A program made the position numbers and the translations under genes. Shown piece after piece: positions 1 to 49,074 of a stretch of 49,074 nt of DNA. The notes beneath the pieces are model-generated. The model searched no databases and was not told the DNA's origin. It saw only the letters and a program-made list of their open reading frames with translations. Source of the stretch: an uncultured Lachnotalea sp. (GTDB lineage: Bacteria; Bacillota; Clostridia; Lachnospirales; Lachnospiraceae); contig CAOKOS010000017.1 in the NCBI GenBank assembly GCA_948470255.1, positions 1-49,074 of the forward strand, in the 5' to 3' direction. Positions within the stretch are counted from its first letter, which is position 1. Every line of letters begins with the position of its first letter.

Positions 1-51
1 CGGGCCTGAAAGGCTAATTCCCTTTCCGCGAACTGCGCTTCCCCCGGAGGG

Positions 52-88
52 TTTTACTTTATAGGACGCACTTTCCTATAAAGTAAAA
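52..88. repeat. Short palindromic repeat, copy 1
   Basis: An AT-rich palindrome with arms ACTTTATAGGA and TCCTATAAAGT around a short CGCACTT-like centre, flanked by T and A runs. A near-identical palindrome occurs at 31736-31769, also just after a gene end. Two copies 31 kb apart suggest a dispersed family of short palindromes rather than a local accident. Its T/A run also supplies the T-tract of the aroK terminator. Function is unknown. Confidence 0.7.
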
Positions 89-113
89 AAAGGAAGCGCT
101 TTGCGCCTCCTTT
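85..113 (-). terminator. Intrinsic terminator of the aroK operon
   Basis: On the minus strand an AAAGGAGGCGC arm pairs with GCGCTTCCTTT across an AAA loop, with one mismatch, and is followed by a run of T. It starts at the aroK stop codon, so it would end the leftward DUF5717-DUF5716-TPR-aroK transcript. Confidence 0.75.
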
Positions 114-625
114 CACCTCTGTCTTTTTTCCACAATCCCTGCAATTTCTTCCGCGATCTCCTCCGGGCTGCGCCCGTCGGTGGCCACCATGGCATCGGCC
201 GCCGCTTCGTAAGCATCCCTCCGCTTTTCCATCAGCTCCCTGATATGAGGGACTGTCACCTCTCCTCCCAGGGCCGGCCTTGACCTCCCGTCGCCCACAC
301 GCGTAAGGACTGTCTCCGGCCTGGCAGTCAAAAGCACAACCATCCCCTTTTTCTTTAATGCTTCCACATTTTCCGGCCGAAGCACCGCGCCGCCGCCGCA
401 GGAAAGGATTTTTCCATCGCTGCTTCCAAGTTCTTTGATGGCTTCCGTTTCCATATCCCGAAAGGCCTGCTCTCCGTCCTTTTCAAAAATCTCATGGATA
501 GGCCGCCCGTCCTTTTCTACAATCCACCGGTCCACATCCACTTCCTCCCCATGGAGCCTCCTGGCCAAGTACCGGGAAACCGTTGTTTTTCCCACTCCCA
601 TAAAACCAATCAATGCCACATTCAC
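113..625 (-). CDS. aroK: Shikimate kinase
   Basis: Phosphorylates shikimate with ATP in the cytoplasmic chorismate pathway. The protein opens with V(N)VALIGFMGVGKTTVSRYLA, a textbook Walker A for this family, followed by the EEVDVDRWIVEKDGRPIHEIF region carrying the shikimate-binding Asp. A CGGGAV motif is near residue 77 and the lid arginine lies in GRSRPALGG. The start chosen is GTG at 625: its codon overlaps the TGA of the upstream gene (GTGA, 622-625), an AGGGAG ribosome site lies about 10 bases before it, and the 170-residue product fits the family. A longer ATG-initiated frame reaches 712 but adds 29 residues unlike any shikimate kinase. It is the last gene of the operon and probably translationally coupled to the TPR-like gene. 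Confidence 0.93.
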   Translation of the reverse strand: MNVALIGFMGVGKTTVSRYLARRLHGEEVDVDRWIVEKDGRPIHEIFEKDGEQAFRDMETEAIKELGSSDGKILSCGGGAVLRPENVEALKKKGMVVLLTARPETVLTRVGDGRSRPALGGEVTVPHIRELMEKRRDAYEAAADAMVATDGRSPEEIAEEIAGIVEKRQR

Positions 626-1443
626 AGCTTTGCCATCTCCCTGTATTCCTGTTTCCACTGAGTTACCAGTTTTTGGATTCCAGCCCTCTTGCGGACAGAA
701 TCCTTCTCCCAAAACTCTCCGATCGTTTTCGCCTTTCCAGAATATTTTAAGTGCTTACAGAGTGTTTCATACTCCTCCTGCCACTTATATTGCTGCTCTG
801 CCGGAACCGCTAACATCATGGCCTCCGGCAGTTCCACACTCTCATCCATCTGGCAGAGCATAAAAATTTCCTTTAGGATTTCTTCCTTCTCCAAATACTC
901 ATAGGATTTTTCAAAACATTCCAGCGCCCGCTCCGACTCAAAAAGCCCTGCGCAGGCCACGCCTTTATTATGATAAAGGGCGCCCATAAATTCCCTTGTC
1001 ATCCCCTGGTCCTGCTCTCCTGCGGCGATGCTGTCATAAAGCTGGATAGCCGCCGCATATCTCCGCTTCTGAAGCAGGTAGTCCGCTTTTTTCTTTGCCC
1101 TCTCCGAAGGCCTCGCCCGGCGCATCCACTCAAGCTGCGCTTTGAAACCTCCCAGTTCCGCTTCGCTGTAGTAATGAATGTCCTGAAGAATCATATAAAG
1201 AATCTGTGCCATATCCGACCGGTCTGCAATCCACTTTCGGATTTTTTCTTCCAGCTTTACCATACCAAGCTCCGTCCGAATAAAGTAAAGCAAATGCTCA
1301 TTGATAAAATCCGGTTCCAGCAAAAACACATAGTTATAAATAAAGTAACAAAGTTCCTCGCCGGAATGGAGAGAAATCCCCAGCTCTGCCACAGGATAAG
1401 GGTTTTTCACCCTCCTGCCGCTGCATAAAATTAATCCGCTCAT
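622..1443 (-). CDS. TPR-like protein of unknown function
   Basis: A soluble 273-residue protein without a signal peptide or membrane segment. The N-terminal 100 residues are predicted helical (GEELCYFIYNYVFLLEPDFI, then LEEKIRKWIADRSD). Residues about 115-200 look like tetratricopeptide helices: KADYLLQKRRYAAAIQLYDSI and YHNKGVACAGLFESERALECFEKSYEYL fit the TPR alternation of small and aromatic residues. The C-terminus is a charged coiled region. An AGAGGAAATT site precedes the ATG. It lies 90 bases after the Hsp70-like gene and overlaps aroK by 4 bases. The context suggests it is an adaptor or partner of the two unknown proteins upstream. This role is inferred only from gene order. Confidence 0.8.
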   Translation of the reverse strand: MSGLILCSGRRVKNPYPVAELGISLHSGEELCYFIYNYVFLLEPDFINEHLLYFIRTELGMVKLEEKIRKWIADRSDMAQILYMILQDIHYYSEAELGGFKAQLEWMRRARPSERAKKKADYLLQKRRYAAAIQLYDSIAAGEQDQGMTREFMGALYHNKGVACAGLFESERALECFEKSYEYLEKEEILKEIFMLCQMDESVELPEAMMLAVPAEQQYKWQEEYETLCKHLKYSGKAKTIGEFWEKDSVRKRAGIQKLVTQWKQEYREMAKL

Positions 1444-1463
1444 AATTTCCTCTTTTATCTTGA

Positions 1464-1493
1464 ACTGTATCCTAAATCCCCTTGTACTGCCAA
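1464..1493 (-). promoter_or_regulatory. Possible internal promoter before the TPR-like gene
   Basis: On the minus strand TTGGCA and TACAGT are separated by 18 bases, 20 bases before the start of the TPR-like gene. The gap between the two genes is long enough for a promoter. The -10 is a weak match, so this is tentative. Confidence 0.35.
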
Positions 1494-1533
1494 AACCAGC
1501 CTTTTCCCAAAATCTGTGACAGCTTACAGAAAC

Positions 1534-2796
1534 TTATATCTGAAAATCCTGCCTAATCATCTGGTCTGAGCCAGGGAAAAATTCTCCAAACCCCCTGTCA
1601 AAGACCCATATACTGATCTGGGATTCACTGGAAAACGCCGCAATGACTTCCACCCTAGTGGTTTTATTGGGCCTGGCCGGAAACTCATCCAGCGAAATGG
1701 CAAGCTTCGTCTGACGGCCATTTCCCACAGGCGTCACCATAAATTCCAGCAGGTTCGTATTATCCAGGATAAAAGAAGCGGAAGCCCGCGCCTCATACCA
1801 GTCGCTTCCCGCCGCAGCCAATACCAGCTGCCTCTCCCGCCCTTCATGGTTCACCTGCATACTGATGGTAGAAGAAAGGCGGCCTTCACAAAGGCATACA
1901 TAAGGATAAGACGTCGTCTCCTGGACAGAATCACACGCCATATAGGCCGCTCCCTTGGCAAAAAGCCCCGGCCCTGCAAAAGCCCTGCGTTTATTGCAGA
2001 CAAACCGCAAAAAACCAGAAGCCCACTGGCCGTCTTCAAACCCTTTTCCTGTCAAAAACACAGAAGTCACAATCTTTTTCTGCAAAAGACGCTCTGCGCA
2101 GGAGGTGAGAATCGTGTCCCCCAGTTTTTTTCCGGCTCCCGTTTCCAGGATTTCCAGGCTGAACCCCTCTTCCAGCTCCTCATGCTTCACTTCCACCACC
2201 TGCGGCTTCCTGCCGCGTATCACATTCAGTTCATAATAGTGGAGCCCTGTCTCCGACAAATCAAAAAGGCACGACTGGTTAATCCACAAGTCTTTCTTCT
2301 GGCTGATCACATAAAACAGATACGCTTCCGCGTGATTCGCCATATGGATCCGCTCCCTGGGAATCCCCATGTCCTCTGTCACCTGGAGCATAATATCCAT
2401 CAGAAGACTGCTTTTATTCTGAAATGTGAAAACCACCGCCCCGATTTCCCGGACATTCAGCCGGATAATGGGGATCTCCAATATCTGCCGGACAAAAATC
2501 TGAAGCAGATCTCCGGCTGTATACTTAACCCCCTCAATGGTGGCTGTCCCTCCTTTGCCGGCCAGCTTCACCAGCTTATCCACCATAGTGCCTCTGCCAT
2601 AAAGGGCACAGCGGTATGCCTCCTCACCAATGAACCAGGAATCCGTCCCCTTCTCCTTACAAATCACCGTTGGCACCATGCAGGAATTTTCCTCATCGGT
2701 CAGGCCGATATTTTCCACATCAAGGGCCTGCGGATTATAATAACTGATCTGGCTGTAATCATCACATATGTCGATTCCCAATAGTAGCTCCTGCAT
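1534..2796 (-). CDS. Hsp70/actin-fold protein, DUF5716-like
   Basis: A 420-residue protein with an actin/Hsp70-like plan. LGIDICDDYSQISYYN at residues 5-20 resembles the phosphate-1 loop; CLFDLSETGLHYYEL near 195-210 sits where the second phosphate loop would be, but lacks the usual glycines; VFLTGKGFEDG near 265 and GLFAKGAAYMA near 295 match the adenosine-motif and final helix of Hsp70 proteins. The last 110 residues are beta-rich, like a substrate-binding or regulatory module. I believe it corresponds to DUF5716, a family seen in Lachnospiraceae beside DUF5717; this is from memory. A GAGGTGA site precedes the ATG, and the gene starts 15 bases after the DUF5717-like gene ends, so the two are cotranscribed. 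Whether it binds ATP is uncertain because the second loop is degenerate. Confidence 0.8.
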   Translation of the reverse strand: MQELLLGIDICDDYSQISYYNPQALDVENIGLTDEENSCMVPTVICKEKGTDSWFIGEEAYRCALYGRGTMVDKLVKLAGKGGTATIEGVKYTAGDLLQIFVRQILEIPIIRLNVREIGAVVFTFQNKSSLLMDIMLQVTEDMGIPRERIHMANHAEAYLFYVISQKKDLWINQSCLFDLSETGLHYYELNVIRGRKPQVVEVKHEELEEGFSLEILETGAGKKLGDTILTSCAERLLQKKIVTSVFLTGKGFEDGQWASGFLRFVCNKRRAFAGPGLFAKGAAYMACDSVQETTSYPYVCLCEGRLSSTISMQVNHEGRERQLVLAAAGSDWYEARASASFILDNTNLLEFMVTPVGNGRQTKLAISLDEFPARPNKTTRVEVIAAFSSESQISIWVFDRGFGEFFPGSDQMIRQDFQI

Positions 2797-2811
2797 TTCT
2801 TCACCTCGAAC

Positions 2812-5800
2812 TTACAAATATTCAAACAGCCTTTCCGTCAGCTCATCACGGACAGCATAAGTTTCCATCCGCTGCCGCAGTGTATCGTCTTCAAATGCCT
2901 GTACCCGCAAAATCCCGTCCAGCCTGCCAATGCGGCTTTCAGGAGGGGTGCTTCCATCCCCGCTGTAGGCGGCCCTGCCTGCCGCCACCGGCTCGTTGCC
3001 CCCGTCATAAATTTCATATTCCATGATTTCCCCATAGAATAAAGATATCATCTTCACAAAATGCCCCTCAAACATGTGAGGCATGGTTTCCACTACCACA
3101 TCGCCGCCGTCAGGCAGAAGTTTCTGATGAATCCAGAGGCTCTGATTTTTCTTTCCCTGGTACTCAATCACCGTTTTCCCCATCAAATCCCGGGGAAGCC
3201 GGATAAAACGCGCCAGATGCTTATAGTACCCAAACACAATTTTTTTAGAAAACAATTCGTCAATGATGTTCTGGCAAAGCTCTGCCTGCTTCTCTGTCAG
3301 GTTTTCCGCCATACTGTAATATTTTGTCAGAGCCAGCATACAGATCTCCGGCAGGCCGCTCCTCACCTCGTACTGCTCCGCCTGCACCTCTATATAACCG
3401 ATCACATCCCGGTCAAAAGGCTCGCTTTCATCAAAATAGCGGCTGCTTTTTACCACCAGGTACGCTCTCACCAAACTTTCATCCACGGACTTCCCTTCAA
3501 TATAATACCGGAATATCCGATCCAGGTGACTGCTGCCTCCGTCGAAAAGCATCTGGGCTAGGAGGCGTTCCGGCATGTCGTAAAGGGGCACCTTTGCAAC
3601 AACGGCAGCCGACAAAATCCTGTACATAATGCCAGCCAGCCCATTGTAATGGTAACACAAATATTCCACCAGAACACCGTCATAACGGCCTCCCGCGAAA
3701 CAGTAATTGGCCATTTCCAGAAGGACGCCGTCCTTTTCAAAATGACGCTTTAAAATCATTTTGGCAGTCATTTTAAAGACCCGGCTGATATTCACCTTCC
3801 GATACCCATAACGGACTGCCATCTTATAAGCCTCTTCATAAAAATCTTTTGTAATCAAAGTTTCCATCACTTTGACCCGGTCTTCACCGGAAAGGAACTT
3901 TTTATCAAGGGCCAGCAGATATTCGTCATATTCATCGGATTCTTCCCGTTTATAATAGTAGGAAACGATCTCCGACACCAGCTTTCTCCGGTAAAGTCCA
4001 CTGATCTTTTCCTCCTGGGAAATATCTTTAAGCACTTCAATGTCTTCCGCCTCATAAAATTTCCGCTCCAGGACTTTCTGGCATTTTAACAGCCTCAGCA
4101 TCTCGTGGGCCGGATACAGTTCCTGGGTACGGGCGGAAAGCTCCGTACTTTCCATCATGTCTTCCATGGCATAAGGCACACCGCAGTAACGGTTTCCATA
4201 ATCATCCTGGAACAACACATATACATTTTTCAGGTATACAGGAATATAAGCGCGCCCTCTGCGCAAAGGCACGGGAGTTTCCCCCTGCATCTCTTCATAA
4301 CAGAGCGCTGCCTGGCACATCCTGTCATTTGCACAACGGATTTCTTTTGCGTAGAGAAGCTTTGGAAGGACGTGGGCAATTTTTTCGTCCATCATTTCCG
4401 GGAAAATCATTTCCCCGTAAATCTTTGCCAAATCCCTGTTCATATGGCTCTGGAAAAGCTGTTCCACTGCAAAGTTTTCAATCTGCCCTTCATAAGTCCG
4501 ATAGACCTCTTCATCCTCTTTCATAAATCTCAACACGTTCAGATAAAGCACTGCACGCGCCCTGTAATCCAGCGTATGATTATAAGAAAAATATAAAAGA
4601 ATAATGCGGGGCAGCGCTCCCGCGAAATCCTCCGGCAGCGCATATAAATAATATTCGTACAGGCGGGTCAGATGGATATCCTCCTCCACCCCTCTTTCAT
4701 ACCAGGAAAATGCCTCTCTGGTACGGCAGTCCCCGCGGATCAGCAGGGCGCATACCGCCGTCAGGGCTTCTTTGGAGGGGAACTCTTCATACAGCTTTTT
4801 TAAAAGCCGCAGATAAAGCCCCCTGGCCGCCTTCACCTGAAGGGCCTGGAGGGCCGCCAGCCTGGCCATATCTTCTGTAACCATATGATAACGGCAGCCA
4901 AACCAAAGGCTCTGGATCTCAAAATCTTCCATCACACGGAGAAGCTCAGGGCTTTTCGCAAGAAGCCTGCACACGGCCAAATAAAGATACGGGCTTCTGC
5001 ACCCGTTCCGATAATGGCTTTTCAAACGGGAAAGGGCCAGGCTGTCGTTTTCCAAAAGCTCGTCATCCATTTGCATCAGCACATAAAATACCAGATCCAA
5101 AGCAGTACCATCCTCGTAGTACCGCCTCAGAAGCTTCACCAGAGTCTGCCTCTGGGTCGCCTCCCCGCTTTCTTTTGCCCTGAGATATGTATAATAACAG
5201 TAGGAAGCGATATCCTGATCCCTGTTGTCTAAAATCTCCTCCCGCACCTGCGCAAGGATTTCACGGGCCTGTTCCCCTTTCTCCTGGAGAAGAAAAACGT
5301 CAGCCTGGTAAAGACGGATCCTCAGAGGATCCTGCGCCGTCGAATGTGCCCTGGAAAGAGCCGTCTGCATACTGTTCAGCAGAAAATTCCTCTCATATTC
5401 CCCTGTCTCCTGTTTCAAATAGAGAGAAACAAAATTCCCAAAATCCCGCTTCCAGGAAAGTCCGTCGGCCCACAGCCTGTTGGAACGCAGCGTCACCGAT
5501 ACGGGAACCATTTCCTCCCCATAAATACCACGGACAAAAATCCTCCCATAATTTTTGCCTGCATGGAGTTCATTTGTATCCACGAGATAGGCCACTTTAC
5601 AGGTTTCACCGTCAAAGTCCCGATCCGTCACCACCTGCCGCTCCAGTTTAAGCCAGGAGCTGTCGGACGTAAGCTCCAGCCTCACATATCCCCAGGTATT
5701 CCTCGCAATCGTAATTGTATCGGGAACAGGCTCATCCGGTATCATATATTCTTTTTTCTTCTCCTTTACGGAAAACCGGACGGGATCCTTTGTCCCTGTC

Positions 5801-6339
5801 CCCACCAGAAACTCTTCCAGGCTATTCTGGCGGTTCCCCCGCCCCCACAGCCCGTCATAAAGAGTCCTCGCACCGGATGACTGCATAAAAGGGCACTTTG
5901 TAAAGTCAGAAGACTCAAAAAACCGGAGGGCCTCCTCTTCATCCGCCCTCACCAATCCGGCAAACTCTTCCAGGGTTTCAATCTGCTGCCCTTCCGGATC
6001 AGTCATACATACATGAAAACAATAAGGAATCCGAAACTCTCCCCCGCTGCATACGATCTGAAATTCACCGGTAATATCCTCATCAGCATAAGAGGCATCA
6101 ACCTCATAGATCACGCGGCAGTCTTTCCCCACGAAATTGTCACTGAACAGACTCACCCTGTAATTGGTCGAATACACAAGTCCCTTGACTGTTTTCCCCT
6201 GCTCGCAGACAATGCGGAACTCATCCCTCATTTTGTCATCAAAAATCACCGATGTCTCAATACCTGTCGTTGAAAAGGACACCTGTGTCTCATCGTAATC
6301 CATCAAACCCTTTGCCAGACGGTTGATTCTTTCTTTCAT
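2812..6339 (-). CDS. Giant beta-sandwich/alpha-solenoid protein, DUF5717-like
   Basis: A 1175-residue protein with no signal peptide or membrane segment. Residues 1-130 are beta-rich. A second beta domain at about 205-290 (RNTWGYVRLELTSDSSWLKL, ending VPVSVTLRSN) resembles Ig-like or BACON domains. Residues about 300-1050 are helical hairpins rich in Tyr and Leu, such as LRIRLYQADVFLLQEKGEQAREIL, consistent with a TPR-like solenoid. The last 120 residues return to beta structure. I believe this is the DUF5717 family of Lachnospiraceae. It is the first gene of the operon with the Hsp70-like protein. The architecture suggests a large scaffold served by the Hsp70-like partner; no enzyme motif was found. 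The GGAGG is only two bases from the ATG, so the exact start is slightly uncertain. Confidence 0.8.
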   Translation of the reverse strand: MKERINRLAKGLMDYDETQVSFSTTGIETSVIFDDKMRDEFRIVCEQGKTVKGLVYSTNYRVSLFSDNFVGKDCRVIYEVDASYADEDITGEFQIVCSGGEFRIPYCFHVCMTDPEGQQIETLEEFAGLVRADEEEALRFFESSDFTKCPFMQSSGARTLYDGLWGRGNRQNSLEEFLVGTGTKDPVRFSVKEKKKEYMIPDEPVPDTITIARNTWGYVRLELTSDSSWLKLERQVVTDRDFDGETCKVAYLVDTNELHAGKNYGRIFVRGIYGEEMVPVSVTLRSNRLWADGLSWKRDFGNFVSLYLKQETGEYERNFLLNSMQTALSRAHSTAQDPLRIRLYQADVFLLQEKGEQAREILAQVREEILDNRDQDIASYCYYTYLRAKESGEATQRQTLVKLLRRYYEDGTALDLVFYVLMQMDDELLENDSLALSRLKSHYRNGCRSPYLYLAVCRLLAKSPELLRVMEDFEIQSLWFGCRYHMVTEDMARLAALQALQVKAARGLYLRLLKKLYEEFPSKEALTAVCALLIRGDCRTREAFSWYERGVEEDIHLTRLYEYYLYALPEDFAGALPRIILLYFSYNHTLDYRARAVLYLNVLRFMKEDEEVYRTYEGQIENFAVEQLFQSHMNRDLAKIYGEMIFPEMMDEKIAHVLPKLLYAKEIRCANDRMCQAALCYEEMQGETPVPLRRGRAYIPVYLKNVYVLFQDDYGNRYCGVPYAMEDMMESTELSARTQELYPAHEMLRLLKCQKVLERKFYEAEDIEVLKDISQEEKISGLYRRKLVSEIVSYYYKREESDEYDEYLLALDKKFLSGEDRVKVMETLITKDFYEEAYKMAVRYGYRKVNISRVFKMTAKMILKRHFEKDGVLLEMANYCFAGGRYDGVLVEYLCYHYNGLAGIMYRILSAAVVAKVPLYDMPERLLAQMLFDGGSSHLDRIFRYYIEGKSVDESLVRAYLVVKSSRYFDESEPFDRDVIGYIEVQAEQYEVRSGLPEICMLALTKYYSMAENLTEKQAELCQNIIDELFSKKIVFGYYKHLARFIRLPRDLMGKTVIEYQGKKNQSLWIHQKLLPDGGDVVVETMPHMFEGHFVKMISLFYGEIMEYEIYDGGNEPVAAGRAAYSGDGSTPPESRIGRLDGILRVQAFEDDTLRQRMETYAVRDELTERLFEYL

Positions 6340-6457
6340 TTCCTCCGTGTCACCTACCTTTACCCCTGTATTCTATCATAAAAAGACAGGCTTCGCACTA
6401 GAAAACCGTTTTTTTGCCGAAAAACTTAAAATTCTGCACCACTGCCAACCTGAAATA

Positions 6458-6490
6458 TGGTATAATATCGCATAGTTTTTCATTTGGAGG
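6458..6490 (+). promoter_or_regulatory. Extended -10 promoter and ribosome site for the HD-domain gene
   Basis: TGGTATAAT at 6458-6466 is an extended -10 element without a convincing -35, followed by GGAGG at 6486-6490, six bases before the ATG. The same 157-base gap should hold the leftward promoter of the DUF5717 operon, which I could not place. Confidence 0.6.
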
Positions 6491-6496
6491 TGTTTC

Positions 6497-7045
6497 ATGG
6501 AATATCAAACCACGCCTGGCCGCGCAGGACAATTTACTGCTATCATGGAGGAAATGACTGCATGGTTCAGCTATGCCACCCATCGTGTAAATCATTTTTT
6601 AAAAGTTTGGGCTTATGCCCGCCATCTGGGACTTTCCGAAGGCCTTTCGGAAGAAATGCAGTTTCTCTTAGAAGTGGCTGCCTTGATGCATGATATCGGC
6701 ATCAGGCCCAGTGAAGAAAAACATCACTCTGCTGCCGGAAAATACCAGGAAGCAGAAGGCCCCCTTGTGGCCCGCCCTATTCTGGAGCGCCACGGTTTTG
6801 CACCGGAACAGATAGAACGCATCTGCTACCTCATCGCCCACCACCATACTTATGAAAATATGGACGGCCCGGACTACCAGATTCTGGTGGAAGCAGATTT
6901 TCTCGTGAATCTTTTTGAGGAAGGCCACACCAGACATTCTATCGAAAGTGTCCGCGATAAAATTTTCCGCACTGCTTCTGGCCTAAAGTGTCTGGATACC
7001 CTGTATCTTGGCCCCGGCGGGCAAATCCCGGCCGAAAAGGATTAA
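6497..7045 (+). CDS. HD-domain phosphohydrolase
   Basis: A 182-residue single HD domain. Metal ligands are visible as His33 (VNHFLKVW), His65-Asp66 (ALMHDIG), the His115-117 cluster (LIAHHHTY) and Asp134 (VEADFLVN). LMHDIG-IRPSEEKH is typical of small HD hydrolases related to YedJ/YqeK-like nucleotide phosphatases. The substrate cannot be deduced. The gene is transcribed alone from the promoter at 6458 and converges on tcdA; the two stop codons share the palindrome TTAA at 7042-7045, so the coding regions overlap by four bases and there is no room for a terminator between them. Confidence 0.85.
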   Translation: MEYQTTPGRAGQFTAIMEEMTAWFSYATHRVNHFLKVWAYARHLGLSEGLSEEMQFLLEVAALMHDIGIRPSEEKHHSAAGKYQEAEGPLVARPILERHGFAPEQIERICYLIAHHHTYENMDGPDYQILVEADFLVNLFEEGHTRHSIESVRDKIFRTASGLKCLDTLYLGPGGQIPAEKD

Positions 7046-7782
7046 TCGTCACATTTTTCCATCCCGTTTCCTCTACACAACTTCATAATCACATATCCCG
7101 CCAGCATGAGCCCGGCTGCCGGGGGGACAAAAGCAACGCTGCCCGGCGCGGGACGTCCGTTTTTTCCTTCTCCAGGTTCCGCATCTTCTGACAAAGCGAC
7201 AGGCGCCTCTTTGGAATAAAGGACCGTCAGCCCTTCCACCCCTCTTTTTTTTAGCTCCCGGCGCATAACCCGGCAGAGAGGGCAGACGCTGGTTTCATAA
7301 ATATCCGTAATTTCAAAGGCAGACGGATCCAACTTGTTTCCTGTCCCCATGCAGCTGATAATGGAAATATCCTGCTCCTTGGCCAGAAGGGCTAACGCCA
7401 CTTTGGCAGAAACCGTATCTATGGCATCCACCACAAAATCTGGCTTTTCTCCAAAAAATCCAGAAACATTTTCTGGGAGCACAAATTTTTCATAAATTTG
7501 TACCTTGGCCCGCGGATTAATATCCAGAATTTTTTCTTCCATCACACGGGTTTTATAACGCCCAACGGTGCTTTGAAAAGCAATGCTCTGCCGGTTAATA
7601 TTGGAGACTGACACCACATCATGATCAACCAGGCTTAAGCGCCCCACGCCGCTTCTGGCCAACGCCTCAATGCAGTGGGAACCTACCCCGCCAATGCCAA
7701 ATACCATAACGTGGCTGTCTTTCAGCCGTTCCATAGCTGTCTGCCCAAGCAAACGCCTTGTCCTTGAAAACTCATTCTCCAT
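7042..7782 (-). CDS. tcdA: tRNA threonylcarbamoyladenosine dehydratase
   Basis: An E1/ThiF-superfamily enzyme that uses ATP to cyclise the t6A modification at position 37 of ANN-decoding tRNAs. The sequence shows RTRRLLGQ, the nucleotide-binding GIGGVGSHCIEALARSGVG, the VDHDVVSVSNINRQ motif that holds ATP and Mg, and VDAIDTVSAKVAL. CPLCRVMRRELKKRGVEGLTV near 155-180 is characteristic of the TcdA/CsdL branch as opposed to MoeB or ThiF. The length of 246 is normal for Firmicutes. It starts one base after the end of the upstream MFS gene, so both probably share a transcript although no functional link is evident. Confidence 0.92.
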   Translation of the reverse strand: MENEFSRTRRLLGQTAMERLKDSHVMVFGIGGVGSHCIEALARSGVGRLSLVDHDVVSVSNINRQSIAFQSTVGRYKTRVMEEKILDINPRAKVQIYEKFVLPENVSGFFGEKPDFVVDAIDTVSAKVALALLAKEQDISIISCMGTGNKLDPSAFEITDIYETSVCPLCRVMRRELKKRGVEGLTVLYSKEAPVALSEDAEPGEGKNGRPAPGSVAFVPPAAGLMLAGYVIMKLCRGNGMEKCDD

Positions 7783-7783
7783 C

Positions 7784-8986
7784 TTAGTCCGCCTGATCTC
7801 CTTTTCTCCCTTTCCCTAAAAAGAAAATTCCAATGAGGATAATCACAGGAAAAACCACTGCCGAAAGCAGGCCGCTCTTCAAGCCTCCCCCCGTCCTCTC
7901 CGCAATCATCCCCACCAGAGTAGGACCCGAAGAACAGCCCAAATCCCCGGCCAGGGCCATGAGGGCAAACATGGCTGTCCCTCCTCCCGGAAGCGCTGCG
8001 GAAGCCATACTGAAGGTTCCCGGCCAAAATATTCCAATGGAAAAACCACACAGGGCACAGCCCAAAAGTCCCAGAGCCGGGATTTTCCCGCAGGCCGCCG
8101 TCACATAACACCCGATACACAAAACCGCGCTTCCCGCCATAAACCATTTCAAGGAAATCTTCTCGCTGAATTTCCCATAGAGGGTCCGCGCTGTCCCCAT
8201 AAAGACGGCAAAAGCACAAGGCCCCGCCAAATCCCCCACTGCTTTCGGCACGTGGAGCGCCGACTCAGTAAAGGCAGAGGCCCACTGGCTCATGGCCATC
8301 TCCGAAGCCCCGGCACAAACCATCAAAAGAATCAGGAGCCAAAAAGTTTTCTGTTTGACCAGTTTTCCAAAAGACAGCTTTTCATGGCCCCCCAGGACAG
8401 GGTAGATGGGAACCAGCAGAAAATAAACCGTATTCACCAGCGGAATCACCGCCAGAACAAACGCCAGTATCCTCCAGTTTTCAATCCCAAACAATTTAAA
8501 AAACACTGTGGCAATGACCACCAAAAGCACGTGGCCCCAACAATAAAACGAATGGAGCAGACTCATGGCCGCCTCCTTTTTCTTGGTGGGGCACGCTTCC
8601 ACGATGGGGCTTAAAAGCACCTCTATAATCCCTCCGCCTATGGCGTAAAGCGCCACCGCCGCCAAAAGCCCTACATAAGAGTCCCCGAAAATCTCCGGGA
8701 AGACTGCCAGCCCGGAAAGTCCGCCGGCTGCCAGGATGTGGGCCGCCACAATGGAAGCGCGGTATCCGATCTTGTCCACAAAGACTGCTGAAAAAACATC
8801 CACAAAAAGCTGGATGAGAAAGTTCACCGTCGTAAGCAGCGTAATTTTCTCCAAGGTCAGCCCAAAACTGGCTGCAAATGTCAAAAATAAAAGCGGGGCG
8901 AAATTATTCACAATAGCCTGAGTCATGTAACCGATATAAGCTGCATAAATCGTATGTCCGTAATTTCCTTTTATCTTTTCAATCAT
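7784..8986 (-). CDS. MFS transporter
   Basis: A 400-residue protein with about 12 hydrophobic segments in two halves, separated by a charged loop near residue 205 (GGHEKLSFGKLVKQKTFW). The loop after helix 2 reads VFVDKIGYRASIVAAH, equivalent to the MFS signature. AMSLLHSFYCWGHVLL in the fourth or fifth helix recalls FucP-like sugar permeases, so a sugar or related metabolite is a reasonable guess. A GGGGGAATG site precedes the ATG. Nothing nearby fixes the substrate; the epimerase gene starting 177 bases away in the opposite direction makes a rare sugar conceivable. Confidence 0.85.
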   Translation of the reverse strand: MIEKIKGNYGHTIYAAYIGYMTQAIVNNFAPLLFLTFAASFGLTLEKITLLTTVNFLIQLFVDVFSAVFVDKIGYRASIVAAHILAAGGLSGLAVFPEIFGDSYVGLLAAVALYAIGGGIIEVLLSPIVEACPTKKKEAAMSLLHSFYCWGHVLLVVIATVFFKLFGIENWRILAFVLAVIPLVNTVYFLLVPIYPVLGGHEKLSFGKLVKQKTFWLLILLMVCAGASEMAMSQWASAFTESALHVPKAVGDLAGPCAFAVFMGTARTLYGKFSEKISLKWFMAGSAVLCIGCYVTAACGKIPALGLLGCALCGFSIGIFWPGTFSMASAALPGGGTAMFALMALAGDLGCSSGPTLVGMIAERTGGGLKSGLLSAVVFPVIILIGIFFLGKGRKGDQAD

Positions 8987-9099
8987 GTTTCATTCCCCCG
9001 ATTCCCTATCTGTCCATGGCCTCCCGGGGCCATACTCTTCTCATCCTACCACGAACAGGCTGATTTTTCCAGCGGATATTTTCCATGTCTTCTTTTTCA

Positions 9100-9128
9100 T
9101 TGACCAGTCCACATTTTCGTGCTATGCT
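9100..9128 (+). promoter_or_regulatory. SigA-type promoter of the epimerase operon
   Basis: TTGACC at 9100-9105 and TATGCT at 9123-9128 with a 17-base spacer. A GGAG ribosome site follows at about 9151. A second TATAAT at 9132-9137 has no good -35. Confidence 0.65.
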
Positions 9129-9162
9129 GTTTATAATAAAAACTAAAAAAGGAGAATAAGCT

Positions 9163-10038
9163 ATGTTATACGGTATTTACAATGCATACTGGACCCATGA
9201 GTGGTCTGCAAATTATGAGTATTATATCCCCAAAGTAAAAAAGCTGGGCTTTGATGTATTGGAGATTTCCTGCGCGGCATTGACAAGGCACTATGCCACA
9301 GATGAAAAAATCCGTGACCTCAAAAAATGCGCTGACGACAACGGTATCATTTTAACAGCAGGATATGGCCCCACGAAGGAACAAAACTTATGTTCTCCTG
9401 ACGAAGAAGTTGTGAAAAAGGCCATGACCTTTTTTGAGATGATACTTCCGAAACTGCAGATGATGGATATCAAGGTACTGGGCGGCGGATTATATTCCTA
9501 CTGGCCCCTGGATCCGACTATGCCCATGGATAAAGAAAAAGATACAGAACGCGCCATTAAAAATATGAGGAAGCTGTCCAAGGTTGCCGAGGATTGCGAT
9601 GTAACATTAGGCATGGAAGTGCTGAACCGTTATGAAGGTTATATGATGAATACATGTGAAGAAGCGCTGCAGTTTATCGATGCCGTAGGCAGCTCCCATG
9701 TAAAGGTGATGCTGGATACCTTCCATATGAATATTGAAGAGGACAATATGGCTGCCGCCATCCGTCTGGCAGGTGATAAGCTGGGACATCTCCATTTGGG
9801 AGAGCAGAACAGGCGTGTCCCCGGCAAGGGCAGTATGCCCTGGCAGGAAATCGGGCAGGCGCTGCGTGACATCAATTACCAGGGCGCGGCGGTTATGGAA
9901 CCCTTCGTCATGAAGGGCGGAACTGTTGGTTCAGAAATCAAAGTCTGGAGAGATCTTGTGCCGGATGTGACAGAAGAAATTCTGGACAGAGACGCAAAAG
10001 GCGCCGTGGAATTCGTCCGTCACGTATTCGGGATATAG
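9163..10038 (+). CDS. Ketose 3-epimerase (D-tagatose/D-psicose 3-epimerase family)
   Basis: A 291-residue TIM-barrel sugar epimerase that inverts C3 of a free ketohexose in a metal-dependent reaction. The four metal ligands fall at Glu152 (GMEVLNRYE), Asp185 (VMLDTFHMNIEE), His211 (GHLHLGEQNRRVPG) and Glu246 (VMEPFV), positions that match the well-studied Pseudomonas cichorii enzyme. The motif LGHLHLGEQNRRVPGKG contains the conserved Arg217 region. Substrate choice among tagatose, fructose/psicose and sorbose cannot be read from sequence. It is the first gene of a two-gene operon with a VOC protein, ends 11 bases before it, and has its own promoter. Confidence 0.9.
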   Translation: MLYGIYNAYWTHEWSANYEYYIPKVKKLGFDVLEISCAALTRHYATDEKIRDLKKCADDNGIILTAGYGPTKEQNLCSPDEEVVKKAMTFFEMILPKLQMMDIKVLGGGLYSYWPLDPTMPMDKEKDTERAIKNMRKLSKVAEDCDVTLGMEVLNRYEGYMMNTCEEALQFIDAVGSSHVKVMLDTFHMNIEEDNMAAAIRLAGDKLGHLHLGEQNRRVPGKGSMPWQEIGQALRDINYQGAAVMEPFVMKGGTVGSEIKVWRDLVPDVTEEILDRDAKGAVEFVRHVFGI

Positions 10039-10049
10039 GAGGTGCCGCC

Positions 10050-10439
10050 ATGGGTGTGAAAATAAAAGGCGTATCCCACATCGGGCTGTATATTAAAGAC
10101 GTTGAGCGTTCCAAAAAGTTTTATACGGAAGTCCTGGGGTTTGAAACCATTTGTGAGTTTATATCCCTGGAAGGAAATAAAATGGCTTTCGTGAAAAGCG
10201 GAAATTTAATTATCGAACTGATCCAGCACAAAGTGTGGATGGACAGAAAAGACGGTTTATTTGATCATATTGCCATGGAAGTGGAAAATATTGAAGAAAC
10301 CAGCGAAAAGCTAAAAGAACTTGGCATTGAGTTTGAAGCGGATATCTATTTTGACGACCTGGTCTTTGACAAAGGTGTGAAGTACCAGGCTTTCCGCGGA
10401 CCGGACGGAGAACATTTAGAGATTTACCAAACCTTTTAA
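10050..10439 (+). CDS. VOC (glyoxalase/dioxygenase fold) protein
   Basis: A 129-residue protein with two beta-alpha-beta-beta-beta modules. The candidate metal ligands are His10 (GVSHIGLYIKDVERSKKFY), Glu56 (LIIELIQH), His73 (LFDHIAMEV) and Glu124 (GEHLEIYQ), which is the full lactoylglutathione lyase-like set. GGAGGTGCCGCC precedes the ATG. The coupling to a ketose 3-epimerase suggests work on a sugar-derived carbonyl or an epimerisation step, but VOC proteins vary so widely that the reaction is not predictable. Confidence 0.85.
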   Translation: MGVKIKGVSHIGLYIKDVERSKKFYTEVLGFETICEFISLEGNKMAFVKSGNLIIELIQHKVWMDRKDGLFDHIAMEVENIEETSEKLKELGIEFEADIYFDDLVFDKGVKYQAFRGPDGEHLEIYQTF

Positions 10440-10457
10440 AAACATCTAAAATCAGTT

Positions 10458-10504
10458 AAAATCCCTCTCAGATGATACCCCCTCTTTCGTCTGGGAGGGA
10501 TTTT
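10458..10504 (+). terminator. Intrinsic terminator of the epimerase-VOC operon
   Basis: Arms AAAATCCCTCTCAGA (10458-10472) and TCTGGGAGGGATTTT (10490-10504), with one G-U pair, close a 17-base loop. The terminal TTTT gives a modest T-tract. Confidence 0.8.
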
Positions 10505-10506
10505 GC

Positions 10507-10535
10507 TTGCCAACGGGAAAAATAATGGTTATAAT
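10507..10535 (+). promoter_or_regulatory. SigA-type promoter of rarA
   Basis: TTGCCA at 10507-10512 and TATAAT at 10530-10535, spacer 17 bases, beginning immediately after the preceding terminator. Confidence 0.8.
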
Positions 10536-10588
10536 AGAAGAAATTCGGAACATACGTTTGAACCCATAATCTGATTTTGGAGGTCCTT

Positions 10589-11908
10589 ATGGATTTATTT
10601 GATTATATGAGAGAAAATAAGCAGACAAAGGAGGCCCCCCTCGCCGCCAGGATGCGCCCCGCCTCACTGGAGGAAATTGTGGGCCAGAAACACATCATCG
10701 GCAAAGGCACCCTTCTCTACCGCGCCATCGCCAGCGACAAGCTGAGTTCCATCATTCTTTACGGGCCGCCAGGCTCCGGGAAAACCACCATTGCAAAAGT
10801 CATCGCCAACACGACAAAGTCTTCTTTCACCCAGATCAATGCCACCTCCGCCGGCAAAAAAGATATGGAAGAAGTTGTCTCTAAAGCCAAAGACAGTATG
10901 GGTATGTTCGGTAAAAAAACAATCCTGTTCATCGACGAGATCCACCGTTTCAATAAAGGGCAGCAGGATTACCTGCTTCCCTTCGTGGAAGACGGAACCA
11001 TTACCCTGGTGGGGGCCACCACGGAAAATCCCTATTTTGAAGTAAACGGGGCTTTGATTTCCCGTTCCCTGATTTTCAGGCTGGAAAGTCTTACGAAAGA
11101 CGATATCAAAGAGCTTCTCCTCCGGGCCGTCTCAGACAAAGAACGAGGCTTAGGCGCCCTGTCGGTGAGGGCCTGCGACGATGCCCTGGAATTCCTTTCA
11201 GACATCTGCGGCGGCGATGCAAGAAGCGCTTTAAATGCCCTGGAACTGGGCGCTTTATCCACCCCCAGGGGAGAAGATGGGCAGATCGCCATCACTCTGG
11301 ACGTGGCGAAAGAGTGTATTCAAAAGCGGACAATCCAGTATGATAAAACCGGCGATAACCATTACGACACCATTTCCGCCTTCATCAAAAGTATGCGCGG
11401 TTCCGACCCGGATGCCGCCGTCTATTATCTGGCGCGGATGCTTTATGGCGGGGAGGATATCAAGTTCATTGCCCGCCGTATTATGATCTGTGCCTCGGAA
11501 GATGTGGGAAACGCAGATCCCCAGGCCCTTCAAGTGGCAGTGGCCGCTTCCCAGGCAGTGGAGCGTGTGGGCCTTCCTGAAGCCCAGCTGATTCTCTCCC
11601 AGGCCGCCATTTATGTGGCTTCCGCCCCCAAGAGCAATGCCTGCTGCCTGGCCATCGGTGCTGCCATGGAACGGGTCGGCGCAGAGCAAATCAGGACTGT
11701 CCCTCCCCATTTGCAGGATTCCCATTACCGGGGGGCCGCCAAACTGGGGCATGGACTGGATTATAAATACGCCCACGATTTCCCTAACCATTATGTCAGG
11801 CAGCAGTATCTTCCCGACGAACTTGTAGGAACCGTATTCTACAGCCCCACAGAGCAGGGCTATGAAAAAAACATCAAAAACTGGCTGGAATGGCTCCGCA
11901 GGGATTAG
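10589..11908 (+). CDS. rarA: Replication-associated recombination protein A (MgsA-type AAA ATPase)
   Basis: An ATPase acting at stalled replication forks. The N-terminal part reads MRPASLEEIVGQKHIIGKG; Walker A is GPPGSGKTT near residue 60, Walker B ILFIDEIHRFNKGQQD, and sensor 1 GATTENPYFEVN. The C-terminal half contains the tetramerisation region (YDTISAFIKSMRGSDPDAAVYYLARML) and ends in HDFPNHYVRQQYLPDEL, all diagnostic for RarA/MgsA. The start is ATG 10589, five bases after GGAGG at 10579-10583, giving 439 residues. An upstream in-frame TTG at 10577 overlaps the ribosome site and is less likely. Confidence 0.95.
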   Translation: MDLFDYMRENKQTKEAPLAARMRPASLEEIVGQKHIIGKGTLLYRAIASDKLSSIILYGPPGSGKTTIAKVIANTTKSSFTQINATSAGKKDMEEVVSKAKDSMGMFGKKTILFIDEIHRFNKGQQDYLLPFVEDGTITLVGATTENPYFEVNGALISRSLIFRLESLTKDDIKELLLRAVSDKERGLGALSVRACDDALEFLSDICGGDARSALNALELGALSTPRGEDGQIAITLDVAKECIQKRTIQYDKTGDNHYDTISAFIKSMRGSDPDAAVYYLARMLYGGEDIKFIARRIMICASEDVGNADPQALQVAVAASQAVERVGLPEAQLILSQAAIYVASAPKSNACCLAIGAAMERVGAEQIRTVPPHLQDSHYRGAAKLGHGLDYKYAHDFPNHYVRQQYLPDELVGTVFYSPTEQGYEKNIKNWLEWLRRD

Positions 11909-11951
11909 TGTATTTCCGCGCAGTTTCACCGAATATAAGCGTATCTGTACG

Positions 11952-12704
11952 CTACTCAATCAGGAGGCGGTTCACTGTTACAAAGGTATAGCCCTGGGCC
12001 TTCAGCTCATCGACAATCTGGAGGGCCGCATCCACGGATGTGTCGTAAACATCATGAAGCAGGATGATACTCCCGTCTTTCACATCCTGAAGCACTTTTT
12101 TCACAACTGTATCCGTGTTTTTCACATCCCAGTCCCGCGGATCCACGGTCCACCCCACTTCTTTCATATTGACTGCGCACTCCAGATTGGAATTCCAGGA
12201 GCCATAAGGCGGCCTTATATATTCCACAGTCTGTCCCGTCACCGCAGCAATAGCCTCGTTGGTCATGGTGATCTCCTGACAGGCTTCTTCCAGGGAAAGC
12301 TTTGTCAGCTGGACGTGGTGAAAAGTATGGCTTCCAATGAGATGTCCGTCCTCCGCCATTTGTTTCACAATTTCCTCATTCCCTTCCACACTTCCCCCGA
12401 TCAGGAAAAAGGTCGCCTTTACTTCCCGTTCTTTCAGGCCGTCCAGCAGCTTTTGGGTACTGTCTCCATGGGGGCCGTCATCAAAGGTCAGCGCCACCAG
12501 CTTTTCTCCATCTGTTCCGGCCCGCCCTTCTGGCCCGCCTGATTCCGGCGCCTTCTCCTGACTATTTTCGTCGCCTGTCTGTCCCTCCTGCTTTGCCCCG
12601 GCCTCCAGGCTCCTTTGTTCCCGTTCCGTTTTTACCCGTTCCATCCCAATCAGGCATACTGCCAGTAAAACCGTTAAAAAAATCGTGACTCCCCGTTTAC
12701 CCAA
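11952..12704 (-). CDS. Membrane-anchored polysaccharide deacetylase (NodB domain)
   Basis: A 250-residue extracytoplasmic enzyme. Residues 1-22 form an uncleaved or cleaved signal segment (GVTIFLTVLLAVCLIG), followed by a charged linker rich in Glu, Gly and Lys to about residue 65. The NodB domain carries motif 1 TFDDGPHGD, motif 2 SHTFHHVQL (metal His pair), motif 3 RPPYGSWNSN, motif 4 WDVKNTD and motif 5 LLHDVYDTS with catalytic His. All five motifs are intact, so it is likely active on peptidoglycan or another N-acetylated glycan. It lies downstream of clpB and the DUF4250 gene on the same strand and converges on rarA with a 43-base gap. Confidence 0.9.
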   Translation of the reverse strand: MGKRGVTIFLTVLLAVCLIGMERVKTEREQRSLEAGAKQEGQTGDENSQEKAPESGGPEGRAGTDGEKLVALTFDDGPHGDSTQKLLDGLKEREVKATFFLIGGSVEGNEEIVKQMAEDGHLIGSHTFHHVQLTKLSLEEACQEITMTNEAIAAVTGQTVEYIRPPYGSWNSNLECAVNMKEVGWTVDPRDWDVKNTDTVVKKVLQDVKDGSIILLHDVYDTSVDAALQIVDELKAQGYTFVTVNRLLIE

Positions 12705-12780
12705 ATTTCTGTCCTCTCTCAGGCAGTCTGTTTTATCTTCATTATATGGTGAAACAAGTTTCTGCTATGCAGGAATCCTT

Positions 12781-12957
12781 TTACGTAAATTGATTGCTCT
12801 GTGCGTCGTATTCATAATCAATGGCAGACAGGCGTTCCTTCAGTTCTTCTTCACTGATTCCGGCCTCCTCGCAAAAGGCCTCCAGGCAGGGATAAAAATC
12901 CCGCAGTTTCATATTGACAAAGCTGAGAAGCATTGCCGCATCCTTTGGTAATTCCAT
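12781..12957 (-). CDS. Small DUF4250-like protein
   Basis: A 58-residue protein whose translation begins MELPKDAAMLLSFVNMKLRD and ends IDYEYDAQSNQFT. The pattern P-K-D-A-A-M-L-L-S-F-V-N-x-K-L-R-D-F-Y and the closing DYEYD-x-x-x-NQF match what I recall of DUF4250, a short Firmicutes family with no known function. A GAGGAG ribosome site at 12964-12968 lies seven bases before the ATG. It is mainly two helices with an acidic middle (CEEAGISEEELKERL). It sits 39 bases after the clpB stop and may be read through from the clpB heat-shock promoter. Confidence 0.8.
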   Translation of the reverse strand: MELPKDAAMLLSFVNMKLRDFYPCLEAFCEEAGISEEELKERLSAIDYEYDAQSNQFT

Positions 12958-12996
12958 CAGTTTCTCCTCATTTCGTATTTTTCTGATCCGGTATTT

Positions 12997-15582
12997 TTAT
13001 TCTACATAAGCTGTCAGTGCACCGTCCTCCACATCCATGACAATGACGCCGCCGGCCCGCACCTGATCAGCCAAAATCAGTTTCGCTGCCTGTGTTTCCA
13101 CATGTTTTTGCAGATACCGTTTTAACGGCCTTGCCCCATAGATGGGATCGTATCCGTTCTCAGCCACAAATGCTTCGGCGGATGGCGTCAGCCGGATAGA
13201 AATCTCCCGTTCCTCCAGGCGTTTATTCACATCCTGCAGCAACAACCCAATAATATGGCTGATATTCTCTTTTGTCAACGGCTTAAACATAATGATTTCA
13301 TCCAAACGGTTCAAAAATTCGGGGCGGAAATGGTTTTTCAGGTCATCCATAACCAATTTCTCATTTTCAGGGCGGATGTTGCCGTCCTCATCAATCCCTT
13401 CCAAAAGGTAAGAGGAACCCAGGTTGGAAGTCATAATCAGCACCGTATTCTTAAAATCCACTGTCCGTCCCTGGGAATCCGTAATGCGGCCGTCATCCAA
13501 GATCTGCAAAAGTACATTAAACACATCGGGATGGGCTTTCTCAATCTCATCAAAAAGCACTACAGAATAAGGTTTCCTCCTGACAGCTTCCGTCAGCTGC
13601 CCGCCTTCATCATAGCCCACATAGCCCGGAGGCGCCCCGATCAGGCGGGACACAGAATATTTCTCCATGTATTCACTCATATCAATGCGGACCATATTCT
13701 GTTCGTCGTCAAACAAGCTTTCCGCCAGCGCTTTGGCCAGCTCTGTTTTACCCACGCCAGTGGGTCCCAAGAACAAAAAGGAACCGATGGGCTTTGTCGG
13801 ATCTTTGATACCGGCCCTGGAACGGATAATGGCTTCCGTTACTTTAGTCACGCCTTCTTCCTGGCCGATGACCCGCTTATGAAGCTCTTCATCCAGATGC
13901 AGCGTCTTATTCCGCTCGCTTTCCGTCAGTTTTGCCACAGGAATTCCAGTCCACCTGGATATAATCCTGGCAATCTCTTCTTCCGTCACCGCTTCATGAA
14001 GAAGCGTCATATCCTCTTTTTTGGCCTTCTCCTCCTCGATCTCAAGCTGCTTTACCAGACCGGGAAGCGTCCCGTACTGAAGTTCTGCCGCTTTTTCCAG
14101 GTCATAGTTCCTTTCAGCCAGCTGAATCTGGGTATTGATATCATCAATTTGCCCTCGAAGCCTCTGAAGCCGTTCCACAGAAGTCTTTTCATTGTCCCAC
14201 TGGGCCTTCATCTTTCCAAACTCATCCCTGAAGTCGGCCAATTCTTTCTGGATTGCCTCCAGTCGGTCACGGCTTAAATTATCTGTCTCTTTCTTAAGCG
14301 CCGCCTCTTCGATCTCAAGCTGCATAATTTTTCTGGACAATTCATCCAGCTCTGTCGGCATGGAATCCAGTTCTGTCTTGATCAGGGCACACGCTTCATC
14401 TACCAGGTCGATGGCCTTGTCCGGCAGGAACCGGTCGGAAATATAGCGGTTGGACAGCACAGCCGCACTCACAAGGGCCGAATCTGTAATTTTGACTCCA
14501 TGGAATACTTCATAGCGGTCTTTTAGCCCCCTCAGGATGGATATGGTGTCCTCTACCGCAGGCTCATCCACCAAAACCGGCTGGAAACGCCTCTCCAGCG
14601 CCGCGTCTTTTTCAATATATTTGCGGTATTCATCCAAGGTTGTAGCCCCAATGCAGTGCAGTTCTCCTCTGGCTAACATGGGTTTCAGCATATTTCCTGC
14701 ATCCATGGCCCCGTCTGTCTTCCCCGCACCCACTATGGTGTGAAGCTCGTCCACAAACAGGAGGATTTTCCCCTCGCTTTTTTTAACCTCCTCCAGTACT
14801 GCTTTTAACCGCTCCTCAAATTCCCCCCTATACTTAGCCCCTGCCACCAGGGCGCCCATATCCAGGGAAAATACGATTTTATCTTTTAGCCCTTCCGGCA
14901 CGTCTCCCCTGACAATTCTCTGGGCCAGGCCTTCTACCACCGCCGTCTTTCCAACCCCTGGTTCACCAATCAGTACCGGATTATTTTTTGTCTTTCTCGA
15001 CAAAATCCGAATCACGTTCCGGATTTCCGTATCCCGCCCAATGACAGGATCCATCTCCTGTTTTCTGGCCCTCTCCACCAGATCGGCGCCGTATTTCGCC
15101 AGCGTATCATAAGTGGCCTCTGGATTGTCACTGGTGACGCGCTGGTTCCCGCGGACTGTCGAAAGGGCCTGCAAAAACCGTTCCCTGGTGATGCCGAACT
15201 CTGTAAACAGAGCCTTTACTGCTCCATTGGGATATTTGATCAGCGCCAAAAACAGATGTTCCACTGACACATATTCGTCCCCCATCTGCTTCGCCTCATC
15301 TTCCGCATTCACCAACACTTTATTTAATTCCGTGCTGACATAAAGCTTTCCTGAACCGGAAACTTTCGTCTTCCGGTTCAGCGCTTCTTCCACCCGGTTC
15401 ATAAAATATTCCGGCTGTATTTCCATTTTAACGATCATTTTTTTGATCAGGCTGTCCTCCAGCTCCAAAAGCCCCGACAGCAAATGTTCTTCATCTATTT
15501 CCTGATTACCATATTCATAAGCCAGCTTTTCACAGTTTTGGACTGCCTGAAGAGAATTTTGCGTAAATTTATTGATATTCAT
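12997..15582 (-). CDS. clpB: ATP-dependent disaggregase ClpB
   Basis: A hexameric AAA+ disaggregase that rescues aggregated proteins with DnaK. The 861-residue product has the Clp N-domain (residues 1-145), NBD1 with Walker [10 protein letters not shown] near 205 and Walker [16 protein letters not shown], the ClpB-specific coiled-coil middle domain (about 395-520), and NBD2 with GPTGVGKTE and [14 protein letters not shown]. The long middle domain separates it from ClpC and ClpA, and no LGF-type ClpP loop is apparent. The start is ATG 15582, seven bases after GGGAGG; a start five residues earlier would overlap that site. Regulation is visible: a promoter embedded in a CIRCE operator lies upstream. 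Confidence 0.96.
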
Positions 15583-15599
15583 AAGGATACCTCCCATGC

Positions 15600-15620
15600 T
15601 GTTATATTTGTACTATAACA
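15600..15620. repeat. Inverted repeat in the clpB leader
   Basis: TGTTATA and TATAACA are perfect 7-base arms separated by 7 bases, lying between the clpB promoter and its ribosome site. It could be a weak RNA hairpin or a second protein site; its function is unknown. Confidence 0.4.
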
Positions 15621-15635
15621 ATTCTTTTCACCCGC

Positions 15636-15664
15636 ATCATAACACATGCTGTTAGCACTGTCAA
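15636..15664 (-). promoter_or_regulatory. SigA-type promoter of clpB
   Basis: On the minus strand a perfect -35 TTGACA (15659-15664) and TATGAT (15636-15641) with a 17-base spacer. The -35 lies inside the CIRCE operator, so HrcA binding would block RNA polymerase. Confidence 0.9.
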
Positions 15665-15678
15665 GGGTTGAGTGCTAA
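15652..15678. promoter_or_regulatory. CIRCE operator (HrcA site)
   Basis: TTAGCACTG, nine bases, GAGTGCTAA: 17 of the 18 consensus positions of the CIRCE element (TTAGCACTC-N9-GAGTGCTAA), with exact spacing. HrcA repressor bound here would keep clpB off until heat shock. No CtsR-type GGTCAAA repeats were seen nearby. Confidence 0.93.
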
Positions 15679-15722
15679 AATTCTTCAAACTATTCTTGTC
15701 AACCTGCAGTACATTTAAGGCA

Positions 15723-15756
15723 AAAAGCCACTGCCATATTCCTGGCAGCGGCTTTT
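15723..15756. terminator. Intrinsic terminator of the haemerythrin gene
   Basis: Arms AAAAGCCACTGCCA (15723-15736) and TGGCAGCGGCTTTT (15743-15756), one mismatch, loop TATTCC. On the minus strand it ends in TTTTT and lies 54 bases after the haemerythrin-gene stop, isolating it from the clpB promoter. Confidence 0.85.
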
Positions 15757-15809
15757 CGTTCATTCTTCCAGCTTCTGATAAAAATTCCAGCTTGACCCTC
15801 ACGCCCTAA

Positions 15810-16736
15810 TCAGCTGATGCTCCTTTTGTTACTCGATGTCGTCCCGGCTTTTGGATTCTTTACCCGCCAGCTGCGATAGCAGAAAATAAAATATCCAAGC
15901 TTGGTATTAAATAACAGGCTGCAGGGGTATCCCTTCATAAAATCAGTGCGGAATTCATCTCTGGTCAGCAAGCTCTCATTGGTAAGTTCTTCCGCTGTCT
16001 CAGCCTGGAACAATTTGCCCATATGTTCAAAAAGCTGCTCAAATATCTGGAAAACCACTCGGCCTTCTATCTCGCTTCTCTCCGTTATCTGAGTATCCAA
16101 TATCCGGTTCGCCCCCCGGATAACCAGAGGATCTTCCACGCCAAGGAGAAGCTGCAGCCTGATTCCGCCTTCAATATCATAGCGCTGGCGGCCATAAAAT
16201 CCTGTTCCTATATTTTGCCCTTTATAGTCTGTATCGACCAGTTTCGACTCTATCTGGAAGATTTCCTGCATAGAGCGGTTCACTGCTTTTGATATGACAG
16301 CTACCTGCGACGAAAAATTATGACTTTTCTGATTCGTCATCCTGCCTACGATAGCCTGGTCTTCCCTCATAATGTGTTCTACCAGCCAATTATTCATGAT
16401 CCCCACAAAGCGCTGGACAGCCATCACGGAATAACCTGACATTTCCAGATCCCTTTTGAGGGAAACCACTGTTTTATCTCTGAAATTGTCATGGATCCGT
16501 TTGTGCCGCGTATATCCGTTGTAACGGATTGAGCGCATATACGCCTCTTCTTCTAAAAAATGTGTCATGGAATAGGTTTCCAGATATTTTAACATCTCTT
16601 TGTATGTATGCTGATAATCCTTTGTAGTTTCGGAAACATCCATCAACTTCTTCATAATCCGAAAAAGCTTGGCGTGCGCCTTGTCCACGATCTCCACACC
16701 GATATTAAACTTATTATCCCATACTACCTTTTCCAT
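15810..16736 (-). CDS. Bacteriohaemerythrin with a C-terminal CheX-like domain
   Basis: The N-terminal 135 residues are a haemerythrin four-helix bundle with all seven diiron ligands: His21, His59, Glu63, His78, His82, His121 and Asp126. This predicts reversible O2 or NO binding or sensing. The remaining 170 residues are a different alpha/beta domain (VISKAVNRSMQEIF, YDIEGGIRLQLLLG, VVFQIFEQLFEHMGKLF); its pattern loosely recalls CheX/CheC-type proteins, a low-confidence match. The total of 308 is about twice a simple bacteriohaemerythrin. ATG 16736 is preferred to the in-frame GTG at 16748, which overlaps the GGGAGG site. It has its own promoter and terminator. Confidence 0.82.
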   Translation of the reverse strand: MEKVVWDNKFNIGVEIVDKAHAKLFRIMKKLMDVSETTKDYQHTYKEMLKYLETYSMTHFLEEEAYMRSIRYNGYTRHKRIHDNFRDKTVVSLKRDLEMSGYSVMAVQRFVGIMNNWLVEHIMREDQAIVGRMTNQKSHNFSSQVAVISKAVNRSMQEIFQIESKLVDTDYKGQNIGTGFYGRQRYDIEGGIRLQLLLGVEDPLVIRGANRILDTQITERSEIEGRVVFQIFEQLFEHMGKLFQAETAEELTNESLLTRDEFRTDFMKGYPCSLLFNTKLGYFIFCYRSWRVKNPKAGTTSSNKRSIS

Positions 16737-16778
16737 AAAAAATCCCACCTCCCACTTTTGCTGTTTACCTTACTTTTT

Positions 16779-16806
16779 ATTATAAATTCCTTTTTTCTTT
16801 TGTCAA
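16779..16806 (-). promoter_or_regulatory. SigA-type promoter of the haemerythrin gene
   Basis: On the minus strand TTGACA (16801-16806) and TATAAT (16779-16784) with a 16-base spacer, both perfect hexamers, 43 bases upstream of the ATG. It lies just outside the left border of the invertible hsdS cassette. Confidence 0.85.
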
Positions 16807-16851
16807 CTTTTTATCAAAAGTTCTTTCTGCCGACTGGTAAAAGCAGATAAC

Positions 16852-16890
16852 ATAATTTGCATTATGAGAAGTTTGCAGACGGAAGGGTGG
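16852..16890 (+). repeat. Left inverted repeat (IRL) of the hsdS switch
   Basis: A 39-base sequence beginning ATAATTTGCATTATGAG and ending GGAAGGGTGG. It is identical base for base to the reverse complement of 19183-19221; the match stops sharply on both sides. It encodes NLHYEKFADGRV of HsdS in the same frame in both copies, so recombination preserves the reading frame. Confidence 0.95.
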
Positions 16891-18188
16891 AATGTATTGA
16901 AAGCGAAATCCCCTTTATGTTACCGGAAAGATGGGAATGGACACGGTTAAGCAGTATTACAGAAATGATTACAAAGGGGGCCTCTCCAAAATGGCAGGGG
17001 ATTCATTACGCCGAAAAAGGAGTTCTGTTTATTACCAGCCAAAATGTCGGTACAGAAAACCTTATCTTGTCCCCTCCCAAATATCTTGATAAAAAAATAA
17101 ATGAAGTTCAGCCGCGGTCAGTTTTGAAAACCCACGATGTTCTTACCAATATTGTGGGGAATTCCATCGGGAGAACCTGCGAATATCCATTAAATGCTCC
17201 GGCAAATATCAACCAGGCTGTTGCAATTATCCGTATGTCTGATTTGCAGATGGTTCCGTATATCATAAAGTTTTTAAACAGCAGCCACGCCGTTTCCCTT
17301 ATGATGGAAAACCAGGTAGATGTGGCCCGCGCAAACTTAAGCTTAAGGAGTATATCAAGATTTATTGTGCCGGTTCCCCCTCTCGAAGAGCAAAAAAGAA
17401 TTACGAATATCGTAAATAAGGCTTTCAAATATATTGATATTATTGATTCAAATATAAAGGATCTTAAAACTTTCATTCAATCATATAAATATAAACTTCT
17501 TGACCTGGCTGTTAAAGGCAGACTGATACCTCAAAACCCTGATGATGAACCGGCCTCCGTGTTACTGGAAAACGCCAGGGCTGGAAAGAAAGAATTTACA
17601 GATTGCCCAACAATCAGACAACGAAAAAAACAGATGGGCAGACGTCTTCGGGAAACACCGTTTCACATACCAAACGGATGGGCGTGGAGTAACCTTCACG
17701 ACTTATGTAATTATGGGAATTGTATCCGAGTTCCCGCTGAAAGCATCCCTGACGATGCCTGGATATTAGAATTGGAGGATATTGAAAAATACAGCGGAAA
17801 ACTACTTCGTCGGATTATGGCGAAAGAGCATACCTCTACAAGTACAAAATATTTTTTTCATAAAGATATGGTACTTTACAGTAGATTAAGACCCTATCTG
17901 AATAAAGTTATTTTAGCGGATATGGACGGTTACTGCACACCGGAAATTTTACCACTGGATTTTGTGAAAGAAATCTGCCCGGAATATGCACAAATCTTTT
18001 TAATGTCTCCAATTTTTATGGAATATGCTAACCGTTGTTCTCATGGGATGAAAATGCCTCGGCTGGGAACAGAAGACGGACAGAGCGCCTATTTTCCCGT
18101 CCCCCCTTACAAAGAACAATTAAGAATTGTAAATACAATAAAGCAGTTTATGGACGTGCTTCAAAACATGGAATTTGTCATTACTTAA
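16857..18188 (+). CDS. hsdS: Type I restriction specificity subunit HsdS, body lacking its start (silent orientation)
   Basis: HsdS recognises the target DNA for a type I methyltransferase or restriction complex. This piece holds TRD1 (about residues 20-190, beginning IPFMLPERWEWTRLSS), a central conserved helix (YKYKLLDLAVKGRLIPQNPDDEPASVLLE, near 215-245) and TRD2 (about 265-440, IPNGWAWSNL to YKEQLRIVNTIKQF). The canonical N-terminal block is missing. The frame is closed by TAA at 16848-16850; the first in-frame codon candidate is a TTG with no ribosome site, so it is probably untranslated as it stands. Its 5' end is the inverted repeat; the missing start is at 19148-19414 on the opposite strand. 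A terminator follows the stop. Confidence 0.9.
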   Translation: MHYEKFADGRVECIESEIPFMLPERWEWTRLSSITEMITKGASPKWQGIHYAEKGVLFITSQNVGTENLILSPPKYLDKKINEVQPRSVLKTHDVLTNIVGNSIGRTCEYPLNAPANINQAVAIIRMSDLQMVPYIIKFLNSSHAVSLMMENQVDVARANLSLRSISRFIVPVPPLEEQKRITNIVNKAFKYIDIIDSNIKDLKTFIQSYKYKLLDLAVKGRLIPQNPDDEPASVLLENARAGKKEFTDCPTIRQRKKQMGRRLRETPFHIPNGWAWSNLHDLCNYGNCIRVPAESIPDDAWILELEDIEKYSGKLLRRIMAKEHTSTSTKYFFHKDMVLYSRLRPYLNKVILADMDGYCTPEILPLDFVKEICPEYAQIFLMSPIFMEYANRCSHGMKMPRLGTEDGQSAYFPVPPYKEQLRIVNTIKQFMDVLQNMEFVIT

Positions 18189-18195
18189 AATTATA

Positions 18196-18222
18196 CCCGG
18201 AGCTTTTTAGCTCCGGGCTTTT
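18196..18222 (+). terminator. Intrinsic terminator after the hsdS body
   Basis: Perfect 9-base arms CCCGGAGCT (18196-18204) and AGCTCCGGG (18209-18217), loop TTTT, then CTTTTAT. It moves with the cassette and would end the hsdS transcript in the on orientation, before it runs antisense into the recombinase gene. Confidence 0.85.
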
Positions 18223-18240
18223 ATAAACTTAAATGAACAG

Positions 18241-19038
18241 TTACCACGTTACAATTTGATCAATCAAGGCTTGTTGTTCCATTGAAGTCCGCCGCAGATA
18301 AATTCTTGTGGTTTCTATGCTTTCATGTCCCATCAAATCTGCCAGCAGTGCAATATCACTATATTTTTCCAAAAAATTTTTAGCAAAAAGGTGCCGGAAC
18401 GAATGAGGATAAATTACACTCTTATCCAAACCATATTTATCGGCATAGTTTTTCAGCTGTTGGGAAATACCTCGGGCAGTAATCCGTTCTCCAAATTTAT
18501 TTAAAAATAAATAACCGTATGTACGTCTTTTTTCTGCCAGCCATTTTTGTGTTTCTTCACGGAGCCTTTTCGGAATGTACAGCCTGCGCAGTTTTCCGCC
18601 TTTGCTGTACAAATCGAAATATCCAAAATCAATGTGTTCCACTTTGATTTGTATTAATTCACTTACCCTGGCGCCAGTGGCGGCCAAATACCAGACGACA
18701 AAATACCATTGCATGTTGCCGTCTTTTTTTAACTGTCTTTTCAGGAAATGATAATCCGCATTGCTTACCACATTTTCCAAAAAATTTTTCTGTTGAATTT
18801 TAACAGCTGATAACTTTAAATACTTTAACCCTTTAAAATCCAGATATTTATTGATCGCCTGAATCCTTAGATTTGCAGTTCTTGGGCTAAAATATTCCAC
18901 CAGATATCCTTTATATGCCAATAGATTTTCTCTTGATAAGGAATCATAATTTTGGGCGTAATAGTCCGCTGTCCACATGTAGACAGAAATTGTGTGATCT
19001 GATAAATCTTCTTTTTTTAAATAGTCTTCAAATGTCAC
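18241..19038 (-). CDS. Tyrosine recombinase (DNA invertase of the hsdS switch)
   Basis: A 265-residue phage-integrase-family enzyme. An N-terminal SAM-like core-binding domain (residues 1-85, FEDYLKKEDLSDHTISVYM) precedes the catalytic domain with Arg124 (ATGARVSEL), a lysine near 146-149, His212 and Arg215 (PHSFRHLFAK), His238 (LMGHES) and Tyr247 (TRIYLRR), a complete set. The start is GTG 19038, nine bases after GGAGG; the longer frame to 19077 has no such site. A TATAAT at 19084-19089 may be its -10. It converges on the hsdS body inside the inverted repeats, the arrangement typical of recombinases that flip hsdS, so those repeats are its likely substrate. Confidence 0.9.
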   Translation of the reverse strand: MTFEDYLKKEDLSDHTISVYMWTADYYAQNYDSLSRENLLAYKGYLVEYFSPRTANLRIQAINKYLDFKGLKYLKLSAVKIQQKNFLENVVSNADYHFLKRQLKKDGNMQWYFVVWYLAATGARVSELIQIKVEHIDFGYFDLYSKGGKLRRLYIPKRLREETQKWLAEKRRTYGYLFLNKFGERITARGISQQLKNYADKYGLDKSVIYPHSFRHLFAKNFLEKYSDIALLADLMGHESIETTRIYLRRTSMEQQALIDQIVTW

Positions 19039-19147
19039 GTTTTTGCACCTCCAAAAATCTGCGGAATTCCTTGTCATTCTAAGATTATAAGGTCAAAACC
19101 GTGAACAAGTGAATTTTTTTCTAATTTTTTACTTTAAGTGTCGCGAA

Positions 19148-19414
19148 CTACGAATCTGATAGATGAATATTTTTAATAAATCCCACCCTTCCGTCTGCAA
19201 ACTTCTCATAATGCAAATTATCCCCACCACGAAAAATAATTGTATCATTTTTTGGATTTTTTCCTTTTAATTTTCCGTCTCCAGCTAACATTTGCTTTTT
19301 CGCATGTATTCTTTCCAACAAAACAGAGGCCGGCTCGTCATCACTATTTTGCGAAATAAGCTTTCCTCTGATTGCCAAGTCCAGTATTTTCTGCCTTAAT
19401 GCTTTCGTATCCAT
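19148..19414 (-). CDS. hsdS: HsdS N-terminal fragment (expression end of the switch)
   Basis: An 88-residue frame starting MDTKALRQKILDLAIRGKL, the classic start of an HsdS, followed by NSDDEPASVLLERIHAKKQ and DNLHYEKFADGRV. The last 11 residues (GFIKNIHLSDS) follow the inverted repeat and are probably non-native sequence read until a stop. ATG 19414 has a GGAG site six bases upstream; an in-frame start at 19447 lacks one. After inversion the first 77 residues would be fused to the body at 16891-18188. Upstream there is a TATGAT-like -10 but no clear -35, so the promoter is not certain. Confidence 0.88.
   Translation of the reverse strand: MDTKALRQKILDLAIRGKLISQNSDDEPASVLLERIHAKKQMLAGDGKLKGKNPKNDTIIFRGGDNLHYEKFADGRVGFIKNIHLSDS
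19183..19221 (-). repeat. Right inverted repeat (IRR) of the hsdS switch
   Basis: The exact 39-base reverse complement of 16852-16890, coding for the same HsdS residues on the minus strand. Bases on either side differ (C versus G before it, AATG versus GATT after it), which fixes the repeat ends. Confidence 0.95.
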
Positions 19415-19555
19415 AAGCCACTCCGTTCCGGTTCCAGTTAAAGTCATGTAATGGCACTAAAAATTGTATCATATCTGCAATGGCACACACAGACTTTTTT
19501 CTTCTTTTTTAGACAAAACAAAAAATTAGAAAGACTTTCCAGATAATGGAACCCT

Positions 19556-19738
19556 TTAATTAAAATCCCCTTCCACGATGATGCCGTCAATGGGCGCTTT
19601 TTCTCCCGGCCGCACCGCAAGCATACTTCCTGCCACCGCCATCAAAAAGTTTTCATCAAACACTCTCCCATTCCGGCTCACTTTAAAGGCCTTTCTCACT
19701 TCCTCCATAACAGTTTTCACATCACTGCTTTCCTCCAA
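19556..19738 (-). pseudogene. Remnant of a heavy-metal P-type ATPase
   Basis: A 60-codon frame that joins two non-adjacent pieces of a CadA/ZntA-type ATPase. NGRVFDENFLMAVA corresponds to the region before the first membrane pair, and LAVRPGEKAPIDGIIVEGDF to the actuator-domain motif (usually VKPGEKVPIDGVV-EG). The roughly 80 residues normally between them, including membrane helices, are gone, and no phosphorylation DKTGT motif follows. It is a degraded relic. Its place between the hsdS switch and a palindromic repeat suggests a deletion-prone region. Confidence 0.55.
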
Positions 19739-19753
19739 TTCTACAAAAAAGAA

Positions 19754-19794
19754 GCTATTGCAAAATATAAAACACCCTGATATTTTGCAATAGC
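19754..19794. repeat. TTGCAAAATA palindrome, copy A
   Basis: Perfect 14-base arms GCTATTGCAAAATA and TATTTTGCAATAGC around a 13-base loop, with CCCCTTTT on the right and a T run on the minus strand. It lies just after the stop of the large deacetylase and can act as its intrinsic terminator. A related, longer palindrome with the same arm ends lies at 23590-23674. Confidence 0.75.
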
Positions 19795-19819
19795 CCCTTT
19801 TATTTTATAGCTCAATAAC

Positions 19820-21835
19820 TCAGGATCCAAAATCCGTGCGGATATCTCCAATGGAATAATAAACCTTTCCAGCTTCATAAGGAATCCCTTTTGCTGCAAA
19901 CATTTCTTCCATCGTCACCAGCTGGAACCCCCTGGCCTTAAGCTCTGGAATAATTGTTTTACAGGCTTCGATCGTTTCCGGATGGATATCATGCATCAGG
20001 ATAATATCGCCATCCGCTGCCTGCAGCTTTTCATCATAAAGCACACATTGGATGGTGGCAGCCGGATCTTTTGTCTTCCAATCCTCCGTATCCACATTCC
20101 AGCGAGCCATGGGATATTTCACCTGTCCGATGACGTGATTATTCCATCCACCGTAGGGAGGCCGGACTGTGCTGCATATGGGAAATCCCCAACTTTTCAT
20201 TATATCATTGACGCCCTCTATCTGGCTTTCAATCTCTTCATCGCTTATTTCCTTAAAGTTTTTGTGCTCCGCTGTGTGATTGCCAACCTGACAGCCCAGT
20301 TCCAGCTCTCTCCGGATAATATCTTCAGCCCCATTCCCTTCCAGGGCGCTGCCCACCACAAAGAAGGTCGCCCGCGCGTCATTTGCCTCCAAAATATCCA
20401 AAAGCTCCGGCGTCGTCGCCGCTTTCGGTCCGTCGTCAAAAGTCAAGCATACCATAGGCTTTGTCGGATCCACCTTCCCAGAAACAGGCCCCTGGGCCGT
20501 CTGCCCGTCTCCAGTTAAATCCATAGCAAGATAAGGCGCCAGCTCTTCCATGGGAATCGTAAAGGAAAAAGTTTCTGAAGTCCCTTCCATCAGCATCCCA
20601 CCAGGGAAATACAACGTCAGCCCATCTTCATTCCATGTATAATAACGAAAATTCGTATCGACAGCTTCGGTCGCCCCAACCTTCATGACCCCCGTCTGTG
20701 TCCCTGCAAATTCTGTCGTTTTCCCTGCAAGAAACTCCAGGTACCCTTCTGTAAACACATCGGAAAGGGCGATTTCCGCCCCATCGGAAAGTCGGTATGT
20801 ATAGGTCTCTATACTGTCGCCGGATTCATCCTCTTTGGGAAGCTCCTTGTGGATATTAAATTTAACGGAAACCAATGTATCCCCTGTCTGATACGACTCA
20901 TAATCCGTCGCCATGGTCATACGGGTTCTGCCGTCGCTTCTTAAAGTCTGTACCTGGGTCTTAAACACGGAAGCCATATCATCCACTCTTTTGGCAATGG
21001 CCATATCCACAGCTTCGTTTCCCACCACCGGGTAACGGACAGCGTAGCCTTCATAGTCCGCAATTTCTTTTTTCACCTGCGCCGTACCGGCTTCCTGTTT
21101 ATCTGCCGGAACTGTAAATGAAAAGTCTGCATCCGACAGCGTTCTTTGTGCATTTTCAGTAGTCTCTGCCGCCCCCTGTGAAGCCGCGGCAGGCGTACTT
21201 TCCGGTTTTTTTCTGCCAAAAGCCATCCAAAGCGTCACCGCAACAAGCAACACCGCAGCAGCAGCTCCCAAAGAAATTCCTACAATTTTTTTCTGTTTCC
21301 GCTGCCTTTCTTTTTCCTCGTTCTTCTGTCTGCGGTATTTCGTCTCTTCCCAACGGGCCCAACGGGCCTCGGAGCTGCCTCTTCTTCCCTGGTACTCACC
21401 TGAATTCTGTGCTTCCTGCACATGCTGGGCCACAGCCTTCTGCTGGCCTGATGCCATGCGCCGTGCCTTCTCCCTTTGCTGATTTTCTGCCATACGCGGC
21501 GCCTGCGCTCTACGGGGATTTTCTGCCGCAGATTGTGTTTCTGCCCTACGCCGGTTTTCCACCGCGTACTGCTCTTCTGCCATGCGCTGCTCTTCCTCTC
21601 TGCGCTGGTTTTCTGCCGCGCGCTGTGCCTGTGCCCTGCGCCGGCTTTCCACCACCCTCTGCGCTTCTGCCCTCATTTCCATCTCTATCGTCTTCCGGTC
21701 TCTGGTATCCGGTGCCTCTCCCACCGTGTACCCCTCTTCCCTGCCACGTCTGCCTCCTGACTGAATACTACTTCTGGATCTGTGAGAAAGCCGCAGGTTT
21801 TCCTGCCTTCTTCCACCTCTGCCATCCTGTACCAT
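19820..21835 (-). CDS. Large membrane-anchored polysaccharide deacetylase with cytoplasmic repeat region
   Basis: A 671-residue protein. Residues 1-182 are cytoplasmic, very rich in Arg, Glu, Gln and Ala, with a 12-residue tandem repeat at about 62-127. A single membrane segment follows at 184-207 (IVGISLGAAAAVLLVAVTLW). Outside are a PdaC-like DUF4163/DUF3298 region (about 240-437) and a NodB deacetylase domain from 460, with TFDDGPKA, HTAEHKNF, RPPYGGWNN and LMHDIHPET all intact. It likely removes acetyl groups from peptidoglycan or another wall glycan. The start is ATG 21835 behind GAGG; a start 20 residues upstream has no site. The basic coiled N-terminus is unusual for the family and may bind a cytoplasmic partner or nucleic acid. 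Confidence 0.88.
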   Translation of the reverse strand: MVQDGRGGRRQENLRLSHRSRSSIQSGGRRGREEGYTVGEAPDTRDRKTIEMEMRAEAQRVVESRRRAQAQRAAENQRREEEQRMAEEQYAVENRRRAETQSAAENPRRAQAPRMAENQQREKARRMASGQQKAVAQHVQEAQNSGEYQGRRGSSEARWARWEETKYRRQKNEEKERQRKQKKIVGISLGAAAAVLLVAVTLWMAFGRKKPESTPAAASQGAAETTENAQRTLSDADFSFTVPADKQEAGTAQVKKEIADYEGYAVRYPVVGNEAVDMAIAKRVDDMASVFKTQVQTLRSDGRTRMTMATDYESYQTGDTLVSVKFNIHKELPKEDESGDSIETYTYRLSDGAEIALSDVFTEGYLEFLAGKTTEFAGTQTGVMKVGATEAVDTNFRYYTWNEDGLTLYFPGGMLMEGTSETFSFTIPMEELAPYLAMDLTGDGQTAQGPVSGKVDPTKPMVCLTFDDGPKAATTPELLDILEANDARATFFVVGSALEGNGAEDIIRRELELGCQVGNHTAEHKNFKEISDEEIESQIEGVNDIMKSWGFPICSTVRPPYGGWNNHVIGQVKYPMARWNVDTEDWKTKDPAATIQCVLYDEKLQAADGDIILMHDIHPETIEACKTIIPELKARGFQLVTMEEMFAAKGIPYEAGKVYYSIGDIRTDFGS
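21455..21652 (-). repeat. 36-bp tandem repeat inside the deacetylase gene
   Basis: It encodes degenerate 12-residue units: VESRRRAQAQRA, AENQRREEEQRM, (half unit AEEQYA), VENRRRAETQSA, AENPRRAQAPRM, AENQQREKARRM. The anchor A/V-E-N-x-R-R recurs at residues 62, 74, 92, 104 and 116. Such repeats are prone to copy-number change. Confidence 0.8.
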
Positions 21836-21942
21836 AGTTTCAACCTCTTTCAACTTAATCTTGTACTGTAATTGCCTTTGTAAATACCTTAACACATATT
21901 TTTAAAGATGACCTTAACAAAATATGACAATTTTCTTACTTA

Positions 21943-23433
21943 TTAAATCCCAAGGAAAGATTTTACGACAGCTTGCATCTCCGAAATCCCGCAAACTGTC
22001 TTATGAAGAATCGGCGCTGTACGGATCTCTTCGACAGCTGCCGGAACCGGCACACCGGAAATCTCTGACAGCCGGTCGGCAAGGGCAAAATCCTCTATCT
22101 CATCATATTGTCCTCCGACGGCTTCCATGACACTTCTCGTAAATTTGTAAGGGCTTGCCGTAGAAGCAACCAGCATTTTCCTGGTATCTTTTGTCGTCTC
22201 CCGGTACTTTCTGGCTGCAAAGGAAGCCACTGCCGTGTGGGTGTCAATCACATAGCCTGTCTGTTCATAAACCTTTTTAATTTCTTCTGCTGTCTCTGCC
22301 TCATCTGCAAAACCACTAGTAAAATCAGCCAGCGCCCCTCTCATCTCTTCCGTTATCTTATAGCTTCCCTTTTCTGACAGTTCCCTCATGAAAAGGGCAT
22401 CCTGCCCGGCATCATTCCCCGCGATCTTATATACCAGCCGCTCCAGATTGCTGGAAATCAGAATATCCATGGAAGGAGAGCTGGTCAAGATAAACTCTCT
22501 GTTTTTATCGTAAACACCTGTGTGGAAAAAGTCAAACAACACTTTATTCTCATTGGATGCACAGATCAGCTTCCCAACAGGCACCCCCATCAGCTTGGCA
22601 TAATATGCCGCCAGAATGTTTCCAAAATTCCCGGTGGGTACTGTCACATTAATCTCTTCCCCATCGGCAATTACCCCCTTTTGCAGCAGCTTTCCATAAG
22701 CATATACGTAATACACCACCTGGGGTACAAGGCGGCCGATATTGATAGAATTTGCAGAAGAAAACTGATATCCATGGCTGTCCAGCTCTTTTTTAAGCCC
22801 TTTATCGCCAAACATGGCCTTCACCCCGCTCTGGGCATCGTCAAAGTTTCCATCAATACCCACTACAAAGGTATTTTTCCCCTTCTGAGTCACCATCTGC
22901 TTTTTCTGGATAGGGCTTACCCCGTCCTTGGGATAAAAAACAATGATTTTTGTCCCGGGCACCTCTGCAAATCCCGCCAGGGCCGCTTTTCCGGTATCCC
23001 CCGAAGTGGCCGTCAAAATCACGATTTCATTCTCTATTTTATTCTTTTTAGCCGCTGTCACCATCAAATGCGGAAGAATAGACAGCGCCATATCTTTAAA
23101 TGCAATGGTGGAGCCGTGGAATAACTCCAAATAGTAAGCGCCTCCGGCCTCTTTGATGGGCGCGATTTCTGCCGTATCAAATTTATCATCATATGCGCCA
23201 GCAATACAGGAGCGAAGTTCCTCTTCCGTAAAATCCGTCAAAAACTGCTTCATCACAGCCAGCGCCGTCTCCTGATAGGAAAGCTCCGAAATCGCCTTCA
23301 TGCTCATGGGCAGAGCCGGAATACTGTCTGGTACAAACAGTCCGCCGTCATCAGCCAGCCCCTTTAAGATCGCCTGGGAAGCCGTCACCTTCCCGCCGCC
23401 TCCTCTTGTACTTTCATATAACAATTCACTCAT
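21943..23433 (-). CDS. thrC: Threonine synthase
   Basis: A PLP enzyme converting O-phosphohomoserine to threonine. The 496-residue product begins MSELLYESTRGGGGKVTASQAILKGLADDGGLFVP, the standard fold-type II threonine synthase N-terminus. The PLP lysine lies in LFHGSTIAFKDMALSIL; the phosphate-binding loop is ATSGDTGKAALAGF, and PTGNFGNILAAYYAKLMGVP is also typical. The start is ATG 23433 behind AGAGGAAAAAAT. The frame is open 28 codons further upstream, but that part covers the promoter. It lies upstream of the large deacetylase with a 107-base gap; no terminator was seen there. Confidence 0.95.
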   Translation of the reverse strand: MSELLYESTRGGGGKVTASQAILKGLADDGGLFVPDSIPALPMSMKAISELSYQETALAVMKQFLTDFTEEELRSCIAGAYDDKFDTAEIAPIKEAGGAYYLELFHGSTIAFKDMALSILPHLMVTAAKKNKIENEIVILTATSGDTGKAALAGFAEVPGTKIIVFYPKDGVSPIQKKQMVTQKGKNTFVVGIDGNFDDAQSGVKAMFGDKGLKKELDSHGYQFSSANSINIGRLVPQVVYYVYAYGKLLQKGVIADGEEINVTVPTGNFGNILAAYYAKLMGVPVGKLICASNENKVLFDFFHTGVYDKNREFILTSSPSMDILISSNLERLVYKIAGNDAGQDALFMRELSEKGSYKITEEMRGALADFTSGFADEAETAEEIKKVYEQTGYVIDTHTAVASFAARKYRETTKDTRKMLVASTASPYKFTRSVMEAVGGQYDEIEDFALADRLSEISGVPVPAAVEEIRTAPILHKTVCGISEMQAVVKSFLGI

Positions 23434-23488
23434 ATTTTTTCCTCTCTGTCTCATTTGCCGAAAAACGGCAGTCTCTTTACTGGGTTTT

Positions 23489-23517
23489 ATCATAACACAG
23501 CAATGGATATTTGTCAT
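23489..23517 (-). promoter_or_regulatory. SigA-type promoter of thrC
   Basis: On the minus strand ATGACA (23512-23517) and TATGAT (23489-23494) with a 17-base spacer, about 55 bases upstream of the ATG. No threonine attenuator or T-box was recognised in the short leader. Confidence 0.65.
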
Positions 23518-23589
23518 CCCCCGGAAGGAAGTTGCCCTATGGATTTAGATGTGGGAATATGGCTTCCCGCCCCTGAATCCCATATATAA

Positions 23590-23674
23590 AAGGAGCTGTT
23601 GCAAAATATCCAGATTCACATATGCCAGGCAGACATAATATATCAGGATATTTTTTATTTTGCAACAGCCCCTT
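23590..23674. repeat. TTGCAAAATA palindrome, copy B
   Basis: An 85-base element whose ends are imperfect inverted repeats: AAGGAGCTGTTGCAAAATA (left) and TATTTTGCAACAGCCCCTT (right), with an inner ATATCC/GGATAT pair. It resembles copy A at 19754-19794, which has lost the middle. It lies 18 bases after the leuD stop and could terminate leuCD. The ends look like those of a small non-autonomous mobile element (MITE), but no target duplication could be confirmed. Confidence 0.65.
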
Positions 23675-23691
23675 CTGTAAGCGCCTGTGGT

Positions 23692-24189
23692 TTATGCTTG
23701 TTCTTTTGTTTCGTTAATGTAATTCATAAGGCCTTCCGCTGCGATGATTTTCTGCATAAATTCTGGAAAAGCCTGGCCTTTAAACTGGGTGTTCCTGGTT
23801 TTGTTATAGATCATCCCGCTGTCGAAATCAATCTCCACTTCATCTCCCGCTTCAATCCCTTTTGAAGCCTCGGGACATTCAATGATGGGAAGGCCAATAT
23901 TTATCGCGTTCCGGTAGAAAATCCGGGCAAAGGTTTCGGCAATGACACAGCTCACGCCTGCCGCCTTAATGGAAATAGGCGCATGTTCTCTGGAAGAGCC
24001 ACATCCAAAGTTTTTCGATGCCACGATGATGTCTCCCTTTTTCACCTTCTTCACAAAATCTTTATCAATGTCCTCCATACAGTGGGTCGCCAGTTCCGCC
24101 GGATCGGAGGAATTTAAATATCTTGCAGGAATAATCACATCCGTGTCCACATTATCTCCATACTTAAAAACAGTTCCCTGTGCTTTCAT
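23692..24189 (-). CDS. leuD: 3-isopropylmalate dehydratase, small subunit
   Basis: The small (swivel) subunit that works with LeuC in leucine biosynthesis, isomerising 2- to 3-isopropylmalate. At 165 residues it is the short, archaeal-type LeuD. Motifs seen are [16 protein letters not shown] near the start, [14 protein letters not shown] (the signature that contacts substrate) and [19 protein letters not shown]. It starts 12 bases after leuC ends and is followed by palindrome B. The same fold serves homoaconitase and dimethylmalate hydratase, so the substrate is inferred, not proven. Confidence 0.9.
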
Positions 24190-24201
24190 AAATATCCTCC
24201 T

Positions 24202-25470
24202 TTACATTCCCAGTTCTTCCGGGCCGGAAATCTTTCCGGTTACAGCGCTGGACGCCGCCACTGCAGGGCTTGCCAGGTAGACCTCCGAAGCCACATGCCC
24301 CATCCGGCCCACGAAATTCCGATTGGTGGTGGAAACGCACCGCTCCCCTTCCGCCAGCACTCCCATATAGCCGCCCAGACAGGGGCCGCAGGTGGGAGTA
24401 CTCACAATGGCGCCGGCTTCAATAAAGGTTTTTAAAATCCCCTCTTCCATGGCCTGCAGGTATATTTTCTGGGTGGCGGGAATCACAATAGCCCGGACGC
24501 CTTTCTTTACTTTCCGGCCTTCCAAAATCTTTGCAGCCACCCGCAGGTCGTCCATACGTCCATTGGTACAGGAACCGATCACCACCTGATCAATGGCAAT
24601 ATCGCCCACCTCATCAATACTACGGGTATTTTCAGGGAGATGGGGGAAAGCCACCGTGGGACGGATGCTGGAAAGATCCAGGCGGATTACCCTGGCATAT
24701 TCAGCATCTGCATCCGCCTCATATGCCTTGAAAGGACGCATGGAATGTTCCTTCATATAAGCTTCCGCCTTCTCATCCACCGGGAAAATCCCGTTTTTGC
24801 CGCCGGCTTCAATGGCCATATTGGCAATGGTAAACCTGTCATCCATGGAAAGCTCCAAGACGCCTTCCCCTGTAAACTCCATGGACTGGTAAAGGGCGCC
24901 GTCCACACCGATCATGCCAATGATATGGAGGATCACGTCTTTTCCGCTGACCCATTTTTCCAGCTTCCCGGTCAGCTCGATCTTAATGGCCGAAGGCACC
25001 TTAAACCATGCTTTGCCGGTGGCCATGCCTGCCGCCATGTCCGTACTTCCCACGCCGGTGGAAAACGCGCCCAGGGCGCCATAAGTACACGTGTGGGAAT
25101 CTGCGCCAATCACCACATCCCCCGCCACCACAAGGCCCTTTTCAGGAAGCAGCGCATGCTCAATCCCCATCTCTCCCACGTCAAAAAAATTTGTAATCTC
25201 ATGCCTTGCAGCAAATTCTCTCACACATTTACAGTGCTCTGCGGACTTGATGTCCTTATTAGGCACAAAATGATCCATCACAAGGGCGATTTTATCTTTA
25301 TGAAATACGGAACTGTCTTTCATCTTCCCGTCCATCTCATGAATTGCCACTGGGGAAGTAATGTCATTTCCCAAAACCAAATCCAAATCCGCCTCGATTA
25401 ACTGTCCCGCTTCTACGGATGAAAGCCCCGCATGGGCCGCCAGAATCTTCTGCGTCATTGTCATTCCCAT
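24202..25470 (-). CDS. leuC: 3-isopropylmalate dehydratase, large subunit
   Basis: The aconitase-fold catalytic subunit, 422 residues, of the archaeal/short type. [13 protein letters not shown] opens the protein; [21 protein letters not shown] is the substrate loop; the three 4Fe-4S cysteines are in GSCTNGR and [13 protein letters not shown]. It forms an operon with leuD. AAGGAGG lies nine bases before the ATG. A -10 TATAAT preceded by TGG lies 94 bases upstream (25564-25569). The gene is divergent from a LysR regulator, a common arrangement in which the regulator controls the pair. No leuA or leuB is present in the window. Confidence 0.92.
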
Positions 25471-25563
25471 AATGCTTATCCTCCTTAATTAAATGCTCAC
25501 GGTTCCGAAGAAAACAACTCCTGCCTCTGATGTCTTTTCTCCGGCCTTTCGATTCTGGAACTC

Positions 25564-25572
25564 ATTATACCA
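25564..25572 (-). promoter_or_regulatory. Probable extended -10 promoter of leuCD
   Basis: On the minus strand TGGTATAAT is an extended -10; the -35 (TTCAAT, 17 bases upstream) is weak, as expected for an activator-dependent promoter. A second TATAAT lies 19 bases further upstream. Confidence 0.5.
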
Positions 25573-25627
25573 TTGGAGACATTATAATTGAAATACAGAT
25601 TTTGAATGTTTACTATTACTTCAGGTT

Positions 25628-25639
25628 ATGTTATAACAT
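25628..25639. promoter_or_regulatory. Palindrome between leuC and lysR (possible LysR site)
   Basis: ATGTTATAACAT is a perfect 12-base palindrome 33 bases before the regulator start and within reach of the divergent leuC promoter. It fits the T-N11-A style of LysR boxes only loosely. Confidence 0.4.
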
Positions 25640-25671
25640 GGATATGGCTCTGCCGGAAAGGAGGAATTTTC

Positions 25672-26601
25672 GTGGAACAGAATTTATCGTTATACCGCAT
25701 TTTTTTTGAGGTGGCCCAGACCGGAAATATCTCCCGCGCCGCCAAAAACCTTTATATCAGCCAGCCGGCCATCAGCAAAGCCATCAGCCGTCTGGAGGAC
25801 AATCTTCACCTTCCCCTGTTTATCCGCAATTCCCGCGGCGTCCAGCTGACCGACGAAGGCCAGATTCTCTACGAACATGTGCAGGAAGCCTTTGAGACTT
25901 TAAACCACGGGGAGGATGAGCTGAAGCGGATGATGGAACTGGGCGTCGGCCATATCCGTATCGGTGTCAGCACAGTTCTCTGTAAATATGTGCTTCTCCC
26001 CTGCCTGAAAGAATTCATCGCCCGTTATCCCCATGTGAAATTCACCATCCACAATCAATCTACCCTTCAGACTTTGGAGCTTCTGGAAAGACAGCAGATC
26101 GACCTGGGACTGACGGCAGAACCATCCTACAATAAAAAAGCCATTACTTTTGACAAAGTAATGGATATTGAGGACGGTTTTGTGGCCACCCCTGCCTATT
26201 TAACCAATATGCGCCTCCGGGAAGGCGCCGCCCAGTCGGATATTTTTAAAAACGGCACAATTTTAATGCTGGATAAAGGCAACGTAAGCCGGACATATAT
26301 CGAAGACTATCTCCGGGAGCAGCATTTGGAGCCTACCCATCTTCTGGAAGTCTCCACCATGGATCTTTTGGTGGATTTTGCCAGAATCGGCCTGGGCGCC
26401 GGCTGTGTCATTAAAAATTTTGTCCGGGAGGAACTGGAAAACGGCACCTTTGTGGAAATTCCCATGTCACCTCCCATCCCCAGCCGAACCATTGGTTTTG
26501 CCTGCAACAGCCAGAGTGTCCATTCCAAAGCCCTTACCATGTTTATCCGGTTTTACCGGCATTTTTACCATGCGTCTACTGCATTTCTTCCCCGCAGATA
26601 A
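25672..26601 (+). CDS. LysR-family transcriptional regulator
   Basis: A 309-residue regulator. The winged helix-turn-helix is LYRIFFEVAQTGNISRAAKNLYISQPAISKAISRLE (residues 6-41), followed by LFIRNSRGVQLTDEG, and an effector-binding domain from about 90 (HIRIGVSTVLCKYVLLPCL). The start is GTG 25672, seven bases after AGGAGG; the frame is open 22 codons further upstream over the promoter. Being divergent from leuCD, it probably regulates that operon, perhaps in response to a branched-chain intermediate; the effector is not visible. Its last 37 bases overlap the end of the convergent response-regulator gene. Confidence 0.92.
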   Translation: MEQNLSLYRIFFEVAQTGNISRAAKNLYISQPAISKAISRLEDNLHLPLFIRNSRGVQLTDEGQILYEHVQEAFETLNHGEDELKRMMELGVGHIRIGVSTVLCKYVLLPCLKEFIARYPHVKFTIHNQSTLQTLELLERQQIDLGLTAEPSYNKKAITFDKVMDIEDGFVATPAYLTNMRLREGAAQSDIFKNGTILMLDKGNVSRTYIEDYLREQHLEPTHLLEVSTMDLLVDFARIGLGAGCVIKNFVREELENGTFVEIPMSPPIPSRTIGFACNSQSVHSKALTMFIRFYRHFYHASTAFLPRR

Positions 26602-27203
26602 AATACCGCAAGCTGTGTCCTGTCCCGCAGGCCCAGCTTTTCCAGAATAACGCTTAAATAATTTCTTACAGTTCCTTCACTTAAACACATGGCGTCGGCA
26701 ATTTCCCGGTTGCTGAACCCTTTTGCCACCAGCTGGATCAATTCTTTCTCCCGTTCCCCCATGGAATAATGCGAAAGGTCGGCTCCGCTTTCCTGCTTCA
26801 TCAGTTCCGGCAGCCTTGCCATCACCTCGTTTCCAAATACGCTCTGGCCAGACATCACCGCCTTCAGGGCCGGGGCAATGGAAGCGATATCCTGTTTGAT
26901 CAGATATCCTTTGGAACCAATGGTCAATGCCCTTAAAATATATTCATCGTCGGAAAAAGTCGTCAGGAAAAGAATCCTGGCTTCCGGATGGCTTTTTAAA
27001 ATTTCCTCCCCGGCATCCAACCCGCTTCCGCCACCCATCTGAATGTCCATCAAAAGAATGTCCGGCTCGTATTCTTCATAAAGCCGCACTGCCTCCGGGC
27101 CGCTTTTGCCCGTTGCCAAAACAGTGATTCCCTCCTCTGCCTGCAAAATGGTTTTCAAAGACATGCAGACCAGTTTGTCATCATCCACAATGATAATATT
27201 CAT
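26565..27203 (-). CDS. NarL/FixJ-family response regulator
   Basis: A 212-residue two-domain regulator. The receiver has the acidic pocket DDD at 7-9, phospho-acceptor Asp53 (ILLMDIQMGG), Thr (LTTFSDDEY) and Lys (GYLIKQD). The C-terminal LuxR-type helix-turn-helix is MGEREKELIQLVAKGFSNREIADAMCLSEGTVRNYLSVILEKL. It overlaps the upstream histidine kinase stop by four bases (ATGA at 27200-27203), so the pair is translationally coupled. The likely target is the divergent ABC exporter at 28455. Confidence 0.94.
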   Translation of the reverse strand: MNIIIVDDDKLVCMSLKTILQAEEGITVLATGKSGPEAVRLYEEYEPDILLMDIQMGGGSGLDAGEEILKSHPEARILFLTTFSDDEYILRALTIGSKGYLIKQDIASIAPALKAVMSGQSVFGNEVMARLPELMKQESGADLSHYSMGEREKELIQLVAKGFSNREIADAMCLSEGTVRNYLSVILEKLGLRDRTQLAVFYLRGRNAVDAW

Positions 27204-28285
27204 GTATTCAGCCCCTTCCCCGGGAGGGGAAGCGACACAAAGAGACGAAATCCCTTTTCTCTGTCAACCTGAAAGTTCCCTCCCAATACTTCCGTCCTTT
27301 CCCGGATATTCTCTAAGCCAATTCCGCCGCCGGATACAATGTCTGCCCCTGTCCCATTATCCCAGATAACCAGCTGGCATACCGCCGGATGCTCCACCAC
27401 GGAAACCTCCGCCTGATCGGCATTACTGTGTCTTGCAATGTTAGAAAGCCCCTCTTTTACAATGGCAATCATGCAGTAACTGATTTCTGCCGGCAGTACT
27501 TCTGCTTTATAATGAAACGTTACCGGGCAAAACTGAAACTCTTCAGTCAGCTTTTTTAACTGAAGTTTCAAGTCCACCGCCTCATCGTGGAGGTTATGGA
27601 CGCTCTCCCTGACACTGTCCATGGCTTCAGACAACGTCTCCTTCACAGAGCCAAGCTGGCCGGATACTTCTTCCTCCTGTTTATGGATCACCATCATGGC
27701 GCTTACCTGTAAAAGGGATCTGGTCAAAAGATGGCCTACATTGTCATGGATTTCCCGGGCGATCCTGTTCCGCTCATCTAAAGTCGCCAGCCGCACTTCG
27801 TAATCCTGCTTTTCCAACAGTTCCTTGTTTTTTTCTTTTAGGTAAAGAGCCTGCTCCCTGGTGGAATCCTGCATCCGGAAATAAGCCCTCTCAGCTCTCT
27901 CATATGCCGCCGTCCGGATACTCAAAAGGCAGGCCGCCATGCAAAAAAGAAAAGTCGTCAAAAAACCGTCCAAATCCCGTCTCACAGCAAACCCAGACAG
28001 GGAAATCACCCAGAGGAAACGAAAATACCACCGCTCCTGTTTGGTAAAACAGTCATAGGCTACCGGCGCCAGAAACAAGGCAAACTCCCCCCTCCAGACG
28101 CCAAAGAGACAGTAAAGGACGCCGGCCGCCCTCCACCTGCCCCCTTCCAGGACATTTCCCAGGGAGGAAACCACAAGCGCCGTTAAAAACGCCGCCACCA
28201 CCAGAAACCCTGCGTCCGTCTTTCCCCATATTAGAGGAAGGAAACATAAGAAAAATAAAAGCAGCTTATCTACAAGTTCCTGCAT
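27200..28285 (-). CDS. Sensor histidine kinase (HisKA_3 type)
   Basis: A 361-residue membrane kinase partnered with the NarL-type regulator. The N-terminal 125 residues contain four to five short hydrophobic segments with little extracellular loop, suggesting sensing in the membrane. A coiled helix leads to the phospho-acceptor His180 in ERNRIAREIHDNVGHLLT, the HisKA_3 motif. The ATPase domain has KEGLSNIARHSNA (N box), VIWDNGTGAD and GGGIGLENIRERTEVLGG. I choose ATG 28285, which has a very strong GGAGGAGG six bases upstream. The frame extends 28 codons further to a GTG at 28369 without a ribosome site. Such intramembrane kinases often watch their neighbouring exporter for antimicrobial stress. 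Confidence 0.9.
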   Translation of the reverse strand: MQELVDKLLLFFLCFLPLIWGKTDAGFLVVAAFLTALVVSSLGNVLEGGRWRAAGVLYCLFGVWRGEFALFLAPVAYDCFTKQERWYFRFLWVISLSGFAVRRDLDGFLTTFLFCMAACLLSIRTAAYERAERAYFRMQDSTREQALYLKEKNKELLEKQDYEVRLATLDERNRIAREIHDNVGHLLTRSLLQVSAMMVIHKQEEEVSGQLGSVKETLSEAMDSVRESVHNLHDEAVDLKLQLKKLTEEFQFCPVTFHYKAEVLPAEISYCMIAIVKEGLSNIARHSNADQAEVSVVEHPAVCQLVIWDNGTGADIVSGGGIGLENIRERTEVLGGNFQVDREKGFRLFVSLPLPGKGLNT

Positions 28286-28454
28286 GGCAGCCCTCCTCCA
28301 ATATGCAACACCTGGATATATTTTAACGAATCCCCCCAAAATAAGCAACACAAACATTACATATGTCACTTTAATCTATTGACATCCTTCACTGTTTTTT
28401 TCTCCCGGATTCTTTTATTATAGGGATATATCGTCAAAAGAAAGGATCGTGGAT

Positions 28455-29384
28455 ATGATTCATGTAGAAAATTTAGTAAAACGCTACGGGAAGCTGGTTG
28501 CCCTGGACCATTTTAACCTGGATGTGAAAGACGGGGAAATTTTCGGGCTGTTGGGACCAAACGGCAGCGGAAAAACCACCGCCATCAACTGTATTTTATC
28601 CCTTCTTACTTATGATAAAGGAGAGATCACTTTATTTGGAAAACCCATGTCGCCGACAAATTATGAAAGTAAACGAAAAATCGGCGTCGTCCCTCAGAAT
28701 GTGGCTGTGTTCAATGAACTGACTGTTTATGAAAATATTGATTACTTCTGTAGCCTGTATGTGCCGGATAAAGCCAAAAGAAAACCTCTGGTGGAGGAGG
28801 CCATCGCTTTTGCCGGGCTTTCTGATTACCGGAAGTTTCTGCCCAAGAAGCTTTCCGGCGGTCTTTTAAGGCGTCTGAATATTGCCTGCGGCATCGCCCA
28901 CAAGCCGGATCTTATCTTTTTAGATGAACCCACCGTGGCTGTGGATCCCCAGAGCCGCAACAATATCCTGGAGGGTATCAAGGCGTTAAATGCTTCCGGC
29001 ACCACAGTTGTATACACTTCTCATTATATGGAAGAAGTAGAACAGCTCTGTTCCCGTATTATGATCATGGATAAAGGACGCGCCATCGCCACCGGAACCA
29101 AGGAAGAGCTGACAGCCCTCATCCACACCGGCGAAAAACTGACGGTGGAAGCAGACGGCCTTCCTCTTTCCGTGTTGGAACAGATACGGAACCTGCCGGA
29201 TGTTCTCCGGGCCGATTATGCCGAAGGCCATTTAAAAGCCGACTGCAAGGGGTACGGCCATCCTGTCATTGATGTGCTGGACCTGCTTCGCCAGTCGGGT
29301 GTACACTTCGGCCAGGTTTATTCGGAACCGCCCACTTTAAACGACGTATTTTTGGAAATCACCGGAAAGCAGCTCCGGGATTAG
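28455..29384 (+). CDS. ABC-2 exporter ATP-binding protein
   Basis: A 309-residue ATPase of the DrrA/NatA class. Walker A GPNGSGKTTAIN near residue 40, Q-loop GVVPQNVAVFNELTV, signature LSGGLLRRLNIACGI, Walker B LIFLDEPTVAVDP and the switch His in VVYTSHYMEE are all intact. The C-terminal 80 residues are the extra domain of this class. The start is ATG 28455, eight bases after AAGGA; a GTG two codons earlier is too close to that site. It is followed by two permease genes and stands divergent from the two-component pair. Confidence 0.94.
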   Translation: MIHVENLVKRYGKLVALDHFNLDVKDGEIFGLLGPNGSGKTTAINCILSLLTYDKGEITLFGKPMSPTNYESKRKIGVVPQNVAVFNELTVYENIDYFCSLYVPDKAKRKPLVEEAIAFAGLSDYRKFLPKKLSGGLLRRLNIACGIAHKPDLIFLDEPTVAVDPQSRNNILEGIKALNASGTTVVYTSHYMEEVEQLCSRIMIMDKGRAIATGTKEELTALIHTGEKLTVEADGLPLSVLEQIRNLPDVLRADYAEGHLKADCKGYGHPVIDVLDLLRQSGVHFGQVYSEPPTLNDVFLEITGKQLRD

Positions 29385-29397
29385 GGGAGGGACGTAC

Positions 29398-30537
29398 ATG
29401 CTTGCAAATATTTACTGGAAACGAATCCTTGTGGCCGTCAGGAACAGAGGCACCCTCATATGGACCTGGATTTTTCCCCTGATGATGGCAACTCTCTTTT
29501 ATTTCGCCTTTTCCGGCCTTAACGAAGCGGAGCTTTTAAAAAACATACCTGTGGGAATCGTAACATCGGATGAGTATAAAAACGACACCGCCTTTCAAAC
29601 GACTCTTACGTCCGTTTCCGACCCGGAGGAAGGTTTTCTTTCCCTCACAGAGTACGATACGGAAGAGGCGGCAAAAGAAGCCTTAAAGGGCGGGGAAATT
29701 GAAGGTTTTATCCACCTGGAAAATGGCTCCCCAAATCTGTCGGTCACCAAAAATGAATTGAATCAGACTATTTTAAAAAGCTTTCTGGATCAGTATGTCC
29801 AGATGAAACATACAGTTGTATCTCTTATTGAGGAAGGGGTGGCCGATGTTTCCCAGATTTTGTCTTTATTTGAAACGGAATCCTGGACAGAAGCCCTCTC
29901 CCTTTCCAAAAACCCGCCTTCCGAGACAGTCAGTTACTTTTTTGCGCTCCTTGCCATGGTATGTCTGTACGGAGGCTTCCAAGGACTGGACAGCGTTTCC
30001 TATCTCCAGGCCAATCTTTCTTCCATGGGTATCAGGAGGACAATTTCTCCCGTAAAACGGTTCCCCATGGTGGTTTTTGACCTGCTGGCCGCCCTCACGG
30101 TGCATATGGCCTGTCTGCTGTTTTTGCTGGCTTATCTGGTGTTCATCCTGGATGTGGACTTTGGAGCCAACCTTTTACCTGTCATTGTCACCTGCCTTTT
30201 TGGAAGCTTTTTAGGCTTGTCTTTCGGCGCTTTTGTTACAGCAGTTTCCCGTGCGAAGGAAGGCATGAAAGTGGCTGTTATTATTACCGTTTCCCTTACC
30301 TGCAGTTTTGGCGCGGGCATGATGGTTTCCGGCATCAATTATAAGATCGCCCAGACCATCCCCCTCCTTTCCTGGTTGAATCCTGCGGCGCGGATTTCCG
30401 ACGCCCTCTACTGCCTGTATTATTATGACGGATATAGCCAGTATTTCCTAAACCTGGGGATCCTGGCCGTAATGGCTCTTGTGTTTTCTATAATTACCGC
30501 ATTTTTCCTGAGGAGGCAGCGCTATGAAAGTATTTAA
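29398..30537 (+). CDS. ABC-2 type permease
   Basis: A 379-residue membrane protein. One segment near 20-40 (LIWTWIFPLMMATLFYFAFSGL) is followed by a large extracytoplasmic domain (about 45-165, with VGIVTSDEYKND and FLSLTEYDTEEAAKEALKGGEIEGFI) and five to six segments at 180-375. This is the YhgE/DrrB-like ABC2_membrane_3 plan. It begins 13 bases after the ATPase and overlaps the next permease by 14 bases. Confidence 0.9.
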   Translation: MLANIYWKRILVAVRNRGTLIWTWIFPLMMATLFYFAFSGLNEAELLKNIPVGIVTSDEYKNDTAFQTTLTSVSDPEEGFLSLTEYDTEEAAKEALKGGEIEGFIHLENGSPNLSVTKNELNQTILKSFLDQYVQMKHTVVSLIEEGVADVSQILSLFETESWTEALSLSKNPPSETVSYFFALLAMVCLYGGFQGLDSVSYLQANLSSMGIRRTISPVKRFPMVVFDLLAALTVHMACLLFLLAYLVFILDVDFGANLLPVIVTCLFGSFLGLSFGAFVTAVSRAKEGMKVAVIITVSLTCSFGAGMMVSGINYKIAQTIPLLSWLNPAARISDALYCLYYYDGYSQYFLNLGILAVMALVFSIITAFFLRRQRYESI

Positions 30538-31735
30538 GGCTTCTCTGTTGATTTTAAGGCGCCGCGCGGCGCAGGTTGCTGTTTATTTTTTCATGTTCAC
30601 TGCAATGTTTATCATCATTGCTTCTTTTACCTCCCAACAGGTGGCAACGGATTTTTCTGCTGTCCGTCCTTCTTTCACCGTCGTCAACCGGGATCAGGAC
30701 ACGCCTCTTACGGACGGCCTGTTGGAGTTTCTGCGGGAGCGCGGTACAGAACGTGTTTTCCCCGATGAAAAAAAGGCTCTTCAGGATGCGACTTTTTTTC
30801 ATGCCACGGAATACATCCTGATCATACCGGAAGGTTTTGACCAATCTGTCTGGTCCGGCTCCCCTCTCTCCCTGGAAGCCGTATCCGTACCTGGAACTGG
30901 CAAAAGTTATTATCTGGACAGCCTGGCAAACCAGTACTGGAATTTTGTAAACGTTTACCACAAAGCAAATCCATCCCTTAGCCGGGCAGATATCTCTGAA
31001 ATGGCCTTGGAAGCATTGTCCATGGAAACTTCCGTGGAAATGGTACGTTTTTCCGACAGCCGGCCGATCGGTGAGCTGTATGAGTCTTACAACCGTGTCC
31101 AGTCCTATATCCTGATAGTGCTGACCCTTCTTTGTGTCACCAGCATTACCATGTCCTTCCGGCGCCCTGACCTCCACATGAGGAATCTCTGCGCTCCCAT
31201 TACCACCCGCCAGAAGAATCTGGGGCTATTTCTTTACTGTGCCCTTGTGGGGTTCATTGTCTGGCTCCTGACCACCGCCGTGGGATTTTTCGTTTCTTTG
31301 CCAACCTTGCAGGGGGCAGACGGACGGCTGGTTGCCCTGCTGTTTTTAAACAGTTTTTTGTATACGCTGACGGCTCTTTCCATCGCCATGCTGCTGAATT
31401 ATTTTATATCCAATCCCAATACCCAGAACGCCATTGTCAATTTCCTGGGGCTGGCTTTAAGTTTCCTGGGCGGAGCCTTTGTCCCCCTGGAATTTTTAAG
31501 CGAAGGGCTTCGGGCCGTATCCCGTTTCACCCCGGTCTACTGGTATTCGGAGGCGGTATCGGATATTTGCCGCCTGACAGTCTTAAATAAAGAAAGCCTG
31601 GCCCCTGTCTGGCGCTCCTTTGCCATGGAACTGGCTTTTGCCATTGCCATCCTGTGTTTGGCGCTGGCTGTGGGAAAATCCAAAAATAAGGCGGAGAAAT
31701 CCTTCGGAAGTATCAGAACTGAAATTGAAATGTAG
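30524..31735 (+). CDS. ABC-2 type permease
   Basis: A 403-residue partner permease with the same plan: N-terminal segment 15-35 (AAQVAVYFFMFTAMFIIIASF), an outside domain containing FTVVNRDQDTPLTDGLLEFL and ATEYILIIPEGFD, then six segments from about 190, with LGLALSFLGGAFVPLEFL in the typical position. With the preceding permease it should form a heterodimeric exporter. The cargo is unknown; control by an adjacent intramembrane kinase suggests drug or peptide resistance. A strong terminator follows. Confidence 0.9.
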   Translation: MKVFKASLLILRRRAAQVAVYFFMFTAMFIIIASFTSQQVATDFSAVRPSFTVVNRDQDTPLTDGLLEFLRERGTERVFPDEKKALQDATFFHATEYILIIPEGFDQSVWSGSPLSLEAVSVPGTGKSYYLDSLANQYWNFVNVYHKANPSLSRADISEMALEALSMETSVEMVRFSDSRPIGELYESYNRVQSYILIVLTLLCVTSITMSFRRPDLHMRNLCAPITTRQKNLGLFLYCALVGFIVWLLTTAVGFFVSLPTLQGADGRLVALLFLNSFLYTLTALSIAMLLNYFISNPNTQNAIVNFLGLALSFLGGAFVPLEFLSEGLRAVSRFTPVYWYSEAVSDICRLTVLNKESLAPVWRSFAMELAFAIAILCLALAVGKSKNKAEKSFGSIRTEIEM

Positions 31736-31769
31736 TTTTTACTTTATAGGAAGCAATTTCCTATAAAGG
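31736..31769. repeat. Short palindromic repeat, copy 2
   Basis: Arms TTTATAGGAA and TTTCCTATAAA around GCAA, preceded by TTTTTAC. It matches the palindrome at 52-88 almost base for base, including the T run, and likewise sits directly after a stop codon. Confidence 0.7.
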
Positions 31770-31773
31770 AACA

Positions 31774-31821
31774 AACCCCCCGGTTGACCGTCCTACAGCA
31801 AGGTCAACCGGGGGGTTTTTT
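31774..31821 (+). terminator. Strong intrinsic terminator, exporter operon
   Basis: Perfect 16-base arms AACCCCCCGGTTGACC (31774-31789) and GGTCAACCGGGGGGTT (31802-31817), 12-base loop, then TTTT. Its reverse also ends in a T-poor GTTTG, so it acts mainly rightward. Confidence 0.92.
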
Positions 31822-31836
31822 GTTATTTAAACTTCT

Positions 31837-32790
31837 TTAGTGAGGTGCGATTTCCCCGCAGGCTCCGGCCAGTTCTTCTAAAAACAGAAGCTTTCCGGGT
31901 ATGGTGGGGATATAACTGGAGGTGATCCAGGGAGTAGGCCCATAACGCAGTGTCATCCAGAGGCTCTGACCCTGCCAGCTCATCCCCCGTCCCAGGACGC
32001 CGTCGCAGCCTCCAATGGCATAATCGGAACGGAACATGAGGCCAGGCCCTATGGTGTTGGCATAACAGCTCATGGGAATATAATTTCCATGGAAGGTCAG
32101 ATACGCGTTCTGCTCAATGGTCAAAGGATGCAGCATGGCCCCCACCCGGTGGGTGTCTTCTTTCCACTCTTTTTCCGAAGGGTAATCTTCTGCGAAGTGG
32201 GGATCCCAAAAAGCGATATGGCAGGCCCTTCCCACGCCGTAAACCATTACCTGTCTGGCCCCTTTTGCCCGAAGGGCTTCCATCTGCTCCGCGTATCGGG
32301 GAAGCTCCTCTTTTGTGGCAAAATGCCGTTGCCCTTCGGGGACTCCCGCCGCCCCCATCGGGCCGTAAAACGCATGTTCCATGGCGTACTGGAATGTCAC
32401 CGGATTGTCTGCGGGAAGTGTATTTCCCTTCTCGTCTGCCCACTCATCCATGTTGAAACCGTGGACATGTTCACAGGTGATTCCCCATTCTTTCAGGAAA
32501 TAAACGGTCCAGCGGTACATTTCCATAGGACCCACCGGAAGAATCAGGATTAACTCTTTCCCTTCCTCTTTTGCCATACGGATCTGCATGGCAATCTCAT
32601 GGCCAAACTGCACTGCCATGGCGTTTAAACCGTCCACAGGAACAGGTTTAAAATCCGGATGCCAGAAGGACTGCCGTTCACAGACTGTTTGCGGGTCGCT
32701 TGTCACACAGTAGGAAAGCCGTTCCAAATCCCATCCTGCAGGATAAAGCTGTTCAAATAATGTGCCCTTGATTGTACTGATCATATTCAT
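31837..32790 (-). CDS. NagB-fold sugar-phosphate isomerase/deaminase-like protein
   Basis: A 317-residue member of the glucosamine-6-phosphate deaminase/6-phosphogluconolactonase superfamily. The fold is recognisable from ELILILPVGPMEMYRW (phosphate loop) and HVHGFNMDEWADEKG, which keeps the catalytic base Asp of NagB. The ring-opening motif, normally GEDGHIAFNEP, reads GRACHIAFWDPHF: the His stays but the preceding Asp is lost and Glu becomes Asp. Hence the reaction is probably not plain GlcN6P deamination. It is the last gene of the sugar ABC importer operon (25 bases after the binding protein), so it should act on the imported sugar or its phosphate. AGGAGG lies 11 bases before the ATG. 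Confidence 0.8.
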   Translation of the reverse strand: MNMISTIKGTLFEQLYPAGWDLERLSYCVTSDPQTVCERQSFWHPDFKPVPVDGLNAMAVQFGHEIAMQIRMAKEEGKELILILPVGPMEMYRWTVYFLKEWGITCEHVHGFNMDEWADEKGNTLPADNPVTFQYAMEHAFYGPMGAAGVPEGQRHFATKEELPRYAEQMEALRAKGARQVMVYGVGRACHIAFWDPHFAEDYPSEKEWKEDTHRVGAMLHPLTIEQNAYLTFHGNYIPMSCYANTIGPGLMFRSDYAIGGCDGVLGRGMSWQGQSLWMTLRYGPTPWITSSYIPTIPGKLLFLEELAGACGEIAPH

Positions 32791-32815
32791 ATTTGTCTTA
32801 TCCTCCTACACTTGT

Positions 32816-33838
32816 TTACTCAAGATTCCCAGAATTTTTATGGATCTCAAGCCACTTGTCCACGTTTTCTGCTGTGATCAGTTCCGTATCAACCACCACA
32901 TCTTCCTGCGTTCCGCTTTCCAGGGTCTGAATCGCCATATTGAGGGCAGCCTTTGCCTGTTCCGGCGCGTTCTGTGCCACAGAGCAGGTGGTCAGTCCCG
33001 ATTTCACAGCTTCACAGCCTTCCGGAAGTCCGTCGATGCCGCCAAGGAAACTGAACTCTTCCAGACGGTTGGCATTTTCAATGGCTTTTACCGCTCCCAA
33101 AAGCATCACGTCGTCGTGGGACAATACGCCGTCGATTTTGTCGTAAGCCGTCAGCCAGTCATCCATGTAGTTCATGGCTTTATCCCGCTCCCAGTTGGCA
33201 TTCTGAACCACCAGAATATTAATGTCGTCCCGTTTTGCCAATGCCTCTTTAATACCGGCGGTTCTCTCAACCACTGCCGTCAACCCGGCCTGGCCTTCAA
33301 TCAACACCACGTTGGCGTTTTCAGGAAGGACCTCCGCCGCCTTTTCTCCCAACAGCCGTCCCATATCCCTCTCACTGGAAAGGATGGACGTACTGTTCCC
33401 GTCTTCCACTTTTTCACTGAGGGTAATGACAATAATCCCCTGTTCATAGGCTTGTTTAATGGTAGGGATCAAAGACTCAATGTCATTGGGCTGGACAAAG
33501 ATCACATCCACGCCTTTGGAAATAAAAGTTTCCATACCGGAAATCAGCTTCGCATTGTCCCCGGCTCCGTCAATCACTTCCACCTCAAACCTGTCGCTGA
33601 ATTCTCCTTCACACGCGGCCACCAGCTCGTTGGCCTGCCACGCCGTAAACTGATCCGTCTGGTTTTTCGCCACCAGCCCGGCCTTATACTTTTTCGCTTC
33701 GCCCTCCCCTTTTTCCTGTGCCGTTTCCTTCGCCTTTGTATCCTGTGCCTTCGTCTCTTTGGCCTCTTTGCCACCTCCACAGGCCGCCAGCGAAAATACC
33801 ATAACTGCTGCCAACAATACTGCCAATACCTTCTTCAT
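32816..33838 (-). CDS. Sugar ABC transporter substrate-binding lipoprotein (RbsB type)
   Basis: A 340-residue lipoprotein: MKKVLAVLLAAVMVFSLAAC places the lipid-modified Cys at 20. A low-complexity linker rich in Lys, Glu and Ala (about 23-52) precedes a periplasmic-binding-protein type I fold. GLVAKNQTDQFTAWQANELVAA, GVDVIFVQPNDIESLIPTIKQAYEQGIIVITLS and DGVLSHDDVMLLGAVKAIE are the characteristic ribose/galactose-type elements. The ligand is a monosaccharide-like compound that cannot be named. Confidence 0.92.
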   Translation of the reverse strand: MKKVLAVLLAAVMVFSLAACGGGKEAKETKAQDTKAKETAQEKGEGEAKKYKAGLVAKNQTDQFTAWQANELVAACEGEFSDRFEVEVIDGAGDNAKLISGMETFISKGVDVIFVQPNDIESLIPTIKQAYEQGIIVITLSEKVEDGNSTSILSSERDMGRLLGEKAAEVLPENANVVLIEGQAGLTAVVERTAGIKEALAKRDDINILVVQNANWERDKAMNYMDDWLTAYDKIDGVLSHDDVMLLGAVKAIENANRLEEFSFLGGIDGLPEGCEAVKSGLTTCSVAQNAPEQAKAALNMAIQTLESGTQEDVVVDTELITAENVDKWLEIHKNSGNLE

Positions 33839-33858
33839 ACGTCTTCCATCCTTTCTTT

Positions 33859-34800
33859 TTATTCTTTTCTCTTTGCCATATCAATACCGACAGCCAGCAT
33901 AATTACGATTCCTTTTACGATGGACTGCCAGTAGGACTGCACATTCATCAAATTCATCATGTTGTTTAACAGGGCGATGATCAGACAGCCAATCACAGTC
34001 CCTCCGATGGAACCGATACCGCCTGAAAAAGACGTGCCGCCGATAATCGCGCCGATAATTGCGTCAAACTCATAATTTAATCCAACAGACGGAAGGCCGC
34101 TGTTGATCCTGGAGCTTAAGACCACTCCTGCAAACCCGGAGAACCCTCCCAAAATCAGATAAGCTGTCAGCTTAATCCGTTTTGTATTGATACCGGAAGC
34201 TATGGCCGCATATTCATTCCCGCCCACTGCGTACAGATATCTGCCGAATTTTGTATGTTTTAAAATTACATAGCTGACCACCGTGATAGCCACCATAAAA
34301 ACAATGGGGGCCTTGATACCCAAGATACTTCCCTGTCCAAAAAATGCAAAATCCCCAATGTTGTAAATGGTCTTCCCGTCCGTATACACATAGGCAGCGC
34401 CTCTGGCAATATTCATCACTGCCAGCGTCGCAATAAACGGCGGGATACGGAACCTGGACACAGCGATTCCATTGACCAGCCCGCACAAAACTCCAAGCAA
34501 AATGGAAACTATCATACCAATAAAGGCATTTCCCGTCTGGATGGTCACACCGATTCCCACGCATCCGGCCACTGCCATAACGGCCCCCGGCGACAGGTCT
34601 GTCATTCCCGCAATGATCACCATGGTTTCCCCGCAGGCAATAATCAAAATGGGGCTGACCTGTACCAGAATATTGATCAGGTTACTCCATTTCGTAAAGT
34701 TTTCCGACATGAACACGGATGCGATAAACATCACTAAAAAGACAAAGTAAATCGCATATTTTCCCAAAAAATATTTTATATTCACCTGTTTTTCTTTCAT
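33859..34800 (-). CDS. Sugar ABC transporter permease (RbsC type)
   Basis: A 313-residue membrane protein with about nine hydrophobic segments and the BPD_transp_2 signature (GETMVIIAGMTDLSPGAVMAVAG near 55-77, GGTSFSGGIGSIGGTVIGCL near 265-285). It forms the channel of the importer with the double-domain ATPase, whose gene ends five bases before this one starts. Confidence 0.93.
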   Translation of the reverse strand: MKEKQVNIKYFLGKYAIYFVFLVMFIASVFMSENFTKWSNLINILVQVSPILIIACGETMVIIAGMTDLSPGAVMAVAGCVGIGVTIQTGNAFIGMIVSILLGVLCGLVNGIAVSRFRIPPFIATLAVMNIARGAAYVYTDGKTIYNIGDFAFFGQGSILGIKAPIVFMVAITVVSYVILKHTKFGRYLYAVGGNEYAAIASGINTKRIKLTAYLILGGFSGFAGVVLSSRINSGLPSVGLNYEFDAIIGAIIGGTSFSGGIGSIGGTVIGCLIIALLNNMMNLMNVQSYWQSIVKGIVIMLAVGIDMAKRKE

Positions 34801-34805
34801 TGTAC

Positions 34806-36323
34806 TTATCCCTCCTGATGATTGGCCGTGGCATAGCCCATGATTTTTACCTGGGTAGCTTCTTCTCTGGAAAGTTCCCCTGTGATTTTCCCTTCACTCA
34901 TCACATAAATCCTGTCTGCCATCCCTAAAAGTTCCGGCAAATCTGAAGATATCATGATAATTGACATGCCCTCCGCCGCAAACTCACACATCTGCCTGTA
35001 GATTTCATATTTCGCCCCCACATCAATTCCACGGGTCGGTTCATCCAGGATAAATACCTTCGGGTTCGCCGCAATCCATTTGCCAATGACAATTTTCTGC
35101 TGGTTGCCTCCTGAAAGGGAAGCTGCCGCCGTATCCAGCCCCGGCGTTTTGATATTCAACCTCTCCACCATTTCCATGGCCGTCTTTTTTTCTGCCCGGT
35201 GATTCAAAAAAGGACTTTTGCTGAACCGGTCATAGTTGGGCAGGGAAAGATTTTCCTGTACGCTCCGCTTTGTCACCAGCCCGAATTTTCTCCTATCTTC
35301 GGAAACCATCATGATTCCCTGTTCTACTGCGTCAGAAGGTTTTTTGATGGAAATCTTTTTTCCTTCCATATAGATTTCACCGGAATGTAAGGCATCCATC
35401 CCAAAAACCGCCCTGGCCGTCTCTGTCCTCCCGGCTCCCACCAGTCCGGCAAATCCTACAATCTCTCCTTTTTTCACATAAAAACTTACATCCTTTACCC
35501 GTTCATTCTGAAGATGCTCTGCTCTGAGTATTTCCTCTCCAATCTGTACTTTCACTTTCGGATAAGTGTTTTCAATGGCCCGTCCCACCATTTTTGCAAT
35601 AATCTCATTTCTGGTGATTTCCCCCACCTTTGCAGAGCAGATTACCTGTCCGTCCCTCATGATGGTCAGGCAGTCGCAGATCTCATCCAGTTCTTCCAGG
35701 CGGTGGGAAATATAAATAATCGTAGCCCCCTGCTCTTTAAGCTCACGGATTTTTGCAAATAACCGTTCCGTCTCCGATTCACTGAGGGATGAAGTCGGCT
35801 CGTCCATCACGATAATTTTTGAGTTAAAATACACAGTTTTGATGATCTCAATCATCTGCTGCTCCCCAACAGACATCTCTTTCATTTTCAGCTGGGGGCT
35901 GTAGGAAAGTCCCTGCTTCTTGAGGAATTCCCCGGCCATTTTGTTGAGGGCTTTGTGGTCAATGAACCCCAGCCGGTTTTTTGGCTCCTTTCCCAGGAAA
36001 ATGTTTTCAGCAATGGTAAGCTCCCCCACCACGTTCAGTTCCTGATGTACCATTCCGATCCCCAGCTGCCCTGCGTGGATGGAGTCCCTGATCTGAATCT
36101 CCTTTCCTTCCAGATACAACTTCCCCCCGTCGGCGTGATAAAGCCCGTTTAAAATTTTCATAAGGGTGGATTTCCCCGCCCCGTTTTCCCCCACCAGTGC
36201 ATGTACCGTCCCCTTTTCCACGGAAAAAGAAACATGATCCAATGCTTTCACGCCCGGAAAGGATTTTGTGATTTCAGAAAATTCAAGTATGGCTTCCTGT
36301 TCTCCTCTGTTTCCTTTCGTCAT
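34806..36323 (-). CDS. Sugar ABC transporter ATP-binding protein, two NBDs (RbsA type)
   Basis: A 505-residue tandem ATPase. NBD1 has a full Walker A (GENGAGKSTLMKIL), signature (SVGEQQMIEI) and Walker B (KIIVMDEPTSSL). NBD2 has the degenerate Walker A GLVGAGRTETARAVFG usual in monosaccharide importers, with LSGGNQQKIVIGKWI and VFILDEPTRGIDVG. The start is ATG 36323, six bases after AGGAGG; the open frame six codons upstream is not supported. First gene of the operon, preceded by a good promoter and a palindrome. Confidence 0.93.
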   Translation of the reverse strand: MTKGNRGEQEAILEFSEITKSFPGVKALDHVSFSVEKGTVHALVGENGAGKSTLMKILNGLYHADGGKLYLEGKEIQIRDSIHAGQLGIGMVHQELNVVGELTIAENIFLGKEPKNRLGFIDHKALNKMAGEFLKKQGLSYSPQLKMKEMSVGEQQMIEIIKTVYFNSKIIVMDEPTSSLSESETERLFAKIRELKEQGATIIYISHRLEELDEICDCLTIMRDGQVICSAKVGEITRNEIIAKMVGRAIENTYPKVKVQIGEEILRAEHLQNERVKDVSFYVKKGEIVGFAGLVGAGRTETARAVFGMDALHSGEIYMEGKKISIKKPSDAVEQGIMMVSEDRRKFGLVTKRSVQENLSLPNYDRFSKSPFLNHRAEKKTAMEMVERLNIKTPGLDTAAASLSGGNQQKIVIGKWIAANPKVFILDEPTRGIDVGAKYEIYRQMCEFAAEGMSIIMISSDLPELLGMADRIYVMSEGKITGELSREEATQVKIMGYATANHQEG

Positions 36324-36396
36324 TCTTACCCTCCTCACCATAAAAACTGTTCCTATCCTGCCGGAATTTTTTCCATGTTTTTTATTCCATGCATTT

Positions 36397-36411
36397 TTGC
36401 CGTATAGGCAA
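36397..36411. promoter_or_regulatory. Palindromic operator candidate in the sugar-importer leader
   Basis: TTGCC-N5-GGCAA is a perfect inverted repeat about 37-51 bases downstream of the importer -10 element. It lies in the untranslated leader, between the divergent importer and ROK genes, a suitable place for ROK repressor binding. Confidence 0.45.
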
Positions 36412-36447
36412 TTTTGTTGTTGATAATTTATTTATTCATTTAATTAA

Positions 36448-36476
36448 TTAATATCAGATCATATTGTTTTTGTCAA
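36448..36476 (-). promoter_or_regulatory. SigA-type promoter of the sugar-importer operon
   Basis: On the minus strand a perfect TTGACA (36471-36476) and TATTAA (36448-36453) with a 17-base spacer in a very AT-rich gap. Confidence 0.7.
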
Positions 36477-36577
36477 GCATTTTTGTTGTTTATTCTAAAA
36501 AATATCTTTTCTTTTCTTCTATTATGTCTTATAATAATTTTACTTAATGAAAAAATATTCAGGAAATGGAGATTATT

Positions 36578-37786
36578 ATGCCACACGGTTACAACAGCAG
36601 TACCATCCAGAGAATTAACCTGAAGCTTATTTTTAATTGAATCCGAAAACAGCAAGCCCATACAAGAGTGGAACTGGCCAAAAAAACCGGCCTCAGCGCC
36701 GCTACTGTCTCCAATATTGTAAACAGCCTCATCCATATCGGCCTGCTTTATGAATATCCCATGGCAACAAACGGTGTTGGCCGCCGCTCCATTGGGTTAA
36801 AGATCAATTACGACCGTTTCCATATTATCCATCTGCGGCTTACCGTTTCCAGCATTTTTATGGGCCGTTATAATCTGCAGGAGGTGCAGCAGAAATATAA
36901 GGTCATCTCTTATAACGATTCCACAAGCCGCCACGATTTGCTTCGGGAATTAAAAAACGCCATCGGGAAAGAGCTGTCGTCCAGGCTGGAACCGCCGATT
37001 CTCGGTATCGGGATTTCCCTTCCCGGGCCTTATGACAAAAACAGTAGTTTTGATTTGATCGGAGAACTGGTAAACTGGGAAGGTATCGACATCTGCCATG
37101 AGATTCAGGAAGAATTCCATATTCCGGTTTATGCGGAAAACGACGCCAATATCGGCGCCCTCTATGAATGGTGGAAAGACAGCTCTATCACAGACAAAGA
37201 CACCCTTGTCTATATCACCACTGCCGAAGGAACCGGAGCCGGTATCGTGTCTTCCGGCATGTTGCTTCGCGGCCGCCAGGGGGTGGCGGGGGAGATCGGC
37301 CACATGTCCGTGGATTTCAACGGCCCTGTTTGTAAATGTGGAAACCGTGGCTGCCTGGAGCTCTATACTTCCACTTCTGTGATGACAAAACAGGCCAGAA
37401 AGCAGGCGGCCGCAGGCGCAGACACCTGCCTGGCTCCCGATTGCTCAAAGAAGGAATTTTTTCAGGCCGTCTTAAAGGGCGATCCTGCAGCCCGTTCCAT
37501 TTTTGACTCTGCCATGCAGTATCTGGGGGCTGGTATTATCAACATTATTTATCTTTACAATCCCAGTATCATCGTATTTGGCGACGAAATGGTTTCTTAC
37601 GGTGTCGGGGAACTGCTTTTAACCCTGGTCCGCCAGTTTGTGGCTAAGCGGGTGACGCCTCAGATTTCCGAAAATGTCGCCATGCGGCTCAGTACGGTGA
37701 ACCATGATCCCGCCTTTCTGGGGGCCGGGGTCCTTGTCCTCAATAATATTAGCGATATCCTGTTTGATCAGAATTTATTTTTATAA
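36578..37786 (+). pseudogene. ROK-family repressor/kinase with an in-frame TGA
   Basis: The natural start is ATG 36578, seven bases after GGAG, with TATAAT at 36530-36535 upstream. The frame reads MPHGYNSSTIQRINLKLIFN, then TGA at 36638-36640 (codon 21), then IRKQQAHTRVELAKKTGLSAATVSNIVNSL and an otherwise complete ROK protein (402 residues including the stop position). The stop falls in the first helix of the winged helix-turn-helix, where related proteins read NLKRILNLIRR. Downstream features are intact: GTGAGIVSSGMLLRGRQGVAGEIGH and the zinc motif CKCGNRGCLE. Restart at GTG 36668 would give 372 residues missing part of the DNA-binding domain. It may be a fresh nonsense mutation, readthrough, or sequencing error. 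By position it would control the divergent sugar importer. Confidence 0.8.
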
Positions 37787-37876
37787 AATTTGGTTATTTC
37801 TTATAGTTTTTTGTTTTCTGACAGCTTTTTTTGTTTATTTTGCCACAAACCCTTGCTTTTCTTTCCAAAAAACGTT

Positions 37877-37915
37877 ATGGTATAAGTGTATCTCGCAGAA
37901 ATACATTTATACCAT
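37877..37915. promoter_or_regulatory. 15-bp inverted repeat over the serine-operon promoter
   Basis: Arms ATGGTATAAGTGTAT (37877-37891) and ATACATTTATACCAT (37901-37915) differ at one position and enclose CTCGCAGAA; TTTTTG follows. The left arm contains the extended -10 TGGTATAAG at 37878-37886, so a bound regulator would cover the promoter. With its T-tract the RNA could equally terminate ROK-gene readthrough. Confidence 0.65.
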
Positions 37916-37947
37916 TTTTGTTTTTATGTCACGGAGGGGAAAGTCTC

Positions 37948-39147
37948 ATGAAAAAGAAAAAGCTGGGCCTTGTGCCAAAACTCATCATCGCAATTATTCT
38001 CGGTATTTTATTCGGGCAGTTCCTGCCTGAGAGCATCTGCCGCGTGGTTGTCACGGCCTCCGGCTTATTCAGCACATTTTTAAAATTTATTATTCCATTA
38101 ATGATCGTCGCTTATGTAACCATGGGAATTGCAGATTTAAGCCAGGGCGCCGGAAAGCTGCTGCTGATCACAGTCTGTCTCGCCTACGGCTCCACGCTGA
38201 TCGCGGGGACATGCTCCTACCTGGTGGCCAGCGGGCTATTCCCCAGTTTTATGAGTCCTGAAGCCATGGAACAGATTGCCGCCACAGCGGATAATTCCCT
38301 CAGTTCTTATTTCGGTATCCAGCTCCAGCCTATTCTGGATACTTTGTCGGCTGTGGCCCTCGCATTTGTCCTTGGCCTGTGCCTGTCTACCATGAAGGGA
38401 AAGGAGATTGGCGCCAGTCTTTACAATGGCATGAAGGATTTTTCTGGAATTATTGATAAGGTGCTCCATTCCGTGATCATTCCACTGCTGCCGCTCTACA
38501 TTTGCGGGACTTTCACAGATATGACCAAATCCGGCAAAACTTTTGCGATTTTAAGTATCCTGTGGAAAGTATTCCTGGTGGTCATTATTATGCATCTGAT
38601 TTATATCGTCATTCAGTTTATTGTTGCGGGAACCATCAGCAAGAAGAATCCTCTCACATTGATCAAAAACCAGATTCCCGGTTATACTACGGCATTGGGG
38701 ACCCAGTCTTCCGCGGCCACCATCCCGGTCAACCTGGAATGTGCGAAAAATGACGGGGTGACAGAACAGATCCGCAATTTCGTGGTACCCCTTTGCGCCA
38801 ATATCCATATGGCTGGTTCTATGATCACCATCACAGCCTGTGCAACAGCCGTCTGCCTCATGAATCAGCTTCCCATCAGTATCACTACGGTGATCCCCTT
38901 TATTATGACTCTCGGTATCGCCATGGTGGCCTCTCCCGGAGCCCCGGGCGGTTCAATCATGACAGCCCTGCCGTTCCTGTATATGGTTTTCGGCGCAGAA
39001 GCAGGCAATCCTGACGGCCCCATCTGTGCAATTATGGTGGCTCTCTACATTACCCAGGATTCCTTTGGAACTGCATGTAATGTATCCGGTGATAATGCCA
39101 TCGGCGTCATTGTAAACACAATTTACGAAAAATGGATTAAAAAATAA
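37948..39147 (+). CDS. Dicarboxylate/amino acid:cation symporter, probable serine carrier
   Basis: A 399-residue DAACS (glutamate transporter fold) protein with eight hydrophobic segments and two hairpins. Typical stretches are GLFSTFLKFIIPLMIVAYVTMGIADL, ALGTQSSAATIPVNLECAKNDGV (HP1-like serine loop) and ASPGAPGGSIMTALPFL (HP2). The substrate is inferred from position: both L-serine dehydratase subunits follow, and SstT in this family carries serine/threonine. The start is ATG 37948, ten bases after GGAGGGG; the open frame 39 codons upstream covers the promoter. Confidence 0.88.
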   Translation: MKKKKLGLVPKLIIAIILGILFGQFLPESICRVVVTASGLFSTFLKFIIPLMIVAYVTMGIADLSQGAGKLLLITVCLAYGSTLIAGTCSYLVASGLFPSFMSPEAMEQIAATADNSLSSYFGIQLQPILDTLSAVALAFVLGLCLSTMKGKEIGASLYNGMKDFSGIIDKVLHSVIIPLLPLYICGTFTDMTKSGKTFAILSILWKVFLVVIIMHLIYIVIQFIVAGTISKKNPLTLIKNQIPGYTTALGTQSSAATIPVNLECAKNDGVTEQIRNFVVPLCANIHMAGSMITITACATAVCLMNQLPISITTVIPFIMTLGIAMVASPGAPGGSIMTALPFLYMVFGAEAGNPDGPICAIMVALYITQDSFGTACNVSGDNAIGVIVNTIYEKWIKK

Positions 39148-39164
39148 AAACAGGGGATGGTTCT

Positions 39165-39824
39165 ATGAATGTATTTGACATTATCGGTCCAGTGATGATC
39201 GGACCCTCCAGCTCCCATACGGCAGGGGCCGTACGCCTGGGCCGCGTGGCATGGAAAATATTAGAAGAAAAAACAGTACGGGCAGATATCAGCCTGTCCG
39301 GTTCTTTCGCTCAGACTTACCGCGGGCATGGTACAGATAAGGCTCTCGTCGCCGGTATTATGGGAATGCATTCCGACGACGAACGGATCCGCCGCTCGTT
39401 AGCTCTTGCTGACGAAGAGGGGCTTGTCTACTCTTTTAAGGCCCTGGATATCCGAGACGCCCATCCCAATACAGCCAGAATCCATTTAAAAGGTGAAAAC
39501 GGCGCTGAATGTACGGTTCAGGGAGCCAGCATCGGAGGCGGAAATATCCTGGTGTCGGAAATCAATGGAATGGAAGTATCCTTTACCGGGCAGTACAACA
39601 CTTTGATGGTATTGCATTATGACAAACCCGGCACCATCGCGGCAGTGACAAATTTCATGGCTTATTCGGGAACAAATATTGGCAACTTCCGCCTCTCCCG
39701 CCCCAAAAAGGGCGGAGAAGCGGTTATGACCATAGAGGTGGATCAGGATGTGGATGAAAGCCTGATCCAGAGCTTACGTATCCTTCCAAATGTCATCAAT
39801 GTCATCTTGATTCGTGCCATTTAA
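39165..39824 (+). CDS. sdaAB: L-serine dehydratase, iron-sulphur dependent, beta subunit
   Basis: One half of the two-subunit Clostridial L-serine dehydratase, which deaminates L-serine to pyruvate and ammonia using a 4Fe-4S cluster. VFDIIGPVMIGPSSSHTAGAVRLGR opens the substrate-binding domain (residues 1-140). An ACT domain fills the C-terminus (about 147-219: TLMVLHYDKPGTIAAVTNFMAYSGTNIGNFRLSR). It starts 17 bases after the transporter gene and precedes the alpha subunit. Confidence 0.95.
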   Translation: MNVFDIIGPVMIGPSSSHTAGAVRLGRVAWKILEEKTVRADISLSGSFAQTYRGHGTDKALVAGIMGMHSDDERIRRSLALADEEGLVYSFKALDIRDAHPNTARIHLKGENGAECTVQGASIGGGNILVSEINGMEVSFTGQYNTLMVLHYDKPGTIAAVTNFMAYSGTNIGNFRLSRPKKGGEAVMTIEVDQDVDESLIQSLRILPNVINVILIRAI

Positions 39825-39860
39825 CAGATTTTGCAGCACGACAGGAAAGGAGCAGTATCC

Positions 39861-40739
39861 ATGTTGGATTATAATTCCATCGCGGCCATCTGCGAAGCCG
39901 CAAAACAAAAACAAACAACCATATCTGCCCTGGTATTGTCCGACCAGGCGGAGCAGATGGAAATACCGGAAGAAAAATTATACGAACGTATGAAGAAAAG
40001 CCTGCATGTGATGCAGGAGGCTGTGAAAGAAGGGAAGAATCCCGATATCCGTTCCACCTCCGGACTCACAGGAGGCGACGCGGCAAAGGTGGAAAGCTAT
40101 GCCCACACCGGCGGCATCACAGGAAAATTTCTGAATCATGCCATGGCAAGAGCCGTCGCAGTGTCGGAATATAATGCTGCCATGGGAAAGATCGTGGCCT
40201 CTCCGACGGCCGGTTCCTGCGGTATTCTGCCGGGCACTGTCGTTTCCATGCTGGAGGAGGGCCGCTGTGATGAACATGCCGCCGTTATGGCGCTTTTTAC
40301 AGCCGGAGCCATCGGAATGGTGATTGCCGCGAAGGCTTCCATCGCAGGCGCCCAGGGCGGATGCCAGGCGGAATGTGGCTCTGCCTCCGCCATGGCAGCC
40401 GCCGCCCTGGTGGAACTTGCTGGAGGGACGCCTGCCCAGGCAGCCCACGCTTGTGCCATGGCCATCAAAAACCAGCTGGGGTTAGTCTGCGATCCTGTGG
40501 CAGGATTGGTGGAAATCCCATGTATTAAACGGAATGTATCCGGGATCGCAATCGCATTTACTTCCGCTGACATGGCGCTTGCCGGTGTGGAAAGCAAAAT
40601 CCCGGTGGATGAATGTATCCTTGCCATGCGCCAGGTGGGCGACATGCTCCCCTGTACATTAAAAGAAACCTCACAGGCTGGCCTGGCCGCCACGCCTACG
40701 GGGATCCTGTTAAAAAAACAGGTTTTCGGAGAAATATAA
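39861..40739 (+). CDS. sdaAA: L-serine dehydratase, iron-sulphur dependent, alpha subunit
   Basis: The cluster-carrying subunit, 292 residues. Conserved cysteines stand in SPTAGSCGILPGT, GGCQAECGSASAMAAAALVEL and GLVCDPVAGLVEIPCIKRN, matching the 4Fe-4S ligands of the family. LTGGDAAKVESYAHTGGITGKF is also diagnostic. ATG 39861 is preferred, with AAAGGAG upstream; the open frame back to a TTG at 39831 runs over that site. Together with the carrier it forms a serine uptake and fermentation operon feeding pyruvate. Confidence 0.95.
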   Translation: MLDYNSIAAICEAAKQKQTTISALVLSDQAEQMEIPEEKLYERMKKSLHVMQEAVKEGKNPDIRSTSGLTGGDAAKVESYAHTGGITGKFLNHAMARAVAVSEYNAAMGKIVASPTAGSCGILPGTVVSMLEEGRCDEHAAVMALFTAGAIGMVIAAKASIAGAQGGCQAECGSASAMAAAALVELAGGTPAQAAHACAMAIKNQLGLVCDPVAGLVEIPCIKRNVSGIAIAFTSADMALAGVESKIPVDECILAMRQVGDMLPCTLKETSQAGLAATPTGILLKKQVFGEI

Positions 40740-40749
40740 ATAAAAGGAT

Positions 40750-40775
40750 CCCCCGCCGATTCCGGCGGGGGTTTT
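40750..40775 (+). terminator. Intrinsic terminator of the serine operon
   Basis: Perfect 9-base GC arms CCCCCGCCG (40750-40758) and CGGCGGGGG (40763-40771), loop ATTC, followed by TTTT. Confidence 0.92.
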
Positions 40776-40832
40776 CAGGAAAGCATTTTCTGCATAGCAG
40801 AAGTTGAAAAATAATTATGTAAAAGGCCACAT

Positions 40833-41945
40833 TTAATTAATGATGGTCTTTTCCGTCTGATAATCAAAAATGTGAATCTTGCTGGTATCCATGGCCAAAG
40901 TCACCGTATCGCCTGCCGCCACCTTAAGTCCTGCATCCACGGAAGCTACCCATCCGGAATCTTCCATGTCAAAGTAAACCAGCGCCGTGGAACCAAGCAT
41001 TTCGTATACGCGCACTTCTGCGGTGAAATGAGCCTTTTCAAATTTCTTCAAAGCATCTTCGCCCTGATGGATGTCTTCAGGACGGATTCCCAGAACCACC
41101 TGTTTTCCCACATAGCCGCCGTCTTTCAGAGCCTTCGCCCTTGTCTCATCCAGCGTAATGGACTGTCCCGCGAACTTAAGGGCTACCCCTCCGTCCTCTG
41201 CTACGGCATCTGCCGTGATCATATTCATCTGAGGGGAACCGATGAATCCTGCCACAAATTTATTGCAGGGATGATTGTACAAATTCTCAGGAGTGTCAAT
41301 CTGCTGTACGATACCGTCTTTCATGACCACAATCCTGGTTCCCAGAGTCATAGCCTCTGTCTGGTCGTGAGTTACATAGATAATGGTGCTTCCCAGACGC
41401 TGATGCAGCTTGGAGATCTCCACACGCATCTGTCCGCGCAGTTTGGCGTCCAGGTTGGAAAGAGGTTCATCCATGAGGAACACTTTAGGGTTTCTCACGA
41501 TGGCGCGACCCATGGCCACACGCTGGCGCTGCCCGCCGGAAAGCGCTCTGGGCTTTCTGTCAAGGAGCGCTTCCAAATCCAGAATCCTTGCCGCTTCACG
41601 GACTGCCTTGTCGATCTCCTCCTTGGGTGTCTTTTTAAGCTTTAAAGAAAACGCCATATTGTCATAAACCGTCATATGGGGATACAGTGCATAGCTTTGG
41701 AATACCATTGCAATATCCCTGTCTTTCGGTTCCACATCGTTGACTACTTTCCCGTCGATAATAAGCTCTCCGGAAGAAATGTCCTCGAGGCCTGCCACCA
41801 TTCTCAAAGTGGTGGATTTTCCGCAGCCGGAAGGCCCGACAAAAATAATAAATTCCTTGTCCTCGATATCCAGGTTAAAATCTTTTACAGCCTCATATCC
41901 GTTGGGGTACTTCTTACATACATTTTTTAACTGAACACTAGCCAT
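40833..41945 (-). CDS. msmK: Sugar ABC transporter ATPase, MsmK/UgpC type
   Basis: A 370-residue energising subunit. Walker [20 protein letters not shown]-loop [20 protein letters not shown], signature [17 protein letters not shown], Walker [17 protein letters not shown] and the switch His in [13 protein letters not shown] are followed by a MalK-type TOBE/OB regulatory domain (about 240-370). The start is ATG 41945 behind AGGAGG. In Firmicutes one MsmK often serves several importers; here it is the last gene of the alpha-galactoside operon. Confidence 0.93.
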
Positions 41946-42009
41946 AATTCCTCCTATACAATGTTTAGATTCAAAATATCTTATTGCCATGATATTTACG
42001 GATTGCTAC

Positions 42010-43851
42010 CTATTTTTCTGCTCTTGTATCAAACAGCCACCGGATTCCGTAGGGCTCCATTACCACGTCCACCGCTGCCACTTTACTGCCGGAGAGCAAT
42101 TCTTTATACTCCCCTTCTTCCTTAATCCATGCCGTCTTTTCCCAAGGTGAAAAGTTAAACAGCGCAATCAGCCGTTCCCCGTCAAGCTCCCGCGAAAGCC
42201 CCAAAATGGCCGGCTCCCACGTTTCCACAGTCTGGACACAGGCCTTTCCACTAAACACCTTATGTTCCCGCCTGATGGTTTCCATCTGCCTGATTCCCTC
42301 AAAAAGCTCCTGCCGCCATGTCCCTTCCTCACTCCGCTCCCTGGCTTTTTCCCAGTCGAAAGCCCCCCGGTGGAGGTAACGGGAATCATCTGCTTTCCGC
42401 TTATCTTCCTTGTAACCGTAATCATTAAGCTGTCCCACTTCATCCCCGCTGTAGATCACAGGCAAACCCGATTGGGTAAACATATAGCAGTGCAGCATTT
42501 TGTCACAGGCAAGAGCTGTCCGAAGGTCTTCCTCTGTCCCGCTCTCAAGGGCCGACTCAATACCGCAGAGGGAGGCTGTCGTCCCACAAAGCCTTGCGTC
42601 CCCGGAAACTGGATCATCATTATACAACTCTCCCCTTGACGGGGAATTAAAACAGTTCCCGCGAAAATAGCTGTTTAAAAATTTTTTATGGGCCGTTTCG
42701 TCCATGCCCCGTTCTCTGAGCCATCCATATTCCAGTCCCCAGCCGATATCATCATGGCACCTCAAATAATTGAGGAACAGATATTCCTTCGGCAGGCTGC
42801 ATACAATGTCCATCTGCCGCCGTAAAAGCCCCACGTCTTTCGTAGCCACCGTGTGCCAGGTGGTCGCCATGGTGGTCACGTTATAGAGCATATGGCACTC
42901 CGGCTTTTCCACTGTTCCGAAATAAGGCACCACCCGCTCCGGCTCCATCACCACTTCCCCCAGAAGAAGGACGCCAGGGCATACAATTTCACAGATCATC
43001 CGAATCATCCGTACAATACTGTGTACCTGCGGGAGGTTCCTGCATCTGGTACCCAGTTCTTTCCAGATATAGGGCACTGCATCGATGCGGATAATGTCAA
43101 CGCCATGGTTGGTCAGGTTTAAAAGATTATCCACCATGGCATGAAACACCGCCGGGTTTTGGTAATTCAAATCCCACTGGTAGGGATAAAAGCTGGTCAT
43201 CACAAACTTTTCCATGTCAGGAAGCCATGTGAAATTTCCCGGAGCCGTAGTGGGGAATACCTGAGGGCAGGTTTCCTCAAATCTGGCAGGAATATCATAG
43301 CTGTCGTAGAAAAAGTACCGGTCCTGATACTCCTTTTCTCCAGCCCTGGCACGTCTGGCCCACTCATGCTCCTCTGAAGTATGGTTCATCACAAAGTCCA
43401 GGCAGACACTGATTCCCCGTCTGCGGCACGACGCTGCCAGATGGGATAAATCCTCCATGGTCCCAAGCTCTTCTTTCACCTTTGTGAAATCCGATACCGC
43501 ATAGCCGCCGTCGTTTTTTTCTTTCGGAGAATCTAAAAGCGGCATCAGGTGAAGATAGTTGACCTGACATTCCTGGATATAATCCAGCCGTCTCTCCACA
43601 CCTTTTAAATTTCCTGCAAAGGCATCCACATAGAGCATCATACCCGTTATGTCGTTTTTCTTATACCAGTCCGGTTCTTTAAGCCTTGACTCATCCAAAG
43701 ACTTAAGGTCTTCATCCCGTTCATGATACCGGACTGAAAGCTGCTTCACAAGCGCTTCAAACATATCCATACAACCCTCATAAAGCTCACAGTAAAGCCA
43801 CTTCAGTTCATCCAAATGCACTGCCAGACGTTTTTCAAACACCGTTTCCAT
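42010..43851 (-). CDS. Amylosucrase-like GH13 enzyme
   Basis: A 613-residue cytoplasmic alpha-glucan/sucrose-active enzyme. After a helical N-domain (1-70), the barrel shows MMLYVDAFAGNLKGV, YLHLMPLLDSPKEKNDGGYAVSDF, LDFVMNHTSEEHEW, DIIRIDAVPYIWKELGT, LLLGEVV and LRCHDDIGWGLEYG. These match the amylosucrase (GH13_4) pattern closely; predicted catalytic residues are nucleophile Asp257, acid/base Glu299 and stabiliser Asp367, with His157 and His366. Classical msm operons carry a sucrose phosphorylase (GtfA) at this place; this gene likely takes that job, handling sucrose released from raffinose. Whether it hydrolyses sucrose or makes glucan cannot be told. Confidence 0.85.
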   Translation of the reverse strand: METVFEKRLAVHLDELKWLYCELYEGCMDMFEALVKQLSVRYHERDEDLKSLDESRLKEPDWYKKNDITGMMLYVDAFAGNLKGVERRLDYIQECQVNYLHLMPLLDSPKEKNDGGYAVSDFTKVKEELGTMEDLSHLAASCRRRGISVCLDFVMNHTSEEHEWARRARAGEKEYQDRYFFYDSYDIPARFEETCPQVFPTTAPGNFTWLPDMEKFVMTSFYPYQWDLNYQNPAVFHAMVDNLLNLTNHGVDIIRIDAVPYIWKELGTRCRNLPQVHSIVRMIRMICEIVCPGVLLLGEVVMEPERVVPYFGTVEKPECHMLYNVTTMATTWHTVATKDVGLLRRQMDIVCSLPKEYLFLNYLRCHDDIGWGLEYGWLRERGMDETAHKKFLNSYFRGNCFNSPSRGELYNDDPVSGDARLCGTTASLCGIESALESGTEEDLRTALACDKMLHCYMFTQSGLPVIYSGDEVGQLNDYGYKEDKRKADDSRYLHRGAFDWEKARERSEEGTWRQELFEGIRQMETIRREHKVFSGKACVQTVETWEPAILGLSRELDGERLIALFNFSPWEKTAWIKEEGEYKELLSGSKVAAVDVVMEPYGIRWLFDTRAEK

Positions 43852-43868
43852 GTCTGCCTCCTGATGCC

Positions 43869-44324
43869 TTAAAACTGGTAATACCGTTTCATCTCCTCCT
43901 CAAACTGGGCGTTTGGTTCCACATAGAGAAGCTCGCCCCTTGTGAGAAGGGAAATCACCGGCGCGTTCATCCGGTTTGAAGTATAATCCCGGACTGTACG
44001 TCCTGTCTGTATCCGGCGCCCCCGTTCCATCTCCTCAATCTCCGTCCTTGTCCCCCGGAAAAGTTCTTTGCGCTTTTCCTTGCGGATGATTTTGGAAACA
44101 GTTAAATCGCCGTTTACATATTCATATTCATACTCAATCTTCCAACTCCGAAACAGGAAGAATCCAACCACTGCCAAAATAATGGTGGGAATCAGCATAA
44201 TTGCCGCAAAGAAAAACGCGTCAATGAAAAATACGATCACCGCCGAAGTTATCACCGCCTTAAGAAGCTGCTGCTTTCTACTCAGCACATATGGTACGCA
44301 CCACTCAAATACAACGTCTCTCAT
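43869..44324 (-). CDS. Small membrane protein, DUF6106-like
   Basis: A 151-residue protein with two adjacent membrane segments (about 23-62) followed by a cytoplasmic part. WKIEYEYEYVNGDLTVSKIIRKEKRKELF resembles what I recall as DUF6106, widespread in Clostridia and of unknown function. The C-terminal region (VISLLTRGELLYVEPNAQFEEEM) is probably a PH-like beta fold. It overlaps the start of the GH36 gene by four bases (ATGA at 44321-44324) and is followed 17 bases later by the GH13 gene, so it is firmly inside the operon. No role in sugar use is evident. Confidence 0.75.
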   Translation of the reverse strand: MRDVVFEWCVPYVLSRKQQLLKAVITSAVIVFFIDAFFFAAIMLIPTIILAVVGFFLFRSWKIEYEYEYVNGDLTVSKIIRKEKRKELFRGTRTEIEEMERGRRIQTGRTVRDYTSNRMNAPVISLLTRGELLYVEPNAQFEEEMKRYYQF

Positions 44325-46531
44325 ATCGTTCCCTCCATCATCTTAAGCCGGAACTGGATTCCTTCATACTGTTTCAGTGTCCCGGGAATGGGAAGCCCGG
44401 CGTTCATCAGCGCCGCGCCGGAATACCGCCTCTCCTCATTCCCCTTTATTTTATAAAATGCTTCTTTTTGTAAACCTTTCAGTTTTAAGTAAAGCTGGCC
44501 GTCATTGCCCTCTGTGTCTGTCAGCACCAGGCTCACCAGCGCTTCTTTTTTATCCGCCGATACATGCTGCCATGCTGTCACATAATGGTTCTCAAAGGGG
44601 CTTGTCAGCCGATAATAATCACCTTCGGTAATGAGGCTGTAGTTTTCTTTATAAGCCTCCACCTGTTTTCTGCAAAGTTCCTTTTCCTCCCTGTCAAGGA
44701 CTGTGGAGTTTAATTCATATCCCAGAATTCCTCCCGACGCCACAATCCCTCTTGTATTCATGCTGACGCTCCGTCCCGTCTGATGATTGGGGCAGATGGA
44801 AACATGGGCCTCTATGCTGCTTACAGGATAAACAAAAGAGGTTCCATATTGAATTTTCAGCCGGTTAATGGCATCGGTATTGTCACTGCACCAGATCTGC
44901 GGCTGGTAGTAAAGCATCGCCGGGTCGAACCGCCCGCCTCCGCCACTACAGCCACAGAACAGTACATTGGGATGAGTCAGAATCACCTCATCCATAACCC
45001 GGTACAGCCCCAGAATATAACGGTGCATGACTTCCCCCTGTCTTTCCTTGTCTGTCTGCCCGGACCATACATCCGTAATATTCCGGTTCATGTCCCACTT
45101 GATATACTCAATATGGGCTTCGTCAAGAATCCGGTTTAATGAGTCAATGATATAATCGCAGACATCTTTTCTGGAAAGATCCAGTACAAGCTGATACCGT
45201 CCCCTGGTGGCTGGGCGCCCTTTGATACTCAGATACCAGTCAGGATGCTCCCTGAACAGGTCGCTGTCCTCAGAAACCATTTCTGGTTCCACCCAGAGTC
45301 CAAACTTAAGTCCCATCTCGTGAATCTTTTCCGACAGCCCGGAAAGCCCATGGCGCAGCTTATGGCGGTTCACCTTCCAGTCTCCAAGGCCGGAACAGTC
45401 ATTGTCCCGTTTCCCAAACCAGCCGTCGTCCAGCACAAACAGCTCCACACCCATGTCCAGAGATTCTCTGGCAATGTCCAACAGCTTTTCTTCATCAAAA
45501 TCAAAGTACGCGGCTTCCCAGCTGTTGATCACGATAGGTCTTCTAAGTTTCAAATAGGGGGAAGTCCCCAGATTTTCCCTGTAAAGCCTGTGATAAATAT
45601 GGCTTAATCCTGCCAACCCCTGTCCGGAATAAGCTAACGCCACCTCCGGCGCGAAAAAACTCTCTCCCGGTGAAAGAAGGAACTCAAAGTTCGTCGGGTT
45701 GATTCCCATATTGAGCCTGAGCTGCCGGTATTGATCCCGCTCCGCTTCAGCCAGGAAGTTGCCGCTGTATAGAAAGGAGCAGCCATAGCAGCGACCCCTG
45801 TCTTCGTCGGCATTCTTTTCACACAGAATCACAAACGGGTTGTGCTGGTGGGAGGAGGAGCCTCTGGTACTCCCTACTGACTGGACACCATTCCGGATGG
45901 CCGACCTTGAAGGATGACGCTCCATCATATGCCGTCCATCCAGGGTAATCCAGTCATAATTTGCTTCTTTAAAATCCAAGGTAGCAGACATGATCTTTTC
46001 CAGCCGAATAGGGCCGTTTCCTTCATTTACTACCTGCACCGCTCTTGTAATAACATTTTTCTCTTCAAACACACCGTAGTAAAGGATAACACTGACGCCG
46101 GTGGCGGCATCCTTCAAGCGGATTTCCAACGTTTCCGTCCCTTCTTCTTCCAGGATCCTTATGGAGGGCATTCCGGGAACTTTGTACTTACCATCATAAA
46201 TTTTATGGTCTGCCGCTTTTCCCGCAAAAATGCGGCTTCCGTCCGTATTCCTCACTCCGATGCTTTCCACCCGGTAGTCGCCGCTGTCGGAAGTGGAAAA
46301 TTCCTGCGGAAGGAAATCCAGCGAAAATGTCCTGTCGTTTCCCGCTTCATGGGGATTCGGTGAAAACCCCCTGTCCCGAAGTTCAATCAAATAGCTCAAA
46401 TCCTCATCCGGGATGCGGTCCCCATAATACAAATGCAGCAAATCCCCGTATTTACTGATTGCCATCAGATATGAGCTGTCCCTGGTATCAAGTCTAAATG
46501 TTTTGCTGTGTTTATAAAAGGTAATCGGCAT
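44321..46531 (-). CDS. Alpha-galactosidase, GH36
   Basis: A 736-residue full-length GH36 enzyme releasing galactose from raffinose, melibiose and stachyose. There is an N-terminal beta-supersandwich (1-330), a barrel (about 330-650) and a C-terminal beta domain. Nucleophile Asp480 lies in YIKWDMNRNIT and acid/base Asp550 in WCSDNTDAINR; FVLDDGWFGKR and CSGGGGRFD are the substrate-binding motifs. There is no signal peptide, so it works inside the cell on imported sugar, as the flanking ABC genes imply. Its GH36 subgroup is that of bacterial tetrameric AgaA/RafA enzymes. Confidence 0.96.
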   Translation of the reverse strand: MPITFYKHSKTFRLDTRDSSYLMAISKYGDLLHLYYGDRIPDEDLSYLIELRDRGFSPNPHEAGNDRTFSLDFLPQEFSTSDSGDYRVESIGVRNTDGSRIFAGKAADHKIYDGKYKVPGMPSIRILEEEGTETLEIRLKDAATGVSVILYYGVFEEKNVITRAVQVVNEGNGPIRLEKIMSATLDFKEANYDWITLDGRHMMERHPSRSAIRNGVQSVGSTRGSSSHQHNPFVILCEKNADEDRGRCYGCSFLYSGNFLAEAERDQYRQLRLNMGINPTNFEFLLSPGESFFAPEVALAYSGQGLAGLSHIYHRLYRENLGTSPYLKLRRPIVINSWEAAYFDFDEEKLLDIARESLDMGVELFVLDDGWFGKRDNDCSGLGDWKVNRHKLRHGLSGLSEKIHEMGLKFGLWVEPEMVSEDSDLFREHPDWYLSIKGRPATRGRYQLVLDLSRKDVCDYIIDSLNRILDEAHIEYIKWDMNRNITDVWSGQTDKERQGEVMHRYILGLYRVMDEVILTHPNVLFCGCSGGGGRFDPAMLYYQPQIWCSDNTDAINRLKIQYGTSFVYPVSSIEAHVSICPNHQTGRSVSMNTRGIVASGGILGYELNSTVLDREEKELCRKQVEAYKENYSLITEGDYYRLTSPFENHYVTAWQHVSADKKEALVSLVLTDTEGNDGQLYLKLKGLQKEAFYKIKGNEERRYSGAALMNAGLPIPGTLKQYEGIQFRLKMMEGTI

Positions 46532-46571
46532 AATTCTCTGGTTTCCTTTCTCTTTGTTTCTTTCTGTTTCT

Positions 46572-47408
46572 TTATTTTCCTCCAGTCATAGCCACGCCCT
46601 CGATAAACTGTTTCTGGAAGAACAGGTAGAGGACTACCATAGGGATCATGGCAAGCAGTGAACCCGCCATCATGACCGGGAAATTGGTACTGAACTGTCC
46701 TCTGAGGGTAGCAAGACCGGAAGACAGAGTCATCATCTTAAGATCCGTATTGACAATCAGGGGCCACATCAGGTCGCCATAAGCGAATACTGCCGTGAAT
46801 ACCGCCAGGGCCGCCATGGACGCTTTTGTAAGGGGCGCCATGATTTTGTAAAAAGTCTGCCACTGGGTACAGCCATCCAGGTAAGCCGCCTCGGCAATTT
46901 CGTTTGGTATCCCCATATAAGCCTGCCTCAGGAAGAAAGTTCCAAAAGCGCTGACAATACCTGGGAACACAAGCGCGAACACCGTATTCGTAAGGCCCAG
47001 TTTGGCAAGCATCTGATACTGGGGCGTGATAAAAATCTGGCTGGGCAGCATCATCTGAATCAATACCAGGGAGAACAAAACCCCTTTGCCTTTAAAGTTC
47101 AGTTTGGCAAAAGCATATCCCGCCATGGACGAGAATACTACTGCGCATACGACTCTCCAGATAATCATGAGAATCGTATTTTTATAGAGGGCCAGGAACG
47201 GCAGGGATGCCATTGCATCGTCGTAATTTTTCCCCTGCCATTCCTGGGGGAGAATCGTCGGAGGAACCAGCATACTTTCCTCAACGCTCTTAAAGCTTGT
47301 TAAAAACATCCACACGAAGGGGAAGATCATAATGATGGAACCAATGATGAAAAATGCATAGGTCCCCGCCGTGCGGCGTCTTCTGGACTTTTCCAATGAT
47401 GATTTCAT
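46572..47408 (-). CDS. msmG: Carbohydrate ABC transporter permease, MalG/MsmG type
   Basis: A 278-residue inner-membrane permease with six segments. The EAA loop that contacts the ATPase reads EIAEAAYLDGCTQWQTFYKIMAPL near residue 180. The conserved FVWMFLTSFKSVEE start and a short basic tail are typical of MalG-like members of CUT1 importers. It starts 13 bases after msmF. Confidence 0.92.
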   Translation of the reverse strand: MKSSLEKSRRRRTAGTYAFFIIGSIIMIFPFVWMFLTSFKSVEESMLVPPTILPQEWQGKNYDDAMASLPFLALYKNTILMIIWRVVCAVVFSSMAGYAFAKLNFKGKGVLFSLVLIQMMLPSQIFITPQYQMLAKLGLTNTVFALVFPGIVSAFGTFFLRQAYMGIPNEIAEAAYLDGCTQWQTFYKIMAPLTKASMAALAVFTAVFAYGDLMWPLIVNTDLKMMTLSSGLATLRGQFSTNFPVMMAGSLLAMIPMVVLYLFFQKQFIEGVAMTGGK

Positions 47409-47421
47409 ATGCTCCTCCTTT

Positions 47422-48315
47422 CTATACCTCGTAGTTGACCCATTTCTTCTGGCCCCAGAACTGGACAGCCGTCACAACGCCGATGAGGGCCACCGTCCAG
47501 ATAACCACCGAAGAACCCAGGCCTCTGTTTCCTGACACAAAGGACTCCCTGTAGAACAAATACATCAGTGACTGGGCCTTTGTAAGGGCCGGGTTCGATT
47601 CCTCAACCAGCATGTAGATCAGGTCATATACCTTGATGGATGACATCAGGCGCATGATCAGTACGACAAACAAAGTCGGGGATACCATGGGCAGGGTAAT
47701 ATGGAAAAACTGCTGCATCTTCGTCGCCCCGTCCAGGCTGGCTGCCTCGTAATAAGACTTGGAAATATTCTGAAGCCCGGAAAGCAGCAGTACTGCGTCA
47801 TAACCGATTGCCGACCAGATAGCCACGATGGCGCAGGTGATCATAATAACGTTTGGATTGGTAATCCAGTTGATTTTGGAAGAAAGCATCGTATTGATGA
47901 TGCCGTATTCTGTATTAAACATCCACTTCCACACCATGGCCACAGCGGCAGGGGCCACTACCATGGGCAGGAAGAAAATGGCGCGGAAGGCCGTTCTCCC
48001 TTTAATCTTGGTATTAAGCATGACTGCCACCAAAAGGGCCAGGAAAATTCCAAGAGGCACTGTCAGAAGGCAGAAGTATAACGTATTTAAGTTGGCTCTC
48101 CAGAATTCTCCGCTGGTGAACATCTGCAGATAATTTTCCAGCCCGCGCATCTCATAAAGGCCGAAGGGCCTGGTTTTGGAAAAGCTCAGCTTGATCGTAT
48201 CAATAAACGGGTAAATATTCAAAACCAGCAGGCCAATGATGGTCGGCGCCACCATGATATAACCCCATTTCGCTTCGGAGCGGCCATGCCTGGATTTTTT
48301 TAATGACTTTCCCAT
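47422..48315 (-). CDS. msmF: Carbohydrate ABC transporter permease, MalF/MsmF type
   Basis: A 297-residue permease with six segments; the basic N-terminus (MGKSLKKSRHGRSEAKWGY) precedes the first. The EAA loop is YYEAASLDGATKMQQFFHITLPMVSPT near residue 190. It pairs with the following MalG-type permease as the CUT1 translocation pore. Confidence 0.92.
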   Translation of the reverse strand: MGKSLKKSRHGRSEAKWGYIMVAPTIIGLLVLNIYPFIDTIKLSFSKTRPFGLYEMRGLENYLQMFTSGEFWRANLNTLYFCLLTVPLGIFLALLVAVMLNTKIKGRTAFRAIFFLPMVVAPAAVAMVWKWMFNTEYGIINTMLSSKINWITNPNVIMITCAIVAIWSAIGYDAVLLLSGLQNISKSYYEAASLDGATKMQQFFHITLPMVSPTLFVVLIMRLMSSIKVYDLIYMLVEESNPALTKAQSLMYLFYRESFVSGNRGLGSSVVIWTVALIGVVTAVQFWGQKKWVNYEV

Positions 48316-48330
48316 ACTGCACCTCCTCCT

Positions 48331-49074
48331 TTAATCATCCTCGGCCGCCTTTTGGACTGACTCCTGCATTGCCGCCAGGCCGTCCTCAAAGCTTATGTCG
48401 CCGGAATATATTTTCAACAGATTTTCTGTTACCTGAACCTTCCATACAGGACGGTACTTATTGTTGACCGACTGGATACTGTAATCAAACATATCCACAA
48501 ATTTCTCCACATTAAGCCGGTAGTCGAACTGGTCAAACACACCGATCCAGGTATCCTCAAGCCCCTGATAGGCCGGGATTGCCGCGCCGGACTCTCCCTG
48601 GATCCGCTGCCCTTCTTCGGAACCGAAGAAACGGAGCACGTCCTTTACAACTTCCAGGTTCTTTCCACTGGCTGACGTGGCATAGCACAGGCCGTTGGAA
48701 ATAGTAGCCCGTCCTTCGCCTTCTGCCGGGTTGGGACATTTGGGCAGTACTGCCACATCCCATTTCCCCTGCATGTTGGGATAATTCAGCATTTCATTGA
48801 GGATGTTCCAGTTTCCCTCTAAGAACATAGCCCCCTGCTCTGAGAAAAACGCTGTGCCGGGAGATGTCTCTGCAAAGTAATTCTGGTCAGGGCACCAATC
48901 ATATTTCTGCAGATCAATATAGAACTTCATGGCATCTATAGTTGCCGGATTATCGAATCCGCCTGTGACATTGTCCTCTGCCAGTATGTACCCGCCATTT
49001 TGATATACGAAATTCCAGTATCCGAGCTGGTCGTCACCGTAAGCCATGTATCCGTATTTTCCGGTGGCGTCGTA
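48331..49074 (-). CDS. msmE: Extracellular sugar-binding protein, MsmE type (partial)
   Basis: The C-terminal 247 residues of a CUT1 solute-binding lipoprotein; the frame is open to the window edge at 49074, so the signal peptide and first half are missing. WNFVYQNGGYILAEDN, GAMFLEGNWNILNEML, NGLCYATSASGKN and VLRFFGSEEGQRIQGESGAAIPAY are the usual oligosaccharide-binding features. Clustered with GH36 and GH13 enzymes, its ligand should be raffinose-family sugars or melibiose. The operon promoter must lie beyond the window. Confidence 0.9.
   Translation of the reverse strand, partial: YDATGKYGYMAYGDDQLGYWNFVYQNGGYILAEDNVTGGFDNPATIDAMKFYIDLQKYDWCPDQNYFAETSPGTAFFSEQGAMFLEGNWNILNEMLNYPNMQGKWDVAVLPKCPNPAEGEGRATISNGLCYATSASGKNLEVVKDVLRFFGSEEGQRIQGESGAAIPAYQGLEDTWIGVFDQFDYRLNVEKFVDMFDYSIQSVNNKYRPVWKVQVTENLLKIYSGDISFEDGLAAMQESVQKAAEDD

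Follow-up and report, generated by a model that had tools for sequence, protein, structure and literature searches.

The nearest described systems to the locus analyzed here are the inverting Type I loci that have a PsrA recombinase (SpnIII/cod of Streptococcus pneumoniae and relatives). As set out in passages from two reports (PMC7394358, PMC7096588), these loci have two or three HsdS bodies, a second repeat pair between the target-recognition domains (TRDs), and linked hsdM and hsdR genes, and they exchange one specificity for another. For NgoAV of Neisseria gonorrhoeae, an excerpt from one of them (PMC7394358) describes an HsdS that a frameshift in a repeat tract switches between full-length and truncated forms, the truncated product having a methylation specificity of its own. 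Within the Lachnospiraceae, hsdRMS shufflons are found in genomes G104 (locus L171), G257 (L175), and Frisingicoccus caecimuris G322 (L190), and in all three hsdR and hsdM are retained along with a full-length hsdS and one or more silent bodies. In addition, Chanin and colleagues (cited in PMC11892184) reportedly described in 2024 intragenic invertons, where an inversion within a gene turns it on or off.

The window, by which we mean the whole stretch of 49,074 nucleotides analyzed from an uncultured Lachnotalea sp., contains a cassette that resembles each of these systems in part. When set beside the PsrA-type loci as those passages depict them (PMC7394358, PMC7096588), it is alike in having a PsrA-kind recombinase inside the locus and inverted repeats in hsdS ahead of the first TRD, but it has only one body, no second repeat pair, and no linked hsdM or hsdR, and its predicted outcome is on/off switching rather than an exchange of specificity. 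As in the excerpt on NgoAV, a single hsdS would pass between full-length and truncated forms, though by inversion instead of a frameshift. With the intragenic invertons it has in common that an in-gene inversion would truncate an otherwise full-length ORF, but here the invertase lies within the invertible segment and the gene encodes the specificity subunit of a split methyltransferase. The Lachnospiraceae shufflons have the same repeat site as the window, with identities of 71–74% in the HsdS N-terminus and 75–80% in the recombinase, but differ from it in the genes and silent bodies that they retain.

From these comparisons, the cassette appears to work like, and to derive from, the PsrA-type inverting Type I loci. 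We consider it fairly probable that the locus is such an hsdS inversion locus reduced to one body, and that it acts as an on/off toggle whose HsdS probably works with an HsdM encoded on another contig (C28). A REBASE survey, according to an excerpt (PMC7394358), looked for duplicated hsdS genes with repeats downstream of Type I loci, and a cassette that stands alone with one body could escape a search of that type. Our literature search, as far as the text excerpts extended, found no stand-alone one-body hsdS inversion toggle, which does not establish priority.

Organization of the cassette

The features of the cassette and its immediate borders, with the evidence for each, are as follows.

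16852..16890, + strand: left inverted repeat, 39 bp perfect, 51 bp at 94%
16857..18188, + strand: start-less HsdS body, 443 aa, with TRD1, a central region, and TRD2 (ORF, PF01420, solved-chain matches)
18195..18218, no strand: hairpin, terminator-like on both strands, between the body end and the recombinase end (site scan)
18241..19077, - strand: tyrosine recombinase of the PsrA kind, 278 aa (ORF, PF00589, relatives)
19084..19113, - strand: promoter-like site upstream of the recombinase, 10/12 (promoter scan)
19148..19182, - strand: tail of the empty arm, 11 codons and a stop, apparent remnant of a lost body start (translation, comparison)
19148..19414, - strand: hsdS 5' stub, 88 aa as assembled, 509 aa after inversion (ORF, in-silico inversion)
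19183..19221, - strand: right inverted repeat (repeat search)
19415..19525, no strand: DNA upstream of the stub, without homology to genome G007 (comparison, promoter scan)
19526..19695, - strand: eroded fragments of a P-type ATPase gene, which G007 has intact (comparison with G007)

The two repeat copies, which an earlier note on this DNA had placed at 16852-16890 and 19183-19221 as perfect over 39 bases, were found at exactly these coordinates, and the chance expectation of such a 39-bp inverted pair in the window is about 4e-15. That note had also claimed a start-less HsdS body and a tyrosine recombinase between the repeats, and both are borne out by their ORFs and by profile searches, in which the body matched PF01420 (8.2e-12) and the recombinase ORF matched Phage_integrase PF00589 (5.9e-25). 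Solved HsdS chains aligned to body residues 24-187 (7vru_C) and 264-436 (3okg_A), and these two stretches are taken as the TRDs. The R-K-H-R-H-Y set noted earlier is likewise present, as seen by eye in the translation and in an alignment to a XerC-like structure, with R, K, H-x-x-R, H, and Y at the positions usual for a tyrosine recombinase.

On the minus strand, hsdS starts at 19414, just beyond the right repeat. This agrees with the earlier claim of a 77-residue N-terminus on the opposite strand outside that repeat, except that only about 64 of these residues lie beyond it, while about 13 are encoded within the repeat itself. As assembled, the 88-aa stub consists of the shared 77 residues and the 11 arm codons. 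In-silico inversion of 16852..19221 gave one 509-aa ORF from the start at 19414, as the earlier note had foreseen, and the N-terminal conserved HsdS region is in frame with the body only after inversion. We infer that the HsdS body is silent in the assembled orientation. The inverted repeats are positioned in hsdS ahead of the first TRD, and a search for exact repeat pairs of at least 16 bp in 14001-22000 returned only this pair, with no second one between the TRDs, whereas loci L138-L140 have several each.

As to signals, the promoter-like site at 19084..19113 comes from a scan in which such sites were as frequent as expected by chance (9 found vs 9.5), and the hairpin at 18195..18218 is without statistical support, since 2 terminator-like sites were found vs 2.4 expected in shuffles. 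For the stub, the scan yielded no promoter within 19415-19600. By eye, an extended -10-like TGATACAAT is seen upstream of the stub.

Relatives of the cassette and the apparent loss of a body

The recombinase is 65.4% identical over 95% of the query to an annotated psrA in a Streptococcus dysgalactiae record, and BLASTP identities to its Lachnospiraceae counterparts are 78% (G104), 80% (G257), 75% (G322), and 82% (G091, whose locus parts lie on two contigs, L137 and L201). Relatives of the recombinase also occur in 15 plasmid records at E <= 1e-60, and all five of the records opened had more than one hsdS piece (by annotation, with ORFs checked in three). A phage origin of the cassette was considered and dropped, as relatives of the recombinase were absent from viral_contigs in a scan that detects close relatives only.

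The G104, G257, and G322 loci are each organized as a shufflon that combines hsdM, hsdS, a half body, the recombinase, and a second body. G104 and G322 also have a complete hsdR, and that of G257 is spread over two contigs. In G104, the order is stub, repeat, body 1, half body, recombinase, body 2, and repeat, and the window has this same order minus body 1 and the half body. A recombinase-based scan of the named genomes gave 34 loci, among which 21 have, in the ORF table, hsdR and hsdM together with a long hsdS and one or more additional hsdS pieces; these 21 include some broken genes (the L175 hsdR is cut by a contig end, and the L195 hsdM is in two pieces) as well as L193, which was counted despite a two-piece recombinase and a 623-aa open frame for hsdS. 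One more locus, L183, has hsdR and hsdM with a broken 384-aa hsdS, and the other 12 are on cut contigs, incomplete, or remnants. Here, L169, L184, and L188 show one body but cannot be judged because the contig ends beside the recombinase, and L196 and L198 have the appearance of decayed orphan remnants. The form seen in the window was absent from all judgeable loci among the 34. Moreover, of 21 recognized hsdS starts, 20 give 492-540 aa and one gives 384 aa (L183), as against 88 aa in the window; further short hsdS starts (L080, L086, L178, and L201) extend to the contig end. The anatomy and this length difference agree with what the earlier note proposed, a single-body on/off switch that would at present be off.

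That note had described the other arm as ending after 11 meaningless codons. The count stands, but the codons seem not to be meaningless, as directly after the repeat the arm reads GFIKN where the relatives read KCIED, and it looks like it opens with an eroded body start. Beyond the stop, the empty arm enters DNA that by eye resembles the usual region upstream of the recombinase. The simplest history that we infer from these comparisons is that body 1 and the half body were deleted from a G104-like order. No inverted form was seen among ten same-genus genomes, which gave only partial matches to the 509-aa protein, these being in G005 and G010 with the best at 51% over 92 residues (G010).

Codons at the probable recombination site

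In G104, G257, and G322, the longest repeat has the same starting bases as that of the window, (A)TAATTT.CATTATGAG. We compared the codons around this site in 20 distinct rows out of 21 starts, and wherever the residue is kept, the site codons have no synonymous change (AAT 19/19, CAT 20/20, TAT 20/20, GAG 20/20, and AAG 17/17). In fact, CAT TAT GAG is identical in all 20 relatives compared, while most codons neighboring the site vary, although two extra columns are also without synonymous change at 19/19 each (GGT, five codons before CAT, and AAA, ten after). Such a pattern would be expected of a recombination site under constraint at the level of the DNA sequence. The window retains all five site codons, and, as its repeat copies are identical, both carry the site.

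Genomic surroundings

In G007, the nearest relative (its hemerythrin protein is 93% identical), an uninterrupted 643-aa P-type ATPase gene, named from its sequence, is found at the place of the cassette. Homology between the window and G007 ends at 16819 and resumes, in fragments, at 19526, which indicates that the 3' part of the ATPase gene has given way to the cassette and that the remainder has eroded. The neighbors are clpB (also named from its sequence), hemerythrin, and polysaccharide deacetylase genes. With a GC content of 0.379 vs 0.481 for the window, and being absent from G007, the cassette looks like a fairly recent guest.

Candidate HsdM and HsdR partners

HsdS is inactive without HsdM, and neither hsdM nor hsdR was found beside the cassette or on the rest of contig C17, all of which is covered by the window. 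The earlier note's description of the switch as self-contained thus fails, since the HsdM that its HsdS needs does not adjoin it. The best N6_Mtase match of the genome, and its only close HsdM, is a 485-aa ORF on contig C28, unlinked to the cassette. This hsdM sits between MarR-like and GNAT-like genes with no adjoining hsdS, and its position is taken in G007, G006, and G004 by two large ORFs that by eye resemble glutamate synthase subunits. Its protein is similar to the EcoKI M subunit, has the HsdM motifs by eye, and shows BLASTP identities of 72% (G104), 71% (G257), and 64% (G006/G010), with a local match to G006 of 69% over 440 residues. Other N6_Mtase matches in the genome are on contigs C14, C7, and C27, and on C14 an HsdS-like gene of another kind directly follows a methyltransferase-like gene.

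In a tree of 21 HsdMs (20 different), from which we left out the distant G010 C4 and G113 proteins as well as the HsdMs of named-genome loci that were not among 13 listed ones or lacked the motif sought, the C28 HsdM is sister to a 12-row clade, mostly of shufflon HsdMs but including the non-shufflon G006/G010 pair; shufflon HsdMs are also found outside this grouping. The C28 branch is long (0.38 vs a median of 0.045), and its placement is therefore unsure. With the same reserve about the long branch, we rejected the idea that the C28 hsdM is a leftover of a G006/G010-type system, as the tree sets it outside the G006/G010 clade.

Nor do we claim that the cassette and the C28 hsdM arose together as one operon that was later split. 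The DNA upstream of the stub and the C28 hsdM tail have AACTGGAA in common, but shuffles reach this score in 14% of trials, and the corresponding fractions for the stub-upstream DNA against hsdM tails are 0.14 for C28 and 0.055, 0.078, and 0.99 for three others. The third-position GC content of the cassette (0.35-0.39) differs from that of the C28 hsdM (0.49), which also argues against one joint origin.

For HsdR, PF04313 had no match in the genome, and the G104 HsdR, which has matches in 7/7 other genomes searched (G007 only at 3e-7), had no match in the present one (G000). The source assembly is a fragmented draft of 87 contigs and 86.6% complete, and a cognate hsdM or hsdR could thus be missing from it.

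Alternative explanations

That the cassette is instead a decaying relic, a set of captured fragments from horizontally acquired Type I systems that lost hsdR and a body, are on the way to disappearing, and may still invert but make no working methyltransferase, seems less likely, though it is a real rival on account of the fast change of the HsdM and stub and the differing base composition of the two loci. When rows were left out one at a time, the C28 HsdM departs at 22 of 263 columns invariant in 17 other rows, and each other row at 0-6, in a test where identical or near-identical rows score low by construction. The stub departs at 6/38 invariant columns (other rows 0-3) and the recombinase at 6/161 (other rows 0-3), the latter in a set of 29 ORFs chosen by length and motif that includes near-identical rows. 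The missing hsdM and hsdR neighbors also fit a relic, as does the decayed look of L196 and L198, and so does an hsdS fragment at C49:15912-16034, which adjoins a gene that by eye is like the one after hsdS in G006/G010; this scar-like trace suggests that another Type I system was lost from the genome. What speaks for an intact locus is that the stub (up to the repeat), body, recombinase, and C28 hsdM all have open frames while the adjoining ATPase gene is in fragments, that the motifs of the recombinase and of the HsdM can be recognized by eye, and that the 39-bp repeat copies are identical. Third-position changes dominate as well, at 124/185 of the nucleotide differences between the window and L168 recombinases and 298/492 between the C28 and G104 hsdM, but these reflect mostly older history and do not date recent decay. 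Dating by dN/dS was given up, as nearly every comparison involving the window or C28 shows saturation at synonymous sites, which makes the ratio uninformative on recent decay.

Much less probable is an assembly artefact, in which a two-body shufflon collapsed and one body was lost in assembly. Although the incomplete draft and the stub contigs of three other genomes (L080, L086, and L201), which end at or soon after the repeat, lend this some color, the empty arm is unique: a 71-base query of repeat plus arm was strong only at its own two places, with the next match at E 0.155. Furthermore, the arm runs on into DNA that by eye is like the usual recombinase upstream region, and the assembly contains no second body of this kind, where the C14 HsdS-like protein was unmatched by the 509-aa query.

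That the cassette is a silent specificity store, donating its body to an active hsdS elsewhere, is very improbable, for even if silent hsdS genes do this in known shufflons according to passages from two papers (PMC7096588, PMC7394358) and the C14 HsdS-like gene has its own methyltransferase-like gene, the 509-aa protein matches nothing else in the assembly, which also lacks any further good copy of the repeat, and the stub adjoins the cassette.

Proposed mechanism and implications

In the reading that we favor, a one-body inversion locus of the PsrA type, the recombinase would invert the 2.4-kb segment between the two repeats in cells. In the ON orientation, the stub, if expressed, would be fused to the body as a 509-aa HsdS, while in the OFF orientation, which is the assembled one, the stub would end after 88 aa and the body would be left without a start. 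The locus would have originated from a multi-body hsdRMS shufflon that lost the body next to the stub, and with this deletion specificity switching would have become on/off switching.

As HsdS requires HsdM, the output would depend on the C28 HsdM or on one missing from the assembly, and the unlinked orphan HsdM on C28 is the most likely partner of the 509-aa protein. In a cell without HsdR, the target motif would be methylated in the ON state and the same motif unmethylated in the OFF state, and the role would presumably be regulatory rather than defensive. If the locus is live, its likely output is on/off methylation without restriction. More tentatively, we suggest an unlinked and restriction-free toggle, in which a one-body cassette from a former shufflon may switch the whole methylation by a distant orphan HsdM on and off.

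Should the cassette be live, it would mean that a specificity shuffler can become a plain on/off switch through the loss of one body. It would also mean that phase-variable methylation can be maintained in the absence of restriction, and with the M and S genes apart.

Flanking genes and related loci

On the right of the hsdS cassette, the P-type ATPase gene persists in the window only as fragments (19526-19695), with internal deletions relative to the nearest relative, G007. The promoter scan gave a 12/12 match to a sigma-70 promoter at 16779-16806 on the minus strand, 5' of the hemerythrin gene. In three other genomes (loci L080, L086 and L201), the contig carrying the hsdS stub stops at, or shortly past, the repeat, which is the pattern to be anticipated were assembly interrupted by the presence of both orientations or by multiple copies of the repeat.

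Elsewhere in the source genome, a short hsdS scrap (contig C49, 15912-16034; L002) adjoins an intact gene (MDLLNIL...) that resembles the one 3' of hsdS in G006 and G010. The scrap and its neighbor appear to be the scar left by a lost hsdRMS operon. Moreover, contig C28 bears an orphan hsdM (L016, 3531-4988) flanked by MarR-like and GNAT-like genes, the place of which is taken in G007, G006, and G004 by two large ORFs resembling gltB and gltD.

As for the PsrA-kind recombinases, six closely spaced matches lie on a single contig of G082 (C89:18470-25633), seemingly as a tandem array. The recombinases of loci L141, L143, and L145-L151 share 57-59% identity with the window recombinase. Inspection by eye of the ORF listings of these loci revealed no hsdS, and some of the gene neighbors resemble surface-glycan or cell-wall genes.
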